A stretch of DNA of 64,000 bases from NCBI GenBank assembly GCA_949358305.1, contig OX442314.1, positions 49,856,581 to 49,920,580 of the forward strand, written 5' to 3'. The notes under the pieces are model-generated. The model ran no database searches. It saw only the letters and a program-made list of their open reading frames with translations, and was not told the DNA's origin. The DNA comes from Strigamia acuminata. Lineage: Eukaryota; Arthropoda; Chilopoda; Geophilomorpha; Linotaeniidae. This document shows, piece after piece, positions 1 through 64,000 of this stretch. Position numbers and translations under genes: made by a program. Each line of letters starts with the position of its first letter. The first letter of the stretch is position 1.

Positions 1-607
1 GGGAAAAATGGCCCCCCCTGGAAATAGACCTAATTACGTTTCGAAGTAAAAACTTTCGAAGAAACAACCTATACCTTAGAATTTTCAAAGTGATGATATT
101 CGAAGAAGCGATGGGACCTGCTGGGGACGGTCTCTGGGTGGCCGCTGCCTCGCGGTCTCTTGGACACACAAATGGCATTGATGATTTCACCAACAGGTCC
201 CAATTTTGGCCTCATAGGACCCTGTATTCTGATTCCCGACGTCCCATTTCCTCGGCTTCGAAGAACTCACCTGCAACGGACTGAACCAATTGTAAAAGAC
301 TGCATTTGCCTCAAAGACAAGGTTATGGACGAGTATTCTCATCACACGGACGAGCAAAAGCAGAAAGTCGGTCCGTCGTGGTAGAGTTACTTTTGGTACC
401 GCGAGATCAGCGATTCTAGCAAAGTCCCAAAATCCTTAGTGTTCTAAATGCTCTAAATGATCTACCCGCGGCAGATTCTGCCGTGTCCAGCGATATTTCT
501 TGATTGAATCCAGAGAGAAACATTGCCTCAAATACTCAGGACCGGTGAGAAGGATGAGCTGGCGTTGCGGCCGCATCAGATGCAACTTTGCAAAAACCAG
601 TTTCAGG

Positions 608-609
<2 letters not shown>
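1..609. other. Intergenic DNA, no gene recognised
   Basis: Only short unconvincing ORFs are present. The stretch at about 541-600 is a reverse-complement relative of a repeat also seen near 7.8 kb, 10.65 kb and 34.5 kb (shared words include ACCGGTGAGAAGG and CCAGTTTCAGGAGTA). The rest has no recognisable content. Confidence 0.5.

Positions 610-657
<48 letters not shown>
610..657. repeat. (ATT)n microsatellite
   Basis: An uninterrupted run of TTA/ATT trinucleotides sits just after the CAGGAGT word of the flanking dispersed repeat. Confidence 0.95.
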
Positions 658-658
<1 letters not shown>

Positions 659-1649
659 TATTAAGTGTTTTTTAATTTTGTTTATTAATATAAGTTACAT
701 TAATTTATAGGATTTTTTTTTCTTCAAAATTTTTGAGTCTCTAGCACTAAAAGGGCCAGACCGGTCATTTTGACCAGTACAGCCGTTTAAAACAGCTGCA
801 GCAATAAACCCAATGGGTTTACGATGCTGTTAATTTGTGACTTTAGCTGATTTATGATGCTTTATAACATAAATCATCGAAAGTTGCATTTTTTTTAAAA
901 AATAATGAAAAAAAAGTGAATTGACCTAGAACGGCCAAAACCGGTTAAAATGACCAATTGAAATCACCTGAACAATACGTGCACAATATGTGCACAATAT
1001 GTGCATACAACGTTTTGGCATCAAACTGATTAAGTAACACGCGAAACATGCGAAGAAAACAGCAAAACAAAAATTGATGGTTTTTATAAAATCTGATAAA
1101 ATTAAAAACGGAAATTTAATTTTATCAGGTTTTATAATAACGTTATAATAACGTTTCGGCCCTTCTAGGTAGGCCGAAATTCCGGCCTTTCTAGTGCTAG
1201 AAAGATCAGGAACTACTGTATATAATACACGTTGACAAGAGTGGGACGCAGTGTTGGCCTTGAAACAAAGTTGCCTCAGCAATAACATTTTGAAAAATGT
1301 AAAATATTAAGAGAGACATTTCATTTCAACTTCTGCGTCAACCGCACACGGGCCTCTTCGCCGTCAAGAGAGCGCACACGGACCTCATCGCCGTCAAGAG
1401 AGCGCTCAAGAAGACGCAGCTGTAGATGCAGCTGCGCGATGGCCCCAATGTGCTGCTCGTGACGACCAGTAGATGGTGTTTTGTTTATATTTTCTTTCAG
1501 GTAAATGGGAACATGTTTTGGCTGTAAATAAAAAAATTCGTTTCATATAGTGCTTCATAAATTTTGTTGAATTATTGTTCGCATTTATTTTTATTTTATT
1601 CTCAATTTTATGTTTTAAATTATATAGTGGTCACACAGATCGTGACTAG
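658..1649. repeat. AT-rich dispersed-repeat debris
   Basis: This contains words recurring elsewhere in the window, such as the TTTGTTGAATTATTG type also near 35.7, 46.65 and 49.14 kb. A segment near 1195-1230 resembles the reverse complement of 10501-10530. About 1030-1170 is locally self-complementary. No gene was recognised. Confidence 0.4.
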
Positions 1650-4492
1650 CATGGCCTAAACCTAAGACAGGCACCTTGACTGAAGACCATGCTAAGTATC
1701 ACAACAATACAATACAATATCCCCGTCACCCTCCTGTAAGCTGTTGAGTGTGACAAATTTAGATAAATACAATATCCAAAAGCCAACTTAATTTCATTTT
1801 TTTTAAATTTGTCGTTTAGTTTTTAACATAAAGGGCAAGCCTTCAGATTGTATTTGACTTAATAAGAGATGCAGGAGATTCAACAAAAGTGATGAAAATT
1901 GAAGTAGAAAAGTATAAAGTTTAAAGCTCTAGTAAATGCCACATTCATTAGAGAATACGGGCTTACAATACAATGGCAAGTACACATGCTGCATGCATGT
2001 GAGAATGCAGTCTTACAGTTCTCAACAGAAACCTCTAATTCTGCATTTTTAACATCCAAATTGAGTTGCTTTCTACAATTTTGCAGTAGCTGTGGAGTAA
2101 CAGCACAAAAAACGTACAATTTTGTGTGAACAAATTGAGATGATAGAAGAATTTCACAGAAAATTAGCATTTGACCAGAGTTCGCTTTTGGTTCAATAAG
2201 CGACGTTTAAAAAATTGCAAACCTTTCCGACAATATTTTAAATTACTGTGCATTGGACTTCAAAATTGTCACGACAAATTTAAAATTGTCACGACAAATT
2301 TAAAATTGTCACGACAAATTTAAAATTGTCACGACAAATTTAAAATTGTCACGACAAATTTAAAATTGTCACGACAAATTTAAAATTGTCACGACAAATT
2401 TAAAATTGTCACGACAAATTTAAAATTGTCACGACAAATTTAAAATTAGAACACAATTTGCTACCCCTTGGAAATTTCTATCGTTTTTAACGAGAATAGA
2501 GCGTCGAGAAAACAATTGCCCATCATAAATAATACTGCAATTGAAACAAATTAATGAGGAAAAAAACCTTCGGGAATGCAACCAAATCCAACATGATGCT
2601 GGCGTCACCAAAACACAGCTCCGAAAAAACAAGACCACCGATAATATAAATACTCGAGCTGAAATTACAGAAAAGTAAAACATTCATGCTATTTCGTGAA
2701 GAAAAACCCATCGAAATACAACCAAATGCCGGCGTGCCTCCACCGTGATGGTTGTAAACCCCACATTTTAATAATACGGGGTTTTCATTCGGTAATACAC
2801 GGACCAAGATAGAAGCAATCTTCAAACGAATTAATCCTTTGGCTTTAGATTTTAGTAGTTAAGATTTTCAACCTATATTATCGTAATTATTGCAAAAATT
2901 AATCTTCGAATCAATTTCATACTTTTTGGACAATCTAATCCATCGAGAATACGACCAAATCCAACCCGCCGGTGTGACTCCAATTTCCGACGTGCTAGTG
3001 CCATCGTGACGGTAACAGTATACGGGGTTTACATTCCGAAAACACGGGCATACGTTTTAATGACAGAACCAATCTTCGAACTAATTAATTTTTATTTTCG
3101 CTTTTTTTTATACCTGGTTGACAGTCAGGCATTTTCGTAAATTTATTTCGGGAACCAACGCGAAAAACGTAGAAAGGAAACCATAAATATTAATTAGTTC
3201 GAAGATTGGTTCTGTCATTTTATTTATTACATAAGCCCGTGTTTTACCGAATGTAAACCCCGTATACTATATTCGTCACGATGGCATTAGCCATAGTATT
3301 CAAGTAGCCTTGGGCATTAGCACTTCGGAAATTGGAGACACACGGGCGGGTTGGATTTGCTCGCATTCTCGATGGATTAGATTGTCCAAAAAGTCTGAAA
3401 TTGATTCGAAGATTCATTTTTGCAGCAATGTGAAATATATCGGTTGAAAATCGAAACTACTAAAATCTAAATACAAAGGATTAATTAGTTTGAAGATTGC
3501 TTCAATCATTACTCGTTGTCCGTGTTTTACCGATTGAAAACCCCGTATTATTATAATGCGGAATTTGCAACCATCACGATGTAGGCACGCCGGCATTTGG
3601 TTGTATTTCGATGGTTTTTTCCTCACCATGTTTTACTTTTTTCGCAATTTCAGCTCGAGTATTTGTATAACCGGTGCTCTTGTTTCCTTGGAGCTGTGTT
3701 TTGGTGACGGCGGCGTGTCGGATTTGGTTGCATTCCCGAAGGTTTTTCTCCTCATTAATTTGCTTCAATTGCAGTATTATTTATTACGGGATCTCTTGTT
3801 TTCTTCACGCTATATTTTGGTTTAGGACTGGAGAAATTTCCAAGTGGTAGTTAATTGTGTTCTAATTGAAATTTGTCGTGACAATTTTCAAATCAAAAGG
3901 CTTAATATTTGCACAGTAATTTAAAATATTTTCGGTTTGCAATTTTTTAAATGTTGTTTATTGAACCAAAAGCGAGCTCTGGTCAATTGCTAATTTTCTG
4001 TGAAATTCTTCTATCATCTCAATTTGTTCACACAAAATTGTACGTTTTTTGTGCGGTTACTTTACAGCTACTGCAAAATTGTGCAGGGCAATTCAATTTG
4101 GATGTTACAAATGTAGAATTAGAAGTTTCTGTTGAGACTGCATTCTCACATGCATGCAGCATGTTCTTGCCATTGTATTGTAAGCCTGCATTTTCTGATG
4201 AATGTGGCATTTACTATGGTAGAACTTTAAACTTTGTTTTTCTACTTCAATTTTCATCACACTCATTGAATCTCCTGCGATTCTTACTAAGTCAAACACA
4301 ATCTAAAGGAGTTCCCTTTATGCCAAAAAACTAAACGACAAATTTAAACAAAATGAAAATACGTTGGCTATTAGATATAGTATTTATCTATATTTTTCCT
4401 CCCAACAGCTTAAAGGGGGTGATGGGGATATTATATTGTGCTAGCATGGTCCTCAGGCAAGGTGCTTTTCTTATGTTTAGGCCATGCAAGTT
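1650..4492. mobile_element. 2.8-kb foldback (long inverted repeat) element
   Basis: The arms are diverged inverted copies. ATGGCCTAAACCTAAGACAG near 1651 mirrors the complement near 4470-4490. The GATGAAAATTGAAGTAGAAA block near 1893 mirrors 4230-4260, and the block near 3066-3090 mirrors 3187-3215. The centre is about 3100-3180. The same arm occurs singly at about 36.9-38.7 kb and 51.2-52.3 kb, with a fragment near 24.98-25.08 kb, so it is a dispersed family. ORFs in the arms are antisense mirrors of one another and carry no recognised domain, so they are not called as genes. Confidence 0.75.
2262..2446. repeat. 20-bp tandem repeat, nine copies, near-palindromic unit
   Basis: The unit AAAATTGTCACGACAAATTT is repeated nine times head to tail. 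It is almost its own reverse complement. It lies only in the left arm of the foldback: the right arm and the copies at 38.06 and 51.6 kb each have one unit. Confidence 0.95.
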
Positions 4493-4575
4493 GCCATTTG
4501 TAAGCCATTAAGTTAGCAATGCTGAGGCAGAAAATGAAGACGACGGGATGGCGTTGCTCGGCAGCGAGGCGATGA

Positions 4576-4720
4576 CAGGGCTGGACTGGGAACAAATTTA
4601 TTACCGGGAAATCTGGGTGTCCGGGCCACAATTAATGGAGTCGGGACAGGCTACAGCAGGCCACAGCAGCCACGGGCCACCGGGAAATTCCCGGTAGCTC
4701 GCCGGGCCAGTCCAGCACTG
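4576..4720. mobile_element. hAT-type MITE, 145 bp, 8-bp target duplication
   Basis: The ends CAGGGCTGGACTGG and CCAGTCCAGCACTG are near-perfect terminal inverted repeats. Both sides are flanked by GGCGATGA (4568-4575 and 4721-4728). An 8-bp duplication and a CAGGG-type tip are usual for hAT elements. There is no coding capacity. Confidence 0.85.
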
Positions 4721-4728
4721 GGCGATGA

Positions 4729-5198
4729 TGCGCGCTGACGGTGACGCGACTGGAAATTAGCCTTTGTCACAACTGCTGAGTTGGGGTCTTTTGCATTTTT
4801 TGCTTCTTATTTTTCACAAAAACAAGAAGCTGCTCCTTACACACTGTCGTGGATGATAAAAAATTGGAATCAATTGTCAACACCAAATGACAAATAACAA
4901 AAACAATAACTAAGAAAGAAAAAACTACAACTAACGCCTGCTAATTAACGAAATAAAAGCAAAAAAATATATAAATAAATACTGGCAATTTAACAAACAA
5001 AAATTGACAAATACTTGCGAATTGAAATAAATTCATGAACAATTGATGTAAGTACAAAAACGAAATTGGCGAGGAGTTACGACAGATAGCATTTACACAA
5101 AATCAGATCAGGACTGTCCTCGAATTTGTTGGCGACTAGAGTGGAAATCAAAACATCCACCTTAGCTTCTAAAGGAAAATTTTCGTTTTTTATTTTCA
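4729..5198. other. AT-rich intergenic DNA
   Basis: There is no ORF of note, no repeat shared with the rest of the window, and no recognised regulatory site. Confidence 0.4.
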
Positions 5199-5497
5199 TC
5201 AGTTCCGATCTGTTCTTTCTGATTTTATTCTTAAAAACTCTTTGCTTTCTGCCATAGGTTCCTCATCGCTCTCTGGAAATTTATCAAACAAGCCAGCAGA
5301 GGCAGATGCAATTGCTATCGCCACTAAATCCGGACGACATCCCTTACACACGATCATTTTCATCTGGTCACAAACCACCTCAAATAAAATCGTTTTGACT
5401 TCGGGCTTCTTTTCTAAAAGGACTCTATCTAAAACTTCAAACTGGTCTGTTAATTTGACATTATTAGTACGCTCGCTATCAAGTTTCTCAATCAAAT
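5199..5497 (-). CDS. Unidentified exon-like ORF (98 codons, minus strand)
   Basis: An open frame of 98 codons ends in TGA. Its composition looks coding: acidic and lysine-rich, few rare residues, with a CKGCRPD motif and an acidic FPESDEEPM stretch. It has no initiating ATG in frame near its start. Just upstream on the minus strand is a plausible 3' splice site (CACATTTAAG then ATTTGATT), so it may be a terminal exon. I recognise no family. The 31-bp minisatellite begins immediately upstream, which argues that any upstream exon is distant or lost. It could also be a transposon-derived fragment. Confidence 0.35.
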
Positions 5498-5507
5498 CTT
5501 AAATGTG

Positions 5508-5835
5508 TTGAAAAGCCTAAAAATATGTTGAAAATACAAATCAAAGGCTAAAAATATGTTGAAATACAAATCAAAGCTTAAAAATGTTTAAAATACAAAT
5601 AAAGTAATTAAAACCTAAAAATGAGTTTAAAAACTCAAATCAAGACGTAAACATGAGTTTTAAACTGAAACCAATGTCTAAAAATGTTTTTAAAAGTCAA
5701 ATTAAGGCCTCTAATTGTTTTTAAAACTGAAATCAAGGCCTAAAAATAAGTTTAAAACTCAAATGAAGGCATAAAAATTTGTCTCACACACAAATGAAGG
5801 TGTAAAAATGTGTCTTACAGACAAATGAAGGTGTC
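5508..5835. repeat. 31-bp minisatellite, about ten diverged units
   Basis: Units share the linker CAAATNAAGGNNTAAAAAT at a period near 31 bp. Several contain a small inverted repeat between linkers, for example TGAGTTT/AAACTCA near 5631 and TGTCT/AGACA near 5810, and the stem sequence differs from unit to unit. Confidence 0.8.
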
Positions 5836-6264
5836 CCTCGAGTGTGCATTGAATTAGACACATTGCATATTAAACCTGAAACTGAAACATCTTTCTTGGA
5901 TTAATTTATATGCAGGCATCTAGGGCTGTTATTTTAATATTTAGTCAGGTAAAGATCTTGCAAAGCCAACCACTACTTCCAAAAACAAATGTTAATTCAG
6001 GTGCGACGAGTGTATATGACATGTACTCATAAATGAAAATGCGCCAAGCTATTTTACAGAAATCATTACATTGTATATGCAATGCTGAATTGAGTGGTAT
6101 ATACACCTATTTGATGAATAGCTTTGTGGCCATTGACGAGGGAGAAATTGAACTGAATTGAAATACGAGCGTGGTAAAACTAAGAGAAGAGGGGCGAAGG
6201 TGAGGAAAGGAGACCGAAAGACGAGCGAGAGGGGGGCGTTATAGTTTCACTGTATGGCTCGTTG
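5836..6264. other. Intergenic DNA, nothing recognised
   Basis: There is a purine-rich patch at about 6180-6240 (repeated GAGA/GGGG). No ORF or repeat was recognised. Confidence 0.4.
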
Positions 6265-6272
6265 TACTATAC

Positions 6273-6425
6273 CAGGAGTCGGCAACCTTTTAAGACGGAC
6301 GAGCCAAAAGTTACAATTTACAACATTTCCCAGTTTTTAAAGAGCCACTAACATACATTATGGTATTATATTAGGGTATCGAAAGATCCGCATGCGGCTC
6401 GCGGGCCGCAGGTTGCCGACCCCTG
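6273..6425. mobile_element. hAT-type MITE, 153 bp, 8-bp target duplication
   Basis: The element starts CAGGAGTCGGCAACCT and ends AGGTTGCCGACCCCTG, which are inverted repeats with one mismatch. Perfect TACTATAC duplications flank it at 6265-6272 and 6426-6433. The GGTTGCCGACCCCTG tip is a common hAT end in animals. Confidence 0.9.
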
Positions 6426-6939
6426 TACTATACGAGTTGCCCCGAAACAAACACCCATTTATTTATTCGTTTGTTCGTTAATCTCGTCCGCTCGTTAAAT
6501 TTTATCAAATTCGTTAAACTCGTTTGTTAATTTGTCAAATTGGTCGTTTCGTCTGGCAAGGAGAACAACGGCAACGCTAACGTTTACGCGAGTAACTCGG
6601 CGAGTTCATGCATTCTGTGCGCGCAAAATGCGAATGCGGCCAATTGACAAAATAATAATTTATAGGCAGTGGTTTAATAACTTACCTCCGTGGACGAAGT
6701 GCGTGTCGCGTCTATTGTGTCTGATTTTGACGAATATGAACTGACGCAACGCCCGGTGATAATAATGACGTTGATCGGTTACATATAGAGACAAAACAGC
6801 TAAGCTTATACCCTTTTACCTGAAAAAAAAATATAAAAACACCACCCATTTTCGCCATATCTGCCATGGTTTTAGCATTTTTCGTATTGTAAATATTGTC
6901 ACGAACCTGTTCCTACAAAAATAAATTAAAATTTGGCTC

Positions 6940-7191
6940 GTGATTACCTATTCAGATTTCGAATCGGATAGCAGTTACGAGCGTGAGCCACCAATTAAGC
7001 GGAAAACATTTGAATGGACAAAAATCAGAACATTTTCAACTGCTGAAGAAGCAAGAGATCAAATTCGGTGTGAGAAGATGTGGACGTACAAACGAAAACA
7101 TCCATCTTTAAAGGGAAGCAAAGTGTTTTTTGATGGCAAGTATTCAAACTCTTGCAGCCACCTAGAGACCGTCGGAGAAACGTATTACTGA
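6940..7191 (+). pseudogene. MULE/FLYWCH-like N-terminal fragment (transposase-derived)
   Basis: The 83-codon frame has the layout of the small zinc-binding module found in front of MULE-type transposases and in FLYWCH proteins: F(S/T)TAEEARDQI, then KMWTYKRKHPSLKGSKVFF. The conserved cysteine/histidine part after that point is missing or degraded, and the frame closes with TGA soon after. It has no ATG start (the frame opens at GTG), so it is probably a broken transposon remnant. The flanks are AT-rich with no terminal repeats seen. The family assignment is tentative. Confidence 0.35.
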
Positions 7192-7399
7192 TGTCCATAA
7201 GAACATCCGGGCATTCACGCAAGGAATGTTTAGGAATGTTTGGCATTTTTAATTTCTGTGATGTCAGGACTCGCAAAAAACTAAAAAAGAAAAATATATA
7301 TTTGTTTTTTTTTTAGAGATACAACGTTATTAAGAGACAAAAAAAACAGAATGCTGCAAATTTGTTTATCTGCAATCAATTTTTCCACCAATCATCAAG

Positions 7400-9004
7400 C
7401 AATATGGTTTCTAGGAATGAGCTAGTTCTAAACAAGCAAAAACATAAAAATATAAAAATTATATAATAAAATTCTCAGTAAAAGTATCACAGAAAACTCT
7501 CCAAAATGTCCTAAAGTTTTTTGTTGATATACAATAAAAAGTAAGACATTGGTTATTAAAAATTGAAATAAAATGTCTCTTATAATAATTTCATTTTTCT
7601 TGGGGTTCACGTCACATTTTTTTGAATATTGTTGATGAAGCAACTTTGTATAACTTCGACACACTATTGTTGTAATGGAGACCCTAAAATTTTGAAAAAA
7701 AGAAAGTCTATAAATAAATGCAAATTATAAATAAACAAATTTAAAAGATACGGAGTACTTAATAAAAAAAAACTGAAACACACCCACCTACTCCTGAAAC
7801 TGGTTTTTGGATAGTTGCATCTGATGCGGTCAAAATGCCAGCTTACCCCTCTCACCTGTCCTGAGCAGTTGCTGCAAATGTTCTCTCTTGATTTAGTCAA
7901 GAAATGGCGCTGGACATGGCAGAATCTTCTGCTGATGGATCATTTAGAGCATCTGCTGACGGCCAACTGTGCTGTAACGACTTGAAGATAGAACTTTGCT
8001 CTCCTTTGACTGAAAATGTAATGGCGAAAATGGCGTGAACGTCATTTCCCAAAACTCACTCACTCGGGCGGCGATGGCTGACTTCGGCGACGCTCACGTT
8101 GGTCCTCGATGGCAGTAGCGACGACTTCATCTGGTGCGATCATTACAAAGTCTATAAAAATTAAAAAGAAAAATATTTATTTATTACAATTTTTACATTG
8201 CTGCGATCCAGGTTATTTCGCAGTTAGAATGCTTTAAACAGTCTTAAATCTGGAAATAATAATTAATCAAGGTTGTCTAAGGGTTAAATAAAAACAAGCT
8301 AAGTGAAATAACAAAAGAACTTTTTATTTGGTTTAATACAAATTAATTAATAAATAACTAACTTCACTGTAAAGCTGTCATTAGAACCTATATCCACTGT
8401 AGGATAGAATGTCTTGCTCACTATGCAACTAAAATATATTTAGTGATAAAAATATATTTCACACACAACAAACAAATTGTAAGTATTCTGACAAATACCA
8501 AATAATTTAAAAAATTAAAAATAAAAACCAATCAATCACAAACAGAATAAAAACTCGTTGAATAATAATAATAAGTGTTAATTTATTTCATCACAAATAT
8601 ATAAAGCATTAAATAATTAATAATAAATTATAATTAATAATAAATAATAAGTAATAATTAGTGGTAATATATTGTGCACTAGTTAATTCAAAAAGAATTG
8701 AGCGGGTTTTGATGAGAACCTAAACAATGGTATTTACTCGCAATGGCGCATATTACAATACACACATGTATAATCACCTGTCAGGATGCAAACTAAGTTT
8801 TTACCGCAAGAAATACAATCTGCCATTTTAGCAAACTTAATTAATTAACAAATACTTCATGATATCATAACATAACAAATAATAAATAATAAAGATATTA
8901 CAGAAAATTCTCCAAAAAATAAGAGTTTTTTTGTTGATTAACAAAAGTTTAATAATTAAGTAATCAAACAAATAAGATACTCGTATACCGGGTATACAAT
9001 ATTA
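7400..9004. repeat. Dispersed repeat family X, partial copies
   Basis: The segment 7430-7670 is repeated around 9556-9610 (GACATTGNTTATT, AAATGTCTCTTATAATAATTT). The segment 7678-8130 is a diverged copy of 10531-11000. Parts of 8280-8480 match 11400-11530 and 23700-23850. No intact ORF is present. About 8500-8950 is AT-rich DNA with no recognised content. Confidence 0.55.
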
Positions 9005-9551
9005 GTGAGTTTGCGGTTGCCAATTGTTCCTTATAATTATGAGTTACAAGCTCATAATTATAATTGTAATTCCTTGTTGAAATAGGCACTTGCGGTAGAA
9101 CAAATAAATTTTATAAATTATACTTATAAATACCATGTGAACAGTGCAAATCCCTTGCATGTAATGGTAGAACAAATCCATATGCAAAAGAAAATGAAAA
9201 TCTGTAGGTTTACTATTTTGACATTTCTCAGACATAAAATTGTCTTTCAGTTTATTTATTTGCTTACCTGCAATGATTTTAGTTGTTTCTATCCTTCGAT
9301 GGCATAAAGAAATTGTGATTGAGGCTGAATGTTGAAACAGGTCAGGCAGCCATTTTGAATTTCCATCAGCACCATCAGCGCCATTTGCAATAGTGGGAGG
9401 AGCTTCAAATAGTGTTAAGCGATCTGATTGGCTCCCTTATTTTACAAAATAGTGTAAAAGTTGAGGAGTTACGTTATGTTATAAGTCCATTTTTATAATT
9501 ATGAGCTTGTAACTCATAATTATAAGGAACAATTGGCAACCGCAAACTCAC
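9005..9551. mobile_element. TA-flanked terminal-inverted-repeat element, 547 bp
   Basis: The ends GTGAGTTTGCGGTTGCCAAT and its reverse complement are flanked by TA on both sides. The inverted ends run for about 58 bp. Within each end, a 13-bp perfect hairpin (TTATAATTATGAG/CTCATAATTATAA) makes the terminus self-folding. The TA target suggests a Tc1/mariner-type MITE. It interrupts a repeat whose related copy lies near 7.5 kb. Confidence 0.8.
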
Positions 9552-9609
9552 TAGTAAGTAAGACATTGATTATTTATAAAATTGAAATAAAATGTCTCTT
9601 ATAATAATT

Positions 9610-10055
9610 TTATTTTTCTTGAACCAATACCAACCGTTTACGATCATGATAGTCTACTCGACCAATGAAGTTGGCCATTTCCTCGTTTCGTTCTAGTCGT
9701 AACCTCAAAAATTCACGTCGGAGAGCCGCCTGACGGGCGCGCGAACTGGGCGCATAAATTTTTGCTAGAGTGTCCCAACTCTCCTTTGGTGTGTTAGACG
9801 AATCGAGTGCCGACTTCTTTGCTTCGCTTACACAACAATAAATAATCCCCAATGCTTTGTCCTTTTTTCGTTTATATTTCTTCTTCTCCTTATCGTTAGC
9901 TGTCTTAAGAAAATCCGCCTCATCTTCCTCGGTGACGTAATGCCACAGGCCCTCTGATTTCAACAACATCTTCATTGAACAGGCCCACATCTCGTAATTC
10001 CCGACTGACAGGATCGGCACCTTCGCGGAGGAATTTTTGGTCTATTTCTGCATTT
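9610..10055 (-). pseudogene. Truncated copia-type gag fragment
   Basis: The reading frame has the hallmark start of Ty1/copia gag proteins (UBN2-type): VGNYEMWACSMKMLLKSEGL, then ALGIIYCCV and an ESWDTLAKIY-like helix, followed by LRREFLRLRLERNEEMANFI. The likely initiator at 10055 (ATGCAGAAA) is followed at once by an in-frame TAG. The 3' end runs into family X sequence near 9645, losing the zinc knuckle and all of pol. It is therefore a non-functional capsid-domain remnant of an LTR retrotransposon. No LTRs were identified. Confidence 0.75.
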
Positions 10056-10530
10056 TGACGTTGAAGATACAAACGCAGAGACGTCACGGCTAAGAGAATG
10101 GTATTGGCTTGGTTGGTTGAATACGTTAAGGGCGCACAAAAATAGTAGCACGGTCACTTATTCGGAGCACAAACACAACTTTCGGCGCACTTTCCCGCGG
10201 TGTTCGAAGTGGAAGCCAAGATGGGGCAATCACTTCTGAAGTGATTAAATAACCTTTATCAGCCAGTCTACAGAGTTCCGACCGACTGCCTGGCAGCCGC
10301 GGGACACTCTGCTTGCCACGACAAGCACTCACAAAGAATGCGTTAACGCGTGACCGGATCGGTCGAAGGGCGATAACGATGCTAATTGACCCACCAAAAA
10401 CTTAAAAACTACCTTAAGATCTAACAAAGTGAATTGCGAAGCTGAAAGAAAATAAGGCGAAAGTGATGAATTATGCATATGTCACATTGTTGTCAGCAAC
10501 ATGTACTATAAATAGTTCCTGATCTTTCTG
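10056..10530. other. Mixed DNA upstream of the copia fragment, no gene called
   Basis: Moderately GC-rich at 10100-10400, perhaps leader or LTR sequence of the same copia element, but no repeat pair was found to prove it. Confidence 0.3.
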
Positions 10531-11604
10531 GAGACCCTAAAATTTTGTAAAAAAATATAGTTTATAAATAAATGCAAATTATAAATAAACAAATTTAAAA
10601 GATACTTAATAAAAAAAACTGAAACACACGCGCCTACTCCTGAAACTGGTTTTTGTAATGTTGCATCTGATGTGGCTGAAACGCCAGCTCACCCCTCTCA
10701 CCGGTCCTGAGCCGCTGCTGCAAATGTTCTATCTTGATTTAATGGCGCTAAACATGGCGGAATCCTCTGCGGATGGATTATTTAGATCATCTGCTGACGG
10801 CCAACTTTTATGTAACGACTTGAAGTCAGAATTTTGCTCTCCTGTGACTGAGAATGTAATTTAATTGAGAATGAAATGCGTACAACGACCGTTGTACGCG
10901 AAAATGGCGGTAACGTCGTTTCCCAAAGCTCACTCACTCGGGCGGCGATGGCTGACTCCGGAGACGCTCACGTTGGTCCTCGATGGCAGTATCGAGTGAG
11001 AGCACTCCTCGCTAGCAGGATCACTGAAATACCGTGGAAATGCCGGTATCAACAGTGGTTGATACACTTAAAACGCTGGCTTTGCAAACTTAGCAAAGAT
11101 AGCAAGAAATGTCTCAAATCATCTAAACGTTAACACGGTCAATACTTGCAGTGGCAGAGCAGTTAGGTAAACATGAATAATGCTTTCTAACATCCTGGCT
11201 CCAAATGTTTCTTGTATGTGCACCATAACCAAGCTATCTTGATTAGCCCATTTATAGTTACGGATGTATCTGGGTTCGACGCAACGACTTCATCTGTTGC
11301 GATCATTACAAAGTCTACAAAAATTTAAAAAAAAAATAATCATTTATTACAATTTTTACATTTATTACAATTTTTTCGGAGTTAAAATGCTCTGAACAGT
11401 CTTAAATCTGGAAATAATAATTAGTTGTCTCGGGGCTAAATAAAAACAAGCTAACAAGTAAGTAAAATTACAAAAGAACTTTATTTGTTCTAATACAAAT
11501 TAAATATTGAGTAATAAATAAGTAGGCTAAATAATGACTTACTTGTTAGAAAGAAAAATGAAATCATTAAATGAACTAAACAAAGAAAATGCAAACAACG
11601 ACTT
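10531..11604. repeat. Dispersed repeat family X, left part of interrupted copy
   Basis: This aligns with 7678-8180 and, beyond 10880, with 22909-23200 (shared GAAAATGGCGG, CTCACTCACTCGGGC, TGCAAACTTAGCAAAGATA). It is the left flank of the palindromic element at 11605. Confidence 0.65.
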
Positions 11605-13059
11605 CCCAGGTAGCATTAAATATTGGCGCAACATTGGCCCAATATTTGCTAAAATATTGGGCCAATGTTGGGACACAATATTGGGCCAATGTCGGGATGT
11701 AAGAAAACGCCAGATTGGCCCAATATTGTTTCCCAATATTGGGCCAATAATCGTAACCAATATTGGGCCAATATTTTGAACCAATATTGGGCCAATCTGG
11801 CGTTTTCTTACATCCCGACATTGGCCCAATATTGTGTGCCAACATTGGGCCAATACTCGTAACCAATATTGGGCCAATATTTTGAACCAATATTGGGCCA
11901 ATCTGGCGTTTTCTTACATCCCGACATTGGCCCAATATTGTGTGCCAACATTGGGCCAATACTCATAACCAATATTGGGCCAATCTGGTGTTTTCTTACA
12001 TCTTGACATTTATTGGACCAATATTGGTCTAATATTAAACAGGCCAATCGTGGACCATTATTTCTAATCATTTACAGAAAATATTAAAATTTTCAGTGTT
12101 TATTAATGGCAAAAAAAAACAGTGAAAACCTTATATAAAATCCAATGAAAATTAATCCCATAAAAAATTTCTTAGAAATTTTATAGAAATCATCAGAAAA
12201 GGCCTTGTTAAAACTTTGTAAAAGTCAAACATTGGAGTATTCATCCACAGCTACAATATAAAAGTAAAGCAAAATCTGCAGAAGGCAGTTATACAAACTC
12301 GCATCAATTGCGATGGTGTTCCAATCATTAGATGAATAATTAAAATAAAAAATTAAAGAATTTGGTACAACTTTTTATTTCATCTGACTCTAGCAATGAT
12401 AAATTAATTAAGTGTTGAAGTATAAATGATAAAACCTCCATGCTAAAGAAATATACATTATTTTGGTTGGAATCCAGACATTGTTCCAGACTTTTACAAA
12501 ATGATCAAAAATGCATTTTTTGGCATAAAAATTTATGTTCTCAATATTTCAGCCTAATTTTTAGAGACAAGTGTAAAAAACACTGAGGAATTCAAAAATT
12601 TGGTCAGTTTTTGATAATTCCAATTTCTAAGTGACTGTTGCCAGATTGATCCATTATTGGATTTACAATATTGGCCAATTAATGGCAACCAACGTACAGC
12701 CAATATTGGCTAACAAACGGCTAGTTAATATTGGACCAATATCAACAACCAATATTGGGCCAACATTGGCTCAGACATTGCAACCGAATATTGGCTTGCC
12801 AATCTTTAGCCAATATTGGGCCAATATTGTATTCCAAATAATGGCCAATCAATGGCTGCCTACCGACAGCCAATATTGGCTAACAATTGGCTATTTAATA
12901 TTGGGCCAATATTGCCAGCCAATATCGGGCCAACATTGGGTCTGGCGTGGAAACCCAATATTGGCTTGCCAATCCTTAGCCAACATTGGGCCAATATTGT
13001 ATTCCCAATCAATGGCCAATCAATGGCTGCCTATCAACAGCCAATATTGGCTAACAATT
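11605..13059. mobile_element. Palindromic TIR element, left part (CCAATATTGG repeats)
   Basis: It begins CCCAGGTAGCATTAAATATT, the inverted counterpart of the end at 22908 (ATAATGCTACCTGGG). The interior is built of CCAATATTGGGCC-type palindromes at about 11620-12060 and 12640-13059, including a roughly 120-bp direct duplication at 11770-11990. The 12070-12640 stretch is AT-rich single-copy filler. No transposase is present. A clear target duplication was not found; the flanks suggest at most TT. Confidence 0.7.
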
Positions 13060-14972
13060 TGTGACGGTGACGACCACAACTCCCATTTAACAATGGTACC
13101 GGGAAGAGATCGCAATAAATAAACAGTGAATACAATACGAGATAAATACAAGACAGTTTATTGTTGGCAAACAATATGGATGAGCTAAATTATACATAGG
13201 ACTAATGCCGACATTTGGCAAGTTAAATCAGCTATTAAACTATACAAAGAATTGGCCAACTGGCCCTAGAATAATATCACTACGGGTCTGGAATATGGGA
13301 GCGGTTTCCCCATCGCTCGACCTGATTATAGATGTCATCTTAAGCCGGATGGCTGTGTCCTGGAGTCCGATACGGCTTCGCTGGTTTCCTTGGTTCGCTG
13401 TGTAAACTATCGCACGTCGATAAATCGAATGATCTGAGCATTGCGGTTGACTTTGTCTGCACCGCCACAACTTTGGGAGGATATTGGTGTAAGTAAATGT
13501 ATTCATTTACTTATCAATATTCCACTTATGAATTATATTTAATTCATATCGTTGTGAATTCTTATTTAGATATTTCGGGAATAAGTTGTCGTCAACTTAT
13601 CGGTTATATTGAGTTCAATATGAGATTAAGTCTTCTGACTTGATTTTGGTCCAACTGGTTGTCGAGTTTAAGTTTTTCTGTTATAAATAAAATGAAGATT
13701 AAGCTTCCCGTCGCAACACACAATTGCCATCGATTAGAATATACGCCTTGCCATGCAGAACGGTATCAAGCGTCCCCGGCGTCGCAGCACGGTCGTCCAT
13801 CTAGTGGTTGACGGTACCACGTACACAGGGGTCGATAGCTCGCGGCTCCGCACAGCAGTTTTATCTCTCGCGGTACTAATAATAGACCGACTGCTTTGGC
13901 ATCGAATACCATGAGAATCAGCTTGCCAAACACTTGGTGCTACTCGTGGTTACTGTAAAACAGACTGCTTTGGCACCATCAGGTGAAGGAACCGATTCTC
14001 AACAATACCGATGCTACTCGTGGTAACGGAATACGTTCATACCGAAAAAGACAACTTGGTCCTGTCCGGAGGATACTGAATTGCACAACGGCGGGTTCTC
14101 CTTCGGCGTCGCAACCGTAGACTGTAACATTTATGCAACATAATAATCCCAGCACTTCGACTTCAATTGCCGGCGGTGGCATGATTCTGTAGAATCATGC
14201 AACGGTTCTTTGCGAATAAATCAACAAAGAACCAAAAGGTTTTTTACGTGAACAACGAATCATATTTCTTAAGTAACAATACCAAACAGAAAATAATCAA
14301 ACAGAGCTGCGGAATGGCCGATTGTTTGGGTTTATATAACCTGACTGGATTTAAGGATTAATCCAGTCATCCAATTGGAACATGGGTTCCACGAATCCCT
14401 CCAATCCCGTATCACCGGAAGTGGATACGGAGGAGCATTTATGCAAATTATGCTAATCCTTGTTACAACCGGAACTGGATACCCAGGACCGGAAATGGGT
14501 TCCACCAATCAGATTGATCGGTTGACCGATTGATCGCTAAACATTCTGTCCCGCAGAAATGGAAGTTACATTGTATTTAACAATGTCAGATACTTAATAT
14601 ATATTTATATTAATATTTAACACAATTTATTCACTTGATTAAATATACGTTTATATTTAATCATGAGGTTTTCAAGTTCGTATTCGAATTTATCGCTAAT
14701 TGCGATCGCGCCATCTAGTGGCAATATGGAGCATTGACAAATGCGGGTTTTAGCAGACGAATCTTCGTAATTATGCCGTGATACTTTAGTATCATGTGGA
14801 AATTAGTGTTTATTCTTAATAAACGAACATCTTTGTATTTGAAACATCATAAATGACTTTATTCTAGACATTTATCAGTTTTACACAGAATATTGTAAAA
14901 ATACCATCATATTGGCGCAACAGCGCTTTCTTGATAGAAAATAGGCATTTATAGCCATTGTAAACCGTCATA
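13060..14972 (-). repeat. 3' LTR (1913 bp), hairpin-rich
   Basis: Same length as the copy at 20577-22489 and no difference seen by eye. It contains many perfect stem-loops: 13490-13513 (10 bp), 13527-13548 (9 bp), 13581-13600 (8 bp), 14179-14200 (9 bp), 14342-14369 (10 bp), 14594-14613 (8 bp) and 14636-14663 (12 bp). Many have 4-nt loops. Short ORFs inside are duplicated with the LTR and are not called. Confidence 0.9.
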
Positions 14973-14985
14973 CATCCCCCTTAAT
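14973..14985 (-). promoter_or_regulatory. Polypurine tract of the LTR element
   Basis: On the minus strand TTAAGGGGGATG abuts the 3' LTR. A purine run at this position primes plus-strand DNA synthesis in LTR retrotransposons. Confidence 0.7.
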
Positions 14986-15567
14986 AACACAACTATATAA
15001 TATTTTATAGAGTTTTCGTTATTCTCCTAATTAGCATAAATGCTATTTTCGGACTTGATGTATCTTGGAGATACCGTGACTTCCAATTTCGAATTTGAGT
15101 TTACATAAACTAACTTGAATTATCTAAGTTCTGATTTTCTGCCGAAATAATCTTTTCTAATAGCCTAAATTCAAGTCCAGAATTTATTTCCAAGTCTTCT
15201 TTTTGAAGAAACTTTCGTCATACATAAAATCATCATTTGTGTTATCACAAAATATTTATTTCATATGCCTAGTCAGATGTATCGCTATAAATATACAATA
15301 AATAGCTTTTAGATGATAAGAGTTGACAATTTAAGAATCAAAATGTCCCCCTTAATTGTCATGACCGGAGTCACTTGGTATTCTTTGTACAATTGACTAA
15401 TTTTAATTTAAACTAGTTGTCTTTTAATACTGTAATATTACTTTTCGAGAATTGTTAATTTTAACTTTATATTTTGTCCCCCTTTTCTTTAGAAGAGAGG
15501 TCATGATTTTTAGAAGAGGATTTTCTGTTTACACTATAATCGGGGAATCTTTGTGTATCATATCATG
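14986..15567. other. 3' noncoding interior of the LTR element
   Basis: AT-rich sequence between the ORF stop and the polypurine tract. Near 15555-15580 a perfect hairpin ATCATGTT-AATC-AACATGAT lies over the ORF end. Confidence 0.5.
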
Positions 15568-17061
15568 TTAATCAACATGATTCTTTGCTAAATATTGAGC
15601 TCGCATATTTGCGAATTTCCGAGATCTCTCAGCCTGCTGTACTGATTTCTTTCGACGTTTTTCCTTTGGGCAGTTACATACAGTGTACTGACTTGGCAGT
15701 GTAAATGACCGTGACGACCCAACTTTTTGTTTTAGGTCATCTCTGGAAAACCATACATGAATGGGACCCTCATTGGAAAACCATACGTGGAAAGGACCCA
15801 TATTTGGAATTGTGAAATCCCGCAACAAACGAGGGGATCTATATTTGACTCTAAGTCGTGGAACTGATGATTGGAAACCTGGGTTTTCAGTCAGTTTTTG
15901 AACATGTTGGTTTGTATTTGAAGTTTCTTCATCACCAGCTGGACTTGGTGACCGAAAACGCTTTTTTGAAGTTCTTAATTCCTCTCGTTGAGATGAATTA
16001 TTCTGGATATTGCAGGGTTGCTTTCCAGACGCAAATTGTTGTATCTCCGTCAGATTGACGACTGGGACGGGTTTTAGTCGTTGGTTACGGTATTGATTTC
16101 GAAATACGAATTGTTGCGCTTCGTTTATATTTTTAAATTCAGCTGAATTTAACTGGTATTGTTTACAATACTGTTCGAATTGATACCGGATCTCCCGTGG
16201 GTTAGTCAAAAAACTTTCTTTTTTAGGTTTAAAATCATTCTCATTATCGTGTTGGTAATACTTTTTCAAGGGAAAAGTTTGCTTGACTTTTTTTCGATTT
16301 GAAATGGGCGTTAGGTAGAATTGTCTTGGCTGGGGACTCTTCTTGGTAGACAAATCATACGTCCGCAAACATGAGTTTGTGATCGGCGATCGGGCACGTT
16401 GTTGTACGTTATTTGACTGCAAATGTTTGTTTGGAGTCCGAATATCTTTCCTTTGCGTTGATATTGGTGGCCCAAAACTTTTGTTTACGGTTCCCAATTC
16501 TTTTGATAGCGGTAGGTTAATCGACAGATTAAGGCTAGCCACATATCGTTGTGCTTCAGCTGGATTAGCATATCGAACTGAAATTAGCTGATCTCGATTG
16601 TAAACGAGTTTTAATTTGTTCTGAACAACCGACTGGTTAGTTAACGAACTCTCTGGATGAGAATTATTAGGTTTATAATTCTCTTCCCCCTTATCTACCG
16701 AATTAGGTGGTTTAAACTTTTCTAACTTAGATCCCCTACTGGATGTTTGAAACATAGTATGAGAATCTTGATTCACTAAGTTTCGGCTGTATGTTTGTGG
16801 ATTCCGTACTGGATCTTGATGTGAAGATTGAGATTGGGTACGATCTCGCCAGTTCCTAGCTTTTACATAGTCTGAAGCTTCGATTATATTTTTAAACTTG
16901 GTTTTATCCAGTCCATGACGATTACAATACAGAGTAAAATGATCGGGAATCTTTTCTGTTTGATCGCCAAGTGGTACAGAACTTAAATTTAAGTTTGTCT
17001 GCTTATTATTTCCTTTTGGATCGATCATATTCAATGGTTTTTGAGCCATAAAAAAATTCAA
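15568..17061 (-). CDS. 497-aa orphan ORF of the LTR element, gag-position protein
   Basis: This is the only long ORF in the element and it has an ATG start. I recognise no Pfam-style domain. Three diverged internal repeats are visible at residues about 41-71, 150-179 and 289-324, with the pattern L-x2-YC, F-K-N-I, EA-x2-(Y/F)-V. A short tandem GPFHVWFSN/GPIHVWFSR lies at 422-439. The protein is basic and rich in Ser, Asn and Gln, with an arginine/serine patch (KKRFRSPSP, about 367-374). There is no zinc knuckle, protease or RT motif. By position and basic charge it may be a structural (gag-like) RNA-binding protein; this is inference. Repeats of EA-x2-YV type loosely recall the N-terminal RNase H1/viroplasmin fold, which would need structural comparison. 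Confidence 0.7.
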   Translation of the reverse strand: MNFFMAQKPLNMIDPKGNNKQTNLNLSSVPLGDQTEKIPDHFTLYCNRHGLDKTKFKNIIEASDYVKARNWRDRTQSQSSHQDPVRNPQTYSRNLVNQDSHTMFQTSSRGSKLEKFKPPNSVDKGEENYKPNNSHPESSLTNQSVVQNKLKLVYNRDQLISVRYANPAEAQRYVASLNLSINLPLSKELGTVNKSFGPPISTQRKDIRTPNKHLQSNNVQQRARSPITNSCLRTYDLSTKKSPQPRQFYLTPISNRKKVKQTFPLKKYYQHDNENDFKPKKESFLTNPREIRYQFEQYCKQYQLNSAEFKNINEAQQFVFRNQYRNQRLKPVPVVNLTEIQQFASGKQPCNIQNNSSQREELRTSKKRFRSPSPAGDEETSNTNQHVQKLTENPGFQSSVPRLRVKYRSPRLLRDFTIPNMGPFHVWFSNEGPIHVWFSRDDLKQKVGSSRSFTLPSQYTVCNCPKEKRRKKSVQQAERSRKFANMRAQYLAKNHVD

Positions 17062-20000
17062 AATCTGACGATTTTAATTCTTTAATTTATAAAGAAGACG
17101 AATATAATACACTTTTCAACAAGAAACACTTCTAAACTTTACTTTTGACAAAATAAAATTAAACTTCGCGTTTGTTTGACACGTGTTAGCTTTTGCAGGT
17201 TACACGGCACACAAAATTCGAATCGTGACTGAAATCGGGACGGCGTGGTCAAGATGACTCTGGAACACGTCTTCTGGTCTGGTCTGGATGCGAATGATCA
17301 GTATCTGATCTGGTCCTCCTTTAATAGCAGGGGGCTGGGGATCCCTAGATCTCCCAACTTCTGATTGGCGGATGTTAGTGTCGGCCAATGGTATAAAGGA
17401 CGTTACATCTATTTAGTAGTTCTCTACTAAGTCCGTTCCCTTCGAGATTCAATTTTACCGATAAAATAAAATTCCTTCGGGAAGACATTCGTAAAATATT
17501 GTATTTTTCAAATGAAAATAAAATAAACTTACTTCAATCTTCTTGAACTTTGGGATTTTTACCAATCCAAATAATTAAATAACTTTTCTTCAAAAAATAT
17601 TTTTCTTTTAATTATTCCGTTAGTGTGTGATATCGTTACAACCACAACTTTAATAAAGTTTTCTCAAACTCTCAATTTTTCTTATTCTTATTCAATTATC
17701 GTTCAAATAATCATTCCTTTGTAATTGAAATCTATTTTCGATTCCCAACATTGTGTATTCATTTCCAATAGGAAGAATAATTTGACCAAGTCTTTACTTT
17801 TTCGGGTTTAAATTCCATTTTTCGAGTGTGAAAAAATAAATTTTCACCATCCATCTCCCCCTTTTTTAACAAATTTTTTTTAACAAATAAAAATTCGTTA
17901 AAATTCTTTAAATTTGTTTTGCGAGAAAAATTATCTAATTCTCTAATCTTCCAAAAGAAAATATTCGAAATTTTACTTTAAACGATAAAGTTATTGGTAC
18001 AAATGTGTACTTGTTTTTCGGGAGAAAACTATTCGACAATCCTTTAGACTTTTGGGTAAAAATTATTCATCAAATCTTTCTTTTTTGATGACAATTGCTT
18101 TGATTTTTCGAAAGAAAATATCTAGCTAAATTCCACTTTTCCTGAGCGGACAATTGTTTTCACAATTAGTTATTCCTTTGCGATATTTACGAAGGACGTG
18201 TCTTTGATTATTCGTTTTAATAATTTTCGTCCCCCTTATCTCTAATAACGAGATGTTTTTGCAGAGATCTTTTATCTTTTGAATGAAAGAATATTTAAAT
18301 CTCAATTGTCGTAAATACCTTCATCTGCTGCAGCATTTCCTCAATTTGAACTTTTCAAATGAAAAGACAAATCTGGAGAACTTTCACTGTCAAACTTCTA
18401 TTCCTATCGCGCCAAAATTCGTAATTCACTGGTTTGGAATTCCGTATAACACGTGACACAATAACAGTATCGATGTCACAATTAAGCAGTTTACTACTCG
18501 GTCCGCGCGAGGACATGTAAATTACTTTTTTCCGATAAAAATAATTTTTCTTTGAAAAATATTTGAAATTGATTTTTCACAACTACTTTTGAATGAAATA
18601 AAATGAAGTTATTCCAACTTTTCGTTAATTGCTCACACATAACATTCCCTTTACTGTGGGATTTGCATCGAAATTCCATTTTTAAAGAACCTTTCTTTTA
18701 CTTATCGCAAATAAAACATATTCAATCGTTTTTCTGATTAAACTTTAACACGTAAATTACGAACGAAATATATGATGACATTCCATTAACCTTTAGGAAA
18801 ATTGACTAAATTCTTAATTTTTAGAGAAAAATAATGTATCTAGAATCTTTCCTTTTCCGAATAAAATCTATGTTCAAAATAGAAGATAAATCTTGTGCAA
18901 TTCTTAGTTTTTTCGAATGGAAAAATACAACTTTTCATCAGCGGTGATTTATTTGATTTTTCCGAAAGAAAAATAATTACTTTGAAACTTATTTTCTTCG
19001 TTTAAATCAGCTATCTGATTTTAAAGCTTCAATCCAATCAAAAAATATTCGCTCCGTAAATATTTCATGTGGCAAAGTTCATAGCCACAAATGGATTTGT
19101 TATTCCGGTTTTAAGAAATCATGTGGGAAAATGTCCGATTAGATTACTAAAAATATTCGTTGTTTTTCAAACAGCTAAATTTCATTTAGAAATTCTCAAA
19201 ATTTGGGAGACCCAAATATCGTTGGAAACTTAAAACACTGTTAAATTTCCGAAAGGAAAGATTGAATGAAATCCTTTTACTTTTCCGAGGGAAAGCGTTT
19301 ATCGTGATTCGTAACTTTCAATGTAAAAAATACTATTCTACGTGGTCGGCAACTTCATTCGCCGCCATTTTATATTTTCTTAATTTCCATTGTCCCGAAG
19401 GAAAAAATGTACTTTTTGTGAAAATAGTTAATTCCTTCAAATAAAGGTAATATTCATTTCGATTTGCAAATCTTTTCTGCGAAATGGAGTGTGTTGTTTT
19501 TCTCCAACAACTAAATTATCTTTGGTACCGATGGCAGTGGAAAAATTAGTTCGCGACACTTAAATAAATCTCTACGAACCTTCTGTAACATTTCTCCGCT
19601 GTCTTTTATCTGTTGTCCGCCATAATTTCCAAGCATTCGTTCGCACCTTGCGTTGAAGGTTTGAGTAGCTTCCCTGCTGCGTTTGATACGGAGATCGACG
19701 CGTATTGCTATGGCGCGTGGTCGCTGGCTATCGGTGTCGACGTACAGTTACAAGAAACTTAATTTCTTGTAAATATTTCCAAATAGTTGCGGTGTTTTCT
19801 TCGTTTTAACTTTTCAGGTGGAAAGATAAATTCGTAAGAAGTCCGCCTTCTAAACTTGTATGTTTTTAGCTTTTCGAAATAAAACAAACTTCGAAAAAAA
19901 TATCTGTATTCTTATTTCACTCGAAACTTTTTTTTTGATTTCTTATTTAAAATACTTCGTATTCCTTAAATTGTCGAACGAAAATAGTAAAGAGAGTTCA

Positions 20001-20556
20001 CTAAACGTTTCCATTTCGTCAGTTTAACTTTTCACATGAAAATATAAACTGAAAATCTATTTGTCTGTTTTAACTAAAATTTTTTTGTTAATATCGGATT
20101 CAAGATTCGCTTTTGCAATTCGATCGAATTAATTTGCAACCTATTTCAGTGATCGTGTGATAGGTCTATAACTTCCGAAATTCCTAGTTAAAGGACAGTT
20201 TTGGTGTTTCTCAAGAAAATAAACATGGTTTGAAACTGGTCTGTTTTTTAACTAAATCTTTTAGTTAAATATTTATCTCAAAATTCACTTTTACAATTCT
20301 ATCGAATTTAATTGCAACCTAATCTCGGTGGGACCTCCACGTGTGAGATTAGGTGGTAGTCTTTGAAATCCCTAAAATCTTCAAACGAAAATAATGAAGG
20401 AAAATCTACTACGTATTTCTATTTCATCAGTTTAACTTCTTCACATGGAAATATAAACTGAGAATTTAATCTGTCTATTTTTAACTTAAATCTTTTAGTT
20501 AAATATTTATCTCCAATATTCACTGTTGCAATTCAATCGAATTTAATTGCAACCTA
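17062..20556 (-). other. 3.5-kb noncoding leader with repeated TTTTC(N4)GAAAA hairpins
   Basis: This lies between the primer-binding site and the ORF. No ORF over about 60 codons is convincing. At least a dozen small inverted repeats with arms near TTTTC/GAAAA occur, for example at 17505-17518 (loop AAAT), about 18015 (GGGA), about 18113 (GAAA), about 18350 (CTTTTC/GAAAAG, loop AAAT), about 19246 (TTTCC/GGAAA) and about 20030 (ACAT). The phrase CTCGGTGGGACCTCCACGTG also occurs twice, at about 20325 and 20559. Confidence 0.6.
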
Positions 20557-20574
20557 ATCTCGGTGGGACCTCCA
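20557..20574 (-). promoter_or_regulatory. Primer-binding site, tRNA-Gln type
   Basis: On the minus strand the site reads TGGAGGTCCCACCGAGAT, starting two bases after the 5' LTR. It is complementary to a tRNA 3' end ATCTCGGTGGGACCT-CCA, the 3' end expected of eukaryotic tRNA-Gln. Confidence 0.75.
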
Positions 20575-20576
20575 CG

Positions 20577-22489
20577 TGTGACGGTGACGACCACAACTCC
20601 CATTTAACAATGGTACCGGGAAGAGATCGCAATAAATAAACAGTGAATACAATACGAGATAAATACAAGACAGTTTATTGTTGGCAAACAATATGGATGA
20701 GCTAAATTATACATAGGACTAATGCCGACATTTGGCAAGTTAAATCAGCTATTAAACTATACAAAGAATTGGCCAACTGGCCCTAGAATAATATCACTAC
20801 GGGTCTGGAATATGGGAGCGGTTTCCCCATCGCTCGACCTGATTATAGATGTCATCTTAAGCCGGATGGCTGTGTCCTGGAGTCCGATACGGCTTCGCTG
20901 GTTTCCTTGGTTCGCTGTGTAAACTATCGCACGTCGATAAATCGAATGATCTGAGCATTGCGGTTGACTTTGTCTGCACCGCCACAACTTTGGGAGGATA
21001 TTGGTGTAAGTAAATGTATTCATTTACTTATCAATATTCCACTTATGAATTATATTTAATTCATATCGTTGTGAATTCTTATTTAGATATTTCGGGAATA
21101 AGTTGTCGTCAACTTATCGGTTATATTGAGTTCAATATGAGATTAAGTCTTCTGACTTGATTTTGGTCCAACTGGTTGTCGAGTTTAAGTTTTTCTGTTA
21201 TAAATAAAATGAAGATTAAGCTTCCCGTCGCAACACACAATTGCCATCGATTAGAATATACGCCTTGCCATGCAGAACGGTATCAAGCGTCCCCGGCGTC
21301 GCAGCACGGTCGTCCATCTAGTGGTTGACGGTACCACGTACACAGGGGTCGATAGCTCGCGGCTCCGCACAGCAGTTTTATCTCTCGCGGTACTAATAAT
21401 AGACCGACTGCTTTGGCATCGAATACCATGAGAATCAGCTTGCCAAACACTTGGTGCTACTCGTGGTTACTGTAAAACAGACTGCTTTGGCACCATCAGG
21501 TGAAGGAACCGATTCTCAACAATACCGATGCTACTCGTGGTAACGGAATACGTTCATACCGAAAAAGACAACTTGGTCCTGTCCGGAGGATACTGAATTG
21601 CACAACGGCGGGTTCTCCTTCGGCGTCGCAACCGTAGACTGTAACATTTATGCAACATAATAATCCCAGCACTTCGACTTCAATTGCCGGCGGTGGCATG
21701 ATTCTGTAGAATCATGCAACGGTTCTTTGCGAATAAATCAACAAAGAACCAAAAGGTTTTTTACGTGAACAACGAATCATATTTCTTAAGTAACAATACC
21801 AAACAGAAAATAATCAAACAGAGCTGCGGAATGGCCGATTGTTTGGGTTTATATAACCTGACTGGATTTAAGGATTAATCCAGTCATCCAATTGGAACAT
21901 GGGTTCCACGAATCCCTCCAATCCCGTATCACCGGAAGTGGATACGGAGGAGCATTTATGCAAATTATGCTAATCCTTGTTACAACCGGAACTGGATACC
22001 CAGGACCGGAAATGGGTTCCACCAATCAGATTGATCGGTTGACCGATTGATCGCTAAACATTCTGTCCCGCAGAAATGGAAGTTACATTGTATTTAACAA
22101 TGTCAGATACTTAATATATATTTATATTAATATTTAACACAATTTATTCACTTGATTAAATATACGTTTATATTTAATCATGAGGTTTTCAAGTTCGTAT
22201 TCGAATTTATCGCTAATTGCGATCGCGCCATCTAGTGGCAATATGGAGCATTGACAAATGCGGGTTTTAGCAGACGAATCTTCGTAATTATGCCGTGATA
22301 CTTTAGTATCATGTGGAAATTAGTGTTTATTCTTAATAAACGAACATCTTTGTATTTGAAACATCATAAATGACTTTATTCTAGACATTTATCAGTTTTA
22401 CACAGAATATTGTAAAAATACCATCATATTGGCGCAACAGCGCTTTCTTGATAGAAAATAGGCATTTATAGCCATTGTAAACCGTCATA
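20577..22489 (-). repeat. 5' LTR (1913 bp)
   Basis: Partner of 13060-14972, the same length and apparently identical. On the minus strand transcription should start in this copy; the U3/R/U5 borders could not be assigned. Confidence 0.9.
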
Positions 22490-22493
22490 AATT

Positions 22494-22908
22494 GGCTAGT
22501 TAATATTGGGCCAATATTGCCGGCCAATATCGGGCCAACATTGGGTCTGGCATGGAAACCCAATATTGGCTTGCCAATCCTTAGCCAACATTGGGCCAAT
22601 ATCGTATTCCCAATATTGGCCAATTAATGGCTGCCTATCGACAGCCAATATTGGCTAACAATTGGCTGGTTGATATTGGGCCAATGTTGCCAGCCAATAT
22701 CGGGCCAACATTGGGTCTGGCATGGAAACCCAATATTGGCTTGCCAATCCTTAGCCAACATTGGGCCAATATCGTATTCCCAATATTGGCCAATATTATG
22801 TTCCCAATATTGTACCAATATTGGTTGAAGGTTGGTTATATTGGCCAGCAGAACCCCAAGATACCCGATATTGGTCCAATATTGGCCCAATATATAATGC
22901 TACCTGGG
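22494..22908. mobile_element. Palindromic TIR element, right part
   Basis: This continues the CCAATATTGG array interrupted at 13059, with two tandem units of about 180 bp (22500-22680 and 22680-22860), and ends at ATAATGCTACCTGGG, the inverted match of the start at 11605. Confidence 0.7.
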
Positions 22909-23870
22909 TTGTTATGTGTGAAAATGGCGGGAATGTCTTCTTTCCTTTAAAACTCACTCACTCGGGCCGTCGGGCGGCGGTGGTTGATGCCGAAGATCCT
23001 CTCGGTGGTCTTCGATGGCAGCAGCGAGTGAGTGCACTATTCGATAACAGTAATAACTGATTACAGTGGAATGCGCTTATCAACAGCAGTTCATACACGG
23101 GAAAGGGCTTTCTTTGCAAACTTAGCAAAGATAACCAAATGTCTCAAATCAAAATCATCTAAATGCTAACAGTCTTAAAACAGTCAATATTTGCCGTGGC
23201 AGAGTAGTGACTGTAAAAACTGGGTGTTTTAGAAGCCTCGAGGTCGCACAGAATCGAAGGAATTGGAAGACGCGCCGTGCAGAGAAGTCGACATCGAGGA
23301 GGTGTTTTTTGGTTGAGAAGCGATGACGCGGATTCGTGGAACCGGAAATACGTTTTGGTGTCATAATTTGTCATAATCTTTCTTTGTCCTTGTTTTGTAT
23401 TTTGTGAACCCCGAATAAATTAGTATGATTTTTGATTCGTAACCAGCAGCATGTCTTAATTTTCAACAACATTTTCAATCCAGCGCGATCGTAAGTTTTA
23501 CTCCAGTTTTGGTCGAATGTCAGCAAGAATATCTCTTTTGAACTTTCAAAGTGACAGTGTTTTGTTTGGAGGGAGGTTTAAAACGATCCCGAAATGTGTC
23601 AAAATAAATTATAGGTCAACCTGTCCGGCGTCGCTACAACATACTAGTACCGATTTTGGCTGTTTTGATAAAATTGGAACAGTTTGGTTGGACACTTCAC
23701 TGTAAACCTGTCATTAGAACGTAAGCTTATATCCACTTGAAGAATCTTGTTTCCTGTAGGATAGAATGTCTTGCTCACTATGCAACTAAAATATATTTAG
23801 TAATATACTAATAAAAATATATTTCACACATAACAAACAAATAAATATTCTAGATCAGGAAAACCTAAAG
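22909..23870. repeat. Dispersed repeat family X, right part of interrupted copy
   Basis: This resumes the repeat left at 11604: 22920-23200 aligns with 10895-11160, and 23700-23830 aligns with 8370-8470. The 23200-23690 stretch is not shared with the other copies and contains only short ORFs. Confidence 0.6.
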
Positions 23871-24850
23871 ATCAATAATATAATATACAAAAAAACACTT
23901 AAAATAGATCCACAGTGCTTGCTTCCGATCCAACACCAATACAAACAAGAAATCACAATTCAAGAACAAAACTGAACAATTCTCTAAGCCATTTAATCTA
24001 CCATTTCGAAAAAAAAAATAATAAATAAAAATTGAAGTGACAAATTTGCATTTTTTTTTTTAAATTTCCAGTTTTTTTTTTAAATTTTAAATTTTAAATT
24101 GTTAATGCTGCCAGGTTTGATATTATGCTCATACATAACAATGTAGTACATTAGTTAAAAAATATATCAAAAAAATTTGTTCTAAATTTAAATACGGTAG
24201 TTGTTTTTTCTTCTCTATCAAATTACTTCTGCTCCAGTCAAAACCCCAAAATCAGTATAAAATTAAAAAAAAAATTAATTTGACATAAAAATTAAATTAC
24301 AAATACTTACGTAATAAATTGGTGCTTTACACGATTCGCAGTAAGCTGTCTGTCGGAGTTTGCACTTCGTTAATAATTGCGAATTGTACAGGCCCTAAAT
24401 CTACACCAGCTGTAATCACAAGAGAAAATAATAATATATCAATTTAATAAAATAAAATGAAATACTCGCCGAATTGAATCAAGTATCAAAAGATAAAATA
24501 ACTCTTGCTAAATGAGGAACTGATCTCTTCTAGGTATAATTATAAACGTACTAACTGCTCGTTCGATAATTCGCTTTGAGTTAATTCAAGCATTCTGCGC
24601 ATGTAATCGTCCGGCACAACTGCTTTAAACACGTTGCAATACGAGCATCAACTCGAGAATGCACATAATTTTCTTCTCGTGCTTGAGCCATGATAATTTA
24701 GGGCTTTAAAACCTTGATAGAAAATGTGTTGCAAATTGTGTTCGTATTCAAACGTTTTTGGGAGTAAAGTGACAAGTGAGTTTTGTGGTGATCTCACTTT
24801 TATTTATTATTTCTGTCTAAATAAAAATCACCACTTAAAAGATGATTGTG
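23871..24850. other. AT-rich intergenic DNA
   Basis: Apart from the exon-like segment at 24311-24411 there is nothing recognisable. Several homopolymer runs of A or T are present. Confidence 0.4.
24311..24411 (-). other. Possible internal exon with a CxxC motif
   Basis: On the minus strand a strong acceptor (CTTGTGATTACAG) and a strong donor (TTAC|GTAAGTATT) bracket about 100 bp. One frame, open from a second acceptor (GTAGATTTAG), reads KCKLRQTAYCESCKAPIYY, a zinc-ribbon-like pattern reminiscent of the cysteine tails of some transposases. No neighbouring exon was found. Confidence 0.25.
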
Positions 24851-24859
24851 TATATTTTA

Positions 24860-24980
24860 TTCCACAATAGTCTAGCATGTGCCAGACTCAGTCATGTGAC
24901 TGGGGGGTGAAAACTTCCCAAGCACATTTCACCCCAAATTGGCTGGGGTGGACAGCTAATTAACCGTTTTGGTGCAGCAA
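24860..24980. repeat. Hairpin-rich repeat carrying the empty site of the 28.9-kb insertion
   Basis: It contains GGGGTGAAA/TTTCACCCC and CAGTCA/TGACTG inverted repeats, then CCAGCC/GGCTGG words shared with 28.90-28.92 and 30.82-30.87 kb. It reads GCTAATTAACCGTTTTGGTG, with TTAA present once where the other copy is split by an element. Confidence 0.6.
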
Positions 24981-25214
24981 AATTAGAACACAATTTACTA
25001 CCCCTTGGAAATTTCTCTTGTTTTTAACAAAAATACAGCGTCAAGAAAACAAGAACACCCGTCATCAATAATACTGTGTGAGTTTCCGACGGACGCCACG
25101 TGGTCAGGGGAGGGCCACGAGGCGCTGTTGTGTCCAAAGAGACTATTATTATGTATTAGTATTATGCAACTAACTTATTTACAATTTTTTACAAGTGAAT
25201 AAATCTGATTTTTT

Positions 25215-25800
25215 TTCCCAGTGACAGAGTGGATCAAATAATTGATAAACATTAACCAACTATGTGTGGAGATGTATTGTCTGCTACTGTACCAAGTATA
25301 AATAAAAACAGTCACGTGGTGGTATCAGTGTAGAAACGTGAGTTTTTGTTTTCGTAAACCGATGAAGGCAGTGTCTCCTAATTCTACTACTATGGATAAG
25401 ATGAAGAACCAAGACCCAAAGCAACTGTCGGATTGTTCCGAAAGTAACTGGGATTGCATATGGTGAACTGGAATTGCATATGGTGAACTGGAATTTGCTC
25501 CAGACGTGGAAATTTTCTGGTAGGAAGCGACATGTTCCTGCGAAGCTGAACAGAGCCAGACACACCTTCCATAGGGCAAGTGGTTTCCGCAAATCGAAGC
25601 CGGGACGTGATTTCATGTAATGTTTACCGCAGATGATGAGTATGACGTAAATGGTCGCACAAAGGATTGAGAGCTGCCAATATGCGTTCAACCACTTAAA
25701 GTAAGGACGGGAGTCAAAGTTTTCTTCAAAGTGAGTAACATACGTGAAGTTGACTCGCGCGCTCAGTTGGTTTTCGGAGATCATGTTTGGATGAAAGAAA
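25215..25800 (-). pseudogene. ELOVL6-like fatty-acid elongase, processed and disabled
   Basis: The protein resembles the N-terminal two-thirds of very-long-chain fatty-acid elongases of the ELOVL6 class, ER membrane enzymes that condense acyl-CoA with malonyl-CoA. Visible landmarks: NFTYVTHFEENFD, a first membrane helix followed by FDLRKPLALWKVCLALFS, then CNPSYFRNN, VELGDTAFIGLRKQKLTFLH and YHHVTVFIYTWYSS. All are contiguous without introns. Lesions: a 20-bp tandem duplication at about 25453-25492, at least one further frameshift near 25430, and a TGA replacing the tryptophan codon inside the HxxHH histidine box. Homology stops near 25215, so the C-terminal part is missing. This fits a 3'-truncated processed pseudogene. 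The first ATG of the open frame (25880) lies upstream of the homology. Confidence 0.8.
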
Positions 25801-25880
25801 CGCTCAAATGAATGGCTTGAGTGGGTTCTGTATAGGTATTGGAAGTGAAACAAAATAAACATCTGTCCAGGCTGTTTCAA

Positions 25881-28639
25881 TTCAAATGGAATTATAATAA
25901 TTATAATAAATCAATAATTCATTACATTATATTGTATTTGTAGTGATACGGTGTGTGGCTTTGGGTGTTGAAAAAGAGTCAAATGAAATTGTTAATCCAG
26001 ATAAAGCAAGACAAAACAAATTGAGTAAATTATTGTTTTACATTCATGTCACTTGCATTGAAATTATGTAATGTTAAATTTTTGTTTGACTGGAGAAAAA
26101 AATGAAAAATGGTTAACGGTTTGAAATAGCACTACCCCCATTGGCGGGATAAATGCAGCGCTGTGATTGGGCGCGCCAATGTCTCCTCGATGCAGAACTA
26201 GACATACACAGACGTTCGATACAACTGTAGCCACTACTTCTGGTGGTAGTTTGGCACACACGCTTCGATTGGTTCTCCACTCTCCACATCGATTCATGCA
26301 CAGTTGGTCAAGGCTAAATGTTTGATTGCTTATTACAAAAAAAAATTAAAATTAGATTACAACTATTCTGAGTTTGGGTCAGATCAGTTGCTGTTTTTGT
26401 CTTCTGTTTGTCATCGCATATTGTGAAGACAAATTAGGAAATAAAACTTAATTTGAGTAATTACTTGGGTAATTGTTAACAATGTAAAAATGTCCCATTT
26501 TTATTAAAGTGTGCGCTTTCCTGCTTTAGTTTTGGATTATTTGGAGCAGCTGAAATATTGGTGTTAGATCAACACGTTTTCAAATTCAATACGATGATTA
26601 TGATTATAGTCTGACAATGACACAAAGATTACACCTGTAGACTTATAGTTAACTTAAGTTAACTTAAGATGACTAAGATAAGTTGGATAGTACTAATTAG
26701 ATGGTGCTCTACAACTTTCTGATTGAAAATTTTTCTCTAACCTGATTGGTTTAGAAGTTAGCAAGTGAATGACCTTGAAAATGACCTTCAAGGTCAAATT
26801 TTATGAAATCATTGGATTGCTCTCATCCCACTTCCTATGCGGTCAAAGTTGGCCTAGATACAATTGCTCAGGAAATATTTGGAGGGGACCAGACTTTTAG
26901 AACACCATGTATACATATATAGCAATGAAAAATAGTAAAAAGTAAACTCGTAGGTAAAGATTAAAAAGAAATCCTTTGATAATTCCCTTGTATTGTTTTA
27001 ATCTGCTTATTCATGCGTGCATTTAATTTTTATATGTGATTTCTACATTTTATTTATTTTTTAACACTTCGACACTTTTGACACACGACTGAATATCCAT
27101 TGAATGTAATAAATTTATCTGAAATTCACAAAATGGGAAAATGAAAAAATGGCATTTTGCATCGTCGAATATGCTGGCAAGAAAAATGTCAATAGAATTT
27201 TCAACAACATGTTTGGAGAAGAAACGTGCACAACATAGTCAGTAAACGTCATTATTTCTTCTAACGAATGTTTTCAAAACATTTTTAATGATTGGTTTCC
27301 TGACATTCAACTGGTGATAACCGGTAGTTGAAACCAACTTTTCAATTTATTTCACTCGTGCTATTGTGATAATTTATTTAAGCTGTCATTAATTTTAAAA
27401 AAGTCTCCCGACAGACAACATCAATATACGCATTGCAGTGGCAAGACGAAACAGATCGAGTACCACGGATCCACGAAATGCAACTTGGAAACTGTAAGTA
27501 CAGAAAGTCAATGAAAAAAATGATATTTTCAAAATTCGATCAAAATGTTGCTAAAAGAATTAATCGTGTAAGTTCTGTCAGCCAAACTATGATTAATTTG
27601 CCAATCCCTGCGCTTAGAGATATCCTGAAACCAATAGAAAATGTTTTTAATGACTTAAGCTAACAAAGAGACCGAAGGAGTGCATATATTAATGATAGCG
27701 CATAGTTTCAAACGGTGCTAAAAAATTGTAAAATAATTCTTGATATGTAAAAATACAATCAAAACTCCTTATAACGAATTATTGATATAACAAATACCTA
27801 AAAATGGCCGGTTTGGTTTGCTTGTCATAGAACACAAGGTTAAAAAATTTAAACATAACGAATTCTCGTTATAATGAATCGATGTTTCGGGTCCCTTGCG
27901 ATTTACAAATGATTTATGAAATATAATACGAGGATTAAATAGAGAATTAATAACTAGGAATTAGGGTTAAAGAATGAAATACAAGCCACAACGCTTGTAG
28001 AAACAAAGGAAATATTGCGCGCAAACAAACCGTGTTTGTTGTGCACAAAATGGCGAGGCGAACTCGCCGGGAAATATTTCACTGCACGTTCGACGGCAGT
28101 GACTGCACGCTCCGGACAAGTCGACGGTAGCTTGCAGTCAATGGCGATGGTTCACGGCAAGTGGGTTTGCTGGGACGACGATGGCGAACCCGGACAAGTT
28201 AACGGTGAGCGGGAAAATAACGGATATGATGTAATGGCCCCCCAGATTCAATGGGTTTTCCCCCCAAATACAATTGAATTCCCCCCAAAAGAAATTAAAA
28301 AAGAAAAAATCATTTTCCCCCCAAAAAAATAACTGAAATAGCTCGTTTACCCCCCAAAACAACCATAAGTTATTGTATTACAAGTGTCTTTTTAGCCTTT
28401 TTTGTCCTAGAGGGACATTTATCGCATTGACACTTTATAACACTGTTTGTTGTGTAATGGATAACATAGCACGTGTGCATTTCAAGCACTTTTTCTGGGG
28501 ATACGAATCAATTCGTGCATTTGACGTGAAATATGGCCGCGGACTCTGATTCGTGGAGTTCGAAGACAAACGCGAAGCAGATCTCGCAATTCGAGACTGA
28601 GTTAAATCGCCAAAATATGGTGTTTTATGTATTCTCTGT
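25881..28639. other. Intergenic DNA, no gene recognised
   Basis: ORFs at 26064-26297 and 27433-27663 show no family features. A 220-bp repeat lies at 26690-26915. About 28240-28350 has four CCCCCC-AAA runs spaced 25-45 bp apart. Confidence 0.4.
26690..26915. repeat. About 220-bp dispersed repeat (pair with 56092-56318)
   Basis: This shares GATGGTGCTCTACAACTTTC at the start, AATGACCTTGAARATGACCT in the middle and ACCAGACTTTYNGAACACC at the end with the copy near 56.1 kb. The ends look like a small transposon, but no target duplication was established. Confidence 0.6.
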
Positions 28640-28919
28640 TCCTGCGCACACGTGCGCAGAAGGCTAATTTTGGTGCAAGAAGGGAATTTGTTGCGCCCAA
28701 AACCGTTTATTTTGCACAATACCCTGGCTAAAAAAGAGGGTGGGTGCCAGGCACACTTCGGTTCTGAGCACTAACTACTATGCGCCCAGAGCTCAATTGG
28801 GTGCAGAAGTGTGGCAATCCTGCACCTGTAGGCCTCGCACACTTCAAATCTGCCCAGTAAATCTGCGCAATTTAACTGGATTTGGTGCAACAAAGGACTT
28901 GTTGCACCAAAACGGTTAA
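28640..28919. repeat. Hairpin-train repeat, left part
   Basis: Successive inverted repeats include CTGCGCAC-AC-GTGCGCAG near 28650, GAAGTGTG/CACACTTC around 28805-28850, and GGTGCAACAA-AGGAC-TTGTTGCACC at 28883-28907. The sequence resumes at 30823 after the inserted element. Confidence 0.6.
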
Positions 28920-30822
28920 AGGTCATGGGAAGAGAAATGAAAAATTTCTCTCATAGCTTTGAAATAACCTTAAAAAAGGTTACGTACCCATTTTAAACGA
29001 ATAATTTACAAAATAATAAAGAATTTGTTGTTTTAGATGATCAAATCTTGTTATCACCATTTCAAAAAGGGGACCATTTTGTGCAATGCATTGTGGGATT
29101 GCTACGTCATCGGCGACATGATTTGAAAACAACAACACCACGCATACATTCGAAGTAGTGTTAGGCACATTGATTCAATTGTTACCAGCCAATTTTAGGC
29201 CAAAAAACATTGATTTTAGAAATTCCGACCCCCGGAAAATTTTAAAAAATAACTGGTACCAGCATATTTTGGCAAAAAAACATGGCTGTTAGAGGTTTCA
29301 ACCTCCGAAAATTTTTTGGTGTAAAACAGTACCGATCGATTTTTACACCTGCCGCATTTGCGCGATCGAATACAGCCAAACACCCGCCGTATTTGTGCGA
29401 TCGAAAGCGGCGAGTGTTTGGCTGCTTTCGATCGCGCAAATGCGGCCAAACACCCGCCGCATTCGATCGCACAAATGCGGGCGGTGTTTGGTCGATTCTC
29501 AGGTTTTAAATAAATTTATTTTAAATAATAATTTAAATAGATAATCAAAAACTTGAATATATAAGCTTAGAATATATATAGAATCGGTTTTTAACTCCTT
29601 CAAAGTTAAAAACCGATTCTGTAATCAAGTTTTGGAAATCGGATTTTGGTAATTTGGAATTGAATGCGCCAAATTTATTTTGATTTAACATGATTTTTAT
29701 GAAGATTTTTAAAAAGTACACAACAGCTGCATTTAAAAATCGTTTAACATCAACACAACACCATCACCCATTCCAAACCGCTAAGGTTTTTACTAAGCTT
29801 GTTAACGGATCGGATTGGATCGGATTTCTAGCCAATCCGCATCCGATCCGAAAATAGTGCGGATCGGAAAATGCGGATCCGATCCGATCCGCATCCTGAT
29901 TGGCCGATCCGATCCGATCCGATCCGCAATCAATCCGCGGATTGCAGATCAATCCGCAGATTTTTTCTTTTTTGATTGTGTTTTTTTCCGAATAACAACG
30001 GAATTACAAGTGTTTACAATACAATTAACCATAACTTATTGTTAATTGTATTGTAAACAGTTGTAATTCCGTTGTTATTCGAAAAAAAACACGTTAAATT
30101 TATTTTTTTTAAAATGGCGAATCGCTCGGATCAATCCGCGGCTCGGATTGGTCACCGATCCGATCCGATCCGATCCGCAGGCGGATCAGTCGAAAAACCA
30201 TCCGCATCCGATCCGAGCGGATCAAATCCGCGGATTAGCGGATCGGATCGGATCGGGTTAACAAGCTTAGTTTTTACTGCCAACCCATCACCGCCAAAAT
30301 AATACACTAAATCCTAAAACTATCAATTTTTTTTTGTTATTTGTTGTTCTTTCCAATTTTTTTTTGGTAATTTTTGATGATTTTCTGTTATTTTTGGTAA
30401 TTTTTTGTTGTTATTTGGTGTTACTTTTGGGTATTTTGGTAATTTTTGGCTATTTTTATTTTTTTAATTTTTTTTAAAATTTTTGTTTGCTGGTATTTTT
30501 GATTATTTGCTGTGATTTTTTGTTATTTGCTGTGATTTTCTATTTTTCTGGTAATTTTCACTAAAAAACATGCTGAAATCGCGAATCGGTGCTGGAAATC
30601 CCATGCTTGTTTGTCGTCGATGACGTAAAAATAATGCCACCTAGTGGCGGTATGTATAAACTTTGGAAAATCGTAATGGCGGAACAATTACTGCTCGGTT
30701 CGAAATTAATCAGCAGTTTTAAACAATACCACGTAAGTTTGTCAACTAAAGTGGGTACATAACCCTTTTTTAGGCTGTTTCAAACACTTGAGAGAAATTT
30801 TTCATTTCTCTTCCCATGACCT
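28920..30822. mobile_element. TTAA-flanked terminal-inverted-repeat element, 1.9 kb
   Basis: The ends AGGTCATGGGAAGAGAAATG and its reverse complement are flanked by TTAA on both sides (28916-28919, 30823-30826). The related uninterrupted sequence near 24.96 kb has a single TTAA at that point. TTAA targeting is typical of piggyBac-type transposons. No transposase ORF is present, so it is non-autonomous. Inside are a cluster of GCGATCGAA/TTTCGATCGC and GCGGCCAAACACCCGCCG repeats at 29350-29500 and a nested foldback at 29793. Confidence 0.8.
29793..30270. mobile_element. Nested foldback element with GATCCGATCC arms, 478 bp
   Basis: The ends CTAAGCTTGTTAAC and GTTAACAAGCTTAG are perfect inverted repeats. 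The arms consist of repeated CGGATCGGAT/ATCCGATCCG words. The centre (about 29985-30090) is a long hairpin around GGAATTACAAGTG/CAGTTGTAATTCC. TTTTTA lies on both sides; if the tips are drawn two bases shorter on the left, an 8-bp TTTTTACT duplication is possible. Confidence 0.7.
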
Positions 30823-31920
30823 TTAATTAACAGCTTCACCCCAGCCAAATTGGGGTCCAATATGCTTGGGGAAATTTCTTCCCCTAATTATGTTACTCCA
30901 TATTTGGTTGGGCGTGTGCCAAACCAAAATGAAATAAAAATACAAAATTTTTTAAGTGGTGACAAATTTATTTATTAAATAAACAAAAAACACTTCAGGG
31001 TCACCACAGCTCTTTCTTGAATAGGAAAATTTTTTTTCCTATCCATATTTTTTGCTGAAAATTTGTGATTTTGTTTATATCATACTGAACCTTAACTGAA
31101 ATTTTAAGTCATTGGTCATTTATTTAATTAATTATGCTAAATGCAAAATTTCTGCTCCTTAAAACTTCAGCAAAACTATTATGCTGGCTTTGCTGCCTAA
31201 GAAAGAGCGCTTCAGTTAACAGGTTTTCGATTTACCAGTAGTGTTTAAACCAACCACTAGTTGGTAAAAAACATATATTTTTTCACTGTTCACAACTACG
31301 CCCTCTATAAAATTAGTTGCGAACTTTCAAAAATTGAAACGGCGCTTTAACTAATTGACCTGAAAGTTGTCCATAAATCCGTAATGCCTTACACCACATT
31401 TTACCCTCATGTCTCCGAGGGTTAAAACGAACTATTAGTTGACATAAAGCGGAAATGAGTCTTGAAATAACGCAAAGTAGAAGTCTCCGAAAGATTGAAC
31501 AAGTAACGCGAAGTGGACGTTTCGAACGATTGAAGTAACCTAAAGTCGATTGAGAAGCTAGGCCTGACGGGCGACGTAAAATTCAACAAGGCAAGATGGG
31601 GTGGAAAAATGTTGAGCTAATGAATATTCACTTCAGTAAATTCCATGCCAATATGTCCACCAAGTTATTTCATGCTATCCAAGAGCTTCCAGAAAACATA
31701 CAAACATAGCATCTCTGACATTGGAAAATCCACTTTACCTTTACATGAAAACATAATATATAAAAAAAAAATCAAGATTTTTTGTTTTTCAGTTTGGTTG
31801 TCCTTCTGCACGATCGCTCCAGCAAACAAACACTTTTGATCTAACTCATTTGGAAAGAACCGAAATGATGAAGAATAATTAAGTAAAGATTTATTACTTG
31901 TTGTAATGATAAAACATTGT
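30823..31920. other. Hairpin-train repeat, right part, then intergenic DNA
   Basis: 30827-30950 resumes the repeat interrupted at 28919, with GGGGAAA/TTCCCC and TTTGGTT/AAACCAAA inverted repeats. Beyond it there is no recognised content. Confidence 0.45.
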
Positions 31921-31927
31921 TATAACT

Positions 31928-32152
31928 GAAAAAACGTTCGTTTTTATCGAAAAAACGTTCGTTTTTAACGAAATACGTTCGTTTTACCGGAAAAACGTTC
32001 GTTTTACCGGAAAAACGTTCGTTTTACCGGAAAAACGTTCGTTTTACCGGAAAAACGTTCGTTTTTATCGAAAAAACGTTAGTTTTTACCAAAAAATGTT
32101 CGTTTTTACCGAAAAAACATTCGTTTTAATCGAAAAAACGTTTGTTAGTTAC
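31928..32152. repeat. About 20-bp tandem repeat, AAAACGTTCGTTTT core
   Basis: About eleven units of GAAAAACGTTCGTTTTACCG or variants (TTATCG, TTAACG). The core AAAACG-TT-CGTTTT is palindromic. Edge units are more diverged than central ones. Confidence 0.9.
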
Positions 32153-32301
32153 TAAAAACCAGATTAAAATCGAATTACAGCATGCTAAAACTAGAATTGA
32201 CAAACAAATAGAAAGTAACAAAAAAAGTGCATTCATTCTAAAGTACTTTTTCTTCCTTTGCGAAAGTAAGAAAAGGAAAGATTTTTCTTTCCTTTCGCAA
32301 A

Positions 32302-33329
32302 TTGAACGCACCTATTGGACTGAAGAAAAGAAAACTGCATCTGACAATTCACCAATTAATTAAGGATGATGCTAACAAACCCAACTGCGGAATAATTGGG
32401 TTGGAAGATTTCGTAAACAGTAGGAAACGTTGGAGGAGCAAACATCACATCCTTTGGTTGCTTTTATTCACTTTTTGCATGTGCATGCTTGCATATCAGA
32501 CATACGACAGAATAATGCATTATTTAAGTTATCCTACAGCTGTCGACGTAACGAGTAGAACAGAAATTGTTACTTAACCAGACTTAATGGTCCATAGTTC
32601 AGAGACAAAAAAAATGAATAAGCTGTGGGAAGAAAGTCCTACAGCAAATAAACGAACATCAGAATCCATTCGATGCGATGACATGATCGATAAACTAATG
32701 AGAAATGAAAACCCAACTTACGATATGGACACACTTTGGAAAGCAACTAACAATACTGATGACATCGACAGTGTAAAAATGAAAGTAAAAATTAAAATTA
32801 AAAAAATATATATACCGTATAACCTTGGGTATAAGCCGACCCGTGTATAAGCCGACCCCCCCATTCTGAGGCACCATTTTGCTAATAAAGGGTGCATTGC
32901 GAGTATAAGCCGAGTTAGCAATTGAGAATCTTTTTAGACATCTTTTGATGGATATTCCATCGTTTTACACGTCTAAAACAATTAAACATATCATAAATTA
33001 ATCAAAGTAACATCTAAAATGATAAAAAAATCAATCAAAAAACGCCTACAGAATGAAAATAAAAACATTCAAAAACGAACGTAGCTCGTAGCACTTACGT
33101 TACATTTTTTTATTGATCGCGCGCGTATAAGCCTCCCCCCCCCCCCCCCCCCAATTAGCGGCCAGAATTTTGCTATAAATTGTCCGGCTTATACCCGAGG
33201 TTATACGGTATAGAGAAATTTGGTTAAAAATCACAATTTATACTATATTTGCACAGGGATATTCAAATGCTAATGTTGTTCAGACGGAAACTGACAGTGC
33301 ATTAGGAATATGCTCAACATTTCGATTTG
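32302..33329 (+). pseudogene. Pickpocket-type (DEG/ENaC) channel relic, N-terminal exons
   Basis: A frame beginning near 32302 has the layout of amiloride-sensitive sodium-channel N termini: a basic segment RKRWRSKHHILW, one membrane helix (WLLLFTFCMCMLAY), then YDRIMHYLSYPTAVDV. At the place of the family's FPAVTICN motif the frame reads stop-P-D-L-M-V-H-S, so a TAA replaces the aromatic codon. The frame then stays open to a good donor at 32785 (ATGAAA|GTAAAA). An acceptor at 33256 (ATATTTGCACAG) opens an in-phase exon ending with ALGICSTFRF, like the family's G-x-C-x-(T/S)-F motif, and a donor at 33330. Introns are retained, so it is not a processed copy. Downstream exons were not found. 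Confidence 0.55.
32813..33210. mobile_element. TA-flanked MITE inside the intron, 398 bp
   Basis: The ends TACCGTATAACCTTGGGTAT and its imperfect complement ACCCGAGGTTATACGGTA are flanked by TA. The inner sequence repeats GTATAAGCCGACC and includes a run of 18 C at 33135-33152. Tc1/mariner-type by its target site. Confidence 0.85.
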
Positions 33330-35976
33330 GTAACTACAAACAAGCATTTATCACTACCTACTTTGTTAGTTGTTACACTAATATTATTTATTGACATAGC
33401 TGAAGCTTCTAGCAACACATTTGTCGGAAAGTTACTGACAGTAAATTTTAAAAAAAATTACGACTTGATGTGCAATAGGCCTTATTATGACGTACCGGAA
33501 AACTTAATTAAATTATAATAGCAATTGTTATTCTTAAATTATATTTGGGAAAATATAGTTGATTTGGGACATCCTGATCATTTCTAAATTACGTCCCTCC
33601 CTTCAGCCAAAGTCTATAGGCCGCGTTTCTGAATACGATGGAGAGGCCCGTGAACCCTCCTGAGACAGGACGACGACAACCAACCAGACATAGCACCATC
33701 TCAATAAAATATCAGGGTTCTATCCACCATGCCTGGTGCTGACTCTGCTAGGCTAGCATGCAGCAACAAAAGTTTTTAAACTAGATAATTTTGGGCTAGA
33801 TGTGTTTGCACCAAGAACCAGAACTAGATTTAAACTTTGGACTAGCCCAAACTCTCTGGTGCGAACAAGGTATTACAGCCCATGAAGTTAAATGCCATAT
33901 GTACATGTATAACTTCTAAAAGCTCTTCTGATGCAGAGCACATTTTTTGTTGAATTATTGTTTGCATTTTCAATTTGACTCTCCATCCCCAGCAAATGAA
34001 CGGGTGAGCTGGCGATGCAACTATCCAAGAACTAGATACAGGAGAGAGTGGAGATGTAAAAGCACATTTTTTGTCTCTATATGAAAATTTGTGTTTTTTT
34101 TATCAGTTGTTTTTTTTTAAATTTTGTTTAATTATAGTTTGCATTTCTTTAAATTTTTTTTCTTCTGAACTTTGGATTTTAAATTTTGTTTTGGAAAATG
34201 TAGTTTATTTGGGGCTCCTGACCATAGAACACCCACAAATTTTAAATAGCTTCATTCATGAATTAAATGAACGAGTAGAAAATTAATAATACAATATATA
34301 AAAAAGAATTTTCCTCACTGAGAGAACGTGTCTGAACATATTCCACACTATCTCTGCAAGTACAACACGCTTGTGTTGCCTTTTCATTTTCGATTAACTT
34401 CATCACCACAGTTTACAGGCCATCAAGTGATTACAGCACAGTTGGCCGTCAGCAGATGCTCTAATTGATCCACCCGCGACAGATTCTGCCATGTCCAGCA
34501 AGATTTGGTTGAAAGAAGGAAAAACAATAACTCATGACCGGTGAGAAGGGTGAGCCAGTTTCAGGAGTAGGGGCGTGTTTCATTCATTTTTTATTAAGGG
34601 TTTTTTAATTTTGTTTATTTATAGTTTGCATTTATTTATAGGTTATATTCATCTTTCCAGAGCGTTGTATTGGTATTATCTTAGCAACGATAACAAATTC
34701 CGACAAACGGCAAGGGTGTGTAATCGATCATATTATTATTATTAAAACCAACAGGCCCCAATTTTGGCCTCATGTGACCAGTGTTGTGTGCGTTACCGTT
34801 ACAGTAACGTAGTTACTGGTACAAAGTTGCCTCAGCAACAACATTCTAAAAATATGATGTGACCCCCAAGTAAAAAATTATTATAAGAGACATTTTATTT
34901 CACTTTTAATTAATCAAATTGTCACGGACATGTGGTATACCACCAATTTTATTTTAAATTTACGTCGATCCGTCGATCCCCGTAATATTTAGTGTTTGTC
35001 CTCCTTGTTTTGTCCACGTAAAGTTCCATATGTCAAGCTATTGAATTTTTGAGCAAAATTGTTTTCCGTATCATATTTCAAGTGTTTAAATTTCATTACA
35101 ATTATCAAACCCTCTAATTATTTTATTTTAGTTAAGTTTACTTTTGAGATCATTTAGCCAAATCACTTTCTTTATTGATACAGAGTGTATAATTTTATTT
35201 TTGATATTATTGTATGATTTGGAGTGAGTGGTTTCATGTTGGCCTTTCGGAGTAGGCCGCGGTTACTATGAGTTGGGATTCAAAAAAATTGGTCATCATC
35301 TCGGCCCATGCTGTAGCAGCCACCAGTTGAACAGTTTTTTTTTTGCCAAAAATGGCACATTCCTATTGTCTTGAGAGAATTTACTACGTATGCATGACTT
35401 TTATTGTATAACTTTATATTTAATGTTATAGTTTAATTTTATTCCAGTCTATAGAAGGAACCCTAGTAGGAGCAGAATGGAAATTAGTTTTCAAATTGTA
35501 ACCACTCTGTAGCCGGATGTTTTTCAGACCACAAGGAATTTTACATTGTAATTTTATCGGTTAGTAATTTGAAATTTCCAATTTATAACTTTTAATAATA
35601 TCCAATTTAGGTGTCGTCCTTTTTTTCTCTCATCAATTGAGACCAATACTAGAAATAAATAAAACTTTTTTTATTTAGTGTTTTTATAAATTTTGTTGAA
35701 TTATTGTTTGCATTTAGTTGTATTTTAATCTGAATTGTGTGTTTTAAATTTTTTGTATATTATAGTTTGCAGTTATTTAGCTTTTTTTTCTTCTAAATTT
35801 TGGGTTTTAAATTTTATTTTGGAAAATGTAGTTAATTTGGGGCATCCTGATCGCGGAGCTGTGCAGTTTGGAAGTGTAACGTGTCATAACTTCATCTGAA
35901 TATATCTTGTTACATGTTCTGTACGTTCCTAATATACTCCCTACATTGTCATTTTGTAACGGTCATACTGCCATAC
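33330..35976. repeat. Noncoding dispersed repeat block A, first copy
   Basis: Blocks recur in the same order in 46.6-50.1 kb: GAGCTGGCGATGCAACTATC (34010, 47931), GGTTACTATGAG (35260, 47286), CTATTGTCTTGAGAGAATTT (35366, 48808) and the run around GTAGTTAATTTGGGGCATCC (35828). There is no ORF conserved between copies. A short inverted pair TTTGCACCA/TGGTGCGAA lies near 33800-33870. Confidence 0.6.
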
Positions 35977-36413
35977 CAGAGATGTGCATTGAGTACGGGT
36001 ACGGGTCTCCCGGGTATGCGTCGGGTACGTGTTCAACACGTTGTGTTGTACATATTTAATTTACGACATTAGCTTTGCTTGGTTTCGATCGAGAACCATC
36101 TCTAGAACCCATTCAGAGGACGTCACACGTCGTAAATTAAATATGTACGATGCACGTTGCTCGTGTGTAGAGTATACGAGAATTTGGGTATCGCCCTCTG
36201 GCGGCGATACCCAAATTCTCGTATCGATACATAACACATTGTACAATGTTCGCACCACGATCAGTAAACACACGTGATCGCGTTCGAGTACGGGTACGGG
36301 TAGGGTAAGATGTGGGTTTTCCCGGGTATGTGCGGGCACGATTAAAGAATTTTTTTTGGAGACGGGTAACGGGCGGGTAACAGGTACGGTTTTTACGCCA
36401 ATGCACATCTCTG
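35977..36413. mobile_element. hAT-type foldback MITE, 437 bp
   Basis: The tips CAGAGATGTGCATTG and CAATGCACATCTCTG are perfect inverted repeats, flanked by TGCCATAC (35969-35976) and TGCGATAC (36414-36421). The related uninterrupted repeat at 49845-49860 has this 8-mer once. The centre is palindromic around CCCTCTGGCGGCGATACCC. Confidence 0.9.
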
Positions 36414-36421
36414 TGCGATAC

Positions 36422-36894
36422 CCACTTATGAACCTTCAGCAGCTCATTACCCTTCAGTTAGAACAACACACCAAGTAATAATTCAAATGGCTAAGATAAA
36501 CCAAACTGATCAACTAGAAAAAATAATTAGCAAAATAGATGCAATTATTGTTGAAGTACCAAATAATCCAAAAAGGCTCTCAGATTTCTTTGGAATACTG
36601 CAGCTGTATTTTCTCCCCAAATTTACACTGCAGTAATGAGTAGGACTAATTTCAGGAGAAAGTAGGTGGTGTTTTGTTTATATTTTTCTAGTTAGTGTTT
36701 CATAAATTTTGTTGGATTATTGTTTGCATTTATTTATATTTTATTCATTTATTCTTAAATTATACTTTGGGAAAATATAGTTAATTTGGGACATCCTGAT
36801 CATCTCTAAATTACGTCCCTCTCTTCAGTCAAAGTCACTTTCTTCGCATCATTTTCTGCCTTAGCATTGCTAACTTAAGAAATTCGTACGCACG
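36422..36894. repeat. Noncoding dispersed repeat block A, continued
   Basis: This matches 49853-50100 (CCACTTATGAACCTTCAGCA; GAATACTGCAGCTGTATTTT; CACTGCAGTAATGA). Confidence 0.6.
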
Positions 36895-38697
36895 GCTTAA
36901 ACCTAAGACAAGCACCTTGCCTGAGGACCATGCTAAGTAACAACAATACAATTTAATATCCCTGTCACCCCCTGTAAGCTGTTTGGGGTGACGGATATAG
37001 ATAAATAAGCCAACTTATTTTCATTTTTTTTTTAAATTTGTCATTTACAAGGGGAGTGCACCAATAAGACTCTTCGGTCATGACCAAAATTTTTGAGGAA
37101 TTTATTTACCTCAAACTGGTAAATAAGCTGCCCAAATGTTTTTATGCCATGAACAGGCAGAAAGAAATAAATCAAACATTAAATTTGGACTCTTTCCAGG
37201 GTGATAGTACACTTTTGGGAGTAATTAGGCTTGTGGAGGAATATTGTAAACAACTGTTGTTAGGTAAAAAATAGTTCCAAGATGGAGGTTGAATTTTATC
37301 ATTTGACATTCAATGATGTCATTTCATCATTTGACATTCATCATTGAATGTCAAATGATAAAATTCAACCTCCATCTTGGAACTATTTTTTACCTAGCAA
37401 CAGTTGTTTACAATATTCCTCCACAAGCCTAATTACTCCCAAAAGTGTACTATCACCCTGGAAAGAGTCCAAATTTAATGTTTGATTTATTTCTTTCTGC
37501 CTGTTCATGGCATAAAAACATTTGGGCAGCTTATTTACCAGTTTGAGGTAAATAAATTCCTCACAAATTTTGGTCATGACCAAAGAGTCTTATTGGTGCA
37601 CTCCCCTTGTTAGTTCAATGAGTGTGATGAAAGGTTTTGTAGCATAAAGGGCAAGCCTTTAGATTTGTTTGACTTACAAGTTAGTAAGAGTCGCTGAAGA
37701 TTCAATGAGTGATGAAAATTGAAGTAGAAAAATATAAATTTAAAAGCTCGAGGAAATGCCACATTCATCGGGAAATGCGGGCTTACAATGCAATAACAAG
37801 TGCATGCTGCATGCATGTGAGAATGCAGTCTTACAGTACTCAACACAAACTTCTAATTCTACATTTGTAACATCCAAATTAAGTTGTTGGAGTAACAGCA
37901 CAAAAAACGTACAATTTTATGTGAAGAAATTGAGATGATAGAAGAATTTCACAGAAAATTAGCAATTGACCAGAGCTCGTTTTTGGTTCAATAAACAACA
38001 TTTAAAAAATCTCAAACCTTTCCAAAAATATTTTAAATTACTGCGCATTGGACTTCAAAATTGTCACGACAAATTTTTTAGAAATTTCTCTCGTTTTTAA
38101 CGAAAATAGAGCGTCGAGAAAACAAGAGCACCCGTCATAAATAATATTTCAAATTAAAACAAATTAATGAGGAAAAAAACCTTCGGGAATGCGACCAAAT
38201 CCGACACGGCGGCGTCACCAAAACACAGCTGCGAGAAGACAAGAGCACCGGTAATACAAATACTCGAGCTGAAATTGCAGAAAAGTAATACATTCATGCA
38301 AATTCACAAGAAAAAACCCATCCGAATACAACCAAATGCCGACGTGCCTCCAAAGTGCAAGTTCCGCCGTGACTGATCTCGTATTATAATAGTACGGGGT
38401 TTTAATTCGGTAAAACACGGACAACGAGTAATGATAGAAGCAATCTTCTAACTAATTAATCCTTTGGATTTAGGTTTTAGCATTTTCGATTTTCAACCAA
38501 TATATTTGTCATTGTTGCAAAAATGAATCTTCGAATTAATTTCATACTTTTTTGACAATCTAATCCATCGAGAATGCGAGCAAATCCAACCCGCCGATGT
38601 GCCTCCAATTTCGACGTGCTAGTGTCGTCGTGACGGTCATTGTATACGGGGTTTACATTCCGTAAAACACGGGCAGCCGTAATAAATGACAGAACAA
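36895..38697. mobile_element. Single-arm copy of the 1.65-kb foldback family
   Basis: This is collinear with the left arm at 1650-3090 (CCTAAGACAAGCACCTTGCC; AAGGGCAAGCCTTTAGATT; ATGCTGCATGCATGTGAGAA) and has one GTCACGAC unit near 38060. It is interrupted by the 562-bp foldback at 37048. Confidence 0.75.
37048..37609. mobile_element. Near-perfect foldback, 562 bp, TTA target duplication
   Basis: The whole element is two nearly identical inverted arms of about 250 bp with a short centre. The tips are CAAGGGGAGTGCACCAATAA and its complement. TTA flanks both sides (37045-37047, 37610-37612), and the related uninterrupted arm at about 1812 has a single TTA. A TTA duplication suits PIF/Harbinger-type elements. 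Each arm carries the same open 64-codon frame (37080-37274 plus, 37383-37577 minus), ending VEEYCKQLLLGKK. Confidence 0.85.
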
Positions 38698-39235
38698 ATC
38701 TACTACTACTACTGCCACTGTGTGTGTGTTTGGACGGACGACACGTGGTCGGGGGAGAGCCACGGGACGCTGGACACAACACAACACACACGATAAGAAT
38801 TTATATCTTAAGTGGTATTTGACAAACGGTGCCTGTCCAGCATATCCCAATCCTGCGTATTCCAAGCCGTGTGGGTCAACAGCTGCCCGTGCCGCAGCGT
38901 CAACATGGTGGGCGCAATGCGCGGATTTCGCAGCAGCTACTTCAGGTGTGTCCGATTCAGGGACGGGTATTCCAGTTCCAGCTGCATTGAATCCCAATGC
39001 TCCACCAGAATAATCGATGTGGATCTTGGCTCCTTCTGGACTGATGTAACTGTAACTGCCGGCCACTCGTCTCACTTCTGACCGATAGATTCCATCAGCG
39101 CTGGCAAAACCGTAGTTGTATTGACCCGCTGTGCCTTGGGTGTGGAAACTGGAATGACCGATGTGTGGTCTGATGAAGGCAGGCCCAACCAAGTTTCCTG
39201 CCAAAGCAATTGCCACTAGGCAAGTTAAAAAAAAT
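38653..39235 (-). CDS. Cuticle protein with Rebers-Riddiford domain, C terminus run into transposon
   Basis: After a 3' splice site (TTATTATTTCAG) the frame encodes a hydrophobic secretion signal (FFLTCLVAIALAGN), then a chitin-binding type 4 region: GQYNYGFASADG, GSYSYISPEGAKIHIDY, GFNAAGTGIPVP. This is followed by DTPEVAAAKSAH, a motif shared with the two genes at 40-44 kb. Proteins of this class bind chitin in the exoskeleton. The first coding exon was not found; a dispersed repeat starts about 30 bp beyond the splice site. After about 38810 the frame continues through repeat sequence resembling 25.08-25.14 kb and then the end of the foldback copy, adding about 50 residues of non-cuticular, proline/arginine/valine-rich tail. 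The gene is therefore either truncated or has gained a transposon-derived end. Confidence 0.75.
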
Positions 39236-40209
39236 CTGAAATAATAACGAGTCAAGGACATCGGCATACCATTTACGCCGGTGAAAAAGATTGAAACAAC
39301 ATTCTAAAAAATGTGATGTGAACCCCAAGAAAACAATTATTATAAGAGACACATTTTATTTAACTTTTAAATAACCAAATGTCTTACTTATTAATTCTAT
39401 AAATCTTATTTGTTTGATTGAAATTGAGAGATCAAATTGAAAATAAGCTGGTCTGTAAAGCCAGCTTGAGCTTAAAGCCTTGGAATTCTTTGTGAACAGT
39501 TATCTGGTTGCCCTTGGTGGGTGTTCCATGTTTACTCGGTCTTCGGGTGGGGCAATTGACTCTGGGCTGTTTGACTTTGACTTAAATCTTTAGGCTTTTT
39601 ATTCATATTTCAAGTTACAAGTTTTTTTTATTTTTATTTTTATTTTATATTTTAATTAGTTCTACTATTAAAGGTTTTAACGCCATTTGGAGTCTACGCG
39701 GAAGAAAGAAAATAGATATTTCTTCGTTATTTAATTTAATGAGTTAAATGTCATTGAGTTACAATATTTTCAATTAGTGTGATTCGTTGCTCCGGTTTTA
39801 AGATGAGTACATGTAAATGTGTTTAAATAAAAAAAAGTTGCCAGATGTCAATGAAACACGCTGTTCTGACTTCCAAATGAGATTCCGTCATAGATTAATA
39901 ACAATTAAATAAACTAATAAATAATTCAGCCACTTTTTAACTGATTTAAAATAAAAAGAATGTCTTTAAAATTACAATGAATTAACTATAAAATCGAAAA
40001 ATTCTAATTTGAACTTTTTCAAAACCGGACCTTGAACATTTCCAATTTTGAGATAAGACAATGTCACATTTTTTCCATTTCACTCAACTTCAAGTAATTA
40101 AGTTGCTAATTTAAATGCGTCCAGATCAAGGGTAATTTCCTCACAAGGCTTCCATGTGCTGCGGCTCTCAAACCAATGTGCTCAGGATAAACAACCTTGA
40201 TATAATTTG
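39236..40209. other. Intergenic DNA with a repeat fragment
   Basis: 39295-39400 matches the repeat near 34841-34900 (ACATTCTAAAAAATGTGATG, ATTATTATAAGAGACA). The remainder is AT-rich with no recognised content. The tandem duplication containing the next gene begins near 40081. Confidence 0.45.
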
Positions 40210-40217
40210 TATAAAAG
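40210..40217 (+). promoter_or_regulatory. TATA box of the first tandem cuticle gene
   Basis: TATAAAAG lies 68 bp before the ATG. An arthropod-type initiator-like ACAGTG follows about 30 bp downstream. The same arrangement precedes the second copy. Confidence 0.75.
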
Positions 40218-40277
40218 CGTTTGAGAATAGCTACAATTTCGTACAGTGCATATCAAGCTCTCCATACAATTTCAACT

Positions 40278-40943
40278 ATGAAATCCTTCGTAAGTCGGCA
40301 CAACAGCACAAAACCAACACATTCAGCCTAAAAACCTTTCTCTTCTTTTCAGATTTTCTTCTCTGCTCTCATTGCAGTCGCATACGGTGGCGTTCTTCTC
40401 ACCGGAAATGGAGTTCCCCTGGACACCCCAGAAGTAGCCCATGCAAGAGCCGCTCACTTTGCCGCCCATGCCGAAGCCACCGCCAGAAACGCCGGTGCTG
40501 CCGTTTACGGCGCTCCAGCCGTCGCTGCAACTCCGTTGGCCTATGCCGGCCCAGCCTACGCCCCAGCCTACGCCCCAGCTGTTGTTGCCGCTCCTCACAT
40601 TGCAACTTACGCCGCACCGGAATCTCTCACATACGCCGTCCCACCAGCATTCGGACTCCCAGTTGTCGACACCCCAGAAGTCGCTTCAGCCAAAGTTTAC
40701 CACGCCGCTGCCCACCACGAAGCCAAAGCACGCAATTTGTTGGGTTACCCAGTCGCTGCTACCGGTTACCTTGCCGACACACCCGACGTGTCTGCGGCCA
40801 AAGCGGCTCATGCTGCCAGTCGTCATGACGCCCTCGTCAGAAACTCGCCCATCTCGCCAATTGATGTATACGCTGGGCCATACGCTGGGGCATACGCTGC
40901 GCCATACGCTTATGGCCACCATCTCTTGAAGGCACATTATTAG
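40278..40943 (+). CDS. Alanine/valine/proline-rich cuticle protein, copy 1
   Basis: Two exons: 40278-40289 (ATGAAATCCTTC) and 40353-40943, with a 63-bp intron bearing GTAAGT and TTTTCAG. A four-codon first exon splitting the signal peptide is usual for insect cuticle genes. The 200-aa product starts MKSFIFFSALIAVAYGG (signal peptide). It has three copies of a DTPEV/DTPDV module followed by AxAxH, then A-rich helix-like stretches, and AYAPAYAPAVVAAP-type repeats in the middle. It ends HHLLKAHY. No Rebers-Riddiford domain is present, so it belongs with low-complexity structural cuticle proteins. It shares the DTPEVAxAK module with the minus-strand gene upstream, suggesting a local cluster. I infer expression in epidermis. 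Confidence 0.9.
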
Positions 40944-41144
40944 GAGTGGAGGAATTCATTCAGTAGTCAAAGTTTATTGTGGCTTTTCCAAGCTTATTGT
41001 TATTGTTATTGTCTTTGGGTGGATGGAAATCTTTACGCCTTGCCACTGGCTCTATTTTATTTGTATATAGATTTCTAAAACTTGTAAACTTTGATATGAA
41101 TATTGAATATTGAATATTGTATTGATTTATAATGTGAGAAAAGA

Positions 41145-41150
41145 AATAAA
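41145..41150 (+). terminator. Poly(A) signal, copy 1
   Basis: AATAAA about 200 bp after the stop codon, followed by a TGTG-containing stretch. Conserved in copy 2. Confidence 0.7.
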
Positions 41151-41250
41151 ACAACTCTGATGTGCATTTATTGGCGTTTCTGTCACTTTTTTTGTTATTT
41201 CCTCATTGTCTATTAATGACAATTAGAGTAATCAATTCAGAAATTTTTTT

Positions 41251-42959
41251 TCTTTATTTTGAATCAAATATTAATCAGAAAAACAGACGGTTGCTTGCAT
41301 TGCTATTCAATGAGCGAGGAAGGAAGAAAACATTCAAGATTACTGCAAACAATATTCGTTATCATGTCGAACTAACTCGCATGGATTGCTTCGAAAAATA
41401 ATTTCAAATCGCATCATCAAAAGCAAGAAATTTTTTTTTACAAAAACTGTATAAAAATTTAGAAAAACCGTTTGAAATTCACTCGCAATTCATTAAAATC
41501 TCAACAAATTCGTTCACTCGATCGCAATTCATCAAAATCTTGTCAAATTCATCCGAAATTGATTAAAATCTGATGAAAAACACTCAAAGTTGATTAAAAT
41601 CTGATCTAAAACAGTCGAAATTGATGAAAATTATTCCAAAATTCGGAGGAATTAAATTTAGAAAAACTGTTTGAAATTTGTGTGTAAATTTGTGTGTAAA
41701 TTTAATTTCCACAGCTGTGGTCTCAATAAAATTCAATAAAAACTGCACACATCACACCGTAATTAATTTGATTTGATGAATGAGAAAATGAGAAAATGAT
41801 GAAAAAATAAATAATCAGATTCAGATGTAGCAACGTTTCGTTCGTTCGCCACACGTAGTACATTAGTTAATTTCCAGCATTCTGTACATTGTTCAACATG
41901 CCATACGATAAAAATGTGCAGAAATTACGATGCAAGTATCCCATTTTTAACTCAACCTTTTCACCTTTTCCTAATTCCATCCTTCCTTTCGAGTTTTGTC
42001 AAATTCGTCAAATTTGTTGATCTGCGAGTAATAAAGAGCAGAGTTAGTGACGTCACAATTCGTTTTCGTTAAGCCTATGTTTTTGGAGATATAAAAAAAA
42101 AAAAAAAATATAAAATTAATTTGGAGGTTATTTGGTTATTTGATTATTATTCAACTCGGATGCAACAATAGGTATGAAGCCATGCAATAAAAGATGTTCC
42201 GATCCAATTCCTTAGTAAGGAAAGAAAATGTTTGAAATTTTCAAATTTCTCATATTTATGAACCGCAGCGCCAGCTGGCGGAACCCATGTCCTTTAATGG
42301 ATGCCAAAATGTTGGCCGTTGGCCCGATACGGATTTTGATGTTTTCGATACCAAAAAATGATTTAAAAATTCTGAAAGCAGGCTAAATCTGGTTAAAATG
42401 AAAATTCCTATCCGCCCATATATTTTGTTTTTTAATATTGTCTAGAAAAAGGACTTTGTTCAAGGTTTTTTGGCACGATCACGGCGATCACGAAACAATC
42501 TGCGGTAGTAGCGCACTCTGGCGGCAATTTGAAACACCAATATAAATAGAAGCCTTTTTCAAAAACTTGGTTTTTTATATTTACTTACTACTAAAATGTC
42601 GTGAAATGTATTGGCAAAATTATTGTAATGAAATTTATATGAAATTAATAAAATCTGTATGACCGAATTCAAATGTGATTCAACATGACGAAATCTAACT
42701 GTTTGTTGTGTTCAAATATTGTAAAATATGTGTCAACAAAATCGAAAATTCAAATTTCTTACACCTAACCTGAATTCCTTCCAGCGAAATTAAGTCCCGA
42801 AATTAAGCCTAATCTAACTCTGAATTGATTGTGTGTCTGTCATCTCATATTTTTTAAGCTTTAAAAAAAACCTTAAAAAAGCTTAAAAAACCTAACCTAC
42901 TTTCCTTAACCAAATAACTTATTTTCTAAACCTAATGTTCAACAAAAGGGCAATTTTCT
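41251..42959. other. Spacer between the tandem cuticle genes
   Basis: AT-rich. At 41460-41700 a loose repeat of AAAATYTGATNAAA/CGAAATTGATG words (about 35 bp) is seen. No ORF was recognised. Confidence 0.5.
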
Positions 42960-43585
42960 CCCGGAAATGCAATTTTCCACTTGCATTTTCCACTTGAAAA
43001 CTCGTTTTTTCTCTCTCGTAAAAATTCATTTTTTTTTTCACTTAAAAACTCATTTTTTCAGTTGAAAATGCATTTTTTTTTTCTTTTTTTCACTTGAAAA
43101 TGCATTTTTTCACTCGGATTTCACGTGAAAACGTTTTTTTCTCGTGAGAATTCATTTTTTCTCTTAAAAACACATTTTTTCAGTTGAAAATGCATTTTTT
43201 TTTTCTTTTTTTCTCGTGAAAATTCTTTTTTTCGTGAAAATTCATTTTTTCAGTTGAAAATGCATTTTTTCTTCTTTTTTTCTCGTGAAAATTCATTTTT
43301 TCTCGTGAAAATTCATTTTTTCTCGTGAAAATTCATTTTTCTCGTGAAAATTCGTTTTTTTTATTACTTAAAAACACATTTTTTCAGTTGAAAATGCATT
43401 TTTTCTTCTTTTTTTCACTTGAAAATGCATTTTTTCACTCGGATTTCACGTGAAAACGTTTTTTTCTCGTGAAAATTCGTTTTTTTTTACTTAAAAACAC
43501 ATTTTTTCAGTTGAAAATGCATTTTTTTAAAAATTTTTCTCGTGAAAATTCATTTTTTCACATTTTTTCAGTTGAAAATGCATTC
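42960..43585. repeat. Minisatellite of TTTTC(N4)GAAAA hairpins
   Basis: Over twenty units of TTTTTC-N4-GAAAATKCATTTTTT. The four-base centre varies (TCGT, ACTT, AGTT, ACGT), while the pairing arms TTTTC/GAAAA are kept. It runs up to the start of the second duplication unit. Confidence 0.85.
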
Positions 43586-43722
43586 TTTTTCACTCAACTT
43601 CAAGTAATTAATAAAGTTGCTAATTTAAATGCGTCTAGATCAAGGGTAATTTCTCACAAGGCTTCCATGTGCTGCGGCTCTCAAACCAATGTGCTCAGGA
43701 TAAACAACCTTGATATATTTTG

Positions 43723-43730
43723 TATAAAAG
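43723..43730 (+). promoter_or_regulatory. TATA box of the second tandem cuticle gene
   Basis: TATAAAAG, 68 bp before the ATG as in copy 1. Confidence 0.75.
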
Positions 43731-43790
43731 CGTTTGAGGATAGCTACAATTTCGTACAGTGCATATCAAGCTCTCCATACAATTTCAACT

Positions 43791-44471
43791 ATGAAATCCT
43801 TCGTAAGTCGGCACAACAGCACAAAACCAACACATTCAGCCTAAAAACCTTTCTCTTCCTTTCAGATTTTCTTCTCTGCTCTCATTGCAGTCGCGTACGG
43901 TGGCGTTCTTCTCACCGGAAATGGAGTTCCCCTGGACACCCCAGAAGTAGCCCATGCAAGAGCCGCTCACTTTGCTGCCCATGCCGAAGCCACCGCCAGA
44001 AACGCCGGTGCTGCCGTTTACGGCGCTCCACCCGTCGCTGCAGCTCCGTTGGCCTATGCCGGCCCAGCCTACGCCCCAGCCTACGCCCCAGCCTACGCCC
44101 CAGCTGTTGTTGCCGCTCCTCACATTGCAACTTACGCCGCACCGGAATCTCTCACATACGCCGTCCCACCAGCATTCGGACTCCCAGTTGTCGACACCCC
44201 AGAAGTCGCTTCAGCCAAAGTTTACCACGCCGCTGCCCCCCACCACGAAGCCAAAGCACGCAATTTGTTGGGTTACCCAGTCGCTGCTACCGGTTACCTT
44301 GCCGACACACCCGACGTGTCTGCAGCCAAAGCGGCTCATGCTGCCAGTCATCATGACGCCCTCGTCAGAAATTCGCCCATCTCGCCAATTGATGTGTACG
44401 CTGGGCCATACGCTGGGCCATACGCAGCGCCATACGCTTACGGCCACCATCTCTTAAAGGCACATTATTAG
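43791..44471 (+). CDS. Alanine/valine/proline-rich cuticle protein, copy 2
   Basis: Exons 43791-43802 and 43866-44471 with a 63-bp intron. The 205-aa product differs from copy 1 by one extra AYAP unit in the central repeat, an added proline in AAPHHEAKA, and a few substitutions (such as SRHD to SHHD). Signal peptide, DTPEV modules and the C terminus are unchanged. Intact reading frame, promoter and poly(A) signal argue that both copies are under constraint or that the duplication is recent. Function as for copy 1: structural protein of the cuticle. Confidence 0.9.
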
Positions 44472-44672
44472 GAGTAGAGGAATTCATTCAGTAGTCAAAG
44501 TTTATTGTGGCTTTTCCAAGCTTATTGTTATTGTTATTGTCTTTGGGTGGATGGAAATCTTTACGCCTTGCCACTGGCTCTATTTTATTTGTATATAGAT
44601 TTCTAAAACTTGTAAACTTTGATATGAATATTGAATATTGAATATTGTATTGATTTATAATGTGAGAAAAGA

Positions 44673-44678
44673 AATAAA
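44673..44678 (+). terminator. Poly(A) signal, copy 2
   Basis: AATAAA in the duplicated 3' flank. Confidence 0.7.
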
Positions 44679-44770
44679 ACAACTCTGATGTGCATTTATT
44701 GGCGTTTCTGTCACTTTTTTTGTTATTTCCTCATTATCTATTAATGACAGATAGAGTAATCAATTCAGAA

Positions 44771-46600
44771 AGAGATCTTTCTTGGAAAGCAGCTTGAAGA
44801 AATCCAAAATGGGAGGGTTTTGCCTTTCATTTTCTTTTTAGCCGCTCCAGGAAGTGAGGAGTAAATTTTCTACTCACTCATTTCATGTGGAAGGAAAATA
44901 TGAGAACCCTTGTAGAAAAATAAAAACTCAGTTGTTTATTCATGGTCAAAGAGTAAATCCTTATTTCGAACAACAACTTTTAACATGGAGAAAAATCAAT
45001 TAGCAACTGCCACTAATTACTTCTTTGCATAACAACAGATAATTCATATTAAATGCAATAAATCAACATTGTAAACATTTCTTAAGTGCAACACTCATTG
45101 AAATTCAAATAACACACACAAAATCTTTGCACTAAAAGTAATTGAATTCAAAACACATTAAGAGCAGACAGCTTAAAATTCAACCAATGGGAGCAAAGCA
45201 TTTGTTCATGCCTGAAATGACAGAGGAGAAAGACTCTTTAATAAATACAAATAAGAAATTAATGCATTACAAAATCCAAACTTATCAACTAACCATGCAA
45301 AGGTAAGAATTCCTTAATAAACATTTATATTTAAATCCCATCAGCATTCAAGGACCGCACCCAAACAAGATGGCTTCCCGTCAACTAGCAACAGGAGCTA
45401 GGAGGGTGAAAAAAAGGATAAAACGGTCACAAATAGCTGCTGCCAGGACTCCAGGGATCTCCCACGACAGGTAGGACACCTAAATAAAGTCAAATGAGCA
45501 CAAATGACAGCTTGAGCCTTTGCAGATCACACCCAGGACCCGCCACAACTCGTACGCACGTTGCGCACGCCAAGGTGAACGCAACTGCACCTCCAATGCC
45601 GAAAACGGGCGTTTTGGCAAGGCCATGAGTCCCCCACGCACCCAGCAGCTGCCCAGGAGATAAAATAAGGTAACTAAACTGTAAAAACGCATTGAATGCA
45701 TCCCCCTGCGATATTAACTGTTTCTTCTTTTCCAGTTCACTTTTGAAGCAACCCATGCTTCGAACTCATCATTCAGCCCACATAAGTGAACTAGAAATGG
45801 AACAACACTCAGAAACAGGTGAAACAACACAAAACATTGGAAAACAACAGTAAAAATTAACAAAACTTGAATTTGACATTCCAAGAGAGATTAAACTACA
45901 TGACAAGCATTGTCCCCACTGAGATTGGCACACAAAAGGACCTGGAAAATGCCACTTACAGCAGAAAAAGATCAGATATGTGCTAAATAAACAACCTAAT
46001 TTTAAGAATGAAATAAAAAACCCTTTTTTGCATTTTCAGAGAACTAATGTAAATTGCAATCAATTTGTCCAGGGATTGAGTGAACTCTTCCTTCCATTAT
46101 GGTGCTCTGAACACTGATATGATTTGTTCTGTCAAACTGATTTGACTCACTTCTGAATAAACGTCAGGCAGCGACGTTTGAGCTATTGCAGCGACAATTG
46201 AAAAATGGATTCCAACATTTATTTCACCTCACCAACAGCCAAAACCCAACATGTTTTACATCATCAAATAGTTAAAATCATCTAGTTAGTAAGACTAACA
46301 TTTTTATCTGTGATTTAGTAATACCGTATTCATCCGCTTGTATGTCTACTTGACTTAGGTTTCTGCTTAAGATCAAGACCTAGTTTCAGGAAGAAGTGGG
46401 TGATGTGTTTATATATTTTTTCCTCTTCGCTTATTTTCTCTCCGTTTTATCCTATTTGTTTTTATTTCATTTATTTCTATTTAATTTTCTTTCTCCACAG
46501 ATTGCAACGAAAGAAGAATAAGGGAAGGAGTTGGCGCTGAAGATGCTGTGTCTAGAGCTTAAAATGCTCCTCATGACCCTTGAAAATAAGCCAGTAGGCA
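44771..46600. other. Intergenic DNA, less repeat-rich
   Basis: No family-level similarity was recognised. A splice-site-bearing segment at 45370-45840 is listed separately. A pyrimidine-rich stretch at 46420-46500 ends in CTTTCTCCACAG, a strong acceptor-like site. Confidence 0.4.
45370..45628 (+). other. Possible short spliced ORF with strong splice signals
   Basis: ATGGCTTCCCGTC at 45370 opens a frame to a donor at 45471 (CGACAG|GTAGG). Acceptor TTTGCAG at 45519-45525 continues the frame to TGA at 45626-45628, about 67 residues rich in Arg, Ala and Pro. The second exon ends with AAG|GTAACT at 45670, and a polypyrimidine acceptor TTTCTTCTTTTCCAG lies at 45721-45735. The stop lies before the last junction and no homology is recognised, so this may be a noncoding transcript or chance. 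Confidence 0.2.
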
Positions 46601-49281
46601 AACTAATTTTGGCCTATAAATTAAACTTTTTTTATTTACAAGTTTAGTGTTTTTTTAAATTTTGTTGAATTATTGTTTGCATTTATTTATATTTTATTCA
46701 GAATTGTGTTTTAAATTTTATTTGTAAAAATGTAATTAATTTGGAGCATCCTGTTCATCCCTAAACTACCCTCCCCTCAATTCAGCTCACAACACTTGTA
46801 GTTTGTTGCAAGCCATCTGGGTGGCTAGTTTCATGTTTGAGTCTCCAAATCTTCGCAGAATTATTTAGCCAAGCATCTCATAGTTGAACAATGAGAAGGT
46901 GTTTGAATAAAATCATGTTTTTTATCCTGGGAAGATCGAGCTAACAAGGAACGTTTAATGACCACCTTCGTATAGGAAAACAGGCCCATGCTCTGCCTGC
47001 TCCTGGGTGACAGGGCATTTGCACTAAAAATAAAAAATAAAATTATTTAGTTTACTGTCAAATACTCTGTAGAATCCATTCTGCTCATAAATAGGCTTTT
47101 TTTAGACTCTTATAGAATGCTGAAACTCGTCTTAATTTGGATTTTATTACAAGAAAGACTATTTATTGATTACTTATTTATTAGTGTTGTGCCAAGCCCT
47201 TGAACACAGCGCCTGAGCAGCTTAAAGTTCCCGTAAAAATGAGGGGTAACGGGAGTAACCATGTTGTCCTTAAGAGTAGGCCATGGTTACTATGAGCTGG
47301 GATTCAAAAAAATTGGTCATCATCTCGGCCCACGCTGAAGCGGTTCCCGTTGAACGTCGCCGAATAGGTAACACCATCCATCGCGGTACGACGGCTAAGT
47401 TCTGATTCCAAGACCCGGCAAATTGGGCTGTCGGGAGTTCTTCCAAGACCCTTGCTTGGTTTCGGTTAGCAGAAATGGTTTCAACTATGCTTTATGGAAA
47501 AGCTAACAGAAACTGATGAGGTGATTGAGTGCACTCGGGCTTGCTCGAGGTGTCGCTCAGGCTGTCCTAGCTAGCAGCTACAAGCGGTGTACGGTCACCT
47601 AAAACACCGGAACTTTGAAAAAGCTTTTAGCTCACCCATTCATGCTGAAAAGATGATTCTTATGGCTGGCCGACTCAATCAAAAAATATAAAATAACCGG
47701 CAATTCTCAATTAAAGGTTCATTTCTCCCGCCCTTTTTCTTTTTCCGGGAAATGGGAAATTTGAATTTAATTAACCCGGATTTCACCGGAATTTCCGAGA
47801 ATTTGACTTGATGCGGCAAGCATTGAGAATCTCAAGTGCACCGAGTACCTCGCATGCCTCAGCCAAACACGTCCAGACAATTTTGCCATAGATTTTCATT
47901 GTTACTTCCCCCAGCAAATGAAGAGATGAGCTGGCGATGCAACTATCCAAGAACCAGTTACAGGAGAGTGAAGATGTAAAACAGCACATTTTTTGTCTCT
48001 ATGAACATTTGTGTTCTTTTTATAAAGTGTTTTTTTAATTTTTTTGAATTATAGTTTGCATTTATTTAGATTTTTTTCTCCTAAATTTTGGATTTTAAAT
48101 TTTATTTTGGAAAATGTAGTTATTTTGAGCATACTAAACAGTCACAAAGATTGAATAGCTTCACGAAAGAATTCAATTAATGTGTGGAAAATCTTATAAA
48201 AGGTAAACTATTATTAGAAAACAGAACAGTTTCTGAATTTCTTTTACTTTTTCATTGTATAATTGTAATAAAAATAACTAGGGTTGGGGCTGCTTGCCAA
48301 ATGTAGTTTGGGAGTGTAACGGGTCATAACTTAGTCTGAGAATGTATGTTACGTGTTCTATACGTTTCAATGCATACGCTACGCCTTACATTCTGTATTC
48401 TGTCATTTATTTAGCTGTCAACACTGCCATACCCACTTGATGACAACAGCAACTCCTTGCCCACCGCTTCAAACTGCACACCAGGTGAAATTTCAAATGG
48501 CTATTAGATAAACCAAACTGACCAACTAGAAAACATAATTGGCAAGTGATTGATGCTTTTGAAATAAATGCAGCCATTGTTGGCAGGAAGTATCAAGAAA
48601 TCCAAAAAGGCTCTCAGATTTCTTCGGTATACTAAAGCTGTCTTTGCTTTATCTGACACGCTATGTGTATATTGGAGACGCATCAATAATGAAATGCATG
48701 GAATGATGGCATAACTGGATTTTAAAGTCTTCGCCCACTGATGCGACTTAAAACAAACTCATTTTGTTTTTTTACAGAGCTCCAGCTGAATCCATCATTT
48801 CACATTCCTATTGTCTTGAGAGAATTTACTACGTATGCACGACTTTTATTGTATAACTTTATATTTAATGTTATAGTTTAATTTTATTCCAGTCTATAGA
48901 ATTACCCCTAGTAGGGGCAGAATGGGAATTTGTGTTAGAAATGTAACCACTCTGTTGCCAGATCTATTTCAGACCACAAGGAATTTTACATTGTAAATTA
49001 CTACCGGTAACCGATAAAATTGCAATGTACAATTTACAATTTTTAATGATACAATTTAGGTGTCGTCTTTTTTTTTCTTATCAATTGAGACCAATACTAG
49101 AAATAAATAAAACTTTTTTTATTTAGTGTTTTTATAAATTTTGTTGAATTATTGTTTGCATTTATTTATATTTTAATCTGAATTATGTTTTTTTAAATTT
49201 TATATATTATAGTTTGCAGTTATTTAGATTTTTCTTCCTCTAAATTGTGGGTTTTAAATTTTATTTTGGAAAATGTAGTTA
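46601..49281. repeat. Noncoding dispersed repeat block A, second copy
   Basis: Shared blocks with 33.9-36.9 kb in the same order (see that entry). 47330-47640 is GC-richer and not seen elsewhere in the window. I could not assign it to an RNA or a protein. Confidence 0.55.
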
Positions 49282-49629
49282 AATCGATATGATCTCGACG
49301 TAATCTGTCCAGCTTGCGACGGACGAGGAGATTTGCGTCGTGGATACTACCGAGTATGGATGCGCCAAATATATGGTTGGTGTTTGTTCCGAAGAGTGCA
49401 TGACAAAATCCTTTTGATCGAAGTAAGTTTTCCACCGTTCCGACCACTAAATGGAACCCCGGCCATGGTGCAACGATTTCGAACCAACCACTTTAGATAT
49501 TGGCACCGATTACAACAAATGGCGGACCAGAATGGTGTTAAACCAAGACCGTGGATATACCCAACGGCCGAGAGAGTGCGCACGTTCCCGACCAGTTGGA
49601 TGACGAGATTGCTGGACTTCCACCCATGA
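49282..49629 (+). pseudogene. Captured coding-like fragment, 115 codons, unknown family
   Basis: An open frame without ATG at its start fills a 400-bp insertion in repeat block A; the first copy has the flanks joined at about 35830-35845. It reads DVICPACDGRGDLRRGYYRV, then WMRQIYGWCLFRRVHDKI, a PPFRPLNGTP turn and NHFRYWHRLQQMADQNG, ending at TGA. The composition is clearly protein-like (Trp, Tyr, Arg and Phe rich). I do not recognise the family. It may be a host exon or transposon piece picked up by a mobile element. Confidence 0.4.
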
Positions 49630-49685
49630 GACGAGACCAACATTTGGTGGATCAAGCTCAACCATCGGTTGCACAATTCGCAACA

Positions 49686-50106
49686 TCCTGATCGCGGATC
49701 ACTCGCGATATTTCAATAGCTCCGTACAAGAATTTAATCAACATGTGGATGTGTGCAGTTTGGGAGTCTTAATCTGAATACATCTTGTTACATGTTCTGT
49801 ACGTTCCTATACTCCTACATTGTCATTTTGTAACTGTCATACTGCCATACCCACTTATGAACCTTCAGCAGCTCATTGCCTTCCAGTTAGAACAACACAC
49901 CAATATTTCAAATGCCTAAGATAAAGCAAACTGACCAACGTCGTAAAAAAATAATTAGAAAAATAAATGCAACCATTGTTGGCAGGAAGTATCAAGGAAT
50001 CCAAGAAGGCTCTCAAGATTTCTTTGGAATACTGCAGCTGTATTTTCTCCCCAAATTTACACTGCAGTAATGAATAGGACTAATTTCAGGAGAAAGTATG
50101 TGGTGT
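49686..50106. repeat. Noncoding dispersed repeat block A, continued
   Basis: This matches 35845-35970 and 36420-36660, and includes the uninterrupted CTGCCATACCCACTT site. Confidence 0.6.
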
Positions 50107-51190
50107 TGTGAGTCAATTACGATGCGACTTTGTTAAAGGTAAAGGTAAGACTAACTTTATTAAACAAGATGGCGATTACAAAAATGGGATTTGCGGTAGC
50201 CAATCCGCAAACCCCCAAATAGATGGGGCGCCCCCTTACGATAAAGGAGTGGACACTAGGCGGCGGTCAGAGTCCGCCGTCCGGGAGTCACACGCCCCCC
50301 CCCCCAGCACAGGGCAATCGTCCCCTGATTGCTGGAAATGCGGCTTCAGCTGGGAGCAGTGAGCCGTCCAAGTTCGGTTCCCGTCGTCCAAAGTAAACGT
50401 ATCGTTCCCTAATCGTTCGCTGATGGAGTACGGGCCGGAATACAGATCCTCGAATTTGGATCCGCGTTTCCCCTTGGAATACATTACGTTGTCCCCGACG
50501 CCGAATGCGTTTTCTTTCCGATGCTCGTCAAAGCGCGACTTCTGGCGAACCTGGGACGTGCGCAGGTTTGTGCGTGCTGCGTCGCGTCGTTCAAGGAGCT
50601 GGAGAAGTGGGCCTGAAGTGGGGTCCTCGAATATGTTGGCGGCGTCGGACTTGTTTGGAGGCGAGAATGCGTGTACGAGCTCGAATGGGGTAAACTGCGT
50701 CAAAGCCCACGGCATCGAGATGAGGCACCCATTTGGCCTCGTTGGAGTCGAATTTACGGAGTCCCTGAACGATCGACTGGATGGTCCGTTCCGCCAATCC
50801 GTTGGCCTGGTGGTGGTATGGCGGCGAAGTTTCCAATTCGATGTGGAGCTCGCTGCAAAATCCGGCCATTTCTGCCGACACGAAACTCGAAAACGCGTCG
50901 GAAATAATTTTGCGGGGAAATGTCGTTCGTACGTATCGTTCGTTCGTTCGTTTCGGTCGTTCGTTTCGTTCGTAGATCAGTTGTGATGTGTAGATAAAAC
51001 CGTCAACTGCGCCATGTGAGTCAATTACGATGCGACTTTGTTAAAGGTTTAGGTAAGACTAACTTTATTAAACAAGATGGCGATTACAAAAATGGGATTT
51101 GCGGTAGCCAATCCGCAAACCCCCAAATAGATGGGGCGCCCCCTTACGGTAAAGGAGTGGACACTGGGCGGCGGACTCTGACCGCCCGTT
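50107..51190 (-). mobile_element. Internally deleted Ty3/gypsy LTR retrotransposon
   Basis: Direct repeats start TGTGAGTCAATTACGATGCG at 50107 and 51015. On the minus strand the right repeat is followed at once by TGGCGCAGTTGACGG, a primer-binding-site-like TGG sequence (tRNA-Ser-like, unverified). Next to the left repeat is a 12-base G tract on the minus strand in polypurine position. The left LTR is about 186 bp. The right LTR breaks off near its outer end, with an inverted GGCGGACTCTGACCGCC. Only about 720 bp of interior remains. Confidence 0.7.
50236..50960 (-). pseudogene. Ty3/gypsy integrase C-terminal part, frameshifted
   Basis: Integrase core residues are recognisable: FVSAEMAGFCSEL, then TSPPYHHQANGLAERTIQS with the catalytic Glu of the DDE core in GLAE, then a second frame with TQFTPFELVHAF and GDNVMYSKG leading to a C-terminal SH3-like segment (YSGPYSISERLG). 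The two frames join around 50710, so at least one frameshift is present. The catalytic aspartates and all other pol domains are deleted. The frame runs into the left LTR. Confidence 0.8.
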
Positions 51191-51194
51191 GTTT

Positions 51195-52335
51195 AGTTCA
51201 ACGAGTTTGATGAAAAGTTTTTTAGCATAAAGGGCAAGCCTTTAGATTTGTTTGACTTGTAAGAGTGGCTGAAGATTCAATGAGTGATGAAAATTGAAGT
51301 AGAAAAATATAAAGTTAAAAGCTCGAGAAAATGCCACATTCATCAGGGAATGCGGGCTTACAATACAATGGCAAGTATATGCTGCATGCATGTGAGAATG
51401 CAGTCTTACAGTACTCAACAGAAACTTCTAATTCTACATTTATAACATCCAAATTGAGTTGTTGGAGTAACGGCACAAAAAACGTACAATTTTTGAGTGA
51501 AGAAATTGAAGAATTTCACAGAAAATTAGCAATTGACCAGAGCTGGCTTTTGGTTCAATAAGCAACGTTAAAAAAATTGCAAACCTTTCTGAAAATATTT
51601 TAAATTACCCAAGAACTTCAAAATTGTCGCGACATATTTCAATTAGAACACAATTTCCTACCCCTTAGAAATTTCTCTCGTTTTTAACCAAAATACACAG
51701 TGGAGAAAACAAGAAAGCCCGTCATAAATAATACTGCAATTGAAACAAATTACGGAAGAAAATAAACCTTCGGGAATGCAACAAAATCCGACACGCCGGC
51801 GTCACCAAAACACAGCTCCGAGAAAACAAGTGCAGCGATAGTACAAATAATACAAATACTCGAGCTAAAATTGCAGAGTTGTAAAACATTCGTGCAAATT
51901 CATGGGGAAAAAACCATTGGAATACAACCAAATGCCGGCGTGCCTCCTTGCTCCATCGTGTAAGTTCCATTGTGACGGCTGTAAACCCCGCAGTATAATA
52001 ATACGGGGTTTTCAGTCGGTAAAACACGGATAAAGAGTAATGATAGAAGCAATCTTCAAACTAATTAATCCGTTGGATTTAGGTTTTAGTTGTTTCGATC
52101 TCCAACCGATATTATTGACATTGTTGCAAAAATGAATCTTCGAATCAATTTCAGACTTTTTTCACAACCTAATCCATCGAGATTACGAGCAAATCCAACC
52201 CGCCGGTGTGCCTCCATTTTCCGACGAGCTAGTGCGATCGTGACGTTTATAGTATACGGGTTTAAAATCCGTAAAACACGGGCAGTCGTAATAAATAAAG
52301 AACCAATCTTCGAACTAATTAATATTTTAGATTTA
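51195..52335. mobile_element. Single-arm copy of the foldback family
   Basis: This is collinear with 37610-38697 and the left arm at 1801-3100 (ATAAAGGGCAAGCCTTTAGA; TGCATGCATGTGAGAATGCA; GATTACGAGCAAATCCAACC). It ends about 80 bp before the stop codon of the GC-rich ORF. Confidence 0.75.
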
Positions 52336-52416
52336 GTCTTAATTTATTTATTTATTTTATTTTATTCACAAGTTATTTTTATTTTCGCAAACCACAACCA
52401 TTTAACCTAAAATTGT

Positions 52417-53499
52417 CTACGCCCTCGGTGGCAACGGCGGCAACTTGGTAATCACGCTTCTACACGCACCGCAATTCGCCGTCGCCAGCTGAATCGCCGT
52501 CTCGTGATCCCCGACCGTATACCTCGTCGCCGGCGGAAAATCCGTATCCCCATGCCGAATCGCCGCCGCCAACACATAATCTGATTGCGTCACCCTACTC
52601 ACCGAATACATCCTAACATCTCCATCCATCTCCTTATCCTTAAACTGCACGATCTGCGCCGGCGCACCCACGCCGCACTTAAGATCGCACTTAAACATCC
52701 ACTCGCTCCGCTCACTCTGTGTCTGCATAATAAGCGAAAATGTCGTCATATCCTCGACACTCGGCACATCCGGGAACTCCCACCGAGCCGCAAACTCGCC
52801 CGGAACTCGATGCAACGGCTCCTCATCCTCCCGCGGAAGATTTTCCCACTCAAACTCCGGGTCGAGCTTCCGTATCGCCGGCAGAACGTGGCCGCCAATC
52901 TCCTCCGTCGAGCGCCACGCGGTGGTCAACATCGACAAATTTTCTCCTAATCTACTCGGCGAGAAAGTGTGGATGCCGGATGCAGCGTCGTTGTCGACGA
53001 TCGGCACGATGTCCTCCATGCCGATGTTCCAGAAACCGTACGTGTCGACGGCGATGGCGAGCGGCTTCGGCAGCGCAGCACCGGCCTGCGCCAGCGACTC
53101 CAAGCTCTCGTCCATGTACGACAAGTCCTGGCTGCGCGCGCACTCAAAAGAAGGCGCCTTGCGGTGCGCGAAGGCGATTTTCGCCTGGCACAGATACAAC
53201 ATCACCTTGATGACAAGTTCGAGGTGTTCTTGGTTGTCGTAGGGCTCGAAAAGCTTCCCGCCGACCTCGCCGAGCTTGAGCCAGATTTCGCGCACGAGCG
53301 TCGGGATGCCGCGGAAGCCGACCGGGGCGACCTGCGTCGGGACCCGCCGGACGACGGGCACGGCGCGGAAGCCGTGGTAGACGGAGTTTCGAAGCCGCTG
53401 CTCGGATTCCTTCTGGGCGCGCTTGGCGTCCCTTTGGGCGCGCAGGTCGCTCTTGGAGCCGACGCTGTGACTTCGCTGCGGCGCGGGCTTGTCCGCCAT
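52417..53499 (-). CDS. GC-rich intronless orphan ORF, 360 aa
   Basis: A single uninterrupted frame stands out by its high GC content, with strong G/C at third positions, against AT-rich flanks. I prefer the ATG at 53499 (GACATGG context, product starting MADKPAPQRSHSVGSK); the frame stays open 60 codons further upstream to 53679. The N terminus is basic and disordered (alternating Lys/Arg/Glu/Gln). The rest looks globular, with LVREIWLKLGEVGGKLF, an aromatic YGFWNIGMEDIVPIVDND, a WENLPREDEEP loop and a proline-rich end. There is no signal peptide or membrane helix. I recognise no family. A basic arm plus a globular body, no introns and foreign composition would fit a captured viral structural gene or a horizontally acquired gene, but this is inference only. 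It lies head to head with the SR-type gene. Confidence 0.65.
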   Translation of the reverse strand: MADKPAPQRSHSVGSKSDLRAQRDAKRAQKESEQRLRNSVYHGFRAVPVVRRVPTQVAPVGFRGIPTLVREIWLKLGEVGGKLFEPYDNQEHLELVIKVMLYLCQAKIAFAHRKAPSFECARSQDLSYMDESLESLAQAGAALPKPLAIAVDTYGFWNIGMEDIVPIVDNDAASGIHTFSPSRLGENLSMLTTAWRSTEEIGGHVLPAIRKLDPEFEWENLPREDEEPLHRVPGEFAARWEFPDVPSVEDMTTFSLIMQTQSERSEWMFKCDLKCGVGAPAQIVQFKDKEMDGDVRMYSVSRVTQSDYVLAAAIRHGDTDFPPATRYTVGDHETAIQLATANCGACRSVITKLPPLPPRA

Positions 53500-53971
53500 G
53501 TCGAGGGAATGGCGACCGGGTCGTGCGCAGGCTTGTGCGTGCACCTGTGTAGTGTTACGGCAGAGAAAAACGTTGTTGAGTCGTTCGGAAACGTCGAGTG
53601 TTTGTTCGTACCTAGTTTGTCGGTGCGGTCGAGTTGTTTTCCCGACGAGTTCGTCCAAAGCTCGTCCGCATCGTTTCACTTTATGCCGCCATGTTGGCCA
53701 TTAGCAAATGCCCGATTTAAATTTCGTGTTTGAGAAACCACCATTTGCATTTTTGAGCAAACAATCAAATCAATCAGCATGGCAACGTGGCAACAATACG
53801 CTCTAAGGTAAAACAATCACAACTATTGCACCGAATAAGATATAATACACCCAAAAACGTCTTAGCAACGTGTAGGAATGAAGTTTTCGTATATAACATA
53901 GAGGAGAATGTCGTACATAGCCATTATCATCCAGAGCGATTCGTAGACAGTCGATCTTTTCGTACATTGCG
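53500..53971. promoter_or_regulatory. Shared intergenic region of a divergent gene pair
   Basis: 472 bp separate the preferred start of the minus-strand ORF from the ATG of the plus-strand gene. It is GC-rich to about 53690, then AT-rich. No TATA box is convincing. It could be a bidirectional promoter. Confidence 0.35.
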
Positions 53972-54670
53972 ATGTCGCGAATTTATATCGGCGGATTGGC
54001 GCGCGACGTTTGCAATAGAGACATTGAGGATTTCTTGAAGGGATTCGAAATCCACGAAATTTATCTTCGGATTGGCTTTGCTTTCGTGCAATTGGCCAAT
54101 AATCGAGAGGCCGACGACGCTGTTTCCTACTTGAATGGCCGCAAGTTGCTCGGTCAACCGGCGTCGGTGCAACATGCCCGAAGTCGTGGAAACGAGAGGG
54201 AGAATAAACCACGCAGATTCGATTCGAGGGATGGTCGTGGATTGGGTCATTTAGATTCTGCTCGTGATTTTCGGGAGAAATTCCGAGTTCGTGTGGAGAA
54301 TTTGGCGGATAGTATCGGTTGGCGGGAGTTGAGGGAATACATGTCGCAAGTTGGGGAGGTTCTTTACGCGGATGCGCACACGGTTCGGAGAAATGAAGGT
54401 GTGGTTGATTTCGGGTCGGAGTGGGAGCGGGAAAAGGCGATTGAAAGTTTCCACAATACTGAATTGCATTATCGCTATGTGAGGTTAATTAAACCTGATG
54501 TTCGGAGAAGCCGTGACGATTCGAGATCTCCATCAGTCACGAATTGTTCAGAAAGATCGCACAGATCCAGGTCTCCGATTAAATCGTTTCGCTCGAGATC
54601 GAGATCACCCGTTAATTCATACCGCATTCTATCAGCTGGGAAATCGAGCTCTCCCATTAAAAATTACTGA
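53972..54670 (+). CDS. SR-type splicing factor, two RRMs, intronless (SRSF4/5/6-like)
   Basis: The 232-aa product has RRM1 with RNP2 IYIGGL (residues 4-9) and RNP1 GFAFVQL (35-41). A basic linker follows, then a second, pseudo-RRM from about residue 103 (FRVRVENL, WRELREYMSQVGEVLYADAH, EGVVDF), the layout of B52/SRp55-type SR proteins. The C terminus has a short RS region (SRSPIKSFRSRSRSP). Such proteins bind exonic enhancers and recruit the spliceosome in the nucleus. The canonical SWQDLKD of RRM2 is changed to IGWRELRE, the spacer is not glycine-rich and the RS tail is short. The absence of introns suggests a retrocopy. The frame is fully open, and AATAAA lies at 54743-54748, so it may be expressed. 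Confidence 0.85.
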   Translation: MSRIYIGGLARDVCNRDIEDFLKGFEIHEIYLRIGFAFVQLANNREADDAVSYLNGRKLLGQPASVQHARSRGNERENKPRRFDSRDGRGLGHLDSARDFREKFRVRVENLADSIGWRELREYMSQVGEVLYADAHTVRRNEGVVDFGSEWEREKAIESFHNTELHYRYVRLIKPDVRRSRDDSRSPSVTNCSERSHRSRSPIKSFRSRSRSPVNSYRILSAGKSSSPIKNY

Positions 54671-54742
54671 AGTAAATTCTGTTGGGCAGTGGAATGAATA
54701 TCAACCGTGTTTACTCTAGGAGCCAAACCAAAGGAGTGTTTC

Positions 54743-54748
54743 AATAAA
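54743..54748 (+). terminator. Poly(A) signal of the SR-type gene
   Basis: AATAAA 73 bp after the stop, followed by AAATAAAAAG. Confidence 0.6.
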
Positions 54749-56091
54749 ATAAAAAGAGTTAAAAAGTTAACACTTTATGTCATGTGACCCATACAATAAA
54801 TAAAGAACATATCATACATGTTATCAGGTTAATTATTCACAAGATATTATTCCTTTAACAAAAATATGTAATAGAATAAATGGCACTATTTTATTGCTTA
54901 TTTCTAACACATTCTACATCAGATTCTGTAACCTGAGAAAGAACTGCAGTGCAAGAAAAACAGTTTACTGATGATTTGATGATGTTAAATTATTTGATAA
55001 CAACCAATTGGACGAAGATTTGTACGTAGAGTTTACTGACGATTTTTTCAAACGAATTGAAGTGAAATTTATACTTTTTTGATTTTTTATTATTTTCGAT
55101 TTCGTATTAAAATTGTTTACTTCACAGTAAAGTCTTAACCCATCCTGTCAAAATAGGATTGGATAATTGGTTTATCCTTCCGAAATTTTTTGGATTAGAT
55201 CAAATTTAAAAAAAAAATTTTTATCATTAATCATTCAATTTTAAATAAATTCTTTAATTTTCTTTTGAACATACCATAATTTGAAATTTCAATCGACTTG
55301 ATTCAAGAAAGACTCTAGTGGTTATTTATTTTTATTTTAGTTTTATAGATGGGAATGCGCTTTGCAGACAACACACACATGATGATCGGAAAAGAAATAC
55401 ACAAGACATATTGTATTTGTCTAGACTCTAAGGTTAGGGATCAATGTCTCTTGCAGTGCATTTCCCAACCTAGTGCAGGCCACAGACGAATCAACGAGGA
55501 GAGAATGCAATTTCAAAATACGTCACATTATTGTGGACGGAGCCAAAGTGCATTACATCATAATTTGCAACGCATGTGAAATGACAATGGAAATTTTTAA
55601 TTTCAAGCGTAGCTTAACTCGTTAGTTTCTGCTGATTTTCGCTGATTAATGTGCGATTAATGCGGCTGCTCATGGAGGCTGTGGTGGACAGGACATCATT
55701 TATTGCACAGAATGATTTTATTTGATTAAAGTATCTATTTTATGCAGTGATGTAATAACTTGATAACAATCGGAGCTTTCATCACATAACTCAACTCTCT
55801 CATCAAACACATCAGTCATCATCAACAATGTGAGAACAATACATTTTATTAATTTATCCTCAAACGTTAGTCTACTCAGCTTTGTAACCTAAAACCATCA
55901 TGTTGGAATGTATTTCCAAAATAAATTATTTCTTTTCTTTTGTGTTTCCTCTCTTCCACTTACAAGTATGACCAAATAAAGTGTCCTCAATAGTTTTAGG
56001 TAACAAAGCTGCGTTGCAATGCTGAGTAGACTAATGTTTCAGACCTTTTTTCTCAAAACTTTTTAGTAAGAAATAATTTTTTTAAGAACGG
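54749..56091. other. Intergenic DNA; one exon-like ORF at 55342-55579
   Basis: A pyrimidine-rich acceptor (TTATTTTTATTTTAG, ending near 55341) precedes a 76-codon frame (ATG at 55349) with a cysteine cluster YCICLDSKVRDQCLLQC. No family is recognised. The rest is AT-rich with no repeats noted. Confidence 0.3.
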
Positions 56092-56318
56092 TTCTAGACT
56101 AATTGGATGGTGCTCTACAACTTTCTAATCCACCTTTTTGCTCTGTCCCGGTTCTCGTTACAATATGGATGACCTTGAAGATGACCTCAGAGGTAAAATT
56201 GGATGTCATAATTGGATTTCCCCTGACATACTACCCTTACAATAATTTTGCTGAATCAACATCTAGAACAGTTTGCGAATTATTTACTGAGAACCAGACT
56301 TTCTGACCACCCTGTATT
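56092..56318. repeat. About 220-bp dispersed repeat (pair with 26690-26915)
   Basis: See the partner entry. This copy ends CCAGACTTTCTGACCACCCT, resembling a small transposon end. Confidence 0.6.
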
Positions 56319-56473
56319 CCCATAGATTACATATGGCATTTCCACAGTATTTTTTTTTTACTTTCATGTTAAAATTTTTTTTTTTTTTTTTTGTTAGTTT
56401 TAACTAACTAAAAAAAGAATTTACAAATTTATATATTTTTAATATTCATTTATTTTCCTAATATAAATGTCAG

Positions 56474-56964
56474 CTTAATGTTGCTGATTAATATTGACAA
56501 CAAATATCGTGCAGACATACACCCGGCGGTTCTTGCAGTTAATCAAGCGCGGCGCAATAGGATCAAAACATTATTCTTATATTCTGAGAGCGATAATTTA
56601 GTTCACGGTAGGATTCATGGTGGATTTAATTTGATTTTTCTTTATCCATATATATTTTATTTTATTTTTTTTAGGTATGATGCTTAACCTTCACGATGTA
56701 ATAACACTGGAATGGAGAGTTCGAGGTGATGGCGTCGCTGTCGAATACGGCGATGACTTTAAAGTTTTATGCGCCATAACGAATGAAAAATTTTTATTTC
56801 AGCAACGTTGGCGCAGTATTGTCAGCAGCTATGAATCAAAAAACAGTGCAGAGATTCAGGTCGCCGTGTATGCAATCCGTCAAGCACGGCTTAAAAATTG
56901 TAATAAGTACACGAAGCCAACATTTGAAACGAGGTACATGCAGGTCGTAGTGTTACAGGAGTAA
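56474..56964 (+). CDS. Diverged RNase H1-like protein, two visible exons
   Basis: An acceptor at 56473 (ATAAATGTCAG) opens an exon to 56607. A 67-bp intron (GTAGGA to TTTTTTTTAG) then joins in phase to 56675-56964, ending in TAA. The spliced protein has RADIHPAVLAVNQARRNRIKTLFLYSESDNLVHG, which parallels the RNase H1 segment RAEIHA...A-x2-QA...YTDS...ING. It then has DVITLEWRV, VAVEYGDDFKVL and a final SAEIQVAVYAIRQARLKN where the family has its last catalytic aspartate helix. RNase H1 cuts RNA in RNA-DNA hybrids using four acidic residues. Here the second is conserved as D (RAD), the third is shifted (YSES) and the last is not evident, so activity is doubtful. The upstream exon with the first aspartate was not found. 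It is either a decayed gene or a divergent paralogue. Confidence 0.5.
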
Positions 56965-58150
56965 CATTGGGCTTTTAAGATATGATTTAATTCTTTTGTC
57001 CAGCTGTGGTCAGTTTATTTCCAGGTTCTCTAGTCTCAGCCAGTTATGCGAGTTACTTGCTTCCCGGGTTGCCTTTCACATGTTTCCACTACTGTGAACC
57101 CAACAATGCAGATAAATATTTTGTTTGTTGTTAACAGCCCAGTGTATAGAAAATTAGTGCTGGTCTCACACCTTTTCCCACCATACAGTGACCAATTAAT
57201 TTTATTTCTTAAATTTGAGTTGAGTTATTGTTACATAATTTTAAACAATGCTTTTTTTATTACATTGTATAGTGGGCCACTTGCAATTGTGTAGATACAG
57301 GTAATGAAAACCCCATAAAACAATTAAAACAATTGGACACCAATGATACTGAAACTACGAATATTCAGACCTCATAAACATACAATTTGACGCATATTGT
57401 ATGTTCGAGGCAAAAAGGATTGCAGCGCATTTTGCAAACCATCTGATTTTAGCTTTAGCTTGTGGTTTATACAAAGTGTCACCAATTACAGATCCTAATC
57501 CAGGAAATATTTTTTGTGTATTCAGAAGCAAACACAGTTCTATGGCTTTCCGTAATATTGCTCTTGTTTTGTGTTGTGTTTTAATTGATAGTGTAATTTT
57601 AGTGATTTTAAATTCAATCCATTTTGTTCAATTTCTTTTTCATCTTTTATTGTTTAACTCCGCGATAAAATGTTTCGCAACAGCAAGGAATGTGTCTGCA
57701 CTTTTGTGCTTACAACCAGGCAAAGAGTCGTAGATTTTGGACTCCACTATGAGTTATAATAAGAAAATCTATGACTAAAAGTCTTTAAGTGATATTAAAT
57801 TGTATCTACAAACACTCAATTTTTAAAAATGATGGCAGTTGCTCGTTCAAGAGTGCACAAGTGGACGCTTGGACAATTTAATTTAGTTAAAGGTCATGTG
57901 CACTGTGTTTGTTGTTAATCTAGATGAACCAAAGCTATTAGCATTGTGAACAGAATGCCACTTTTAACTCAACAAAGTCTTGTAAATGCCACATTCATGG
58001 AGGATGCGGGCTTACAGTACAATGCAAAACAAATATCAACATGAAATGTTAAAATACATAAAGAAAATTGTAAAAAGAAATTTTCAAATGACTAGAGCTC
58101 TCTTCTGGTTTCACTGACACAAGTCATGTGCTCAGTTTATCCAGGGGTGA
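56965..58150. other. Intergenic DNA, no recognised gene
   Basis: Open frames at 57046-57294 and 57401-57733 lack recognisable domains; the second is hydrophobic near its C terminus. 57960-58030 contains a degraded piece of the foldback-family arm (ATGCCACATTCATGGAGGAT). Confidence 0.4.
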
Positions 58151-58776
58151 CCACGTGGAGGTAGAGAGTTGGATTTTACACCCCCTTAAGAAATAAACCT
58201 TTGCAAACAGTGCTGAAAACCACGTGAACAAATCATGTGAACAAATTTAACAAATCTAAAAATAAAAATTCCAATGTAGAGTAAACAATTTTTTTTAAAA
58301 AAAGAAAATAGGTTTTTAACATAACTGCCAATTAAAATTTTTGTCTCGTCATTTGTGTTCTTATTGTTGCACCCAGTCTGGTCACTTAAAAACTCATTTA
58401 TTGACACACACCAGAGAAAAACAATTCAAATGTCATTTGTGTTTGTTTTCTTCTGCCTATTACAGTAGCTTCAAGACACATTTATTGACACACACCTGAG
58501 AAAGACCATTTTAACAAATTTAAAAAGAAAAATACCAATGTACGGTAAACAATTTTCTTTTTAAAAAAAAAAAAATAGGTTCTGAACATGATAACTGTCA
58601 AGTTAAAAATAAAATAAAAATAAATGAATAAAAAAATCTGCTAAAAGCATTTGGTAGCCATGGATATTATTTAGTTGTATTTATGATGTTTTGAGTGTAT
58701 TGTTCTAACACCAGAGTGTGAAAATGTATAATCTATTTTTAGACCTGTGAGAGGATGTAACAACTGTAAATTGAAA
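58151..58776 (+). pseudogene. C2H2 zinc-finger remnant, copy A
   Basis: The frame around 58342-58500 reads CSYCCTQSGHLKTHLLTHT, then FKCHLCLFSSAYYSSFKTHL with LTHT, giving two C2H2 fingers joined by a REKQ linker. A TGA follows the second finger where the linker glycine should be. The upstream flank (58151-58340) is duplicated at 62830-63020. Such fingers bind DNA. As only two remain, with a stop, this copy looks dead. Confidence 0.65.
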
Positions 58777-59490
58777 TAAAACATACATTAATAAAATATA
58801 AAACAAGACACAATATTACCCAAATAATATTGTGTTTTGCAGCAAGTTTTGGCCCAGCAACAGCGTCAACCAATCGCGCTGCAGCGTGCATTGCTTTGAT
58901 GATGCTGCTAGGCGTGTGCCTGGGCGGAGCATCCCTTCCCCTCGCGCGTGCCCGGCTCAATTGTTGCACACGACCCGAAGGCGGCCGTGTGTGATCTTTG
59001 TGCAACTCGTCATCTGCGCAGCTTTTCTGAGCAGATTTAGAAGTGAGCTAAACGGTTTTGGCCCACTCTTCCCGCACTCTTGATTCCACCTCCAAACTGT
59101 TCACAACCGTGTCAAACTTCTGCCAAAACTGCAAAGTGTGATCTGTGATTCTTGGACGAATTGAGTTTCATTGCTGGTCTGTACCAACTGTACAGAATAG
59201 CGCCTTCCTGCTTGAATTACTACGTGTAATTTAAGCCATTTCTGTGTGTGAATTGACATTGAGCTTGCTCTGTCAATTTGAAGGCTTTGTGTCGAGTTTA
59301 ACTCCACAAAGCGATCTGTGTTAAGACGGATTGTTACGTCGAGCTTGCTCCGTAATAATCGAACCGCTGTGTGCAAGACATATTCTCGTGTTGAGCTTGC
59401 TCCGCGAGGATTTTTAGTATATTCAGCAACGTATTTTAGCGTTGAGTTTACTCCGCTAAAATCCCGCGCTCACACGACGCCATCGACGCC
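58777..59490. repeat. Hairpin-rich element, copy 1
   Basis: About 690 bp appears identical to 63313-64000 (which is cut by the window end). It begins with ACACAATATTA/TAATATTGTGT (11-bp perfect stem) at about 58808. It includes CTGCGCAG/CTGAGCAG, TCTGTAC-CAACT-GTACAGA and CTTGAATTAC/GTAATTTAAG stems, and ends with the five-hairpin array. Short ORFs on both strands are copied along and are not called. It may be an LTR-like or SINE-like unit; no ends with target duplication were found. Confidence 0.75.
59251..59462 (+). other. Array of five stem-loops with a common cap
   Basis: Stem-loops at 59251-59278, 59284-59312, 59330-59359, 59383-59410 and 59433-59462. The lower stems are AATTGACA, GCTTTGTG, ATTGTTACG, TTCTCGTG and ATTTTAGCG, each paired with its own complement; the third has one mismatch and the fourth uses G-T pairs. 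Each encloses T(T/C)-GAG-(CTTG, TTTA or TTTAA)-CTC. The function is unknown; the pattern suggests a folded RNA or a hairpin-generating DNA process. Confidence 0.85.
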
Positions 59491-59933
59491 ATTTTGGAGC
59501 CAACGGTCAACTGTGAGTGTCCAAGTACAAAGAGAAGCCAGATCGACCCAGTCATTACATTATTATTATTATTTCCCCTTTGCATATATCCAGTGTATTT
59601 AGAACGATTAAAACAATCTAATTTTTCCTTTTACTCTCCGTGTAAAAATCATTCCCCTAGACAACCATTTAGCCACAGAGTAGAAGTCCTGTACGGCATC
59701 TCACCGACGATTGCTTATTGAATTTATATAATTTAATAAGTAAAAACCCGGATCGCCGCAAGAGAAATCAAGAAGTGTTTTATTTCAACCCAGAATTGTG
59801 ATGATATGTGGAACTTTTGTGTAACAGTAACAACAACGATTTCACACGAACACACGCGCAGAGAAGACAAGAACTGCTGTCAAGTTAGTTTAACATGCAA
59901 TGTATCAAATCGGTGTCTATGTACCAAAGATTA
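59491..59933. other. Flank of the hairpin element, nothing further recognised
   Basis: A further inverted repeat CTTATTGAATT/AATTTAATAAG lies near 59715. The stretch 59740-59810 has the look of an LTR end, but no partner is present. Confidence 0.35.
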
Positions 59934-61488
59934 GGGGGTTTCATTAATTAAGCAATTTTGTAATTTTGCAACTTTAGCAATTTTGCACTTTTGGATTTGT
60001 CACATGATATCAGTTCCACCAATCATGTGCATAATTGCAAAAACACAAAACAGAAAAAATACACAATCACAAAATCAAAGGTAGTTTTGCTATTTTGGCA
60101 AAAATGGCAGCAGCCAAACTCAATCCAAGTGGCCATCACAAATTGTGATTAATAATTAGTTTCAAAAACAATCTCATAATTTTGCAATTTTGCAATTATT
60201 TAAATAGTCACGTGACTTCCTATCCACCATATCAGGTTATAGTTATATCCAACCAATTTTAAAATGTGATGCAAAAAAACTAGTTCTTATTTGTGTGATG
60301 GAACAAAATATTTTTTAATAAGGTGCATTTTAATAAATACTAGCTGTTCACCCACAAAGCCAAAGCCATAGATCAGACAAATGTATACAACCAAATCATA
60401 AAATAAATTTTTGCAAAACTAAACCAAACCCATAATAATGCAACCCAAACCCAAACCACACCAAACCAAAACCAATGCCAATCTGGCCAATACCCAAACA
60501 CAATCAAACCCAAAAGTTAACCTAAACCCAACGCCAATCCAGCCAATTCAATTTTGACCCAAACCACTGCAACCTGCTATTTTGTCCTCCTTTATTATTC
60601 AACCATTTTTTCCAACTTTTTCTTATAAATCAACCCAAAAAAGATCGTTTTTTTCCAAAATTTAAAATCAACGGTTAATCCGATCAAAAAGTTATCTGTA
60701 CCATCGTTTTCAGCGGGATTTTCTTCTCTGGAAACCTGTTTTAAACATTTCATTCGGTTAATTTTACGAATTTTTGGTTTTGTCATGGTCGAATCTCGAA
60801 TCCAAATTCTGCACCAAATTTCCAAATTTTCCCATTCGGTCCCCCGCTAAGATGGCCCGAATCGGCACTTTTCCTCGCCCGAATCAAAAAATAAAAAATA
60901 CAGGCTCGTGCAGAATTGTCTCCTCTTCAAAATGAGCTTGGTTCCATAATTTTCCGAGCTCATCTTGACATAGAAAACAATAAAAAACGATACGCGACGA
61001 ACATTTCCGCCTGAATTTCCATTCGGGCACCCGCTAAAATCGCCCTGAATCGCCCTGAATCGGTACTTTTTTTTACCCGAATCGAAGTATTGAGTTTCCT
61101 AGCTGTTATACAGTCATGGATGCATCAGCATTTTGATGATATACAAGGATACAAGTTGGCCACTTAGATAGAGCTTGGATGCCTCCATTTTGTTTTGAGT
61201 TTCACAAGCCTCAAAACCACTTCTTATCAAAATCACAAAAACTACCTTTTAGATGTTTTTGGGATTTTGTGTTTTTACTCTTTTGTGCTTTAGTGAATGT
61301 GAATGTGATTGGTAGAACAGATATCACATGACAATACTCAAAAATCACAAAATTGTCCAGATCACACAATTGCAAAATTGACTGGGTTAATTCAATGTAA
61401 ACTCATTTTTGGAGGCATCAAAAAATAATGATTTTGTGATTAATGCAAAATCACAAAATTGCAAAATCATTCATATAATGAAACCCCC
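59934..61488. mobile_element. TA-flanked terminal-inverted-repeat element, 1.56 kb
   Basis: The ends GGGGGTTTCATTA and AATGAAACCCCC are flanked by TA on each side. The subterminal regions repeat CAAAATTGCAAAAT-type words in inverted orientation. An interior block (about 60340-61100) is rich in CCCAAACC words and has no transposase ORF. Another sequence starting TACTAGCTGTTCACCC near 60340 may be a nested insertion. Confidence 0.7.
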
Positions 61489-61681
61489 TACTATCTCCTA
61501 ACTGGCAGATATTGCGTGATACAGGATGGTAATTTGTAACAATTATGCTGTTTTTAGTTTTTTTTAATTTTCATATGTATTTATTTATTTGTAGTTAGTA
61601 CACCACTCATAACATAATTTTTATTCACCATAAAATGACTGTAAATTTATCTTTAAAAACAATTTATTGTCTTTACTACAG
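61489..61681. other. Putative intron 5' of the EB-module exons
   Basis: AT-rich, ending in TGTCTTTACTACAG. Confidence 0.35.
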
Positions 61682-62345
61682 ACAAAATTCGCAGGCTGTT
61701 GGAACATGCATGGAACACTCCGAATGTAGTCAGATTTATTCAAGGTGTTTCAATAACGAATGCAGTTGCATTGAAGGTTACTACGCACTGGATAATGTGC
61801 GTGTATTGAATACCGGTAAGTTACAATATAGAAAATATAAGTTTGATACATTCTGAATAAGCAATGAACATTTTCAGGAACGATAGGCAACAGATGTGAA
61901 ATGCTAAGGGAGATGCAAGGGGCATTTTACATATTGCAATGAAAACAAGACGTGCCAGTGCATTACTGGGACCATACAGGCGAGGCAAGGCTGTAACTCT
62001 GAAGGTGAGGAGCCAACTTTTAAGTTATTGAAGGAAATATATGGAATTATTTATAAACTTATTTTTTTTTATACCAGAAAGGATAGGAAGTAGGAGATTT
62101 TGTTCCAGAAACATGGACGTATTACTCACTTGCTTGAAAAAAACATCGATAACGGAGTTATTCAATGTAGTGGAGCAATTCATACAAAAAGTTTCAGGTA
62201 AAACTTTTTTCTCAGTCTTTTTTTTTCCGTCAGCTCGTGTCATTGACCAGATAATGATAAAGATTTATTTCATTTTATATGGTGAAGACAACTGTGAATA
62301 TACCGAAGAGTGTGGCCACAAACCGGATTCACTTCTTTATTCTTA
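61682..62345 (+). pseudogene. EB-module (cysteine-rich extracellular) gene relic
   Basis: At least three exons with good splice sites: 61682-61815 (acceptor TTTACTACAG, donor ACCG|GTAAGT), 61878-62004 (TTTTCAG; GAAG|GTGAGG) and 62078-62197 (ATACCAG; TTTCAG|GTAAAA). A possible fourth starts near 62234. Exon 1 reads GTCMEHSECSQIYSRC, FNNECSCIEGYY, the EB pattern. Exon 2 has GNRCEMLRE, and in another frame CKGHFTYCNENKTCQC, so about one base has been gained or lost near 61920; read straight through it hits a stop. The last part has NCEYTEECGHK. EB modules occur in secreted or membrane proteins of arthropods and nematodes. No signal peptide exon was found. Confidence 0.6.
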
Positions 62346-62614
62346 AAGTGTTCATTAAATTAAGAAAATTTAAATTGAGAAAAGCTTAGTTATTATTGTT
62401 TTACTGTATAAGTCTTAGATTAAGCATCCGCGATCTTAGTTTTATATTAGCGAAACCGGGATTGCGACACTTGAGGGCCTGTTAGATTTGAACCAACTAT
62501 AAAAATTTATTATTGTGTACAATTTTTACGGGACTCTCATCTTTCTTACTGTTTCTTTCTTCCATTTTTGTAAAAAATGCCGAGAAGAAAGAGCCACATC
62601 CCAGTGCGAAAATA
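62346..62614. other. Intergenic DNA
   Basis: No gene or repeat recognised. Confidence 0.4.
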
Positions 62615-62622
62615 CCGACAAG

Positions 62623-62814
62623 CAGGGGCGGATCTAGCTTTTCGAGGGCCCGGGGCTTTGAGGTTTTTTCGGGCCCCTTTATCGAAATTTGTAATAGCGA
62701 CCTTTCTCCTTTTTTCTTTTCTTTAGCGACCTTTCTTTTTCTTTTTTTTTTTAGTACATTGCCTTGCGTCTTGGGGGCTCAAGCCCCATTAGCCCTACGC
62801 TAGATCCGCCCCTG
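62623..62814. mobile_element. hAT-type MITE, 192 bp, 8-bp target duplication
   Basis: The ends CAGGGGCGGATCTAGC and GCTAGATCCGCCCCTG are perfect inverted repeats. CCGACAAG is duplicated at 62615-62622 and 62815-62822. Confidence 0.9.
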
Positions 62815-62822
62815 CCGACAAG

Positions 62823-63312
62823 ACAGTCAGCCACGTGGAGGTAGAGAGTTAGATTTTACATCCCCTTAAGAAATCAAACATTGCAAACAGTGCAGAAAAC
62901 CACGTGAACAAGTCATGTGAACAAATTTAACAAATCTAAAAATAAAAATTCCAATGTAGAGTAAACAATTTTTTTAAAAAAAAGAAAATAGGTTTTTAAC
63001 ATAACTGCCAATTAAAATTTGTCTCGTCATTTGTGTTCTTATTGCTGCACCCAGTCTGGTCACTTAAAAGCTCATTTATTGACACACACTTCTGTCTGTA
63101 ACAGTAGCCTCAAGACACATTTATTAACACACACCAGAGAACGACCATTCAAGTGTGATTTATGTTCTTATTGCTCTACCCAGTCGTCGCACTTGAAATC
63201 TCATTTGTTGACCCACGCCGGAGACAACAAAAACTTGAGTTCTTATTTTATAAAAATACCCCTAGACACATTTTACAGGCAACAGAGTTTAAGGCCTATA
63301 AACGGCATTTCA
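62823..63312 (+). pseudogene. C2H2 zinc-finger remnant, copy B
   Basis: The frame from ATG at 63019 reads CSYCCTQSGHLKAHLLTHT, then a collapsed finger (SVCNSSLKTHLLTHT, lacking its first cysteine half), then CDLCSYCSTQSSHLKSHLLT with HAGD. Compared with copy A, the second finger has lost part of its sequence and a third is retained. The frame ends in unrelated sequence. The 190-bp 5' flank matches copy A. An array with near-identical fingers is normal for lineage-specific zinc-finger families. Confidence 0.65.
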
Positions 63313-64000
63313 TACATTAATAAAATATAAAACAAGACACAATATTACCCAAATAATATTGTGTTTTGCAGCAAGTTTTGGCCCAGCAACAGCGTCAACC
63401 AATCGCGCTGCAGCGTGCATTGCTTTGATGATGCTGCTAGGCGTGTGCCTGGGCGGAGCATCCCTTCCCCTCGCGCGTGCCCGGCTCAATTGTTGCACAC
63501 GACCCGAAGGCGGCCGTGTGTGATCTTTGTGCAACTCGTCATCTGCGCAGCTTTTCTGAGCAGATTTAGAAGTGAGCTAAACGGTTTTGGCCCACTCTTC
63601 CCGCACTCTTGATTCCACCTCCAAACTGTTCACAACCGTGTCAAACTTCTGCCAAAACTGCAAAGTGTGATCTGTGATTCTTGGACGAATTGAGTTTCAT
63701 TGCTGGTCTGTACCAACTGTACAGAATAGCGCCTTCCTGCTTGAATTACTACGTGTAATTTAAGCCATTTCTGTGTGTGAATTGACATTGAGCTTGCTCT
63801 GTCAATTTGAAGGCTTTGTGTCGAGTTTAACTCCACAAAGCGATCTGTGTTAAGACGGATTGTTACGTCGAGCTTGCTCCGTAATAATCGAACCGCTGTG
63901 TGCAAGACATATTCTCGTGTTGAGCTTGCTCCGCGAGGATTTTTAGTATATTCAGCAACGTATTTTAGCGTTGAGTTTACTCCGCTAAAATCCCGCGCTC
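63313..64000. repeat. Hairpin-rich element, copy 2 (runs off the window)
   Basis: Appears identical to 58784-59471 as far as it goes. Confidence 0.85.
63780..63991 (+). other. Array of five stem-loops with a common cap, second copy
   Basis: Same five stem-loops as 59251-59462, shifted by 4529 bp, with no base change noticed. Confidence 0.85.

What the first reader, a model, noticed from the sequence alone, without database searches (positions are those of the whole stretch)
59251..59462. Five consecutive stem-loops: one invariant cap on five unrelated, fully paired stems
Seen directly: lower stems AATTGACA, GCTTTGTG, ATTGTTACG, TTCTCGTG and ATTTTAGCG are each followed by T(T/C)GAG(C/T)TT(G/A)CTC (one has an extra A) and then their own complement. 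The cap can pair GAG/CTC around CTTG or TTTA, leaving a 5' TT/TC bulge. Five different stems that all pair, one through G-T pairs, are what an RNA with covarying helices would show; alternatively a hairpin-copying DNA process stamped a cap into five sites. I know of no named element with this design.
Basis: partly seen in the sequence, partly recalled or inferred. Interest (0 to 1): 0.9.

Follow-up and report, generated by a model that had tools for sequence, protein, structure and literature searches.

The report
Covarying hairpin array in retrotransposon LTR
The five hairpins are real: they look like an RNA structure kept by selection inside the long terminal repeat of a young, multi-copy Ty3/gypsy retrotransposon, like a row of identical protein-docking knobs whose binding partner is not yet known.

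Summary
Window 59249-59462 holds five hairpins (8-10 bp stems) with one cap, U-Y bulge + GAG(Y)UU(R)CUC. The array lies at +579 to +791 of a 1088-bp LTR of a Ty3/gypsy retrotransposon; its 3' flank occurs at 252 places in this genome.

In 89 LTRs, non-Watson-Crick stem cells are 273 G-U against 4 A-C (variant types 14 v 3), pointing to plus-strand RNA rather than a DNA palindrome. Arrays hold 2-7 hairpins. A sister family (67-68% RT identity) with like LTR ends and PBS has no such array.

Function is inferred: a multivalent cis-acting RNA docking site (Gag/packaging first; host factor or TAR-like transactivation as rivals). Bulge and cap fit the arginine-sandwich determinants published for HIV TAR and 7SK; this is untested, and the sister Gag is equally basic. 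Limited Rfam and paper searches found no such design.

The parts
58761..59760 (+). 5'-truncated LTR copy (full LTR 1088 bp in L011, TGTGGTGACC...GGATCGCCGCA) of a Ty3/gypsy retrotransposon; its 3' flank equals that of the neighbouring element's 3' LTR
59210..59236 (+). separate hairpin with another loop, just 5' of the array; a counterpart exists in the sister family
59249..59280 (+). hairpin H1, bulge UU, cap GAGCUUGCUC
59284..59312 (+). hairpin H2, bulge UC, cap GAGUUUAACUC (extra A)
59329..59360 (+). hairpin H3, bulge UC, cap GAGCUUGCUC
59382..59411 (+). hairpin H4, bulge UU, cap GAGCUUGCUC, two U-G pairs in the stem
59433..59462 (+). hairpin H5, bulge UU, cap GAGUUUACUC
63311..64000 (+). 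second LTR copy (5'-truncated, cut by the window end), hairpins at 63780-63991; beyond the window it is followed by the PBS and the gag and pol frames

Best explanation
The array is a cis-acting RNA element in the transcript of a recently active Ty3/gypsy LTR retrotransposon. Shown: the hairpins are in the LTR, stem changes keep pairing and do so in the way expected of plus-strand RNA, and the cap (U-bulge, GAG/CUC, tiny loop) is nearly invariant. Inferred: each cap is one binding site for the same protein, the stems only hold it up, and the tandem array gives multivalent binding. My first choice for the protein is the element's own Gag (the long N-terminal part with basic stretches, or the CCHC zinc knuckle), so that the array works as a packaging/assembly signal. 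Layered estimate: RNA structure under selection about 0.93; protein-docking array about 0.7; Gag/packaging in particular about 0.4.
For: 22 of 40 scored copies form 11 same-strand pairs 11.0-13.2 kb apart; LTR ends, PPT and PBS; Retrotrans_gag, CCHC, RVT_1, RNase H and integrase matches. Pattern of two caps: 346 places, reversed control 0. A4 (35 distinct arrays out of 47 records tried: 4 lacked five hairpins, 8 were identical): 99.8% of 2180 cells paired, 7 pairs and 53 cells changed on both sides, 0 of 500 shuffles reach the cell count, the paired fraction or the score, slid controls 0-1 pairs. Spacers vary about twice as much as stems (0.126 v 0.058 pairwise). 89 LTRs: 273 G-U v 4 A-C cells; variant types 14 v 3 (p 0.013), shared by more than one LTR 10 v 1 (p 0.012). 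First bulge base U in 488 of 488 hairpins, not a selection criterion. The array is inside the LTR, so it is in the genomic RNA at one end or both (inference from how LTRs are transcribed). In Ty1, Ty3 and HIV-1 the dimerisation and packaging signals sit in the structured 5' end (PMC11381356, passages).
Against: No protein-binding, RNA or packaging data. The sister family, whose Gag has basic stretches at like places, has no cap array, so this element type does not need one. The U3/R/U5 borders are unresolved. The double changes are few events inherited by many copies, in part between repeat units (H1a/H1b, H2a/H2b). In one search the number of changed pairs is reached by 16 of 500 shuffles, and the number of further pair types (20) is below the shuffled mean (23). 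221 of the 273 G-U cells come from three fixed pairs. The LTR part upstream of the array is nearly as conserved as the hairpins among 11 LTRs (12% v 7% variable sites; downstream 28%). In the minimum-energy fold of the whole 301-nt region H3 is not formed.
Confidence: 0.42

Rival explanations
1. TAR-like transactivation or elongation array: each bulge-cap is an arginine-sandwich motif that recruits an arginine-rich protein (host HEXIM/P-TEFb type, or the element's own) to the nascent RNA.
For: Purine before the bulge 488/488, first bulge base U 488/488, A-U as second pair above the bulge 488/488, first pair G-C in 486/488 (from the tallies): the positions that form the sandwich in TAR (A22, U23, G26, A27-U38, G28) and 7SK (A39, U40, A43-U66) in PMC6189040 (passages). 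Basic stretches in Gag.
Against: The TAR hexaloop is absent, no Tat-like gene was recognised among the frames searched, no TAR hit in Rfam to E 5 and E 10, the sister Gag is equally basic without the array, start site unknown.
Confidence: 0.17
2. Host-protein docking array for RNA export, stability or cap-independent translation of the unspliced RNA, as constitutive transport elements or IRESs do (recalled analogies).
For: Same covariation and invariant cap; about 300 nt of LTR lie between the array and the PBS.
Against: No Rfam element matches above its gathering score; position relative to the start site unknown.
Confidence: 0.22
3. A DNA process (template switching or quasi-palindrome correction) copies one arm onto the other and stamps a cap; no RNA function.
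For: Double changes and perfect arms could arise in one step; the array grows and shrinks.
Against: G-U pairs are fixed in many copies while A-C is rare (273 v 4 cells; 10 v 1 shared types); arm copying would erase both. Forms with G-U at covarying places exist (L260 H1b; H2b CACAAAGG).
Confidence: 0.05
4. Neutral tandem repeat: the hairpins are similar only because copies are young and related.
For: LTR mates differ by 0-2 substitutions in about 650-700 bp in 29 of 35 compared pairs (the other 6 comparisons were unusable); most stem pairs never vary.
Against: Stems and spacers share one history, yet spacers vary twice as much and double changes fall on partner columns.
Confidence: 0.04

Closest known systems
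HIV-1 TAR and 7SK arginine-sandwich motifs
   Same: short U-containing bulge, purine below it, G-C then A-U then G-C above it as in TAR; LTR location as for TAR (recalled)
   Different: UU or UUA loop instead of the hexaloop; 2-7 copies in tandem; no Tat recognised; Ty3/gypsy element
Retroviral packaging (psi) stem-loops and the Ty1/Ty3 5' structured region
   Same: several hairpins in LTR-derived RNA of a retroelement, Gag with one CCHC knuckle
   Different: here one cap is repeated on every hairpin; Gag binding not shown; the array may not be in the 5' leader
MS2-type coat-protein hairpin arrays used as RNA tags (recalled, no call)
   Same: repeated bulged hairpins with one cap
   Different: natural, in an LTR, partner unknown, stems covary

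Membership tests
Ty3/gypsy (Metaviridae) LTR retrotransposon, as carrier | LTRs, PBS, PPT, gag, and pol in the order RT-RNase H-integrase | tested here: met
   no tree was built, so the clade within the superfamily is not tested
HIV TAR (Rfam family recalled) | match to a covariance model | tested here: not met
   Searches (E to 5; E to 10): each gave two sub-threshold hits to other families, none to TAR
Arginine sandwich motif | bulge pyrimidine with a partner pair above and a paired nucleotide directly before the bulge | tested here: met
   by sequence only, 488 hairpins in 98 records (9 of them duplicate places); definition from PMC6189040 (passages); caps were selected with at most 1 mismatch, the bulge was not selected
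Arginine sandwich motif | formation of the triple and intercalation of an arginine | not testable with these tools
   needs structure or binding data
Retroviral/Ty packaging signal | Gag-dependent packaging of RNA that holds the element | not testable with these tools
   no experiment
Retroviral/Ty packaging signal | location in the 5' leader of genomic RNA | tested here: inconclusive
   TATAA +55 and AATAAA +103 would put it in U5; the sister lacks that part and has AATAAA at +788 and +819
Known Rfam RNA family | match at the gathering score | tested here: not met

The most novel reading that the evidence does not exclude
A retrotransposon has evolved, independently of lentiviruses, a tandem array of TAR/7SK-like arginine-sandwich hairpins in its LTR, and uses it as a multivalent dock for an arginine-rich protein (its own Gag or host HEXIM/P-TEFb).
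Probability: 0.15. Interest if true: 0.85.

Novelty: new variant of a known kind. Interest (0 to 1): 0.6.

Why it matters
Even for yeast Ty3 the packaging sequences are not precisely defined (PMC11381356, passage), and I found no packaging element of an animal Ty3/gypsy element in the searches made. A repeated, covariation-backed hairpin with an invariant cap in a young, multi-copy family gives a small RNA bait that can be tested directly, and would be a natural example of multivalent RNA docking.

Tried and rejected
Rfam at relaxed thresholds: two sub-threshold hits to unrelated families in each call. Covariance model R1 was built but this genome cannot be searched with one, so it was not used. 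Search of 571 aa of the third frame for homologues: none at E 0.001 among 7995 scored candidates. Coupling of Gag basic stretches with the array: not supported, the sister Gag has them too. Placing U3/R/U5 from TATA, AATAAA and Inr-like motifs: inconclusive. L262 (70% RT identity) showed no PBS of this type and was not used as sister evidence. Papers: searches found none; others (3 listed; 20 of 70 listed; 15 of 1,133 listed) gave titles and abstract starts only, none about such an array; none of the 15 listed holds any of the four array phrases. Subscription papers and preprints are not held. Passages only were read in PMC4974528, PMC6189040 and PMC11381356. DNA-cruciform and small-RNA-precursor readings were dropped: the first for the G-U/A-C asymmetry, the second because stems of 8-10 bp are short for Dicer/Drosha (general knowledge).

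Full report
What is there. The five hairpins are at 59249-59462 as described. Each folds alone into stem, 2-nt 5' bulge, GAG/CUC cap (a fourth C-G or U-A pair is possible) and a tiny loop, with energies of -9.7 to -11.7 kcal/mol, z -2.4 to -5.2. The 301-nt region folds better than all 100 shuffles, z -3.5, though in its minimum-energy fold H3 is not formed. Caps of this form in unrelated sequence rarely sit on stems: of 302 in 120 viral loci the longest stem at this register is 4 bp; over bulges of 0-3 nt, 8 of 302 reach 5 bp or more.

Where it is. A DNA search of the window's own genome (237.5 Mb, 157 contigs) gave 40 scored matches out of 271 candidates; 22 of the 40 form 11 same-strand pairs 11.0-13.2 kb apart. 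Comparing fetched copies gave an LTR of 1088 bp, TGTGGTGACC...GGATCGCCGCA, preceded by AAAAGGGGGGGAAG (taken as PPT) and followed in 5' copies by CTTGGGGGCCCGTCCGGGAT. The last resembles the tRNA-Pro primer site of murine leukaemia virus (recalled, not tested). Pfam finds Retrotrans_gag, CCHC, RVT_1, RNase H and integrase in this order along the pieces: Ty3/gypsy. The pol frame of the element beside the window has in-frame stops; many other copies show open frames of about 1500 codons. The window copy at 59200 is a 5'-truncated LTR that shares its 3' flank with L011, the 3' LTR of the next element; the second copy at 63311 starts that element. A pattern just 3' of the array occurs at 252 places with up to 3 mismatches, control 0 (the 100 listed are all without mismatch). 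In 29 of 35 LTR-pair comparisons the mates differ by 0-2 substitutions over about 650-700 bp (16 by none); 6 comparisons could not be used because of offset or flanks. So the family is young. Of the differences between mates, five fall in hairpins: three keep pairing and two do not (H4 of L231/L232, cap of L253/L254), as expected if selection ends after insertion.

Covariation. Two caps 16-46 nt apart: 346 matches, reversed control 0; the rows listed (about 100 of 346) are all this array by eye. Diverged copies show 2 to 7 hairpins (98 records: 90 with five, 4 with seven, 1 with four, 3 with two). Compensated changes: H1 AATTGACA/TGTCAATT v AACTAACA/TGTTAGTT; H2 GCTTTGTG/CACAAAGC v TCTTTGTG/CACAAAGA; H5 TTTTAGCG/CGCTAAAA v TTTTGGCG/CGCCAAAA v TTTTGGCA/TGCCAAAA; the cap's fourth pair C-G v U-A. 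Forms with G-U at such places are seen for H1 and H2, and one with A-C for H5 (L219/L220). On 35 distinct five-hairpin arrays (47 records tried, 4 without five hairpins, 8 identical), 99.8% of 2180 cells pair; 7 pairs and 53 cells change on both sides; 0 of 500 shuffles reach the cell count, the paired fraction or the covariation score, 16 of 500 reach the number of pairs, and the number of further pair types (20) is below the shuffled mean (23); slid structures give 0-1 pairs. The tool warns that related sequences can exceed shuffles without structure; the slid controls keep relatedness. The first set of 13 closer copies gave one double change, reached by 46 of 500 shuffles. Independent events are fewer than cells: H1a/H1b and H2a/H2b sit side by side in seven-hairpin arrays, so their differences are at least partly between repeat units. 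Pairwise difference is 0.058 in stems, 0.041 in cap and loop, 0.196 in the bulge (its second base varies) and 0.126 in spacers. Among 11 LTRs, 11 of 148 hairpin sites vary against 24 of 79 spacer sites, 84 of 296 sites downstream and 52 of 440 upstream, so the upstream LTR is nearly as conserved as the hairpins.

Strand. In 89 LTR records (9 of 98 dropped as the same place) the 443 hairpins have 3544 stem cells: 3266 Watson-Crick, 273 G-U, 4 A-C, 1 other; 221 of the G-U cells come from three fixed pairs. Variant types: 14 G-U v 3 A-C (p 0.013); shared by more than one LTR 10 v 1 (p 0.012). Hairpins were admitted only with at least 5 of 8 pairs (G-U counted as paired) and at most 1 cap mismatch, which raises the paired fraction; a single A-C would not exclude a hairpin. 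The asymmetry points to selection on plus-strand RNA and against arm copying in DNA.

Cap. In 488 hairpins of 98 records (9 duplicate places included): bulge UC 314, UU 162, UA 12; first base U in all. GAG/CUC intact in 486. The nucleotide before the bulge is always a purine (G 384, A 104), paired in 487. Published arginine sandwiches use a bulge pyrimidine bound to a pair above it and the paired base before the bulge; in TAR these are U23, A27-U38 and A22 with G26 and G28 as arginine contacts, in 7SK pseudo-ASM3 U40, A43-U66 and A39 (PMC6189040, passages). The array's motif has these by sequence. This is a lead and not a demonstration.

Sister family. RT search gave 103 scored matches out of 3640 candidates: 83 nearly full-length at 98-100%, 5 partial at 96-99%, and 15 at 67-70%. 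Sister LTRs (L261, L263, RT 67% and 68%, 92.6% alike) have like ends and PBS and a counterpart of the 59210-59236 hairpin, but a G+C-rich unrelated stretch where the array would be. L264 (RT 69%) has the same PBS type; its LTR start was not determined. No cap with up to 2 mismatches sits on a stem of 5 bp or more in L261, L263 or L264. So the array is a gain in this family or a loss in the sister. Sister Gag (L265) carries basic stretches at similar places, which removes one possible support for Gag recognition.

Position in the RNA. The array is at +579 to +791 of the LTR. TATAA at +55 and AATAAA at +103 would make it U5, but the sister lacks that part and has AATAAA at +788/+819. Wherever R lies, LTR sequence is present in the genomic RNA at one end or both (general knowledge).

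Verdict. A real hairpin array in an LTR with good evidence of selection on RNA pairing. Multivalent protein docking is the kind of function I find best supported; Gag/packaging is my first choice, host export/translation and TAR-like transactivation are rivals. No Rfam family matched at its gathering score and no paper seen in the listings describes it.

Noticed in passing
L031:1048-2850 (beyond the window, same element): Third open frame of about 600 codons, serine/arginine-rich in part, no Pfam match; 571 aa of it found no homologue at E 0.001 among 7995 scored candidates.
   Followed up: partly
L029:59-3004: Gag open frame of 982 codons with a long part before the Retrotrans_gag domain (664-749) and basic stretches near 391 and 553.
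   Followed up: partly
window 59932-61490: About 1.56-kb insert with imperfect inverted ends (TAGGGGGTTTCAT..ATGAAACCCCCTA) in the 3' flank of the window LTR; the homologous flank of L011 lacks it. Looks like a DNA transposon or MITE.
   Followed up: no
window 58151-63149: Sequence upstream of both window LTRs is itself duplicated (95% over 261 bp), so the two LTR copies seem to lie in a local duplication.
   Followed up: no
window 13060-14972 and 20577-22489: 1913-bp direct repeats, 100% identical, 7.5 kb apart, with related repeats next to them; possibly another young element or duplication.
   Followed up: no
window 37047-37610: A 564-bp stretch that matches its own reverse complement at 97%: a large palindrome.
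   Followed up: no
window 40078-41243 and 43588-44771: Duplication (97%) that includes an alanine-rich cuticle-like open frame; the copy tested has no Pfam match.
   Followed up: no
window 53921-54667: Frame with RRM domains and an SR-like tail, and a weak sub-threshold match to the histone hairpin-binding domain.
   Followed up: no
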